DNA of 32,458 bases, taken from the NCBI GenBank assembly GCA_937124575.1, contig CAKZKY010000325.1, forward strand, positions 1 to 32,458, in the 5' to 3' direction. Position numbers and translations under genes: made by a program. Of the stretch, positions 1 through 32,458 are shown in pieces. This stretch comes from an uncultured Pseudomonadota bacterium. Lineage in GTDB: Bacteria; Desulfobacterota; BSN033; UBA1163. Under the pieces are notes generated by a model. That model was not told the origin of the DNA and searched no databases. It saw only the letters and a program-made list of their open reading frames with translations. Position 1 is the first letter of the stretch, and each line of letters begins with the position of its first letter.

Positions 1-51
1 CCACTTCCCCAGTCTCTTAAGGACTTTTTCAGTGATCTCCTCTTTTTCCTC

Positions 52-77
52 TTGACATTAGATAAAATTAGTATAAT
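52..77 (+). promoter_or_regulatory. possible promoter of the first AOR operon
   Basis: A TTGACA hexamer (52-57) and a perfect TATAAT (72-77) lie upstream of the first CBS gene, but the spacer is only 14 bp, short for a sigma-70 promoter. The TATAAT may pair with a weaker -35 further upstream. The rest of 1-164 is AT-rich leader in which I see nothing else, apart from the AAGGAGG ribosome binding site just before 165. Confidence 0.35.
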
Positions 78-164
78 TTTGTCATAAGAGACAAGCTTTT
101 AAACAACCGGATAGAAACCATTTTAAACGCATAGCCCAGAAATCAACGGAAGGAGGTAATACCT

Positions 165-797
165 ATGAAGATCAAAGATATCATGACAAGAAACCCGTTC
201 ACCGTCGATAGTGAAACCCTGGTTATGGATGCTCAAAAGATCATGAAAGAAAATAACATTCGGAGGCTCCCTGTAGTCGATAGAGGCAAGCTGGTTGGAA
301 TCGTTACTCTCCATGACCTTCTCGAAGCATCCCCCTCACCAGCCACCTCATTGAGCGTTTATGAGTTGAACTTTCTCATTTCAAAGATGAAAGTGAAGGA
401 GGTGATGAAAAAGAATCCAATCTGCCTTCCTCCAGATATGCCTTTTGAAGAGGCCTTAAAGCTCGGGCAGGAGAAGAAAGTCGGTTCATTCCCTGTGGTG
501 GACAAGGGGAGGTTGGTTGGAATTGCAACCGAATCGGATATTGTTCGGGTACTGGTTCACGCCTTAGGGATTCGAGAAGAGGGATCGAGAATCACGATCG
601 AGAGTGTGAAGGATGAAGATTTTAAGAAGATCACAGCGATTGCCAATCAACATGACGCCATTATTCTGAGCATGATCTCTTGGTTTAGGGAAGAGAAGAA
701 TGATTGGATGGTTGTGCTTCGATTGAAGACAAAGGAGACTGAGCCGATTGTGAAAGATTTTAGAAAGGGAGGTCTAAAGGTCACTTATATTGCATGA
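165..797 (+). CDS. tandem CBS-domain protein with C-terminal ACT-like domain (AcuB-like), copy 1
   Basis: A 210-residue soluble protein with two CBS motifs at about residues 1-60 (begins MKIKDIMTRNP, with RRLPVVDRGKLVGIVT) and 75-135 (begins MKVKEVMKKNP, with GSFPVVDKGRLVGIATESD). A C-terminal stretch of about 70 residues starting near GSRITI looks like an ACT domain, the order seen in AcuB. CBS pairs usually bind adenine nucleotides and sense energy charge. It starts after a strong AAGGAGG site, sits 25 bp before aorA and is probably the first gene of the AOR operon, so a role as an energy-state sensor for that operon is inferred. A clear paralogue lies at 4552-5211 on the other side of the operon. 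Its ligand and target are unknown. Confidence 0.85.
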   Translation: MKIKDIMTRNPFTVDSETLVMDAQKIMKENNIRRLPVVDRGKLVGIVTLHDLLEASPSPATSLSVYELNFLISKMKVKEVMKKNPICLPPDMPFEEALKLGQEKKVGSFPVVDKGRLVGIATESDIVRVLVHALGIREEGSRITIESVKDEDFKKITAIANQHDAIILSMISWFREEKNDWMVVLRLKTKETEPIVKDFRKGGLKVTYIA

Positions 798-822
798 GAA
801 AGGGATGAAAGGAGGGGTTTGA

Positions 823-1305
823 ATGATCAAGAAGATTTCGGTCTATCCGGAGAAGTGCACAGCATGTCGCCTGTGCGAGTTGGGTTGTTCATTCAAAAAG
901 ATAGGGGAGTTTAACCCCATTGCCTCCAGGGTGCGCGTCTCCATTTTTGGGGAGGATGCCTTTTATACGCCAATCATCTGTACCCAATGTGATGAAGCCT
1001 GGTGCCTAAAGGCATGCCCGAGTGGTGCTATCTCACGAGACGTTGGAGCGAAGGTGGTGAAGATCGATCCAAACCGATGTGTGGGTTGCAGGATGTGTAC
1101 GATGGCCTGTCCTTTCGGAACGATCACCTATTACACGCCAGAAGGGAAGGCGATCAAATGCGATGAGTGCGATGGTCAACCCGAGTGTGTCCTTTTCTGC
1201 CCGACTGGGGCATTGAAGTATGAGGAGGAGTCCACTCCCACACGATTGAAGCGAGTGGCCACTGCGCGAAAGCTCGAATCTTCCTCAAAGGAGGTGCAGC
1301 CATGA
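823..1305 (+). CDS. aorA: AOR electron-transfer subunit, HycB-like 4x[4Fe-4S] ferredoxin
   Basis: A 160-residue cytoplasmic ferredoxin with four cysteine groups: CTACRLCELGC, CTQCDEAWCLKACP, CVGCRMCTMACP and CDECDGQPECVLFCP. That is enough for four [4Fe-4S] clusters, as in HycB/DMSO reductase B-type subunits. It is followed at once by the catalytic AOR subunit (4-bp ATGA overlap) and then an FAD protein. This is the order described for the AorABC aldehyde oxidoreductase of Aromatoleum, where AorA wires the tungsten subunit to the flavin subunit. The start is supported by GAAAGGAGG. The last cluster motif and tail differ from the two other ferredoxins in this window, which resemble each other more. 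Confidence 0.85.
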   Translation: MIKKISVYPEKCTACRLCELGCSFKKIGEFNPIASRVRVSIFGEDAFYTPIICTQCDEAWCLKACPSGAISRDVGAKVVKIDPNRCVGCRMCTMACPFGTITYYTPEGKAIKCDECDGQPECVLFCPTGALKYEEESTPTRLKRVATARKLESSSKEVQP

Positions 1306-3104
1306 AGGGATGGATTGGAAAGATATTGAGAGTTGATCTCACCAAGGGTGAGTGGAAGGCAGAAGATTTGGACCGAAATTTAGCGCAGAAATTTATCGGC
1401 GGAAGGGGTCTCGGTTCAAAGATCCTCTACGATGAGATCGATCCAAAGATCGACCCCCTCAGTTCAAATAATAAGTTGATCATGGCCACCGGACCTCTGA
1501 CAGGGACAAGCGCCTCTGCGGCAGGGAGATATATGGCCATCACCAAATCTCCACTGACTGGGACGATCGCTTGCTCTAATTCGGGCGGCCAATTTGGAGC
1601 AGAACTTAAGTTCGCAGGATTCGATCTGATCATTGTCGAAGGTAAAGCAAAAGAACCGGTCTATCTCTATGTGGAAGATGGAAAGGTTGAAATCAGGGAT
1701 GCCAAGCATCTTTGGGGAAAGACGACCCATGAAACGACAGACCAGATCCTTTCAGAGACCGATATGGATGCGAGGGTGGCCTGTATCGGTCCAGCTGGAG
1801 AGAAGCTGGTCCGATTTGCTTGCATCGTCAATGAGAAGCATCGAGCTGCAGGTCGCTCCGGTGTTGGCGCTGTGATGGGTTCGAAGAACCTGAAGGCGAT
1901 TGCCGTGAAAGGAACTGGAAGTGTAAGCGTTGCTAATAAAGAGGCATTTCGAAAGGCAACGCTCGATGGTTTTCAGAAGGTCAAGGCTAACCCGGTCACC
2001 TCGGCTGGATTGCCTGCCTATGGAACCGCCATCCTGGTCAATGTGATCAATCAGCATGGACTCTTTCCCACAAGGAATTTCCAGCAGGGAGTTTTTGAAG
2101 GGGCTGAAAAGATCAGTGGAGAGAGCATTGCCGATCAGATCCTAGTACGAAATCGGGCCTGTTTCGCCTGTCCTATTGGCTGCGGGAGGGTGATCCGGGT
2201 GACCGATCCCAAGTATGCTTGTTTTGGCGAGGGGCCTGAATATGAAAGTGACTGGTCGCTTGGAGCCTGTTGTGGTGTGGACAATATTAATGCCATTGGG
2301 AAAGCGAACTACCTTTGCGACATCTTAGGCATGGATCCCATCTCTACGGGTGTGACGATCGCCTGTGGAATGGAGCTGTTCCAGAGGGGGATTCTCTCAA
2401 CCAAAGAGGTGGGAGGTTCCCTCAACTTTGGAGATGCGGATACCATGTTGGAGATGGTGAGGGCAATTGGTTACCGTGAGGGATTTGGAGATCTATTGGC
2501 AGAGGGGTCCTACCGATTGGCTGAGAGATTCGGCCATCCCGAGTATTCGATGAGCGTGAAGAAGCAGGAATTCCCGGCCTATGATGGAAGGGGAGCGCAG
2601 GGCATGGGGCTTCAGTATGCGACCTCAAACCGTGGAGCCTGCCATGTAAGAGGCTATATGGTGGCTGCGGAAATTATGGGTTCTCCGCAAAAACTCGATC
2701 CGTTTGATACAGAGGAGAAGGCCGGGTGGGACAAAGGGTTTCAGGATACCACAGCCGTGGTGGACTCATCAGGGATCTGTCTCTTCAATACCTTTGCTTT
2801 TGGTGCTCCAGAGATTCTCGAATACCTCAGGGCTGCCACTGGCATGGAGATGACCCTTGAGGATTTGATGAAAGCCGGTGAGCGAATCTGGAATCTGGAG
2901 AGGCTCTTTAATCTTAAAGCAGGTCTGACGGGGAAAGATGATTGCCTGCCCGAACGGTTTACCAAAGAACCCATGCCAGAAGGTCCTGCCAAAGGGCATG
3001 TGGTGCGATTGGAAAAGATGCTCCCTGAATATTATGAGCTTCGGGGGTGGGATAAAGATGGCGTGCCAACAAAAGAGAGATTGAAGGAATTGGGTTTAGA
3101 ATAG
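1302..3104 (+). CDS. aorB: tungsten-containing aldehyde:ferredoxin oxidoreductase, catalytic subunit
   Basis: 600 residues, the usual AOR length. It interconverts aldehydes and carboxylic acids at a W-bis-pterin site. The N-terminal pterin-binding half has FIGGRGLGSKI and GAVMGSKNLKAI. The [4Fe-4S] ligands are C287, C290 and C294 (CFACPIGC) and C493 (DSSGICLFN). E313 and H448 fall where AOR-family active-site Glu and His are expected (GPEYES and ACHVRG). It overlaps aorA by 4 bp and is followed by a hairpin and the FAD subunit, so an AorABC-type complex is likely. In an aromatic-acid degrader it may oxidise aromatic aldehydes or reduce acids; the substrate cannot be read from the sequence. 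The conserved Cys/Glu/His set argues for a true AOR rather than the benzoyl-CoA reductase subunit BamB. Confidence 0.9.
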   Translation: MKGWIGKILRVDLTKGEWKAEDLDRNLAQKFIGGRGLGSKILYDEIDPKIDPLSSNNKLIMATGPLTGTSASAAGRYMAITKSPLTGTIACSNSGGQFGAELKFAGFDLIIVEGKAKEPVYLYVEDGKVEIRDAKHLWGKTTHETTDQILSETDMDARVACIGPAGEKLVRFACIVNEKHRAAGRSGVGAVMGSKNLKAIAVKGTGSVSVANKEAFRKATLDGFQKVKANPVTSAGLPAYGTAILVNVINQHGLFPTRNFQQGVFEGAEKISGESIADQILVRNRACFACPIGCGRVIRVTDPKYACFGEGPEYESDWSLGACCGVDNINAIGKANYLCDILGMDPISTGVTIACGMELFQRGILSTKEVGGSLNFGDADTMLEMVRAIGYREGFGDLLAEGSYRLAERFGHPEYSMSVKKQEFPAYDGRGAQGMGLQYATSNRGACHVRGYMVAAEIMGSPQKLDPFDTEEKAGWDKGFQDTTAVVDSSGICLFNTFAFGAPEILEYLRAATGMEMTLEDLMKAGERIWNLERLFNLKAGLTGKDDCLPERFTKEPMPEGPAKGHVVRLEKMLPEYYELRGWDKDGVPTKERLKELGLE

Positions 3105-3121
3105 AGAATTCAGTTCTTTTT

Positions 3122-3154
3122 GGTAGGGGGCAGACCTTGGGTCTGCCCCCTACC
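3122..3154. terminator. strong hairpin inside the aor operon
   Basis: A perfect 15-bp GC-rich stem (GGTAGGGGGCAGACC, 3122-3136, against 3140-3154) with a 3-nt TTG loop, followed by TTTTCCTT. It lies between aorB and aorC. It could attenuate transcription into aorC or protect the aorAB mRNA; it also resembles mobile REP-like hairpins. Confidence 0.65.
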
Positions 3155-3173
3155 TTTTCCTTGAGGAGCGGAT

Positions 3174-4445
3174 ATGCCAAGAAAGCGGAAAAAGCGGGTG
3201 GTTATTATCGGCAACAGTGCAGCTGGTCTTTCAGCCTTAGAAGCTTTTAGAAATCGGGATAGGGATTCAAAAGTTATCATGATTGATAGGGAACCGGTGT
3301 TAGCTTATTCCCGGACGATTACTCCCTATTTTATCATGGGGGGTGTTAAGCAGGAGGAAGACCTCTTTTTGCGGACCAAAGATTATTACAAAGATTTCGG
3401 CGTCAAAACACTTTTTGGTGAAGAGGCCCTTGGAATTGACATGAGATTTAGGGAAGTCCTGTTAGACAGTGGGAAGAAAGAACCTTTCGATCTTCTTCTG
3501 ATTGCAACAGGAAGTTCTCCCATAAAACCCAAGATGCAGGGAGCAAAACCTGAGGGGATAGGTGTGCTAAGAAGCCTTGCCGATGCAAAGTATTTAAAAG
3601 AGATGAAGCCAAAAGTGAAGAAAGTTCTTTTTTTAGGTGGCGGATTGGTCTCCCTCCAAACGCTTCAGGCCATGTTTACGAGGAGCGGACAGTATACCCT
3701 CGTGGTGAAATCAGATCAGATTTTCTCTCAAACCATGGATCGAGATGGAGCTGAGATGATCGAAAATCACTTAAAGAAAATGGGGGTTCAGATCATCAAG
3801 GGAAAAGAGGTCGTTCGATTAAAAGGGGTAAAAGGTTCGAGGGTGGCCATCCTCGATGATGGGCAAGAGATCGAGGCCGATTTTATCTTTGCAGGGAAGG
3901 GAGTCAGACCCAATATTGATTTCCTCCGAGGCAGCGGAATCAAGAGCCGGAATGGAATCTTCGTCAACGACCGTATGGAGACGAATGTCGAAGGAGTCTA
4001 TGCGGCTGGCGACGTAGCCCTGGCAGCGGACTTCTTCTCAAAAGAGAATGTGAGCTATGGCCTATGGCCTTCTGCTGTGGAACAAGGGGAGATTGCGGGA
4101 AAGAATATGGCAGGTCAAAAGGAGATCTATCCAGGAAACCTCAGAATGAACGTGACCCGAATCTTTGCCATACCGATTGCCTCCATTGGAGAGGTTCGAT
4201 CTTCAAAGGTTGCAGAATCACTTGTCAGAAAAGACGAGAAGAGGAACATCTATCGCAAAATCTGTCTCGATGAAAAAGGAATCCTCATTGGAGCCATACT
4301 GATTAACCAGGTGGATGACCTTGGGGTGCTCCATGGACTCATCCGTGGGCGAAAAGAGATAGGTGCCCTCAAAGCGAGTTCTATATGGAGATCACCGATC
4401 AACTATGGTTTTGTGTATAAGAATATATTGCAAGGGAAAATATGA
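3174..4445 (+). CDS. aorC: FAD/NAD(P)-dependent oxidoreductase, AOR flavin subunit
   Basis: A 423-residue pyridine nucleotide-disulfide oxidoreductase fold protein. It has an N-terminal FAD motif (VVIIGNSAAGLSALEA, near residue 9), a central NAD-binding glycine motif (VLFLGGGLVSLQTLQA, near residue 160) and the second FAD motif with YAAGDVA near residue 280. No redox-active CxxxxC pair is visible, so it resembles NADH-dependent flavin subunits rather than disulfide reductases. By analogy with AorC it would let NAD(P)H exchange electrons with the tungsten subunit through AorA. It starts 69 bp after aorB, beyond a strong hairpin, with TTGAGGAG as ribosome binding site. An independent nitrite- or rubredoxin-reductase-like role is possible, but the context favours AOR. 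Confidence 0.82.
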   Translation: MPRKRKKRVVIIGNSAAGLSALEAFRNRDRDSKVIMIDREPVLAYSRTITPYFIMGGVKQEEDLFLRTKDYYKDFGVKTLFGEEALGIDMRFREVLLDSGKKEPFDLLLIATGSSPIKPKMQGAKPEGIGVLRSLADAKYLKEMKPKVKKVLFLGGGLVSLQTLQAMFTRSGQYTLVVKSDQIFSQTMDRDGAEMIENHLKKMGVQIIKGKEVVRLKGVKGSRVAILDDGQEIEADFIFAGKGVRPNIDFLRGSGIKSRNGIFVNDRMETNVEGVYAAGDVALAADFFSKENVSYGLWPSAVEQGEIAGKNMAGQKEIYPGNLRMNVTRIFAIPIASIGEVRSSKVAESLVRKDEKRNIYRKICLDEKGILIGAILINQVDDLGVLHGLIRGRKEIGALKASSIWRSPINYGFVYKNILQGKI

Positions 4446-4551
4446 AGAAGATCCAACCTAAAGGTTGCAAAAGCGGGCATGGGCAGGTTCCGCAAAGTGC
4501 GGGACTTCAAACGGCTATGGATATAGAGAAAACTTAAAAGGAGGAGACATA

Positions 4552-5211
4552 ATGAGAATCAAGGACGTGATGACTAAAAACCCCATTACAGTGAACCCCG
4601 ACACATTGGTCTTAAAAGCACAAAAGCTGATGAAGGACAAAGGTATCCAGAGACTGCCTGTCGTAGATAAGGATAGACTGGTGGGGATTGTCACCAAATA
4701 CGACCTTCTTGAAGCCGTTCCCATTAAAGGGACTTCTGCGAATCTTTATGATCTGAACATTGTACTTTCGCAGATGAAAGTGAAAGATTTGATGAAAAAA
4801 AACCCGATTACGGTCACCCCTTATACACCTGTGGAAGATGCCCTTCGGATTGGACAGGAGGAAAAGATCGGTTCCTTTCCTGTCGTTGAGGATGGGAAGT
4901 TGGTGGGAATTGCAACCGAGTCAGACATTGTGAGGTTTCTCATCCGGACCCTTGGCATTGGCGAAGAGGGATCAAGAATCACGTTGACTGGTTTGGGAGA
5001 GAAGTTCGGTGAGCTTGAAAGGATTATTTCCCTCATCAGTCAACATAAGGTGACCATCCTCAGCATGATCCTTCTTCCCAAACGGAAAAGCGGAGAATGG
5101 ATGATTGCCCTCCGTTTAGACACGAAAAATCCTAAAACGGTCATTCAACAGTTAAAAAAAGAAGGTTTTGATGTGAGTTGGGCAGTTGCCTCGGTTAAGG
5201 CAGAATGGTGA
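4552..5211 (+). CDS. tandem CBS-domain protein with ACT-like tail, copy 2
   Basis: 219 residues, paralogous along its whole length to the protein at 165-797: CBS motifs starting MRIKDVMTKNP and MKVKDLMKKNP, then GEEGSRITL and the ACT-like tail. I start it at 4552 because AAAGGAGGAG lies just upstream; the longer frame to 4465 has no ribosome site and reads unlike the family. Together the two copies bracket aorABC. The 107-bp gap before it holds small palindromes (for example CAACCTAAAGGTTG at 4452-4465). Likely a nucleotide-binding sensor; the partner is unknown. Confidence 0.85.
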   Translation: MRIKDVMTKNPITVNPDTLVLKAQKLMKDKGIQRLPVVDKDRLVGIVTKYDLLEAVPIKGTSANLYDLNIVLSQMKVKDLMKKNPITVTPYTPVEDALRIGQEEKIGSFPVVEDGKLVGIATESDIVRFLIRTLGIGEEGSRITLTGLGEKFGELERIISLISQHKVTILSMILLPKRKSGEWMIALRLDTKNPKTVIQQLKKEGFDVSWAVASVKAEW

Positions 5212-5245
5212 GTGCAACCGCATTCTTCATAAGGAGGAGATCGTA

Positions 5246-5797
5246 ATGGATTTGATGGAGGCCATACTGAAGAGACGAAGCATTCGGAAATATAAGTCTG
5301 ATCCTGTCCCGCAAGAGGTATTGAGAGCATTATTGGAGGCGGTCCGATGGTCTCCTTCCTGGGCCAATACACAGTGCTGGGAAGTGATCGTTGTAAAAGA
5401 TCAGAAGGCGAAGTCAGATCTGGCCACCGCTCTTTCCAAAGGGAATCCTGCGCTTGCCTCAATGACCGATGCACCGGTTGTGATTGTCCTGATCGGGAAA
5501 AAGGGAGTCTCTGGATTTTATAAAGGTCAGCCGGCAACGGTTAAGGGAGACTGGCTGATGTTCGATACGGGCATTGCCATACAGACGCTCTGCTTGGCTG
5601 CTCGTGGGCTGGGACTGGGAACCGTTATTGTGGGATCATTCGATCACAAGAAGGCAGAAGCGATTTTAGGGGTTCCACAAGACAGAGAGGTCGTGGCCAT
5701 GACTCCGCTCGGATATCCGGCGACCGAAGGTGTGGCACCCAGAAGGAAAGAAATTCCAGAGTTTGTATTTTATGAGAGGTATGGTCAAAAAGAGTGA
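5246..5797 (+). CDS. nitroreductase-family FMN oxidoreductase
   Basis: 183 residues. The N-terminus shows the family FMN-binding pattern RRSIRKYKSDPVP, followed by WSPSWANTQCWE; GLGLGTVIVGS and the PLGYPA segment near the C-terminus are also typical. Members use NAD(P)H and FMN to reduce nitro groups, quinones or enones, and some act on flavins or iodotyrosine; the substrate here is unknown. The start at 5246 follows AAGGAGGAGATCGTA; an in-frame extension upstream lacks a ribosome site. It follows the second CBS gene by 34 bp and may be the last gene of the aor operon. Confidence 0.85.
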   Translation: MDLMEAILKRRSIRKYKSDPVPQEVLRALLEAVRWSPSWANTQCWEVIVVKDQKAKSDLATALSKGNPALASMTDAPVVIVLIGKKGVSGFYKGQPATVKGDWLMFDTGIAIQTLCLAARGLGLGTVIVGSFDHKKAEAILGVPQDREVVAMTPLGYPATEGVAPRRKEIPEFVFYERYGQKE

Positions 5798-5821
5798 GAA
5801 ATATTTCTCGGCCTTGACACG

Positions 5822-5942
5822 AGTGGTGAGATGTCAAATGGCAGAGTTCAAAGGTCAAATGAATTCCGAAATCAAAATGGTTAAAGAAGATTTGACCTTT
5901 GCCCATTTGTCATTGATTGGGTATTTGAACTTTGAAATCTAG
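5822..5942. repeat. imperfect hairpin repeat, GGTCAAATG-word type
   Basis: The left arm carries GTCAAATGGC and AAAGGTCAAATG; the right arm carries the complement (GATTTGACCTTTGCCCATTTGTC, TTTGAACTTTG, quoted in parts). Each arm repeats a short word with variation. It fills most of the gap between the nitroreductase and the mutase gene. Confidence 0.6.
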
Positions 5943-5970
5943 GCTTAAAAGAAGGGGTAATGGTAGCGAG

Positions 5971-7176
5971 ATGATTCCAGAAGAGATCCTTCGTTCGCTT
6001 GTCCTTCAAAACGATTCGAAATTGGTCATGGTCGTCATTGATGGGCTTGGTGGCCTGCCAGTGAGAGGTAAGACCGAACTCGAGACCGCAAAAATTCCAA
6101 ATCTTGATCGTCTTGCCTCTAAATCCATCTGTGGACTGATCGATCCCATCTCCTACGGGATCACACCCGGGAGTGGTCCTTCCCATCTGGCCCTCTTTGG
6201 TTACGATCCGTTTCAATATGAGATCGGAAGAGGGGTGATGGAGGCCCTGGGAATTGGGTTGACGCTGACCAAAGATGATCTGACAGCACGGGGCAATTTC
6301 GCAACGATTGACGAAAATGGGGTCATCCTCGACCGAAGGGCAGGTCGGATACCAACGGAGAAGAATGAGGAGATCTGCCAATTCCTACAGAATGAGGTTA
6401 GAGAAGTTGATGGAGTGCGCGTCTCCATATATCCAGGAAAGGAACATCGTTTCGTCATCGTTTTTCAGGGAGAGGGGTTGAGAGATGAGCTGACCGATGC
6501 CGATCCTCAGAAGGATGGGCTTAGAGTCAAAGGGACAGATAGTCTTACCCCAGAAGCCCAGAGAACAGCGGATATTGTGAACAACTACCTGAAAAAGGTT
6601 AGGGAGGTTCTTAAAGCTTTCCATCCTGCCAATATGGTTCTATTGAGAGGGTTCTCAAAGGTCCCTGATATTCCTTCGATGTCAGAGAGGTTCAAACTGA
6701 GACCTGCCGCCATTGCCACCTACCCCATGTATCTGGGATTAGCTAGGCTTGTGGGAATGGAAGTTTTGAAGACCGGTGAGACGCTCAAGGATGAAGTGGA
6801 GACCCTGAAGAGTCATTTTGATCAGTACGATTTCTTCTATCTCCATTTTAAAAGAACGGATTCGGCTGGAGAGGATGGCGATTTCAAAAAGAAAGTGAGG
6901 GCCCTCGAAGAGATTGATCAGATTATCCCCCTTATCTTGAGGTTGCGACCGGATGTCCTTGTGGTTACCGGAGATCACTCCACCCCTGCTCTCCTGAGAT
7001 CACATAGCTGGCATCCTAATCCAATCCTTCTTTATTCAAAATATATTCGGCCGGATGGGGTTCGGCGGTTCACAGAACGTCAGTGTCAGAAAGGGGAGTT
7101 AGGCAGATTTCCAGCCATGGAGATCCTTCCGCTCATGTTAGCCAACGGGTTAAAGTTAAAAAAGTTTGGAGCCTGA
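5971..7176 (+). CDS. apgM: 2,3-bisphosphoglycerate-independent phosphoglycerate mutase, archaeal type
   Basis: 401 residues of the alkaline-phosphatase superfamily, interconverting 3- and 2-phosphoglycerate in glycolysis/gluconeogenesis. Visible motifs are the metal-binding VVIDGLGG (D24), the catalytic-serine segment TPGSGPSHLALFGYDP (S68) and the C-terminal metal site TGDHSTPALLRSHSWHP. The length fits the archaeal-type family (ApgM), which is shorter than the roughly 510-residue bacterial iPGM. I start at 5971 (MIPEEIL) because family members begin close to the metal motif; the longer frame from 5932 begins inside a hairpin repeat. Phosphonopyruvate decarboxylase-like relatives exist, but the motifs fit the mutase best. 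Confidence 0.85.
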   Translation: MIPEEILRSLVLQNDSKLVMVVIDGLGGLPVRGKTELETAKIPNLDRLASKSICGLIDPISYGITPGSGPSHLALFGYDPFQYEIGRGVMEALGIGLTLTKDDLTARGNFATIDENGVILDRRAGRIPTEKNEEICQFLQNEVREVDGVRVSIYPGKEHRFVIVFQGEGLRDELTDADPQKDGLRVKGTDSLTPEAQRTADIVNNYLKKVREVLKAFHPANMVLLRGFSKVPDIPSMSERFKLRPAAIATYPMYLGLARLVGMEVLKTGETLKDEVETLKSHFDQYDFFYLHFKRTDSAGEDGDFKKKVRALEEIDQIIPLILRLRPDVLVVTGDHSTPALLRSHSWHPNPILLYSKYIRPDGVRRFTERQCQKGELGRFPAMEILPLMLANGLKLKKFGA

Positions 7177-7189
7177 GATACATCTGCGA

Positions 7190-7330
7190 TGTGGCAATAA
7201 CCAATACCCAAATTCCAATAATCAAATAAGCTCCAATACCCAATTTCCGAATAACCAATCTTGCGGTATTTACATTTGGTCATTATCATTTTGGTTATTA
7301 TTTGGTTATTGGCGCTTGGATATTGGTGAT
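7190..7330. repeat. imperfect hairpin repeat, CCAATAACC-word type
   Basis: The left arm has repeated variants of AATAACCAATACCCAAATTCC; the right arm has GGTTATTATTTGGTTATTGG. The arms are complementary with mismatches, giving a long imperfect stem. It fills the gap before the radical-SAM gene. Confidence 0.65.
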
Positions 7331-7335
7331 TAGAG

Positions 7336-8289
7336 ATGAAGTCTTACCGATACCTTTACGGTCCTGTCCCTTCAAGACGATTAAGAAGATCACTCGGAAT
7401 TGATCTCGTCCCCCATAAGATCTGCACTTATAACTGCATCTATTGCCAGATTGGAAAAACAACCTTAAAGACGATGACTCGGAGAGCCTATGTTCCTTCC
7501 GAAGAAATCCTTGAAGAAGTGAAGCACTTCTTAAAAGAGGAGCATCTTTCCATTGATTATCTCTCCCTGAGCGGGTCAGGAGAGCCGACCCTCCACTCTC
7601 AAATCGGTTCGATCATTGAAGGAATAAAGGCGGTCACTTCCATTCCTGTTGCGGTCATTACCAATGGATCGCTTCTCAATCTGGAGGAGGTTCGAATGGA
7701 CTTGCTCCATGCGGATGTCATTCTTCCTTCGCTGGATGCTGTCTCATCAGAGGTTTTTTCAAAGATAAACCGCCCAGTAGAAGAGCTTTCTGTAGAGGCT
7801 GTGATGGAGGGTCTGGTTCAATTCAGGTCTATCTACAAAAGCAGAATCTGGCTGGAGATCCTCTTTTGTAAAGGGGTCAACGATGGTGAGGATGAGCTTT
7901 TACGCATGAAAGAGACCATTGCCCGAATCAAACCCGATTGGATCCATATTAATACGGTGGTTCGGCCACCCTCTGAAGAATGGGTAACTCCCTTGAGTCA
8001 GGAGGAATTGGAGAAGATAAAAGGGTTCTTTGGGGATAAGACTTCCATCATCTCAGAGTTTGACCGCCATCATCTCCACCTGGCCGAAGGAGATATTAAA
8101 CAGATGATCTTGAAGATTTTAAGAAGGAGACCGCTTTCCTTCAGCGATCTCTCAAAAGGGATGGGAATGAGGAAGGATGAGCTTGATGAATATCTTGCCA
8201 CCCTCCTTCGAGAGGGAATGATTCAGTCTCGTCGTATTGGGAATTCCATTTACTTTGAAATCTTAAATCGTAAAGACCAAAGCTTTTGA
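7336..8289 (+). CDS. radical SAM protein with C-terminal winged-helix segment
   Basis: 317 residues. The N-terminus YGPVPSRRLRRSLGIDL and C30-x3-C34-x2-C37 (CTYNCIYC) place it in the COG0731-like radical-SAM group; SLSGSGEPTLH is the SAM-binding glycine segment. Residues from about 255 on (LKILRRRPLSFSDLSKGMG and after) look like a winged-helix domain. The reaction is unknown; related proteins are annotated as Fe-S oxidoreductases. The upstream gap is filled by a hairpin repeat, and a strong bidirectional terminator follows, so it appears to be the last gene of the rightward unit. Confidence 0.8.
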   Translation: MKSYRYLYGPVPSRRLRRSLGIDLVPHKICTYNCIYCQIGKTTLKTMTRRAYVPSEEILEEVKHFLKEEHLSIDYLSLSGSGEPTLHSQIGSIIEGIKAVTSIPVAVITNGSLLNLEEVRMDLLHADVILPSLDAVSSEVFSKINRPVEELSVEAVMEGLVQFRSIYKSRIWLEILFCKGVNDGEDELLRMKETIARIKPDWIHINTVVRPPSEEWVTPLSQEELEKIKGFFGDKTSIISEFDRHHLHLAEGDIKQMILKILRRRPLSFSDLSKGMGMRKDELDEYLATLLREGMIQSRRIGNSIYFEILNRKDQSF

Positions 8290-8330
8290 TCGCTGGACGT
8301 ATAATCGTATCCCCTTCCATCCAATGCGAG

Positions 8331-8370
8331 TCAGCCAGGTTCTCCCCCATTAGGGAGAGAACCTGGCTGA
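8331..8370. terminator. bidirectional terminator between convergent genes
   Basis: A perfect 14-bp stem TCAGCCAGGTTCTC (8331-8344) pairs with 8357-8370, and three more pairs lie inside the loop region. It lies between the radical-SAM gene (plus) and the DUF35 gene (minus), as expected for a shared terminator. Confidence 0.8.
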
Positions 8371-8374
8371 GGAA

Positions 8375-8788
8375 TTAGGCTTTTATAACCTCAAACGAAA
8401 TCTGTCCATCCTCATATTTCAGTGGTCTAACGGAGACGTCCAGACCGACTTTTATCTCTTCAGGCTTCAAATCTTTTGCCAGCCGAGCGAACAATTTAAG
8501 GCCACCACCAAAGTCCACGACCCCCATAGTGTACGGAGGATCCGTTTCGAAACCGAGAGGGGCATAGTAGGCTGTCGTAAATGTCTCAAGTTTCCCTTTT
8601 CCAGGCATTTCAAACCAGTCCATATTCTTTGAGAGGCATTTTGCGCAGTCTACCCTCGGAGGAAAGTATTTGGCCCCGCAATCTTTGCAAACAGTTCCCT
8701 GGATCTTACCCTCTAACAGAAAATCAACGAATTTCGCCGTCTTGGTAAAGGCTGTAAAGCTCTTCCGTCCGAATTTTTCAAATCCCAT
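8375..8788 (-). CDS. DUF35 OB-fold/zinc-ribbon protein, thiolase partner
   Basis: 137 residues. A rubredoxin-like zinc ribbon (C34, C37, C48, C51; CKDCGAKYFPPRVDCAKC) is followed by an OB-fold region (GKGKLETFTTAYYAPLGF onward), the standard DUF35 layout. DUF35 proteins form complexes with thiolase-superfamily enzymes, for example BbsA with BbsB in benzylsuccinate degradation and the archaeal acetoacetyl-CoA thiolase/HMG-CoA synthase complex. It follows the thiolase gene by 47 bp on the same strand, behind its own TTGGAGGTTAG ribosome site. It probably stabilises the thiolase or shapes its CoA site. Confidence 0.88.
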   Translation of the reverse strand: MGFEKFGRKSFTAFTKTAKFVDFLLEGKIQGTVCKDCGAKYFPPRVDCAKCLSKNMDWFEMPGKGKLETFTTAYYAPLGFETDPPYTMGVVDFGGGLKLFARLAKDLKPEEIKVGLDVSVRPLKYEDGQISFEVIKA

Positions 8789-8835
8789 ATCTAACCTCCA
8801 ATGAAGATAGTCATTGCTAATTTTGGACTGAATTT

Positions 8836-10026
8836 TTATGAATCTCTGCCAAAGATGGTCACATTTCCGTAGAGTCCAACTCCGCCGATGTTGTGCGTAA
8901 GCCCGATATCCGGCTCGCCTGGTACCTGCATGGGCCCTGCCTCACCGCGAAGCTGTAAGACGATCGTTCGAATTTGGGAACCACCGGTTGCTCCAATAGG
9001 ATGTCCTTTGGAAAGGAGTCCACCGTCGATGTTGACTGGGATTCGTCCCTCTTTGTATGTTGCTTTCTCGCGGATGAGCTGTTTTCCTTCGCCGATTGGG
9101 GCGAATCCAAGGCCCTCATACGCCATGATCTCGGCGATGGTGAAACAGTCATGGACTTCAGCCACCTTCACATCTTTAGGCGTAATTCCGGCCATCTTGT
9201 AAGCCTGGGCAGCCGCCGCATAACCCACGCTGAGACCCTTTGTAAAATCGGGTCTTGCGGCCATATTGACTGCTTCCGAGGCTGCGCCGATCCCTAATAT
9301 CCAGACCGGTTTCTTTGAAAATGTTTTTGCTTTTTCGGCATTGGCCAGAATGATACATGAACTTCCATCTGCATTCGCACAGCAGTCACCCACACGGAGC
9401 GGCCATGCAACCGGGCCAGCCATTTTTGCCTCAGGGTCTCCCTGTTTGAAATCTTCGGGTTTGATCGGCTTCCTGTAGACGGCTCGATCATTAATCACAC
9501 CATAGGTGGAGGATTTAATCCGAACATTCATCATATCCTCATGGGTTAGGCCATGCTTTGCCATATAAGCCTGTGCATAAAGGGCATAATAGGCTGGCAT
9601 CATCGTACCAAAAGGTGCCTCCCACTGAATATCAGAGCCCCTGCCCATTCTCTCCTGGGATTCCGCTGAGGAGAGCTCGGACATTTTCTGAAATCCGAGG
9701 ACGACGACAACATCATGAAGGCCTGACTTAATCATGCTATAAGCCACTTTAATACCGGTACTGCTTGAAGAACAGATCGTCTCCACATAGAATGTGGGTT
9801 GTGGGATCAGCCCCAGATACTCTGCGAGGACACCTGCTGGAGATCGTTGCTTGTCATATTCAGGAGCCGAACAGAAAATGGATGCGTCTATCTCTTTCTG
9901 TGTAATCCCGGCATCCCGGATAGCTTCTCTAAAGGCATCAAATGCCAGCTCGCGTATTGAACCATCATAACCTCTCACAAAAGCGGTCTGCCCAACACCG
10001 ATAACTGCTACCTCTTTTTTCATCAA
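8836..10026 (-). CDS. thiolase-family acyl-CoA acyltransferase (SCP2-thiolase type)
   Basis: 396 residues. The nucleophile Cys85 lies in ETICSSSSTGIK; the C-terminal GGLLSKGHPIGATGGSQ holds the catalytic His, and a HDCFTIAE segment precedes it. This is the SCP2/archaeal-like thiolase group that works with a DUF35 partner, encoded next door. In this neighbourhood it could cleave a 3-oxoacyl-CoA from aromatic or dicarboxylic acid breakdown, as BbsAB does for benzoylsuccinyl-CoA, but the substrate cannot be told. The start is one of two adjacent ATG codons after GAAAGGAGGATCTTG. A palindrome at 10047-10064 lies just upstream. Confidence 0.85.
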   Translation of the reverse strand: MMKKEVAVIGVGQTAFVRGYDGSIRELAFDAFREAIRDAGITQKEIDASIFCSAPEYDKQRSPAGVLAEYLGLIPQPTFYVETICSSSSTGIKVAYSMIKSGLHDVVVVLGFQKMSELSSAESQERMGRGSDIQWEAPFGTMMPAYYALYAQAYMAKHGLTHEDMMNVRIKSSTYGVINDRAVYRKPIKPEDFKQGDPEAKMAGPVAWPLRVGDCCANADGSSCIILANAEKAKTFSKKPVWILGIGAASEAVNMAARPDFTKGLSVGYAAAAQAYKMAGITPKDVKVAEVHDCFTIAEIMAYEGLGFAPIGEGKQLIREKATYKEGRIPVNIDGGLLSKGHPIGATGGSQIRTIVLQLRGEAGPMQVPGEPDIGLTHNIGGVGLYGNVTIFGRDS

Positions 10027-10046
10027 GATCCTCCTTTCTTTTTACC

Positions 10047-10064
10047 CCGTATTACCCTATACGG
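10047..10064. promoter_or_regulatory. palindrome upstream of the thiolase gene
   Basis: CCGTAT-TACCCT-ATACGG, a perfect 6-bp inverted repeat about 20 bp upstream of the thiolase start and downstream of mltG. It could be a regulator site for the thiolase/DUF35 pair or a weak terminator for mltG. Confidence 0.35.
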
Positions 10065-10106
10065 AATCTCTAACGCGTTTTGTGGAACTTTAAGATAAAT
10101 GAGAAA

Positions 10107-11162
10107 TTATTTTTTTTCAAGTGGATTTTTCTGAAACTTCGCTACGGCTCTCTGGTGCTCCTCAAGATTGGTAGAAAAATGGTGGGACCCGTCATTTTTT
10201 GAGACGAAATAGAGATAGGGGACCGAAGCAGGGTATAGGGCGGCCTGTATGGACGCCTTTCCCGGGTTGCAGATCGGGGTTGGAGGGAGCCCCCCAAAGA
10301 GATAGGTGTTATAAGGAGTTGACTTTAAGAGATGCTCCTTGGTCAGGTTTCCATCAAAATTTTTGATTCCATAGATGACCGTAGGATCACTCTGAAGGGG
10401 CATTCTGATTTTCAAACGGTTGTGAAAGACAGCAGATATAAGCGGTTTTTCTTCAGGGAGAGAGGTCTCCTTTTCGATGATGGAGGCAAGAGTGACCACC
10501 TCGAAAGGATGCATCCTGAGTTGAGAAGCCCTCTCTATCAGTTCAGGTCCAAAGGTTTTCTGAAATTGCTGGACCATGATCCGGATGACCTCTTCAGGCT
10601 CCATCTCTTTGATAAGGTGATAGGTGTCTGGAAAGAGATAACCTTCGAGGGTGAGGCTACCATCCTGTTTTGAGGGAGGGCGGGACGGCATCAAGAGGTG
10701 ATCGGAGAGTCCAAGGGAAGCGATGAAGGAAGGAGAAGAAACCTTTTGGAGAAAGGCTGATTTAGTAACGATACCTGAGTCCTCAAGAAGTTGTGCAATC
10801 TGAGAGAGCGTATAGCCCTCGGGAACGGTGATGAGGTGCTGTTTGACCTGTCCTTTGATCAAGGTATCGAGGACCTTTAAAGATGACATCTTCGGAGGAA
10901 ATTCATACTCTCCTGCCTTGATGGTTCCTGTCTTTTGGAGTAGGGTTGCCATGATGATAAATAGATCCTTATTTCGGATGATCCCCTCCTTTTCAAGCAT
11001 GGCAGCAATGCTTCGGAAAGACATTCCTCTCTTAACCGTCAACATCCTGTTTGAAGAAGTTCCAGAAGGGGGCATGATAAGAAACCAGAACAGGAGGAAA
11101 CTGACCATTAAGAGGAGAAAGAGGCTGATGAGGAGAATCTTATGTTGACGGAAGAAACTCAT
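10107..11162 (-). CDS. mltG: endolytic murein transglycosylase MltG
   Basis: 351 residues. An N-terminal membrane anchor (hydrophobic residues about 9-30) is followed by a LysM-like region and the YceG/MltG catalytic domain with ASIIEKET, in which E230 aligns with the catalytic Glu. Further family marks are FPDTY, PLQSDPTVIYG and TPYNTYLFGGLPPTPICNPG. It cuts nascent peptidoglycan strands at the inner membrane. The 5' end overlaps ruvX by 23 bp, a pairing I recall from other bacteria. A housekeeping gene. Confidence 0.93.
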   Translation of the reverse strand: MSFFRQHKILLISLFLLLMVSFLLFWFLIMPPSGTSSNRMLTVKRGMSFRSIAAMLEKEGIIRNKDLFIIMATLLQKTGTIKAGEYEFPPKMSSLKVLDTLIKGQVKQHLITVPEGYTLSQIAQLLEDSGIVTKSAFLQKVSSPSFIASLGLSDHLLMPSRPPSKQDGSLTLEGYLFPDTYHLIKEMEPEEVIRIMVQQFQKTFGPELIERASQLRMHPFEVVTLASIIEKETSLPEEKPLISAVFHNRLKIRMPLQSDPTVIYGIKNFDGNLTKEHLLKSTPYNTYLFGGLPPTPICNPGKASIQAALYPASVPYLYFVSKNDGSHHFSTNLEEHQRAVAKFQKNPLEKK

Positions 11163-11580
11163 TTTTCTGCCTCACGGTTTGGTGGAGATATCCCTGCAAA
11201 ATAAGGACAGCAGCCAATTTGTCAACCACTTCCTTTCTTCTCTTCCTTGAAAGGTCGGCTCTAATCAGGGTCTTTGACGCTTCAACTGTTGAAAACCTCT
11301 CATCCCATGTCTCCACAGGAAGTGAGATGTTCTGTCTGAGCCATTCGATCCATTCTAAAACCATTTCTGCCTGCCTGCCCAGAGTGCCATCCATCTTTTT
11401 GGGAAGGCCAACAACGATCTTCTCAATCCTAAATTTAGAGATGATTGAAGAAAGTTCACGAAGGTCGTCTTCCATTCCCTTACGTTTGATGATTTTTAAG
11501 CCCTGGGCGGTTATTCCAAGCTCATCACTCACAGCCACTCCAATCGTCTTTAGACCAACGTCCAACCCCATAATCCGCAT
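11140..11580 (-). CDS. ruvX: RuvX/YqgF family RNase H-fold resolvase-like nuclease
   Basis: 146 residues from the chosen start, with the RNase H-like motif MGLDVGLKTIGVAVSD at the N-terminus, KIVVGLPKKMDGTLG in the middle and WDERFST plus VVDKLAAVLILQGYL near the C-terminus, which supply the acidic metal ligands. The family acts in 16S rRNA 5' maturation or Holliday-junction resolution. An upstream ATG at 11616 is in frame but lacks a ribosome site; AAGGG sits just before 11580, which matches usual family N-termini. It overlaps mltG. Confidence 0.88.
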   Translation of the reverse strand: MRIMGLDVGLKTIGVAVSDELGITAQGLKIIKRKGMEDDLRELSSIISKFRIEKIVVGLPKKMDGTLGRQAEMVLEWIEWLRQNISLPVETWDERFSTVEASKTLIRADLSRKRRKEVVDKLAAVLILQGYLHQTVRQKNEFLPST

Positions 11581-11950
11581 AGGACCCTTATCGCCCATTT
11601 GACTCTTTTTTGTCAATAGTTTTTGGTTTTTCTAACTGGATATCCATTATTGATACAAACGAAATAAATGTAACACTTTAGGGTTTTGAAAAATCTTTCA
11701 TAAAATCCCTCCGACCTTCCTCCTTTAACAAGCTCAGGACGGTGCGTCTTGTCGAACCGTTTGCCAAAGGGAGGAGTCCCTCGCCTCATGAGATTTCCCC
11801 TTTGAAAAAGCGGGATTGAGGGGGCCTTGTGGTTTTACGATATCTTGTCAAACCTCTTTTTAAAAGAGTTAAAGTATTACGATTTTTTAAATTTATCAAT
11901 CGTTTCTGTTAAAATTTATAACTTATAGTAATTACAAGAAAAAGAAAATT
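11581..11950. other. long intergenic spacer with degenerate repeats
   Basis: No credible gene. It holds a mosaic of repeat-like pieces: CTTCCTCCTTTAACAAGCTC, GCCAAAGGGAGGAG, and TTCCCCTTTGAAAAAGCGGG followed by ATTGAGGGGG. The last form imperfect hairpins and resemble widespread intergenic repeats of anaerobic Proteobacteria (from memory). The right part (about 11840-11950) is AT-rich leader for the acyl-CoA dehydrogenase promoter. Confidence 0.55.
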
Positions 11951-11953
11951 TCC

Positions 11954-11982
11954 TTGACAATAGTTGGTCTGTTTGTTATAAA
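11954..11982 (+). promoter_or_regulatory. sigma-70-type promoter of the aromatic-degradation operon
   Basis: TTGACA (11954-11959), 17-bp spacer, TATAAA (11977-11982). It ends 33 bp before the acyl-CoA dehydrogenase ATG, with GGAGGGAGG between. It probably drives the run of plus-strand genes from 12016 onward. Confidence 0.7.
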
Positions 11983-12015
11983 TTGCACAATCTAATCTGG
12001 AGGGAGGTTGGTTTT

Positions 12016-13161
12016 ATGGATTTTTTATTATCGGATGAGCAACAGGCAATGCGGGATATGGCAAAAAACTTTGCCGAGAAGAAGATCGCTCCCACCATGG
12101 AAGAAGATGAAAAAGAACACCGCTTTCGGAAAGAGATTGTTAAGGAGATGGCAAATCTGGGATTCTTTGGCTGTATCGCACCGGAGAAATATGGTGGAAA
12201 TGAGACCGGATATCTCGCGGCCTCGATTATGGCAGAGGAGATTGCAAGGATTTCACCCTCCTGGGGACTTCCCTTTAATCTTCAGATGAATTCGATCCAA
12301 TCCGTCCTTCTTAATTTTGGCACAGAAGAACAGCGAGAGAGATATATTCCCAAATTGATCAATGCGGATCTGTTAGGTTGCTTTGCTATCACCGAGGCGA
12401 ATTCAGGTTCTGATGTGGCCTCCATGAAGAGCGCTGCTGAAGAGAAGGAGGATTGTTTTATCCTGAACGGAAGCAAGATGTGGATCTCTGGGATTCCGGT
12501 TGCAGATTTAGGGATCGTCTATGCCTATACTGACCGCTCCCTGAAACATCGCGGGATCTCCGCCTTCCTTGTCGATATGCATTCACCTGGAGTGACCCAG
12601 AAAGCCATTGAGACAAAACTGGGGCTTCACTGTGCACCCACCGGAGAGATTTACTTCGATAATGTTAAAATACCAAAAGAAAATCTCGTTGGGCAGAAGG
12701 GAGATGGGTTTAAGATCTGCATGTTCATGCTGGACAATACAAGGCTCTCTTGCGCCGCAAGGGCAGTGGGGGTGGCAAGAGCCTGCAAAGAGCACTCTGT
12801 CCGTTATGCCAATGAGCGTGAGCAGTTCGGACAACCGATTGCCAATTTCCAGATGATCCAGGAGCAGATCGCCGAGATGTTCGTCGAAGAGGAAGCGGCA
12901 AGACTTTTAGTTTATCGGGCAGCTTGGAACCGAGATCGGGGACAGAGAAATACGATTGAGATATCCTGCGCCAAATTTTTTGCCGCTGAAGTGGCTGTAA
13001 GAGCGGCCAACACCGCCGTCAAGATTTTTGGTTCTTATGGATTTTCAAGCGAATATCCGGTTGAGCGATTTTATCGGGATGCTAAGTCTTACCAAATCGT
13101 GGAAGGGACATCGAATGTTCAGAAGATGATTATCGCAAGGAGTGTACTGGGACTTAAATAA
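12016..13161 (+). CDS. acyl-CoA dehydrogenase, related to non-decarboxylating glutaryl-CoA dehydrogenase
   Basis: 381 residues, FAD-dependent, with the family marks FAITEANSGSD, WISGIP, YANEREQFGQPI and a C-terminal SYQIVEGTSNVQKMII. The catalytic base is E363. V362 in front of it is notable: as I recall, a Tyr-to-Val change at this place marks non-decarboxylating (glutaconyl-CoA-forming) glutaryl-CoA dehydrogenases. However, the Arg that holds the distal carboxylate appears to be Gly84 (SPSWGLPFNLQ), so glutaryl-CoA may not be the substrate. Keeping the Glu base argues against a cyclohex-1-ene-1-carboxyl-CoA dehydrogenase; cyclohexanecarboxyl-CoA, pimeloyl-CoA or another acyl-CoA remain possible. 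The start at 12016 follows GGAGGGAGG. First gene of the operon. Confidence 0.85.
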   Translation: MDFLLSDEQQAMRDMAKNFAEKKIAPTMEEDEKEHRFRKEIVKEMANLGFFGCIAPEKYGGNETGYLAASIMAEEIARISPSWGLPFNLQMNSIQSVLLNFGTEEQRERYIPKLINADLLGCFAITEANSGSDVASMKSAAEEKEDCFILNGSKMWISGIPVADLGIVYAYTDRSLKHRGISAFLVDMHSPGVTQKAIETKLGLHCAPTGEIYFDNVKIPKENLVGQKGDGFKICMFMLDNTRLSCAARAVGVARACKEHSVRYANEREQFGQPIANFQMIQEQIAEMFVEEEAARLLVYRAAWNRDRGQRNTIEISCAKFFAAEVAVRAANTAVKIFGSYGFSSEYPVERFYRDAKSYQIVEGTSNVQKMIIARSVLGLK

Positions 13162-13192
13162 TTCAATCGGTTCTTAATAGGAGGTTAGCATT

Positions 13193-13408
13193 ATGGGAAC
13201 ACCTGTGACAGTGCCAATGGTGGGTAAAATTGTATCGGTTTCTGTGAAAGTAGGAGATCAGGTCAAAGAGGATGATCAGGTGGCCGTGCTTGAGGCGATG
13301 AAGATGGAGATGCCGATTGTGGCTCCGATCACTGGGATGGTAAAAGAGGTGTATGTGAAACCAGGCCAGGAAGTGGAAGCCGAAGCCTTAATAGCCATGA
13401 TCGAATAG
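13193..13408 (+). CDS. small biotin/lipoyl carrier protein
   Basis: 71 residues that form a single biotinyl domain with the canonical EAMKMEM motif (K37 is the biotinylation site) and the paired VxVGDxV / VxPGQEV half-repeats. It is a carrier only and needs carboxylase or carboxyltransferase partners, none of which is in the window. Next to a GDH-like acyl-CoA dehydrogenase it could be the biotin subunit of a glutaconyl-CoA decarboxylase-type enzyme, but a general acyl-CoA carboxylase is equally possible. TAGGAGG precedes the start; the gap to the previous gene is 31 bp. Confidence 0.85.
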   Translation: MGTPVTVPMVGKIVSVSVKVGDQVKEDDQVAVLEAMKMEMPIVAPITGMVKEVYVKPGQEVEAEALIAMIE

Positions 13409-13433
13409 TGAGAGAGGAGTAAAGGCCAAGAGA

Positions 13434-13889
13434 ATGGATATTGAATTTCTGTCCAAAGTAAGAATACGGCCAATGACAAACGGAGATTTAAGTGCGATCG
13501 TTGAGATCGATCGCAAAGTGATCGGTCAATTGAGGCCCGATTACTGGAAAAATATCATTACTCAAAAGCCGGTCTATCCGCTTTCTTCCCTGGTGGCTGA
13601 GCATGAAGGAAGGGTGATCGGATTTGTAGTGGGTGAGGTAAGCGGATGGGAATTCGGCGTTCCTGATACGGTTGGATGGCTTACGATCATCGGAGTCGAC
13701 CCAGATTATCAGCATAAAGGCGTGGCGAAGATGTTGGGTCAGGAGTTTGTTAGGAATTTGAAGGCCATTGGCGTCAAAGTCATCTATACCTTGGCGAATT
13801 GGAATGATTGGGATCTCCTCAAGTTTTATAGGGATATGGGTTTCAACAGAGGGGGAGATATGATTAATCTGGAGCTGAAGGTTGAGTGA
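13434..13889 (+). CDS. GNAT-family N-acetyltransferase
   Basis: 151 residues of the RimI-like GNAT fold. Motif A is VDPDYQHKGVAKML (acetyl-CoA pyrophosphate loop), preceded by the beta strand GWLTIIGV; LLKFYRDMGFNRGGDMINLEL closes the fold. The substrate is unknown. It sits 25 bp after the biotin carrier and 30 bp before an SDR, so it is probably co-transcribed with acyl-CoA metabolism. Protein acetyltransferases that tune acyl-CoA enzymes are known in aromatic degraders, but a link here is only inference. Confidence 0.82.
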   Translation: MDIEFLSKVRIRPMTNGDLSAIVEIDRKVIGQLRPDYWKNIITQKPVYPLSSLVAEHEGRVIGFVVGEVSGWEFGVPDTVGWLTIIGVDPDYQHKGVAKMLGQEFVRNLKAIGVKVIYTLANWNDWDLLKFYRDMGFNRGGDMINLELKVE

Positions 13890-13919
13890 AGTTAGAACGA
13901 AAATGGATGGAGGCAACGT

Positions 13920-14675
13920 ATGGGACGATTAGAAGGAAAAGCAGCGGTTGTGACCGGAGGCGGAAGAGGTATTGGGAGAGCCATCTGCCTTGCTTACGCA
14001 AAGGAAGGGGCGGATGTGATCGTCAATTATGCATCACAAGATAAGCCCGCCCAGGAAGTGGTGGAGATGATCGAGAAGATGGGACGAAAAGCGGTTGCTG
14101 TCAAAGGAAATGTCGCCCTTAAGGCCGATGTAGATAAGATCATCAATACCTGTGTGGACCAATTTGGAAAGATCGATATCCTGGTTAATAATGCAGGGGT
14201 CTCCAAACCGGGTATGCTTCATAAAATGACGGAGGAACAATGGAATGAGGTGATCGATATCCAGCTCAAAGGGCCATTTCTCTGTACCCAAGCTGCCTCC
14301 AAGTATATGATGGAGCGAAAATATGGAAGAATCATCAATGTTACCTCTTCAGCGGGATTATGGGGAACCAAGGGACAGATCAATTATAGTGCAGCAAAGG
14401 GAGGCATCGTCGCTCTGACCAAATCAGCCGCACGGGAATTGGCCGGTTTTAATATTACTGTGAATGTCGTCCAGCCGGGGTATGTCAGCACTGAGATGTT
14501 TGATAAAGTGAAATCAGACCCAAAGCTGTTAGCGATCTATACAGGAAGGATCTTGCTGGGTCGTTTTGCAGAACCTGAAGAGGTGGCTCCAACCTTCGTC
14601 TTTCTGGCATCGGATGAGGCAAACTATATCACGGGTCAGCTCATCTGCGTGGACGGCGGATTAGGAATGACTTAA
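13920..14675 (+). CDS. short-chain dehydrogenase/reductase (FabG-like)
   Basis: 251 residues with the cofactor motif TGGGRGIG (12-19), NNAG near 90-93, catalytic Ser in NVTSSAG (about 143), Y156 and K160 (YSAAK). The C-terminus DEANYITGQLICVDGG is typical of FabG-like SDRs. In this operon an obvious role is oxidation of a 3-hydroxyacyl-CoA such as the product of ring opening, but 3-oxoacyl-ACP reduction cannot be excluded. GGATGGAGG precedes the start. A hairpin repeat follows before had. Confidence 0.85.
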   Translation: MGRLEGKAAVVTGGGRGIGRAICLAYAKEGADVIVNYASQDKPAQEVVEMIEKMGRKAVAVKGNVALKADVDKIINTCVDQFGKIDILVNNAGVSKPGMLHKMTEEQWNEVIDIQLKGPFLCTQAASKYMMERKYGRIINVTSSAGLWGTKGQINYSAAKGGIVALTKSAARELAGFNITVNVVQPGYVSTEMFDKVKSDPKLLAIYTGRILLGRFAEPEEVAPTFVFLASDEANYITGQLICVDGGLGMT

Positions 14676-14689
14676 TAAGGATGAAATTC

Positions 14690-14822
14690 GAAGCACCAAA
14701 TACGAATTTTGAAACAATATCGAATGACTAAATTTTAAATTGTTCCAAACAGAATCGTTTAGAAAATTTAGATTTAATGATTTGAATTTGTTTCGGATTT
14801 CGGTATTCTGAATTCGGATTTT
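14690..14822. repeat. imperfect hairpin repeat, CGAATTTTG-word type
   Basis: The left arm (GAAATTCGAAGCACCAAATACG...) and right arm (TTTGTTTCGGATTTCGGTATTC...) are imperfect complements; the words ACGAATTTTGAAAC and GTTTCGGATTTC recur. Very AT-rich. It separates the SDR from had. The same word type is seen at 30096-30236. Confidence 0.6.
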
Positions 14823-14846
14823 AATAAAAAGAAGGGGGTGAATGTT

Positions 14847-15959
14847 ATGACACAATTACCAGATAAGATTGAAACTTGGCAAATGGTTCAACCCACCACA
14901 AAAAATAAAGAGACAGGGGAGGTGATACCTGGAAAATTGGCAAAAACTTCCATCCCGGTTCCTGCTCTGGCGCCGGATGAGGTCTTGGTGAAGGTTGCTG
15001 GCTGTGGGGTCTGCCATACCGACCTGGGATACTTTTACGATGGCGTTCCTACGGTATCGAAACCACCCCTCACGCTCGGCCATGAGATTAGCGGGACCGT
15101 GGTCGCAGGCGATGAAAAGTGGATCGGCAAAGAGGTGATTATTCCAGCGGTCATGCCCTGCCGAAAATGTCTGCTCTGTAAGACAGGCAGAGGCAATCGT
15201 TGTCTGGCCCAGAAGATGCCCGGAAATAGCCTCGGAATCTACGGAGGGTTTTCGAGTCACATTCCTGTTCCCTCCATTGATCTCTGTGAGGTGAGAAACC
15301 GTGGCAATATCCCTCTTGAGCAATTGGCTGTGGTGGCTGATGCTGCAACCACACCCTACCAGGCAGCCAAACGGGCAGATCTCCAGCCTGGAGACAATGT
15401 CATCATTATTGGCGTCACAGGAGGGGTAGGCGTTTACATGGCTCAGACTGCCAAGGCTCTTGGTGCCAAAGCAGTGATCGGCATCGCGAGAAATCCTGAA
15501 AAACTGAAGAGGGCATTGAATTATGGGGCTGATTTTGTGATCAGCTCTCAGGACAAACAGATCAAGGATATCCGGAATGAATTTCGAGATATCTGCAAAA
15601 AAAATGGCCTGGAGGCTGGATTTGGATGGAAGATCTTCGAAGTGAGCGGCACCAAGGCAGGGCAGGACATGGCCCTTGAGCTCCTCTCTTTCACCGGAAA
15701 ACTGATTCTGATTGGCTTTGGGATGGCCAAAAATGAATACAGTGTGTCAAGATTGATGGCTTTTGATGCAGAGATCATCGGAACCTGGGGATGCTTACCC
15801 GAGTACTATCCCATCGTGCTCGATATGGTCCTTTCAAAAAAGATTGATATTGCGCCCTTTACCGAGACCCGACCGATGAGCCAGATTGCAGCCGTCTTTA
15901 ACGAGGTTCATAAGGCCGGATCACCGGAGAAGAGAATCGTTCTTACGCCCGATTTTTAA
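14847..15959 (+). CDS. had: 6-hydroxycyclohex-1-ene-1-carbonyl-CoA dehydrogenase (Had/BamQ type)
   Basis: A 370-residue zinc-dependent medium-chain dehydrogenase. Catalytic zinc: GCGVCHTDLGY and GHEISGTV; structural zinc: four Cys in CRKCLLCKTGRGNRC; NAD-binding GVTGGVGVYMAQTAKALGA. The long N-terminus and the PGNSLGIYGGFSSH stretch fit Had-type enzymes that oxidise 6-hydroxycyclohexenecarbonyl-CoA to the 6-oxo compound. The assignment rests mostly on its place beside the next two genes, which encode the enzymes before (dch) and after (oah) it in the benzoyl-CoA pathway. Start: ATG at 14847 after AAGGGGGTG; a GTG at 14838 is in frame. Confidence 0.88.
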   Translation: MTQLPDKIETWQMVQPTTKNKETGEVIPGKLAKTSIPVPALAPDEVLVKVAGCGVCHTDLGYFYDGVPTVSKPPLTLGHEISGTVVAGDEKWIGKEVIIPAVMPCRKCLLCKTGRGNRCLAQKMPGNSLGIYGGFSSHIPVPSIDLCEVRNRGNIPLEQLAVVADAATTPYQAAKRADLQPGDNVIIIGVTGGVGVYMAQTAKALGAKAVIGIARNPEKLKRALNYGADFVISSQDKQIKDIRNEFRDICKKNGLEAGFGWKIFEVSGTKAGQDMALELLSFTGKLILIGFGMAKNEYSVSRLMAFDAEIIGTWGCLPEYYPIVLDMVLSKKIDIAPFTETRPMSQIAAVFNEVHKAGSPEKRIVLTPDF

Positions 15960-16012
15960 GTATTCGATGAATTTGCCTGATATGAATTAAACCCATACTA
16001 AAAAGAGAAAGG

Positions 16013-17170
16013 ATGATATTATTTCGCTGAATTGGATGCCAAAGGAACATGAATTGAAGAACCATAGTCGTTATGGTTCGGAGCATTGGGGAACAGAGCC
16101 CCCATGTACGGTTTTTGAGAAAAGGCCATTGAAGGATCCTAAGGAAAATGTCATCCCAGGGCTCTATAATGCCTGGATCAGGCTCAATAACCCAGCCCAT
16201 TACAACTCTTACACAACGGAGATGGTGAAGGGGTGATCGCCGGATTTGAAAATGCCTCAACCGACCGCTCGGTGGTGGCCGTTGTATTTACCGGCACAGG
16301 GCCCTATGCCTTCTGCACCGGTGGAAACGCCAAGGAGTATTCGGAATATTACAGCAAGAGGCCTGAGGAGTACGGGGCTTACATGGAACTTTTCAACAAT
16401 ATGGTTGACTCCATTCTGATGTGCAAGAAACCTGTGATCTGCAGGGTGAATGGAATAAGAGTGGCTGGAGGACAGGAGATCGGCACGGCCTGCGACCTGA
16501 CCGTTGCCTCTGACCTTGCTGTGTTAGGACCGGCTGGCCCCCGCCATGGCTCTGCTCCGGGGGGAGGCGCTTCGGACTTCCTTCCCTTCTTCCTTTCGAT
16601 CGAGGATGCCATGTAAAGTTGCATCAGCTGTGAGAAGTGGTCTGCCTATAAGATGTGGCGAAAGGGCCTAAAATCTCCAAGTGCGTTCCGGTTCTTAAGG
16701 ATGAGAAAGGGAATTGGGTTCGAAATCCTCAGGTCATTACCGACACCTATGTGAAAGACGGCGAGCTTGTCTATGGAGAGTTTAAAACCGGAGATGAGTT
16801 CAAAAAGGCACGTGAGTGGGTGAATAGCAAGTTGAAGAACAACGAGTATGATTTTGCCCTTCTGGATGCCGAAGTGGAGAAGATTTGCTGGACCTTTGCC
16901 AATCTCTTTCCAAGCTGCTTGATGATGTCTATCGATGGTATCCGGAACAAGAAGAAGTTCTTCTGGGATCAGATGAAGAATCCGAACCGGCACTGGTTAG
17001 CCGCTAACATGATGGGAGAGGCTTTCCTCGGGTTTGGTGCATTCAACATGAAGAAGATCACGGGGGCCGACACCATCGATTTCATCAAGTACCGTCAGAA
17101 CATTGCTGAAGGCAAGCTCATGGATGAGACCTTCTTCGAGGAAGTGTTGGGAAAACCTCAGAGCAAATAA
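16013..17170 (+). pseudogene. oah: 6-oxocyclohex-1-ene-1-carbonyl-CoA hydrolase (Oah/BamA), broken by frameshifts and a stop
   Basis: Three consecutive reading frames together give one near-complete BamA-type crotonase, the ring-opening enzyme that makes 3-hydroxypimeloyl-CoA. Piece 1 (to 16236) ends in YNSYTTEMVKG; adding one G to the GGGG run at 16230-16233 continues into VIAGFENAS. Piece 2 has AFCTGGNAKEY, VICRVNGIRVAGGQEIG and PRHGSAP, then an in-frame TAA at 16614-16616. After it CISCEKWSAYKMW is still readable, until one missing A in the run 16670-16673 shifts to piece 3 (ISKCVPVLKDEKGNW to the end). The N-terminus is also unclear: ATG at 16013 is out of frame by one base, and ATG at 16036 has no ribosome site. 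It is either a decaying gene or locally poor sequence. Confidence 0.82.
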
Positions 17171-17193
17171 GGTAGAAGAGATGTATAGAACGG

Positions 17194-17240
17194 CACCCTT
17201 TGGGTTTGGATATTTTCCCTTGCCCAAAGGGTGTTTTTTT
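17194..17240 (+). terminator. intrinsic terminator after oah
   Basis: CACCCTTTGGG (17194-17204) pairs with CCCAAAGGGTG (17223-17233), followed at once by seven T. A classic rho-independent terminator shape. Confidence 0.8.
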
Positions 17241-17260
17241 AGAAGGTTCATGATGAGCTG

Positions 17261-17282
17261 CCTAAACCGCATTGGGTTTAGG
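17261..17282. promoter_or_regulatory. palindrome in the dch leader
   Basis: CCTAAACC-GCATTG-GGTTTAGG, a perfect 8-bp inverted repeat that ends a few bases before the GGAGGTG ribosome site of dch. It may be an operator or an mRNA hairpin. Lying behind a terminator, it suggests dch could be separately controlled. Confidence 0.4.
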
Positions 17283-17299
17283 GCTAATGGAGGTGAAAT

Positions 17300-18067
17300 A
17301 TGGCTTTCAAACATATCCAGACAGAGTTAAAAGACGGCGTGGCGACCATTACACTAAATCGTGCTCCTCTCAATGTCCTTAATATTGAGATGATGGAGGA
17401 GATCAATACTCATTTAGAGGGATTAAAAGATGAGAAGTCTCTAAAACTCCTTATCGTCCAATCAGCAGGAAAAGCATTTTCTGCGGGGGTGGATGTGGGT
17501 GAGCATCTCGGCGATTTGGTTTATAAGATGATCGAAACCTTTCATAAGATATTTAGATTGATGGACGACCTGGAGGTTCCTTCCATTGCCGTAGTCAATG
17601 GTGCTGCACTTGGGGGAGGTTGCGAATTGGCGCTCTATTGCGACATGGTGATTGCGACGGAAAAAGCGAAATTCGGACAGCCTGAAATCCAGGTTGGCGT
17701 CTTTCCACCCATTGCAGCTCTCATTTTTCCGAGGACCATCGGAAGGAAGAAGGCCATGGAGTTGATCCTATCCGGTGATACGATTAGTGCCCAAGAGGCT
17801 CTGACCCTGGGGTTAATCAATAAGATTGTTCCCGAAGCTTCACTTAACGAAGAAGTGAATGGATTTATTGAGAAGTTCAAAAAATTGAGCGGTATTGTTC
17901 TAAAGCTGACGAAGAAGGCTGCGCTCGCTGGCCTTAATGACGACCTGGATCAGGGGCTCAAGGCCATTGAAAAGATCTACCTCGACCGATTGATGAAAAC
18001 AGAGGATGCTACCGAGGGTCTAAAGGCATTTCTTGAAAAACGAAAACCCACCTGGAAAGATCGGTGA
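17300..18067 (+). CDS. dch: cyclohexa-1,5-diene-1-carbonyl-CoA hydratase (Dch/BamR type)
   Basis: A 255-residue crotonase-superfamily enzyme with oxyanion-hole segments FSAGVDVGEHLGD and NGAALGGGCELALYCD and the LGLINKIVPEA segment. Length and the VGEHL pattern match dienoyl-CoA hydratases that add water to cyclohexa-1,5-diene-1-carbonyl-CoA, the product of benzoyl-CoA reductase. The company of had and oah makes this far more likely than a general enoyl-CoA hydratase. The start is clear (GGAGGTGAAAT before ATG). It is followed by an SDR 12 bp downstream, so the two are co-transcribed. Confidence 0.87.
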   Translation: MAFKHIQTELKDGVATITLNRAPLNVLNIEMMEEINTHLEGLKDEKSLKLLIVQSAGKAFSAGVDVGEHLGDLVYKMIETFHKIFRLMDDLEVPSIAVVNGAALGGGCELALYCDMVIATEKAKFGQPEIQVGVFPPIAALIFPRTIGRKKAMELILSGDTISAQEALTLGLINKIVPEASLNEEVNGFIEKFKKLSGIVLKLTKKAALAGLNDDLDQGLKAIEKIYLDRLMKTEDATEGLKAFLEKRKPTWKDR

Positions 18068-18079
18068 AGAGGCGAAAAG

Positions 18080-18820
18080 ATGAGGTTGAAAGATAAAAAA
18101 GCGATTGTGACAGGGGCGGGTCAAGGTATTGGGAAAAGCATTGCCCAGAAGATGGCTTACGAGGGAGCGGATGTTGTTGTGGTGGAATGGAATCCAGAGA
18201 CCGGTGCTCAGACCCAGAAGGAGATCGAGGCATTGGGCAGAAGATGCCTCTTTTTCAAAGTCGATGTGGCTGACAGAAGCCAGGTTGAGAAGATGGTGGT
18301 CGAAGTGATTGCTGCATTCGGACGGATCGATATCCTGGTCAATAATGCCGGGTTTGATCGACCGGGGAATCTTCTGAAGACAAAAGAGGAGGATTGGGAT
18401 GCGGTCCTTGGCGTTCACCTGAAAGGGACGTTGAACTGCATCCAGGCGGTTGTCCCCTACATGATCGAAAAGGGTTACGGAAAGATCATCAATCTCTCTT
18501 CGGTCTGGGGAAAGAGAGGGGCTGTCTCCGAGATCAGTTACAGTACGGCCAAGGCAGGGATCATCGGTTTGACAAAGAGTATCGCCAGGGAGTTGGGCAG
18601 GTATCAGATTAATGTCAATGCCGTTCTGCCGGGTTTCATCCTAACCCCCACCGTCTCTAAGATGGCTGAAAAGTATCAAAAGATGATCATCGAAAATACT
18701 CCGATGAAAAGGGCTGGGCAGCCGGAGGAGGTTGCCAATGTGGTGGCTTTTTTAGCTTCGGATGAAGCCAGTTTTGTGACCGGAGCAGAAATAGAGGTTT
18801 CTGGTGGATGGAATATGTAG
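18080..18820 (+). CDS. short-chain dehydrogenase/reductase, possible hydroxyacyl-CoA dehydrogenase
   Basis: 246 residues: TGAGQGIG (11-18), an acidic residue in VVVEWNPE after the second strand that suggests NAD preference, NNAG near 88-91, catalytic Ser about 140-141, Y154 and K158 (YSTAK), and the tail ASDEASFVTGAEIEVSGG. It is distinct from the SDR at 13920. It is joined to dch by a 12-bp gap, so it may oxidise a hydroxyacyl-CoA of the same pathway, such as 3-hydroxypimeloyl-CoA; this is inference. A hairpin at 18915-18940 follows. Confidence 0.85.
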   Translation: MRLKDKKAIVTGAGQGIGKSIAQKMAYEGADVVVVEWNPETGAQTQKEIEALGRRCLFFKVDVADRSQVEKMVVEVIAAFGRIDILVNNAGFDRPGNLLKTKEEDWDAVLGVHLKGTLNCIQAVVPYMIEKGYGKIINLSSVWGKRGAVSEISYSTAKAGIIGLTKSIARELGRYQINVNAVLPGFILTPTVSKMAEKYQKMIIENTPMKRAGQPEEVANVVAFLASDEASFVTGAEIEVSGGWNM

Positions 18821-18914
18821 GGTTAGGCGGGGTATGGTATCAGGATATCGGGGTATCAAGAAGTAACGGAAGAAAAGGTTTTTTCAGACAAATTTAGGAG
18901 GATTTAACCCCTCC

Positions 18915-18940
18915 AAACCTTCCTTTAAGAGGGGAGGTTT
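18915..18940. repeat. hairpin in the spacer between SDR and radical-SAM genes
   Basis: AAACCTTCCTT (18915-18925) pairs with AGGGGAGGTTT (18930-18940) with two G-U pairs and a 4-nt loop. There is no T-run after it, so it is a weak terminator candidate or an interspersed repeat of the CCTCC...TTAAG...GGAGG kind. Confidence 0.45.
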
Positions 18941-18980
18941 CTCAATTGAAACTCCTTCACCAATATGACATCGTGTAGGT

Positions 18981-20303
18981 ATGATTATCTTTACCCACCA
19001 TACGGGTGAACCCCATGGTATACTGGGTGCCCAACTGGCAGCGACCTTTTTCCAGCAGAAACTTTCCATCCCCTCCATCGTGATCGGAATAGAGAGAAAC
19101 TTTTTAAAGGAGAGGCTTTTCCATTTCATAGATGAGTATTACAGTGAGAAGGAGAGGTTAATTGCCTTCACTCATCTCTGCGGAAGAAAAGACCTGATCG
19201 AGCTGATCCGAGAAGTGAGGGAGCAAGGATATAAAACCCTTTTGGGTGGACCTCAGACCCGACAGGATTATGAAGGGGAACCAGAGGCTGATCGTTACTC
19301 CTATCGTTTCAAAGGGCTGAGATCGAGTGTCGATCTGGCTTTCCAGGGGCCGGTGGATGGTTTTAGATCGGACCATCTGAAGATCCAGAATAGACTTTTC
19401 GAGTTTCCATGGATCAAGGAGCGATACCTCGAAGTTGATTGGGGAAACCTCTATACCTTTTCGGATACCCTTAAGAAGCACGATGTTCAGGTGGCCCAGG
19501 TACTTCACTCGATCGGTTGTCCCTATTCCGGGAGGACACAGACCGTGGTCCTTCCTCCGCCAGTGGATCTTAAAGAAAGGGTTCCCGAATTGAGTGTTCA
19601 GAGTCAAGGGTGTATCTTCTGCGATGTCTCAAAGGATAAAGGCTTTCATGGTCTTGTGGAGAAGGATAGGGTGATTGCTCAGATTAAGAGGTTGCCAGAA
19701 TCGGATGGGAAGAAGATTCCTTTTGAGCTGATTGACGAATATCCTCTTGGCTCATTAGGCAGGCTAATTGAGACGGTTGGGGATCACCGGATCAGGCTTT
19801 CTCAGATTAATCTCGTCTGTCGGGTCGATGACATCAATCGCCACGCTTCCGAGCTTTCGGAGATCGTTTTAAAGGCCAAATCGCTGGATGTGAAGATCAT
19901 GTTTGCTTCGATCGGGTTCGAATCATTTTCAGATCGTTTACTTCGATATTTCTGCAAAGGGATCAGATTCGAAGAGGTCGTGAAATGTGTTGAAATACTC
20001 CGCCGTCTTAAAGAGCAATTCGGAGATTATCTCCTCTATCGGAGAGATGAGGGAGCCAATCATGGATTTATACGACCAACACCCTGGGATGATGGGGAGA
20101 CCATGCAGGAGGTAGATCGGAATATTTTTCTTTACCGATTCTTTGAGGATATCCTCCCCGAGCATAGCACACCATTGATTATCCATCATGCTTCCTATCT
20201 CGGAGACTGGATACGGGCGATAGAATCAAAGATCGGGATCTTATTTGGCCGTGAAGGGACATGGATCGAATGGTGGAATCCCTCTTCTAAACGTAGAGGG
20301 TAG
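18981..20303 (+). CDS. radical SAM protein with N-terminal B12-binding-like domain and unusual Cys spacing
   Basis: 440 residues. Residues 1-120 look like a Rossmann-type cobalamin-binding domain (LGAQLAATFF, REQGYKTLLGGPQTRQDY), but the DxHxxG cobalamin motif is absent. The cluster-binding cysteines appear to be C180 (HSIGCPYS) and C211/C214 (QSQGCIFCDV), a C-x30-C-x2-C arrangement instead of C-x3-C-x2-C. A second half with NLVCRVDDINRH and FASIGFESFSDRLL follows the radical-SAM barrel pattern. The C-terminus holds HHASYLGDW. The reaction is not recognised. It lies between the dch/SDR unit and the second AOR unit, with its own leader, so its pathway is uncertain. Confidence 0.75.
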   Translation: MIIFTHHTGEPHGILGAQLAATFFQQKLSIPSIVIGIERNFLKERLFHFIDEYYSEKERLIAFTHLCGRKDLIELIREVREQGYKTLLGGPQTRQDYEGEPEADRYSYRFKGLRSSVDLAFQGPVDGFRSDHLKIQNRLFEFPWIKERYLEVDWGNLYTFSDTLKKHDVQVAQVLHSIGCPYSGRTQTVVLPPPVDLKERVPELSVQSQGCIFCDVSKDKGFHGLVEKDRVIAQIKRLPESDGKKIPFELIDEYPLGSLGRLIETVGDHRIRLSQINLVCRVDDINRHASELSEIVLKAKSLDVKIMFASIGFESFSDRLLRYFCKGIRFEEVVKCVEILRRLKEQFGDYLLYRRDEGANHGFIRPTPWDDGETMQEVDRNIFLYRFFEDILPEHSTPLIIHHASYLGDWIRAIESKIGILFGREGTWIEWWNPSSKRRG

Positions 20304-20351
20304 AAGGTGGAGGGTGCTTAAAGCAATTTCACGACGACTGCTTAGAACGTT

Positions 20352-20367
20352 GTTCACTATCGTGAAC
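20352..20367. promoter_or_regulatory. palindromic operator site A (putative IclR site)
   Basis: GTTCACTATCGTGAAC, two perfect 6-bp arms around TATC. It matches the site before iclR (31368-31383) at 14 of 16 positions. It lies about 28 bp upstream of the -35 box of the AOR-2 promoter. Confidence 0.7.
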
Positions 20368-20394
20368 ATTTACTGTGATTGATCAAAATATTAC

Positions 20395-20423
20395 TTGACA
20401 AAGGAATAAATATCGTTTAATAA
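20395..20423 (+). promoter_or_regulatory. promoter of the second AOR unit
   Basis: TTGACA (20395-20400), 17-bp spacer, TAATAA (20418-20423). It is flanked by the two palindromes at 20352 and 20460, which points to regulated expression. Confidence 0.6.
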
Positions 20424-20459
20424 TTTGGTTATGTTTTAATTTTAGATAAAATGAAGGAA

Positions 20460-20475
20460 GTTCACTATTATGAAC
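20460..20475. promoter_or_regulatory. palindromic operator site B (putative IclR site)
   Basis: GTTCACTATTATGAAC, 14 of 16 positions identical to site A. It lies downstream of the promoter, in the leader of the zinc-ribbon/AOR-2 genes, where a bound repressor would block transcription. Centre-to-centre distance to site A is 108 bp. Confidence 0.7.
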
Positions 20476-20551
20476 TTAAGGTATGGGATAAGGATTTTAT
20501 CGACCTTTTGCCCCCTGCCTTCCACATTCATTTTTGAGAAAGGAGGTTGCT

Positions 20552-20833
20552 ATGGCTAACGAGAAAGAAGGACTCTCAACAGCGGAGAGCCTACGGAAGA
20601 CTCGTACCTATGGTCAGGTAAGGTGTCACAATCCCAGTTGTATGGGTCGATTGGTGCCTAAACCCGGGGATTCGACCGTGAAATGTCCTGTCTGTCATAT
20701 GGAATGGCGTGTCGCCTGGGTGAAAGATGGTTTTCCCCGGATCAGAGGCCCGGTGTGGGATGTGAACAAAAGGTTGGCCGAACAGGAATTCGAAAGAAAG
20801 ATGAAGGAGGTTAAGAAAGATGGCCCTAAATAG
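20552..20833 (+). CDS. small zinc-ribbon protein overlapping the second AOR gene
   Basis: 93 residues, with cysteines in CHNPSC (x4 spacing) and CPVC that would form one zinc ribbon, followed by EWRVAWVKDGFPRIRGPVWDV and a charged helical tail. I do not recognise the family. The start at 20552 follows AAAGGAGGTTGCT. Its end overlaps the AOR-2 start by 14 bp, so the two are translationally coupled and the protein may be an accessory subunit, metal chaperone or regulator of that oxidoreductase. It is the first gene behind the operator-flanked promoter. Confidence 0.75.
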   Translation: MANEKEGLSTAESLRKTRTYGQVRCHNPSCMGRLVPKPGDSTVKCPVCHMEWRVAWVKDGFPRIRGPVWDVNKRLAEQEFERKMKEVKKDGPK

Positions 20834-22760
20834 AAAGATAGCGTATATCGATCTCTCGACTGGTAAGATAGAGATTAAACCGATTCCTCTCGAACTGCGG
20901 AAAAAGTTTATTGGAGGAAGGGGACTTGATGCCTACTTGCTTTACAATCACACAAAGCAAGGGTGTGATCCCCTCGGGCCTGACAATACGCTTATGGTGA
21001 GCGGAGGGGTTTTATGTGCCACCCTGGCCTCAGCGACCTCGAGATGCCATGTGATGGCAAAATCTCCGTTGGGAGGATTGTTGGGAAGCGCAAATATGGG
21101 AGGGTTCTTTACTCCTGAGTTAGCTTGGGCAGGGTTCCATCATCTCGTGATCAAAGGGAAGGCGGATAAACCGGTTTACCTCTGGATCAAGAATGGCAAG
21201 ATTGAGATCCGTGACGCCAAAAATCTATGGGGCAAAACCGTTACCGACACCCAGTGGGCGATCCGGGAAGAGCTTGGAGACGATGATATTAAGAGTCTGG
21301 TCATTGGTCCGGCAGGCGAAAACTTGGTACGGTACGCCAATGTCATGACTGGGATTAAGAATTCAGGTGGAAGGACCGGAATGGGGGCGGTCATGGGCTC
21401 AAAGAATCTAAAAGCCATTGCCGCTCGCGGAACCATGGACATTAAGATCGCCTATCCCAAAGAAGCCCTTGAGTATAACAAACGATTTATAGATCAGATC
21501 ACAAGCGCCAAAGTGAACCAGACCCAGGGAACCCTGGGGACCCCTTTTATTTGGGGTGCTACAAACTCCTGGGGTGGAGTCCGGACCAGAAACTTCCAGT
21601 ATAACCAGATGCTCTATTGTGATGAGATTGAGCCCGAATCCATAGATGAGAATTGCACTAAGACGATCGGACCCTACCACATGACAGGCTGCTTTGGCTG
21701 TCAGGTCCACTGCCGTGCCAAATATAAGATTCCTACTGGGCCTTATGCAGGAATCTATGATGAAGGGCCAGAGTATACTTCTCAGGGTGCTTTCTGCTCA
21801 GAGCCCGATATTCCAAGCCTGGAAAATCTGCTGGTGGCGAATCACCTGGTGAATCAGTGGGGTGTGGATAATTTGGAGATCGGAAGCCTCATCTCTTGGG
21901 CGATGGAGCTCTATGAGCTAGGAATTCTCACGAACAAGGAGACGGATGGTCTCGAATTGAAGTTTGGCAGCAGTGAGGCGCTTCTGGAGATGATTGAAAG
22001 GATCTGCTTTAGAAAAGGTTGGTTGGGTAATGTCCTGGCTGAAGGCGGGATCATTGCCGCTGAGAAGATTGGAAAGAACTCCTTCGATTATCTGATTCAG
22101 GTCAAGGGGGTTAGCAATCTTCATTCTGATGAGCGGGCAACGCCTGCTCTTGCCCTGAATATTGCAACCGCTTCTCGTGGGTCAGACCATTTGAGGAGCC
22201 GTCCAGCCATTGACCTATACCATTTGCCACAGGAAGTGTTGAGAAAGATTTACAGTAGCCCTGTACCTTACGATGGTCCATTGAGTTCGGAACATACAGA
22301 ATATATCGGTAAGCCGTGGCAGGTCTTCTGGCATGAGAACTGTTATATGGCTGTGGATTGCCTTGGCATCTGTAAGTATCATACCACCTTTCTCGGTGCA
22401 ACGCTTCCTAACTTCGAAGATTGGTCCAGAGTGCTTTACTACAATACGGGGCTGGAGATGACCCCTCGGGAGATTTGGGATGCTGCTGTGCGAGCCAACA
22501 TGTTGGAGCGACTCTTTAACCTTCGTGAAGGATTGACAAGATACGACCTCAAAAAGGGTGATATGCTCAATCACCGCTACTTTGATGAACCTTGCCGAAG
22601 AGGCGCCCTCGATGTCATCGGGAAGGTCATCGATCGAGAAAAATTTGAGAAGATGATTGATGAGTTCTATGAGTATAAGGGCCTGGATAAAAATGGCGTT
22701 CCGAAACCGGAGACGCTCAAAAATCTCGGGCTGGATAACGAACCATCCCACTTACTGTAA
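20820..22760 (+). CDS. second aldehyde:ferredoxin oxidoreductase-family tungsten enzyme
   Basis: 646 residues, about 45 longer than AorB upstream. W-pterin AOR family: FIGGRGLDAYLL, GAVMGSKNLKAIAARG; cluster ligands C291, C294 and C298 (CFGCQVHC) and C518 (DCLGICKYH); likely active-site E318 (GPEYTS) and H457 (RGSDHLRSR). Order and ferredoxin partner recall BamBC of class II benzoyl-CoA reductase, but the retained AOR-type residues make an aldehyde (or other carbonyl) substrate more likely than a role as BamB. It is coupled to a zinc-ribbon gene in front and followed by a HycB-like ferredoxin. Regulated, by inference, by the IclR protein at 31386. The substrate is unknown. Confidence 0.85.
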   Translation: MALNRKIAYIDLSTGKIEIKPIPLELRKKFIGGRGLDAYLLYNHTKQGCDPLGPDNTLMVSGGVLCATLASATSRCHVMAKSPLGGLLGSANMGGFFTPELAWAGFHHLVIKGKADKPVYLWIKNGKIEIRDAKNLWGKTVTDTQWAIREELGDDDIKSLVIGPAGENLVRYANVMTGIKNSGGRTGMGAVMGSKNLKAIAARGTMDIKIAYPKEALEYNKRFIDQITSAKVNQTQGTLGTPFIWGATNSWGGVRTRNFQYNQMLYCDEIEPESIDENCTKTIGPYHMTGCFGCQVHCRAKYKIPTGPYAGIYDEGPEYTSQGAFCSEPDIPSLENLLVANHLVNQWGVDNLEIGSLISWAMELYELGILTNKETDGLELKFGSSEALLEMIERICFRKGWLGNVLAEGGIIAAEKIGKNSFDYLIQVKGVSNLHSDERATPALALNIATASRGSDHLRSRPAIDLYHLPQEVLRKIYSSPVPYDGPLSSEHTEYIGKPWQVFWHENCYMAVDCLGICKYHTTFLGATLPNFEDWSRVLYYNTGLEMTPREIWDAAVRANMLERLFNLREGLTRYDLKKGDMLNHRYFDEPCRRGALDVIGKVIDREKFEKMIDEFYEYKGLDKNGVPKPETLKNLGLDNEPSHLL

Positions 22761-22769
22761 TCATAAACG

Positions 22770-22850
22770 AATAGAACGAATGGAAACGAATGTCACGAAT
22801 TGTGATTTATTCGTGAAATTCGTTCTTATTCGTGTGATTCGTGACATATG
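22770..22850. repeat. imperfect hairpin repeat, GAACGAAT-word type
   Basis: The left arm GAACGAATGGAAACGAATG and CACGAATT pairs imperfectly with the right arm ATTCGTGAAATTCGTTC and ATTCGTGTGATTCGTGAC. It fills the gap between the AOR-2 and ferredoxin genes, within a likely operon. Confidence 0.65.
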
Positions 22851-22865
22851 AAAGGAGAGAAGTCA

Positions 22866-23375
22866 ATGGAACCGATGGGTAAAGTTCTTACGATCAATCC
22901 TGAACGATGCACCGGCTGTAGACTCTGTGAGCAGGTCTGTTCAGTCTTTCATGACGGTGTTTCCAATCCTGCCCGAAGCCGGATCAAAATCGTGAAATGG
23001 GAATCTGAAGGAATTTATGTTCCGATGTCCTGTCAACAGTGTCAGGACGCCCCCTGTATGATCGTCTGTCCTGTGAAAGCCATTTCCCGAGACGAGAGTC
23101 TGAATCGGGTGATGGTGAACCATAATATCTGTATCGGCTGCCGCTCCTGCGTGACCGTCTGCCCCTTTGGAGCGATGGGGTTTAATGTGATTGATCGAAA
23201 GAATTTTAAGTGTGATCTCTGCGATGGCGATCCCCAGTGTGTTCGTTTCTGTGAGATTAAAGCTGTGGATTATGTGGATGCGGATCAGGTGGCGATTGCT
23301 AAAAAGAGAGCAGCTGCCGAGAAGATTACTGCGGCCCAGAGGCAGGCAATAGCTTTAGCATCAGAATCACATTAG
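22866..23375 (+). CDS. HycB-like 4x[4Fe-4S] ferredoxin, partner of AOR-2
   Basis: 169 residues with four Cys groups: CTGCRLCEQVC, CQQCQDAPCMIVCP, CIGCRSCVTVCPFG and CDLCDGDPQCVRFC. A basic-acidic helical tail follows. It resembles the ferredoxin at 29590-30078 (shared SxxHxGxSNPxRSRI, KW, CDGxPQC, KAVxxVxAD) more than AorA at 823. It probably receives electrons from AOR-2 and passes them on. I start at 22866, after AAAGGAGAGAAGTCA; the ATG at 22848 lies upstream of that ribosome site. Last gene of this unit; convergent with the lys operon. Confidence 0.85.
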   Translation: MEPMGKVLTINPERCTGCRLCEQVCSVFHDGVSNPARSRIKIVKWESEGIYVPMSCQQCQDAPCMIVCPVKAISRDESLNRVMVNHNICIGCRSCVTVCPFGAMGFNVIDRKNFKCDLCDGDPQCVRFCEIKAVDYVDADQVAIAKKRAAAEKITAAQRQAIALASESH

Positions 23376-23379
23376 AGGG

Positions 23380-23440
23380 AATAACCAAACGCCAAACACC
23401 CATAGCCACATCCCAATCAAATACTCAATAGCCAATATTT
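23380..23440. repeat. CCAAACRCC-word low-complexity stretch
   Basis: Short degenerate words (ATAACCAAACGCCAAACACC, CAATAGCCAATA) like one arm of the hairpin repeat at 7190-7330, without an evident second arm. Confidence 0.4.
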
Positions 23441-23461
23441 AAAAAATAAAACTCCCTCTCT

Positions 23462-23484
23462 CCCCCTCTTAATTTTAGAGGGGG
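23462..23484. terminator. hairpin downstream of the ferredoxin gene
   Basis: CCCCCTCT (23462-23469) pairs with AGAGGGGG (23477-23484) around a TAATTTT loop. Possible terminator for the AOR-2 unit. Confidence 0.5.
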
Positions 23485-23505
23485 TATGGGCTATTGGGAA
23501 TTTAC

Positions 23506-23536
23506 AAGAAGGGGCTGGTCGAACCAGCCCCTTCTT
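23506..23536. terminator. strong bidirectional terminator between ferredoxin and lysJ
   Basis: A perfect 14-bp stem AAGAAGGGGCTGGT (23506-23519) against 23523-23536 with a 3-nt loop. It overlaps the last two bases of lysJ and would end both convergent units. Confidence 0.75.
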
Positions 23537-24692
23537 AAATGAGGGCCTCTTTCATCACAGATAAAACCCTATCAATCTCTTCGGCGGTGATGATGAGGGG
23601 AGGAAGAAGTCGGATCACTGTGGGACCTGCAAGCAGGACAAGAATTCCTCGATCCATCAATTTCTGAACGTATGGGCCAGCCTTTTCTTTCAACTCAATG
23701 CCAAGCATGAGGCCAAGACCTCTCACCTCCCTGATCTTATCGCTTTGAATTGCCCTCAATCCATTCAGAAAGTATTCGCCCAACTCTTTTGCCCTTTCTG
23801 GAAGTCGTTCTCGGACGATGATCTCCAGCGAGACCAGTGCAGCAGCACAGGCAAGAGGATTTCCTCCAAAGGTGGAGGTATGGCTTTTAACTGGAACACG
23901 AATTGCGTTTGAACAGAGCACAGCTCCCATGGGGATGCCCCCTGCAAGCGATTTGGCCACGCAGAGCATATCCGGCTCAACAAACTGCTCGCAGGCAAAG
24001 AGGGTTCCTGTCCTACCAAAACCTGTTTGCACTTCGTCAAGGATTAAAAGGATTCCCCTCTCACGGCAAAGTCTCCGGACCTTCTCAAAATAGGGTTTGT
24101 CCCCAACTCGGACTCCGCCTTCTCCCTGAACCGGTTCGAGGAGAATGGCTGCTGTTTCTTCGCTCACCACTTCACTCAATTTTTCGAAGTTGTTAAAAGG
24201 TACATGCTTGGTTCCAGGCATCATGGGAATAAAGGGCTTTCGATATTCCTCTCCCCAGGTGGCAGCCAGTGCTCCAAAGGTTTTTCCATGGAAACCTCTC
24301 ATTGCTGCGATGATTTCGGTCTTTCCTGTTGTGGCTCGAGCAAATTTGATGGCTCCCTCAATGGCTTCCGCTCCGGAATTGCAGTAGAAGACCCGTTTCA
24401 GCCCTTGGGGGCTTAGAGAGATCAATCTTTCAGAAAGCATCGCTCGGACAGGGTTATAGAAGAGACCGTAGCAGTTGGAAAGGGTGAGATACTGCTCGTA
24501 GATGGCTTTGGCCACTTCCTCACGGGCATGGCCAATATTGGAGACGCCTACATTGGAGGCGCAGTCAATATATTCCCTGCCCTGATCGTCATAAAGCCTG
24601 GCACCTTTTCCCCTTACCAGGATGAGGTTTCGGCGGGGGTAGACCGGAAGCTCATATCGGTCTTCAAGCCCTTTAATATCGAGGCTGGTCAT
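23535..24692 (-). CDS. lysJ: LysJ/ArgD-type class III aminotransferase of the LysW pathway
   Basis: 385 residues, PLP-dependent. K247 in CVAKSLAGGIP is the expected Schiff-base lysine; ILDEVQTGFGRTG holds the PLP-binding Asp, and CNSGAEAIEGAIKFAR is typical of acetylornithine-type aminotransferases. It would transaminate the LysW-bound semialdehyde to LysW-lysine (or LysW-ornithine). The start at 24692 overlaps the lysZ stop by ATGA, so translation is coupled; an in-frame extension to 24785 runs inside lysZ and reads as nonsense. Last gene of the operon. Confidence 0.88.
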   Translation of the reverse strand: MTSLDIKGLEDRYELPVYPRRNLILVRGKGARLYDDQGREYIDCASNVGVSNIGHAREEVAKAIYEQYLTLSNCYGLFYNPVRAMLSERLISLSPQGLKRVFYCNSGAEAIEGAIKFARATTGKTEIIAAMRGFHGKTFGALAATWGEEYRKPFIPMMPGTKHVPFNNFEKLSEVVSEETAAILLEPVQGEGGVRVGDKPYFEKVRRLCRERGILLILDEVQTGFGRTGTLFACEQFVEPDMLCVAKSLAGGIPMGAVLCSNAIRVPVKSHTSTFGGNPLACAAALVSLEIIVRERLPERAKELGEYFLNGLRAIQSDKIREVRGLGLMLGIELKEKAGPYVQKLMDRGILVLLAGPTVIRLLPPLIITAEEIDRVLSVMKEALI

Positions 24693-25480
24693 TCGATTAC
24701 CGTCCCAATTCCTAAGAGCGCGTCCGCAATGGGATGTTCTCTTCGGCCATCTGCAATGATCACGCGGCTCGCTCCAAGCTCGCAAAGTTTTCGAACCGCC
24801 ATCATCTTTCGCTTCATCCTACCATCCACTTGCTGTTCCCTGGCTTCGAGCTCAACCACTGGAATCCTTCGAATCAGGCTCGTTTCATCTTCCTTGTTCT
24901 CAAGAAATCCCGGGGCTTCGATCAAGTTGATCACCGTATGGGCGCGCATCGTTTTCTGAATGACCCTGACGACATCATCGTTTTCCGTATTGATGGCCAT
25001 ATTCTGTTCGTCAATAATAGGCACGGTGAGCACAGGGACATATCGATGATCGAGCAAAAGATCGAGAAGCCCCTTATTGATCGCTTCGGGTTTTCCGGAG
25101 TAATCCCTGAGGATTTTTAGCTTGCCGTCCTGGTAGACCCGGATCCCCTTATTGCGGATTCCCTGAATACACCTTCCGTCCAGACCCGAGAGGCCAACCG
25201 CATTGATGCCGTGTTGGTGGCAGAGTTCAACGATCCTTTTATTCCTTACCCCAGCATAGGCCATCATCATCTGGTCAATCAGGTCTTCGTCGGAATAGAC
25301 GCTCGAGACTCCAGAGACTGAAGTGACGATCTTCCTGGGCTTTCCCAGTTCTTCGGCTAATTTGTCTCTAAGGGCGTTTGCACCATGGACAATAATGAAC
25401 TTCTCTTTGATCTGTGCCAGATCCTGAATGATGCCCTGCAAATTGATTTCTGCCCCTCCGCCGATTTTAATAAGGATCAT
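24689..25480 (-). CDS. lysZ: LysZ/ArgB-type amino-acid kinase acting on LysW-bound substrate
   Basis: 263 residues of the amino-acid kinase family: N-terminal MILIKIGGGAEIN, IIVHGANALRDKL, NTENDDVVRVI, and GRMKRKMMAVRKLCELGASRVIIADGR near the C-terminus. It would phosphorylate the side-chain carboxylate of LysW-gamma-aminoadipate (or LysW-glutamate). The company of lysW, lysX, lysY and lysJ separates it from an ordinary acetylglutamate kinase. It starts one base after the stop of the amidotransferase gene and overlaps lysJ by 4 bp. Confidence 0.88.
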   Translation of the reverse strand: MILIKIGGGAEINLQGIIQDLAQIKEKFIIVHGANALRDKLAEELGKPRKIVTSVSGVSSVYSDEDLIDQMMMAYAGVRNKRIVELCHQHGINAVGLSGLDGRCIQGIRNKGIRVYQDGKLKILRDYSGKPEAINKGLLDLLLDHRYVPVLTVPIIDEQNMAINTENDDVVRVIQKTMRAHTVINLIEAPGFLENKEDETSLIRRIPVVELEAREQQVDGRMKRKMMAVRKLCELGASRVIIADGRREHPIADALLGIGTVIE

Positions 25481-26116
25481 TTACCACTCCCTAATGGTTT
25501 CATTGGGTATCGTTTGCCAGCCCTCTTCAGAGGGAAAGACCTCCGAGCAGATGACGAGAGGTGGCCCCTCTTTATATCGCATCGTGAAGTAGTCTTCGTC
25601 GCCGACAAAGTAGGTCGAGAGGTAGATCTGATTTTCCTTCACGAGAATGATATTCATTCCTCGGATCGATCTTGTCCTTTTACGGATCAAGCCAACTGCC
25701 TTTCTCAGGGCAGTGAAGGTGTCGCCGCTGTCGAATCGTCGAATGAAGTTAAAGATCTTCTCCCCACCGATTCGCCCCTGTTCTTTGATTCGTACCCCCC
25801 TCAGCTCACCATTGAAGATGAAGATTCTTTCGCCATCGGTGAAGGGCATGTTGTTTTCGATGACGATATCCTTGTCCTCAAAGGCGCTTCGGGCATGGGC
25901 AATGAGAAGAGGGGTTTTGGGGAACTGGGAGAGATCATCTTCCCATACCGGACAGATATTCTTATAGAGTTGCCATTTTTGATCAACGTCCTTCCAGGCG
26001 TATCCCCAGCCGTGTCCCTGATATTCTTTACTGTTTTTGGCGATAAGGGCGAATGGGGTCAGATAATCTGCAGGAGCAAATGGTTGCTCTGATCGAACGG
26101 CAAGAAGTCGACACAT
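25481..26116 (-). CDS. class II glutamine amidotransferase-like protein (YafJ type)
   Basis: 211 residues. The N-terminal MCRLLA gives a Cys2 nucleophile after Met removal; GHGWGYAW, LLIAHARSAF and IFIFNGEL are the glutaminase-fold motifs of the YafJ/GATase class II group. There is no synthase domain, so it is a free glutaminase or transfers ammonia to a partner. It lies inside the lys operon, 0 bp from lysZ and 166 bp from lysY, which is unusual. It might have an amide or isopeptide hydrolase role, since nothing in the window is an obvious LysK (the hydrolase that frees lysine from LysW). That idea is inference only. Confidence 0.82.
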   Translation of the reverse strand: MCRLLAVRSEQPFAPADYLTPFALIAKNSKEYQGHGWGYAWKDVDQKWQLYKNICPVWEDDLSQFPKTPLLIAHARSAFEDKDIVIENNMPFTDGERIFIFNGELRGVRIKEQGRIGGEKIFNFIRRFDSGDTFTALRKAVGLIRKRTRSIRGMNIILVKENQIYLSTYFVGDEDYFTMRYKEGPPLVICSEVFPSEEGWQTIPNETIREW

Positions 26117-26282
26117 AAGGTTTCAATTCGTATTGAGCCAAATAATCCTGGGTTTTTGGTTATGGCTACGAGGCCCGTTTCGGTTATTGGTAACGGTTAC
26201 GTGTTAAGAATAAAAGAACGACAGATGTATCCTTTTATCAACGATACGGGCATCGTGACCGTTGAACGAAACCCATTTCTAT
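26117..26282. other. spacer inside the lys operon
   Basis: No gene seen. It contains GGTTATTGGTAACGGTTACG and partly complementary ACGGGCATCGTGACCGTTG, an imperfect hairpin of the word-repeat kind. Confidence 0.4.
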
Positions 26283-27305
26283 CTAAATGGGGTGGAGACC
26301 CATGAAATTGAGGCCTGCTGTTTCTTCAAAACCGCACATCACATTCATGGCATGGACAGCCTGTCCAGATGCTCCTTTCATGAGATTGTCAATGGCCGAA
26401 ATCACGACGAGTCTGTTTCCCTCTAATTCAAAACCGATATCGCAGTAGTTGCTTCCCACCAAGATCTTTGGTTCGGGAAGTCGATAGATCCCCTGTTTCT
26501 CCTTGACAATTCGGATGAAGGGCTCCTGTCCATAAAATTGGCGAAAGGTCGTCCAGATCTCTTTTTCTGTTGTTCCCGGTTTGACAAAGAGGTGGGCTGT
26601 CACTAAGATCCCCCGTACCATCTCAATGGAAGTGGCTGAGAAATGGACTGGGTAGCCGAGTTCCTGTTCCATCTCGGCAATATGCCGGTGGCCAGTCGGT
26701 TTATAGGAGCGAACGCAACCGCTTCGTTCTGGATGATGCGTGGCCTCGCTTACGGTATTCCCTCCTTCTGAGGAGCCACACTTGGCCTCCGCCACCACAG
26801 GCATAGTTGTATCCACAATCCCCTTTTTGAAAAGAGGCCAGAGGGGCAAAATGGTCGCTGTGGCATTGCACCCTGCACCCGTTATATAGCGGGCCTTTTT
26901 AATTTCTTCCCGGTGAAGTTCAACATTTCCATAGACGAACTCAGAGAGCTTATCTGGTCGGGGATGTTCCACACCGTACCATTTCAAGTACGCCGCAGGA
27001 TCTTTCAACCTGAAATCGGCAGAGAGGTCCACGATCTTTTCAGCCAGACCGCTCAGTTCATCGAACCTCTGCATGAACTGGGTGTGAGGAAGAGAGACGA
27101 AGAGGAGGTCCACCTTCTCCAATTCCTTGATCGTGCAGAAGTTAAGGGAGGTCCTTTTCCGTAGATTTGGATGAATTCTCGTAACCGGTTTTCCCGCATT
27201 GCGCTCGGATGTCACCTGGTGAACCTCGACTCCTGGATGGTCCAGAAGGAGCCTGAGAAGTTCGCCACCGCCATAACCTGATCCACCAATGATTGAGACC
27301 CTCAT
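26283..27305 (-). CDS. lysY: LysY/ArgC-type reductase of LysW-bound acyl phosphate
   Basis: 340 residues: N-terminal NADP-binding [17 protein letters not shown], active-site Cys146 in [30 protein letters not shown] and the [14 protein letters not shown] His segment. It resembles N-acetylglutamyl-phosphate reductase, but the surrounding lysW/X genes suggest it reduces LysW-aminoadipyl (or glutamyl) phosphate to the semialdehyde. The start overlaps the lysX stop by 4 bp (ATGA). Confidence 0.9.
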
Positions 27306-28144
27306 CTCCTTCCCACCTCCAGCACATAGCCCACGACTTTGGCCGGAATATTGACTCCCGTCGTGTCAATGCTATTTCGGAACTCCATCGTATAGTTGAC
27401 CTCATTAATCGAAAGACCCTCGGACGTCTCAAAGACATCGATGGCGACAACACCTCCTCCTACAGCTTTGGCTGCACGAACGGAGATGTCGTGAAGTTCA
27501 TCGGTCACCGGGCAGTTCGAGGCTTTTCCTCCCCGTGCCGTATTGGTGATCCAGTGTTCAGATTGGCGGTAGATGGCACAGATGCAGCTATCTCCAACGA
27601 CAAAGCTTCGGATATCTCTACCCCGCTTATCCACATATTCCTGGATATAGAAGATAGAGTGGTGATAACTTCCTAAGATCTCTTTATGCTCCAAGATGGC
27701 TTCCGCCGCATCGCGGTCGTTGACTTTCGAGAGAAGCCTTCCCCACGAACCGGTATTGGGTTTGATCACACAGGGATAACCGAGTTCATTCATGGCCGCC
27801 AGTGCTGATTCAGGGGTAAATGCCAGATAACAGCGAGGCGTTCGAATGCCCGCCTTGATGATAGCCTGGGTGGTCAGAAACTTGCTACCACACGTTTCTG
27901 CCACCTGGTAGGTATTGACCGTTGGAATCCCAAAGTCCTCGAAGACCTTAATCGCATGAATGGCTCTGGAATGGTTCACACACCGTTCGATAACGACATC
28001 GAAGGAGAAGTCGTTTCGGTGTAGATTGAAGACGATCTCTCTGTCATCGATCGGCACCACCTCTACCCCTGGTCGGCTGCGAAACTCATCCAACAGGAGT
28101 TTCTCCTCTTTCCGAATAATGGAATGTATCAGTCCTACTCTCAT
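27302..28144 (-). CDS. lysX: LysX/ArgX-type ATP-grasp ligase (alpha-aminoadipate or glutamate to LysW)
   Basis: 280 residues with the RimK-like ATP-grasp fold: [45 protein letters not shown] (quoted in part) for the nucleotide site, [20 protein letters not shown] and the metal site [12 protein letters not shown]. It attaches the amino group of the substrate to the C-terminal Glu of LysW (EDWGE) encoded just upstream. The TMEF(R/K)N form recalls Thermus LysX, favouring alpha-aminoadipate and therefore lysine, but I cannot exclude glutamate. The start at 28144 (MRVGLIHS) follows a GGAGTGGAG site; 280 residues is the length I recall for Thermus LysX. Confidence 0.9.
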
Positions 28145-28292
28145 CGTCTCCACTCCAGATTTGGCGAAAGACAAACAGTCGATCGAGATTTGTTGAAGCC
28201 GAATCTCCTATCACATCATTTGACGATTCTATTTTCAATGGACGTGTCACAAGGTGGGTACTTCCGAGATGTTGCTCAATGGGTTAAAGCTG
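28145..28292. other. spacer between lysW and lysX
   Basis: About 150 bp without a credible gene; I see no clear promoter or hairpin. The ribosome site of lysX is at its end. Confidence 0.4.
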
Positions 28293-28451
28293 TTACTCGC
28301 CCCAGTCTTCCTCCTCTTGAGGGGCCTCTTGGACGCTATCTTTGCCAGTCACCTCTAATTCGGAACCGCAGTCTCCGCAGGTGATGATCTCACCCTTTTC
28401 CGTGCCTTCGGCCAGCTTGAATTCAAGTCCACAAACAGGAGACTCCGCCAT
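28293..28451 (-). CDS. lysW: LysW amino-group carrier protein
   Basis: 52 residues, too short for usual gene callers. The acidic protein ends in EEEDWGE; the EDWGE tail is the hallmark of LysW, whose terminal Glu carries the substrate. A zinc knuckle is expected from two CxxC pairs; here C25 and C28 (CGDCG) are present, but the first pair reads SPVC, with S4 in place of the first Cys, so only three Cys ligands remain. AGGAGG lies 8 bp before the ATG. It precedes lysX and follows the moaD-like gene on the same strand. Confidence 0.9.
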   Translation of the reverse strand: MAESPVCGLEFKLAEGTEKGEIITCGDCGSELEVTGKDSVQEAPQEEEDWGE

Positions 28452-28512
28452 TGCCCATTCCTCCTATTGAAGTTAAGGAATCATTTATACTATTTTTATT
28501 CCAATGTCAACC

Positions 28513-28785
28513 TTAACCGCCGGCAAGCATAATGATGAGATGGATCACATCACCGTCTTTGACGGGTTTGGAAAGTTCGTTCGGGTGGGCCGTTGCCTGA
28601 TTCAGGTAAACTTCAATGACATTATGCAGTTTATCTTTTTTTGCGAAGAGGGCTTTCTCCATCCCTGGAAACTGCTGGATGAGGTGGTTCAAACATTCTC
28701 CCACGGTTTTTCCTTCCACAGTCACAACCTCTTGGCCATCCGTATATCGGCGATGGGTCGAATGAATATGAACTTTAATGGACAT
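28513..28785 (-). CDS. MoaD/ThiS-like ubiquitin-fold sulfur carrier
   Basis: 90 residues ending in LAGG, the Gly-Gly tail needed for adenylation and thiocarboxylation. GKTVGECLNHLIQQFPGMEK and the KPVKDGDVIHLI segment fit the MoaD branch. It lies 16 bp after a MoeB/ThiF-like gene, its expected E1 activator. With tungsten enzymes nearby, a role as MoaD of the pterin cofactor is likely; supply of sulfur for another product is possible. Confidence 0.85.
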   Translation of the reverse strand: MSIKVHIHSTHRRYTDGQEVVTVEGKTVGECLNHLIQQFPGMEKALFAKKDKLHNVIEVYLNQATAHPNELSKPVKDGDVIHLIIMLAGG

Positions 28786-28801
28786 GGGTTACTCCTTGCA
28801 T

Positions 28802-29539
28802 CTAAAGAATGATTCCTCCACAGTGGTCACACTCTGGATTTCGATGGACTGTAAATTCAGTGAAGATAGCTTCCAATCCGTCGTACATCAGAAGCCGGTT
28901 CGTCAGAAGTTGGCCAATACCGAGAAGATATTTGACCACTTCTGTAGCCAGGATGCTGCCAATGATGGCAGGGGCAACGCCAATGACAGGGAACTTTTCT
29001 TCAGGGATTGGGCCCCGATAGAGGCACCTCAGGCAGGCCGATTTTCCTGGCAGAATGGTCATGGCCCTTCCCTCAAAGCTCCTCACTGCTCCGTGAAAGA
29101 AGGGAATCCTCTTCTCAATCGCACAACGATTCAGGATAAAGCGGGTTGGGAGGTTATCCATTGCATCCACGATGGCTTCCACGCCATCCATCAGTTGGTG
29201 GATATTGCCTTCAGTAATCTCTTCATCAATCGGCTCCACCTCGACCATCCGATTGAGGTTTCTCAACTTCGTGATAGCAGAGTCGACCTTCTTCTTTCCA
29301 ATGTCTTCTTCCCAGTGGAGAATCTGCCGATTAAGGTTGCTCAGCGAAACCCGATCGCGGTCAATCAGCCGTATTCTCCCAATTCCTGCGGCAGTCAGAT
29401 AATAGGCAGCAGGTGAGCCCAAGCCGCCCACACCAGCAATAGCCACCCGTGACCTCTTCAGCTTTTCCTGACCTTCCAGACCGATTTCTTCGATCAGGAT
29501 CTGTCGGTCATATCTTTCTCGCTCATCGGGTGTTAGCAT
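28802..29539 (-). CDS. MoeB/ThiF-family E1-like adenylyltransferase
   Basis: 245 residues: the ATP site GVGGLGSPAAYYL, RLIDRDRVSLSNLNRQ and the KKKVDSA stretch, plus two zinc-binding Cys pairs, CLRC in the middle and CDHC at the C-terminus. It would adenylate the Gly-Gly end of the MoaD-like protein encoded next. The Cys often found in the crossover loop of thioester-forming E1s is not obvious. It sits between a ferredoxin gene and the moaD-like gene. Confidence 0.87.
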   Translation of the reverse strand: MLTPDERERYDRQILIEEIGLEGQEKLKRSRVAIAGVGGLGSPAAYYLTAAGIGRIRLIDRDRVSLSNLNRQILHWEEDIGKKKVDSAITKLRNLNRMVEVEPIDEEITEGNIHQLMDGVEAIVDAMDNLPTRFILNRCAIEKRIPFFHGAVRSFEGRAMTILPGKSACLRCLYRGPIPEEKFPVIGVAPAIIGSILATEVVKYLLGIGQLLTNRLLMYDGLEAIFTEFTVHRNPECDHCGGIIL

Positions 29540-29589
29540 GAATCCCCTCGCTTCCCCATATCCAAATCACCAATTTGGGAAATGGGTGT

Positions 29590-30078
29590 TCATCCCCTTG
29601 CCTGTTTCAGAAGGTTGGCCAGTTTTCCTGCGGCTTCCTTCTTTTTCGTCAGATGGGCCTCATCGGCATTAACAAAAGAGACAGCCTTCACATTGCAGAA
29701 GGTCACGCATTGTGGGTTGCCGTCACAATAGTCACATTTCACAGTGACCCGCTCCTTATGGTCGAAGAAGGGTTGGCCAAAGGGGCAGGCGATAATGCAG
29801 GTCCGGCATCCGATGCAGAGATTTTTGTCAATGACCACCCGATTATCTTTTTCAGGTTCCCTGTGGCAGGCCTTTGTGGGGCAGACTTCAACGCAGTATG
29901 CCTTTTCACAATGATTGCAGGTCATTGGAAGATAGAGACCTAACTGTTCCCATTTGACGACCCTAATTCGGGAACGGCTTGGATTGCTTGCACCTGTGTG
30001 ATAGACCGAGCAGACCATCTCACACTGACGACAACCTGTGCATTTCTCCTGATCCACTAAAAGTACCTTCTGCTCCAT
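29590..30078 (-). CDS. HycB-like 4x[4Fe-4S] ferredoxin, partner of NrfD
   Basis: 162 residues: CTGCRQCEMVC, CNHCEKAYCVEVCP, CIGCRTCIIACPFG and CDYCDGNPQCVTFC give four [4Fe-4S] sites. It follows nrfD, so it likely docks on that membrane protein as in Psr/Nrf-type complexes. It is clearly closer to the AOR-2 ferredoxin (22866-23375) than to AorA. No catalytic molybdo- or tungsto-enzyme is encoded in this unit. I start at 30078, after TAAAGGAGATTCAA; the longer frame lacks a ribosome site. Confidence 0.87.
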   Translation of the reverse strand: MEQKVLLVDQEKCTGCRQCEMVCSVYHTGASNPSRSRIRVVKWEQLGLYLPMTCNHCEKAYCVEVCPTKACHREPEKDNRVVIDKNLCIGCRTCIIACPFGQPFFDHKERVTVKCDYCDGNPQCVTFCNVKAVSFVNADEAHLTKKKEAAGKLANLLKQARG

Positions 30079-30095
30079 TTGAATCTCCTTTAAAA

Positions 30096-30236
30096 ACGCC
30101 AAACTCGAAACACGAAATTTGGAACTCGAAACAATTTCAAATTACCAAATGTTATAATATTCCAAACAAAAGAGTTACGAGAATTTGAATTTTAGAGATT
30201 TGGGTTTGTTTCGGCTTTCGAATTTTGAATTAGCTC
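30096..30236. repeat. imperfect hairpin repeat, CGAAACACGAAATTTGG-word type, overlapping nrfD
   Basis: The left arm (AACTCGAAACACG, AACTCGAAACAATTTC) pairs imperfectly with the right arm (GGGTTTGTTTCGGCTTTCG, AATTTTGAATT). The right arm overlaps the last codons of nrfD. Same word type as the repeat at 14690-14822. Confidence 0.6.
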
Positions 30237-31217
30237 ATATCGGAGTTCCAACAGACGTTGCATTGGGATCTGGTCTTTAATCCCAGCCCTTAAGATGCCC
30301 AGCCTGAGAAAGAAGCCTCCTGTCAACAGTGAGATACCGGCTAAAAATAAGATAGCTGGGTTCTGGTAATACTTCGATATCCATTCAAGGATGATGGGAA
30401 AGACCAATCCCAGAAGGATGATGCCCTGCCAGAAGAGAAATCTCATTTTGCCGGTGACGAGAAGGCGTACGGAATCTTTTCCCTGTTCCGATACCTTGTA
30501 GGTACGGGAGAGAAAGAGATAGAGAAGGAATCCCTCGATTACCACCATGATTTGCTCTCCATACATTAAGGCCTTCATGGTGTGGCTGTCGTAGGAGATC
30601 AAACCAGTTCCCAGCAGCGATAGAATGATCGACATCGTTCCAGTTGAGAGGGCAGATGCGAGAAAGAGAAGGGGAAGAAGAGAGGTGTTCCACAGAGGGA
30701 CCGATTTTGTTGCCTTTAAAAGGATGCCCGTATAGAGAGCGGTTGCGAAAGCAAAGAGGAGCGCGATTCCCTCCAGAAAGAGCCAGAGTTTCGATTCTGG
30801 GTAGAGCCATTTAACGGGGATGAGGGATTTGACGAAGATCAGCAACCCGAGGACGATAAAGACGGAAAGGATGATAAACCCACGAGCCACCCATGAGGTT
30901 CGGGGATTGAGACATGCATAGAAGAACCTCCATTTGATCCCCAAATCGAGGATGAGGAAGGGCGCACCGATAGCGACCAGGATTGGGCCCCAGAGGATTG
31001 GGAGACGGCCAAGGTTGAGAGGAAGACCAATCGACTCGATCGAGGGGATTGAGAGAGGGTTTAATTGGACACCGAGCCAGTGGATCAGCATCCCAATGAT
31101 AAAGGAACCTGCTCCCATGCCAGCCAGAAAGAGATAGATCGCAATGATCGTCTTCCATTCCTGTTGGGGTTTCGTCGCTTTCTTCAAGACCAATGGATTC
31201 AACGATTTCACTTCCAT
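30192..31217 (-). CDS. NrfD/PsrC-family membrane protein
   Basis: 341 residues, strongly hydrophobic with about eight to ten membrane segments, for example AIYLFLAGMGAGSFIIGMLI near residue 30 and AIAL/LLFAFATALYTGIL in the middle. The AGMGAGSF motif in helix 1 and the LNPRTSWVARGF loop are typical of NrfD/PsrC quinone-interacting subunits. It would exchange electrons between quinone and the ferredoxin encoded next. The last residues (about NSKAETNPNL) come from a repeat arm, so the natural C-terminus may have been altered. Its start (GGGAGCTAAGA before ATG) lies behind a promoter and a putative IclR operator. Confidence 0.85.
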   Translation of the reverse strand: MEVKSLNPLVLKKATKPQQEWKTIIAIYLFLAGMGAGSFIIGMLIHWLGVQLNPLSIPSIESIGLPLNLGRLPILWGPILVAIGAPFLILDLGIKWRFFYACLNPRTSWVARGFIILSVFIVLGLLIFVKSLIPVKWLYPESKLWLFLEGIALLFAFATALYTGILLKATKSVPLWNTSLLPLLFLASALSTGTMSIILSLLGTGLISYDSHTMKALMYGEQIMVVIEGFLLYLFLSRTYKVSEQGKDSVRLLVTGKMRFLFWQGIILLGLVFPIILEWISKYYQNPAILFLAGISLLTGGFFLRLGILRAGIKDQIPMQRLLELRYELIQNSKAETNPNL

Positions 31218-31239
31218 TCTTAGCTCCCTTTGGAGTACA

Positions 31240-31255
31240 GTTCTTTATAATGAAC
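31240..31255. promoter_or_regulatory. palindromic operator site D (putative IclR site)
   Basis: GTTCTTTATAATGAAC, 13 of 16 positions as in site B. It lies between the nrfD promoter and its start codon, just downstream of the expected transcription start. Confidence 0.6.
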
Positions 31256-31271
31256 AACCCAGATCGAACTA

Positions 31272-31299
31272 ATCATAGCACATACAATAATATTGTCAA
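31272..31299 (-). promoter_or_regulatory. promoter of the nrfD-ferredoxin-moeB-moaD unit
   Basis: On the minus strand: TTGACA (31299-31294), 16-bp spacer ending in TGC, TATGAT (31277-31272). The TGn before the -10 box makes it an extended -10 promoter. Confidence 0.68.
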
Positions 31300-31327
31300 G
31301 ATTTATTAAGTATTTTTAAAACCTCTA

Positions 31328-31357
31328 TTGACAACGATAGGTCGAATCTGGTATCTT
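31328..31357 (+). promoter_or_regulatory. promoter of iclR
   Basis: TTGACA (31328-31333), 18-bp spacer, TATCTT (31352-31357), followed by operator site C and the iclR ATG. Divergent from the nrfD promoter. Confidence 0.6.
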
Positions 31358-31367
31358 TTAGAAAAAA

Positions 31368-31383
31368 GTTCAATATGGTGAAC
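31368..31383. promoter_or_regulatory. palindromic operator site C (putative IclR autoregulation site)
   Basis: GTTCAATATGGTGAAC directly before the iclR start codon. It would overlap the ribosome site and early transcript, as expected for an autorepressor. Confidence 0.68.
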
Positions 31384-31385
31384 GC

Positions 31386-32156
31386 ATGAAAAAGAGCACT
31401 TATTCCGCTCCTTCGGTCAAAAAAGCCTTTAAAATACTTCATACCATTGCAAATTCCTCCTCAGGCTTGGGTGTCAGTGAACTTGCCAAACAGTTGAAGA
31501 TCGGAAAGAGTACGGTTCATGGGATCACCTCTTCACTGGAGGCGCTGGGCGTTTTGGTTCGTGATCCAATCGATAAACGATATAATATCGGATACACCCT
31601 ACTGGAATTAGTAAGAAAGAGTTACGGTCGAATCGAATGGAGAGAGGTCGCAAGGCCCTCGATGGAACGTTTGATGGAAAAAGTGGGGGAGACAATCTTC
31701 CTTGGCATTATGAACGGAGATCACATCACCATCTTAGATGTTGTGGAGTCCCATCACGAAATGAAGATCACTGCGCCCCCTGGAACCCGCTTGCCGCTTC
31801 TTGCAGGCGCAACGGGTAAGGTCTTCCTCAGCCAACTCGATGAGAAGAGGGTGAAGGAGATCATCCAGAAGGTGGGGTTGACCCGATTTACAGCAAATTC
31901 AGTGACCGATCCTAAACTCTTTCTTAAACAGATTGAAGAGACCAGAAAAAAAGGGTATGCGATTGACGATGAGGAGTATCTCGTTGGCGTAAGGGCCATT
32001 GCTGCTCCAATTCAAAGGGGATCCCTGCCTCCGGCTGCCATCTGGGCGGTCGGATTTAGCTCAAGCCTCAATGATCGGAAGATGGAAAGAGTGACCCTTG
32101 AAATCCAACAAGCAGGCCTCGAGATCAGCCACTCACTTGAAGGGCACCGGATGTGA
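31386..32156 (+). CDS. IclR-family transcriptional regulator
   Basis: 256 residues. An N-terminal winged helix-turn-helix (about residues 8-65: VKKAFKILHTIA, VSELAKQLKIGKSTVHGITSSLE) and a C-terminal IclR effector domain (GETIFLGIMNGDHITILD, ATGKVFLSQL, GYAIDDEEYLVGVRAIAAPI). These regulators bind small organic acids or aromatic metabolites. The palindrome in front of its own start recurs at the AOR-2 promoter and before nrfD, so these are likely targets. The ligand is unknown; an aromatic acid or aldehyde metabolite fits the setting but is inference. Confidence 0.9.
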   Translation: MKKSTYSAPSVKKAFKILHTIANSSSGLGVSELAKQLKIGKSTVHGITSSLEALGVLVRDPIDKRYNIGYTLLELVRKSYGRIEWREVARPSMERLMEKVGETIFLGIMNGDHITILDVVESHHEMKITAPPGTRLPLLAGATGKVFLSQLDEKRVKEIIQKVGLTRFTANSVTDPKLFLKQIEETRKKGYAIDDEEYLVGVRAIAAPIQRGSLPPAAIWAVGFSSSLNDRKMERVTLEIQQAGLEISHSLEGHRM

Positions 32157-32170
32157 GTCATGCGTGGAGA

Positions 32171-32458
32171 TTACGAAAAGGAGCGAAGGATTCTGACGAT
32201 ATCGTCTCCGACCTCGTGCGTCTTGGACCGGCCTCCGAGATCGATCGTCCTCACTTTTTTCTCGGATAAGTTCTTCTTGACCGCCTGATAAAGAAGATCC
32301 CCTGCCTCTTTCTCACCGAGATAATCCAACATCATCCTGGCCGTCAGAATGGCGGCGATCGGGTTGGCCAATCCCTTTCCGGCAATGTCTGGGGCTGAGC
32401 CATGGACCGGATCGAAGAATCCCGGATAAGTCTTGTCGTTTGGGTTAAAACTGGCTCC
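32171..32458 (-). CDS. isocitrate/isopropylmalate/homoisocitrate dehydrogenase family, C-terminal part
   Basis: The frame is open to the window edge, so only the last 95 residues are seen; the start lies outside. The segment FDPVHGSAPDIAGKGLANPIA is the conserved NAD-binding stretch of beta-decarboxylating dehydrogenases. The end TIDLGGRSKTHEVGDDIVRIL is nearer isocitrate/homoisocitrate than isopropylmalate dehydrogenases, by my reading. With a LysW operon nearby, homoisocitrate dehydrogenase of the aminoadipate route is attractive, but NAD-isocitrate dehydrogenase or another member is possible. It converges with iclR with only 14 bp between the two stops. Confidence 0.8.
   Translation of the reverse strand, partial: GASFNPNDKTYPGFFDPVHGSAPDIAGKGLANPIAAILTARMMLDYLGEKEAGDLLYQAVKKNLSEKKVRTIDLGGRSKTHEVGDDIVRILRSFS

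Follow-up and report, generated by a model that had tools for sequence, protein, structure and literature searches.

Radical-SAM enzymes are often recognized by the cluster motif CX3CX2C, and one of them, QueE, possesses no B12-like domain. One source presents CX3CX2C as the usual motif rather than a defining one, with QueE, ThiC, HmdB and PhnJ departing from it, and treats the CX14CX2C of QueE as the canonical motif in which one loop is extended (PMC4389238). Another source gives the cluster motif of TsrM as CX3CX2C (PMC8992657). The radical-SAM protein that we analyzed here resembles QueE in presenting an extended loop within the cluster motif, but the insert of QueE is shorter. It also resembles OxsB, TsrM and TokK, in which a Rossmann domain is followed by a radical-SAM barrel (structure matches with Z-scores of 21.2, 17.8 and 14.1, respectively); compared with the CX3CX2C of TsrM, its loop gains about 27 residues, and the Pfam domain PF02310 is undetected. 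MgmA (the MCR glutamine C-methyltransferase, TIGR04014) presents a similar fold over the whole length (Z 20.6), but our protein remains far below the TIGR04014 cut-off. AprD4 is also alike in fold (Z 20.6) and appears to differ in substrate and in cluster loop. Literature searches for CX30CX2C, CX31CX2C, CX29CX2C and CX27CX2C, in a corpus from which subscription journals were mostly missing, returned no match in these spellings, and CX14CX2C was found.

The window, i.e., the whole stretch of 32,458 nucleotides that was analyzed, encodes this protein on its forward strand, and we mapped the following features in the gene:

18981-20303, + strand: radical-SAM gene, 440 aa, with the split cluster motif C180-x30-C211-x2-C214; the reading frame is open at these coordinates
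18981-19355, + strand: N-terminal Rossmann (B12-domain-like) part, about residues 1-125, from the secondary structure of the model and fold matches starting at residue 1; the end is approximate
19185-19187, + strand: Arg69, invariant in 26 of 26 aligned rows, in the loop that follows strand 3 and from which class 1 enzymes bring a residue under the cobalt; putatively of similar role
19488-20285, + strand: radical-SAM barrel, about residues 170-435, from the model and fold matches; both ends are approximate
19518-19520, + strand: Cys180, putative first cluster cysteine, directly after the predicted strand 177-179, based on its conservation and on alignment ranges
19521-19601, + strand: insert, residues 181-207; two strands are predicted, 186-191 and 204-209, the latter slightly overrunning the insert
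19611-19622, + strand: Cys211-x2-Cys214 in GCxFCD, putative second and third cluster cysteines, based on conservation and profile alignments

The first-pass annotation had considered C180, C211 and C214 to be the only plausible cluster cysteines, arranged with C-x30-C-x2-C spacing, and the comparison with relatives agrees on both counts. These residues are identical in all 27 aligned loci and no further cysteine is invariant, the next best position being residue 67 (20 of 27 loci). The second gap, from C211 to C214, measures two residues in 27 of 27 loci. The first gap ranges from 29 to 32 residues among the 26 rows of our alignment A2 (31 residues in 16 rows, 30 in five, 29 in four and 32 in one), and the string C-x3-C-x2-C was found nowhere in the sequence of any of these rows. 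The A2 rows present 38-74% identity to the window protein and share 77 invariant columns, the three cysteines among them. The 27 loci exclude L001, L003 and L004, whose contigs are already covered by L044, L047 and L041, as well as the partial or decayed loci L064, L065, L067, L068 and L069 and the weak matches L037-L040; A2 additionally drops L043, which is close to L042. From this pattern we infer that C180, C211 and C214 all bind one [4Fe-4S] cluster.

The window protein scores just under the cut-off of the Pfam model PF04055 (28.7 bits for a cut-off of 29.5), which was detected at E ≤ 0.1 in 24 of the 26 members (best E-value, 7.6e-10). No NCBIfam model scored above its cut-off for the window protein, and on this ground we rejected its assignment to a known curated family; against the 26 members the best NCBIfam E-value was 4.4e-06, in a search read on E-values only and without comparison to cut-offs. 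For TIGR04014 (MgmA), the window protein reached 13.9 bits for a cut-off of 360, and weak profile matches were obtained at E ≤ 0.1 for 18 of the 26 members. Searching the PDB sequences with the window protein and with the profile yielded nothing significant (the best match of the profile was MgmA, with an E-value of 0.36), and a search of plasmids yielded no match. A pattern scan of genome contigs with the window protein returned six relatives, all from metagenome-assembled genomes, titled Thermodesulfobacteriota, Syntrophaceae, Deltaproteobacteria, Desulfobacterales, Desulfobacteraceae and, for one, uncultured bacterium. Matches to the single protein were found at E ≤ 0.001 in 13 of the 17 genomes of the order and in 29 of the 395 genomes of the phylum, and matches to the profile at E ≤ 1e-10 in 24 of these 395 genomes. 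Full-length members scored E-values of 7e-192 or better with the profile, and other radical-SAM proteins only reached values near 1e-4 with the single protein. The earlier suggestion of a distinct family is supported by the invariant cysteines, by the lack of any NCBIfam model over its cut-off and by this wide score gap. Our best reading is that these proteins form a radical-SAM family of their own, with an extended cluster loop and a B12-domain-like scaffold.

We built an AlphaFold2 model from A2 (pLDDT 92.4; pTM 0.90), which predicts a Rossmann domain and a radical-SAM barrel. The barrel of the model is the partial TIM barrel of the radical-SAM superfamily, and the predicted N-terminal Rossmann domain ahead of it is a trait of class 1 enzymes, with OxsB, TsrM and TokK among the whole-length matches. 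The highest-scoring whole-length matches in the PDB were OxsB, MgmA and AprD4, at the Z-scores given above, followed by CysS (Z 19.7) and MiaB (Z 19.3), and further matches included TsrM and TokK; Foldseek returned OxsB, MtaB, CysS, MgmA and MiaB at E ≤ 0.001. In a library of viral structures, the top match was a phage COG1032 protein (E 9e-10).

The order of elements assigned by DSSP to the model is a strand ending at residue 179, then C180, the strands 186-191 and 204-209, and C211. Two strands are thus predicted between the invariant C180 and C211, in line with the initial proposal of a loop opened by an insertion of about 27 residues. Mean conservation is 0.45 for residues 181-207, the lowest of the parts measured, relative to 0.71 for residues 170-180 and 0.75 for residues 208-225, as expected for an insert between two conserved half-sites; P194 is nevertheless invariant within it. 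Hydrophobic residues alternate in both predicted strands, and positions 189/191 and 204/206 are hydrophobic in 96-100% of the A2 rows. The equal length and symmetric placement of the two predicted strands suggest that they pair as a hairpin with its base at the cluster.

The motif DxHxxG carries the cobalamin histidine ligand, and its absence from the B12-like domain had been put forward as a further sign of a distinct family. The observation itself stands, as the string is found within the first 170 residues of only one of the 26 rows (L042) and is not conserved, but it adds little as an argument because no histidine ligand is involved when the cobalamin radical-SAM enzymes of class 1 bind their cobalamin. 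In the source that defines this class, OxsB, TsrM and TokK are described as holding cobalamin base-off without histidine, with the loop after strand 3 placing a residue under the cobalt, which in TsrM is Arg69 (PMC13331322). We estimate that our protein has a little less than an even chance of being a cobalamin-dependent enzyme, e.g., a methylase, with a divergent cobalamin domain. Its Rossmann domain and its top fold matches, OxsB and MgmA, are consistent with this, and so are the conserved residues S64 (24 of 26 rows), L66 (23 of 26) and G90 (26 of 26) and the invariant Arg69, located where TsrM has its own Arg69 under the cobalt. On the other hand, the B12-binding model PF02310, which is the usual marker of the class and not its definition, was detected at E ≤ 0.1 in none of the 26 members. 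It matched 10 of 10 controls, B12-type radical-SAM proteins taken from this genome, a contrast that is biased because these controls were found through a B12-type model. In addition, AprD4, whose Z-score equals that of MgmA, is not known to depend on cobalamin, nor to carry any in its B12-like domain. The resemblance to AprD4 and the lack of PF02310 matches among the members also lend credit to an enzyme that uses only SAM and the cluster and leaves its B12-like domain empty in the manner of AprD4. This second possibility is a serious one that we place somewhat short of even, as the conserved residues of the Rossmann loops suggest that something is bound there. The window enzyme is not filed as a cobalamin enzyme in this analysis.

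We further analyzed the genes downstream of the radical-SAM gene, which form an AOR operon:

20552-20833, + strand: 93-aa protein with four conserved cysteines, likely a metal site; adjacent to the AOR clade in 32 of 34 genomes that possess the two
20820-22760, + strand: AOR-family oxidoreductase, 646 aa, not BamB; presumably a tungsten enzyme, judging from its family
22848-23375, + strand: 4Fe-4S ferredoxin-like protein, probably the partner subunit of the AOR

BamB belongs to the AOR superfamily like the window AOR, but the latter is closer to aldehyde oxidoreductases, with 206 bits to the BamB chain 4z3w_A and 300 bits to the aldehyde oxidoreductase 9mqx_D. We rejected its identification as the benzoyl-CoA reductase BamB, since the same genome possesses a separate BamB (L157) that reaches 1141 bits to 4z3w_A. 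The 93-aa protein presents conserved STAE and GPVW blocks and matched nothing in Pfam or NCBIfam at E ≤ 0.001; the model obtained for it is weak (pLDDT 76.4; pTM 0.57) and the fold search gave no clear match (best E-value, 0.74). A second AOR set is located at 823-4445 and comprises a ferredoxin-like protein, an AOR (600 aa) and a pyridine nucleotide-disulphide oxidoreductase, a gene order reminiscent of AorABC systems. The window also contains another radical-SAM protein at 7336-8286 (PF04055, E 7.2e-17) and, on the minus strand at 23535-28174, LysW-type lysine/arginine genes: LysZ (NF010659), LysX (TIGR02144) and an argC-type reductase (TIGR01850), all over cut-off, and a LysJ/argD-like aminotransferase. 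An IclR-type regulator is found at 31386-32156, and members of its sequence cluster adjoin the radical-SAM gene in L005, L050 and L053.

The AOR was found within the same fetched stretch as the radical-SAM gene in 14 of the 27 loci, some of these stretches being short contigs. At the level of genomes, 22 of the 24 with a radical-SAM match (E ≤ 1e-10; 395 genomes searched) possess the AOR clade (at least 70% identity), and the 93-aa protein is present at E ≤ 1e-35 in 22 of these 24 as well. Once G170 and G300, whose copies are decayed, are removed from the 24, there remain 22 genomes in which the gene is intact or split between contigs; 20 of them possess the AOR clade, compared with 14 of the 373 genomes lacking such a gene. 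These counts overstate independence because the genomes are related and have a way of life in common, and exact P values were accordingly disregarded. The two genes lie on one contig in 11 of these 20 genomes and on separate contigs in nine, which indicates that the link does not stem from gene order alone. Of the 34 genomes that possess both the AOR and the 93-aa gene, 32 have the two as neighbors, no more than 58 bases apart, and in G015 and G372 they lie on separate contigs. An intact radical-SAM gene without the AOR clade was observed in G163 (98% complete) and G247 (68% complete). All these searches scored the best candidates of each genome, up to four for the radical-SAM protein, three for the AOR and 13 for the 93-aa protein.

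The reverse situation, in which the AOR of the clade is kept and the radical-SAM gene has decayed, was encountered in three genomes. G300 keeps scattered pieces of the gene, G170 presents its first 25 residues directly before its last 40, and in G015, whose AOR is cut by the contig end, about the first 20-33 residues are left upstream of the 93-aa gene. In 11 more genomes with the AOR clade, no radical-SAM copy was detected at E ≤ 1e-10. We searched for remnants beside the 93-aa gene of AOR-clade genomes, leaving out G321, and found none in G001, G002, G003, G012, G118, G155, G181, G241, G319 and G389, nor in G261. The decayed genes and the 11 AOR-clade genomes without a detected copy indicate that the AOR does not strictly depend on the radical-SAM enzyme. 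The hypothesis of a strict AOR maturase is weakened by the three genomes with a decayed gene, and the enzyme can be no more than an accessory of this AOR, whose retention does not require it.

Upstream of the radical-SAM gene, on the same strand, we identified had, which scores above the TIGR03201 cut-off, an oah gene that is broken, a dch-like gene that stays below its cut-off, and an SDR gene. The oah gene is interrupted at 16233-17170, where an ECH-like reading frame (16233-16616) is separated from the C-terminal part of TIGR03200 (16655-17170); an in-frame TAA was recovered in the genome search, and relatives possess intact copies. In the window and in three other loci (L041, L044 and L047), genes of the benzoyl-CoA route, namely had, oah, dch-like and SDR genes, precede the radical-SAM gene, and Oah was found in 20 of the 24 genomes with a radical-SAM match (two of the 24 being decayed). 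Together with the three genomes that kept the AOR and lost the gene to decay, these observations are compatible with a substrate that is a small molecule of the aromatic route, such as a coenzyme A ester, rather than a part of the AOR system, in which case the link to the AOR would reflect a shared way of life. This is conceivable, but we consider it appreciably less than an even bet. In the Oah test, which covered 71 hand-chosen genomes (67 of them within the 395), the intact gene is present in 17 of 30 Oah-positive genomes with the AOR clade but in only 1 of 17 without it (47 Oah-positive genomes in total). Moreover, G009, G039 and G365 possess the gene and the AOR without any Oah match at E ≤ 1e-60.

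The position of C180 relative to the barrel was assessed from profile and structure alignments. With hhalign, a comparison to nine B12-type rows (nine of the ten B12-type controls, L134 being left out; E 1.7e-11) placed the predicted strand 204-209 on barrel strand 1 and left the first motif cysteine without a partner. Taken at face value, this would make 204-209 the true first strand of the barrel, with C180 on an N-terminal extension, either not a cluster ligand or reaching the cluster from outside the loop. We regard this arrangement as improbable, given that C180 is invariant in the 27 loci and that the other alignments disagree with it. The comparison to 19 radical-SAM rows from the genome of the window, including two duplicates (L136 was lost from the initial 20 loci), reached an E-value of 2e-14 and matched C180 to the first motif cysteine and C211/C214 to the remaining two, with the insert unmatched; the placement of C211/C214 was the same with the B12-type rows. 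Among the 31 structure alignments ranked 20-50, several of which represent the same protein, 17 begin at model residues 167-172, 14 begin earlier and none begins at residues 173-210. For the RimO of T. maritima (2qgq), the alignment starts at model residue 168 and chain residue 136, and an ungapped start would bring C180 onto residue 148, which is the first CX3CX2C cysteine of RimO as counted in chain 4jc0, assuming the same numbering in 2qgq. The same offsets in HydE and mouse viperin lead C180 to residues 63 and 84, which we take to be their first cluster cysteines; a literature search for the cysteine numbers of viperin gave no match. Overall, the predicted order of strands and the ranges of the structure alignments favor a location of C180 near C211 and C214, as the first cluster cysteine. 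Finally, a degenerate radical-SAM protein that no longer binds a cluster, as the non-standard motif and the decayed copies in three genomes could evoke, is very hard to reconcile with 77 invariant columns, including the three cysteines, across 26 rows down to 38% identity.

The explanation that we consider fairly probable as a whole is that of a split-loop radical-SAM enzyme, built on a scaffold of the B12-domain class and serving an AOR module; the readings weighed above are not all mutually exclusive, and the chances that we assign to them do not sum to one. On a scaffold in which an N-terminal Rossmann domain precedes a partial TIM barrel, C180, located where barrel strand 1 ends, would hold one [4Fe-4S] cluster together with C211 and C214. 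The loop between the first two cysteines normally counts three residues; here it would accommodate an amphipathic beta-hairpin of about 27 residues, starting and ending at the cluster. With SAM bound to the fourth iron, a 5'-deoxyadenosyl radical would be formed, and the hairpin, probably positioned where the barrel opens, would cover it like a lid or offer a partner a surface to dock on. In benzoyl-CoA degraders, the enzyme probably works for the AOR module, whether it modifies a component of that system or converts a metabolite of the pathway. The conservation, the predicted fold, the strand order and the genomic linkage are what the comparisons show, and the radical chemistry, the role of the hairpin and the target are what we infer from them. 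For the function, which is the least secure part of our reading, a role in the AOR/aromatics module appears the most likely. A more specific version, in which the beta-hairpin splitting the cluster loop is a docking element and, in anaerobic aromatic degraders, the enzyme modifies either the AOR itself or its four-cysteine 93-aa partner within the AOR complex, is a speculative and rather unlikely proposal. In literature searches combining radical SAM with benzoyl-CoA reductase and BamB, the radical-SAM passage that was found concerns a BssD-type activase, and a search combining radical SAM with tungsten, aldehyde ferredoxin oxidoreductase and maturase retrieved no paper. If the proposed reading is true, a B12-domain radical-SAM scaffold can have its cluster loop opened by a whole hairpin without any change to the three cysteines, and counts of radical-SAM enzymes based on the motif would miss such enzymes. 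These results also name a candidate accessory enzyme for the AOR operon of benzoyl-CoA degraders.
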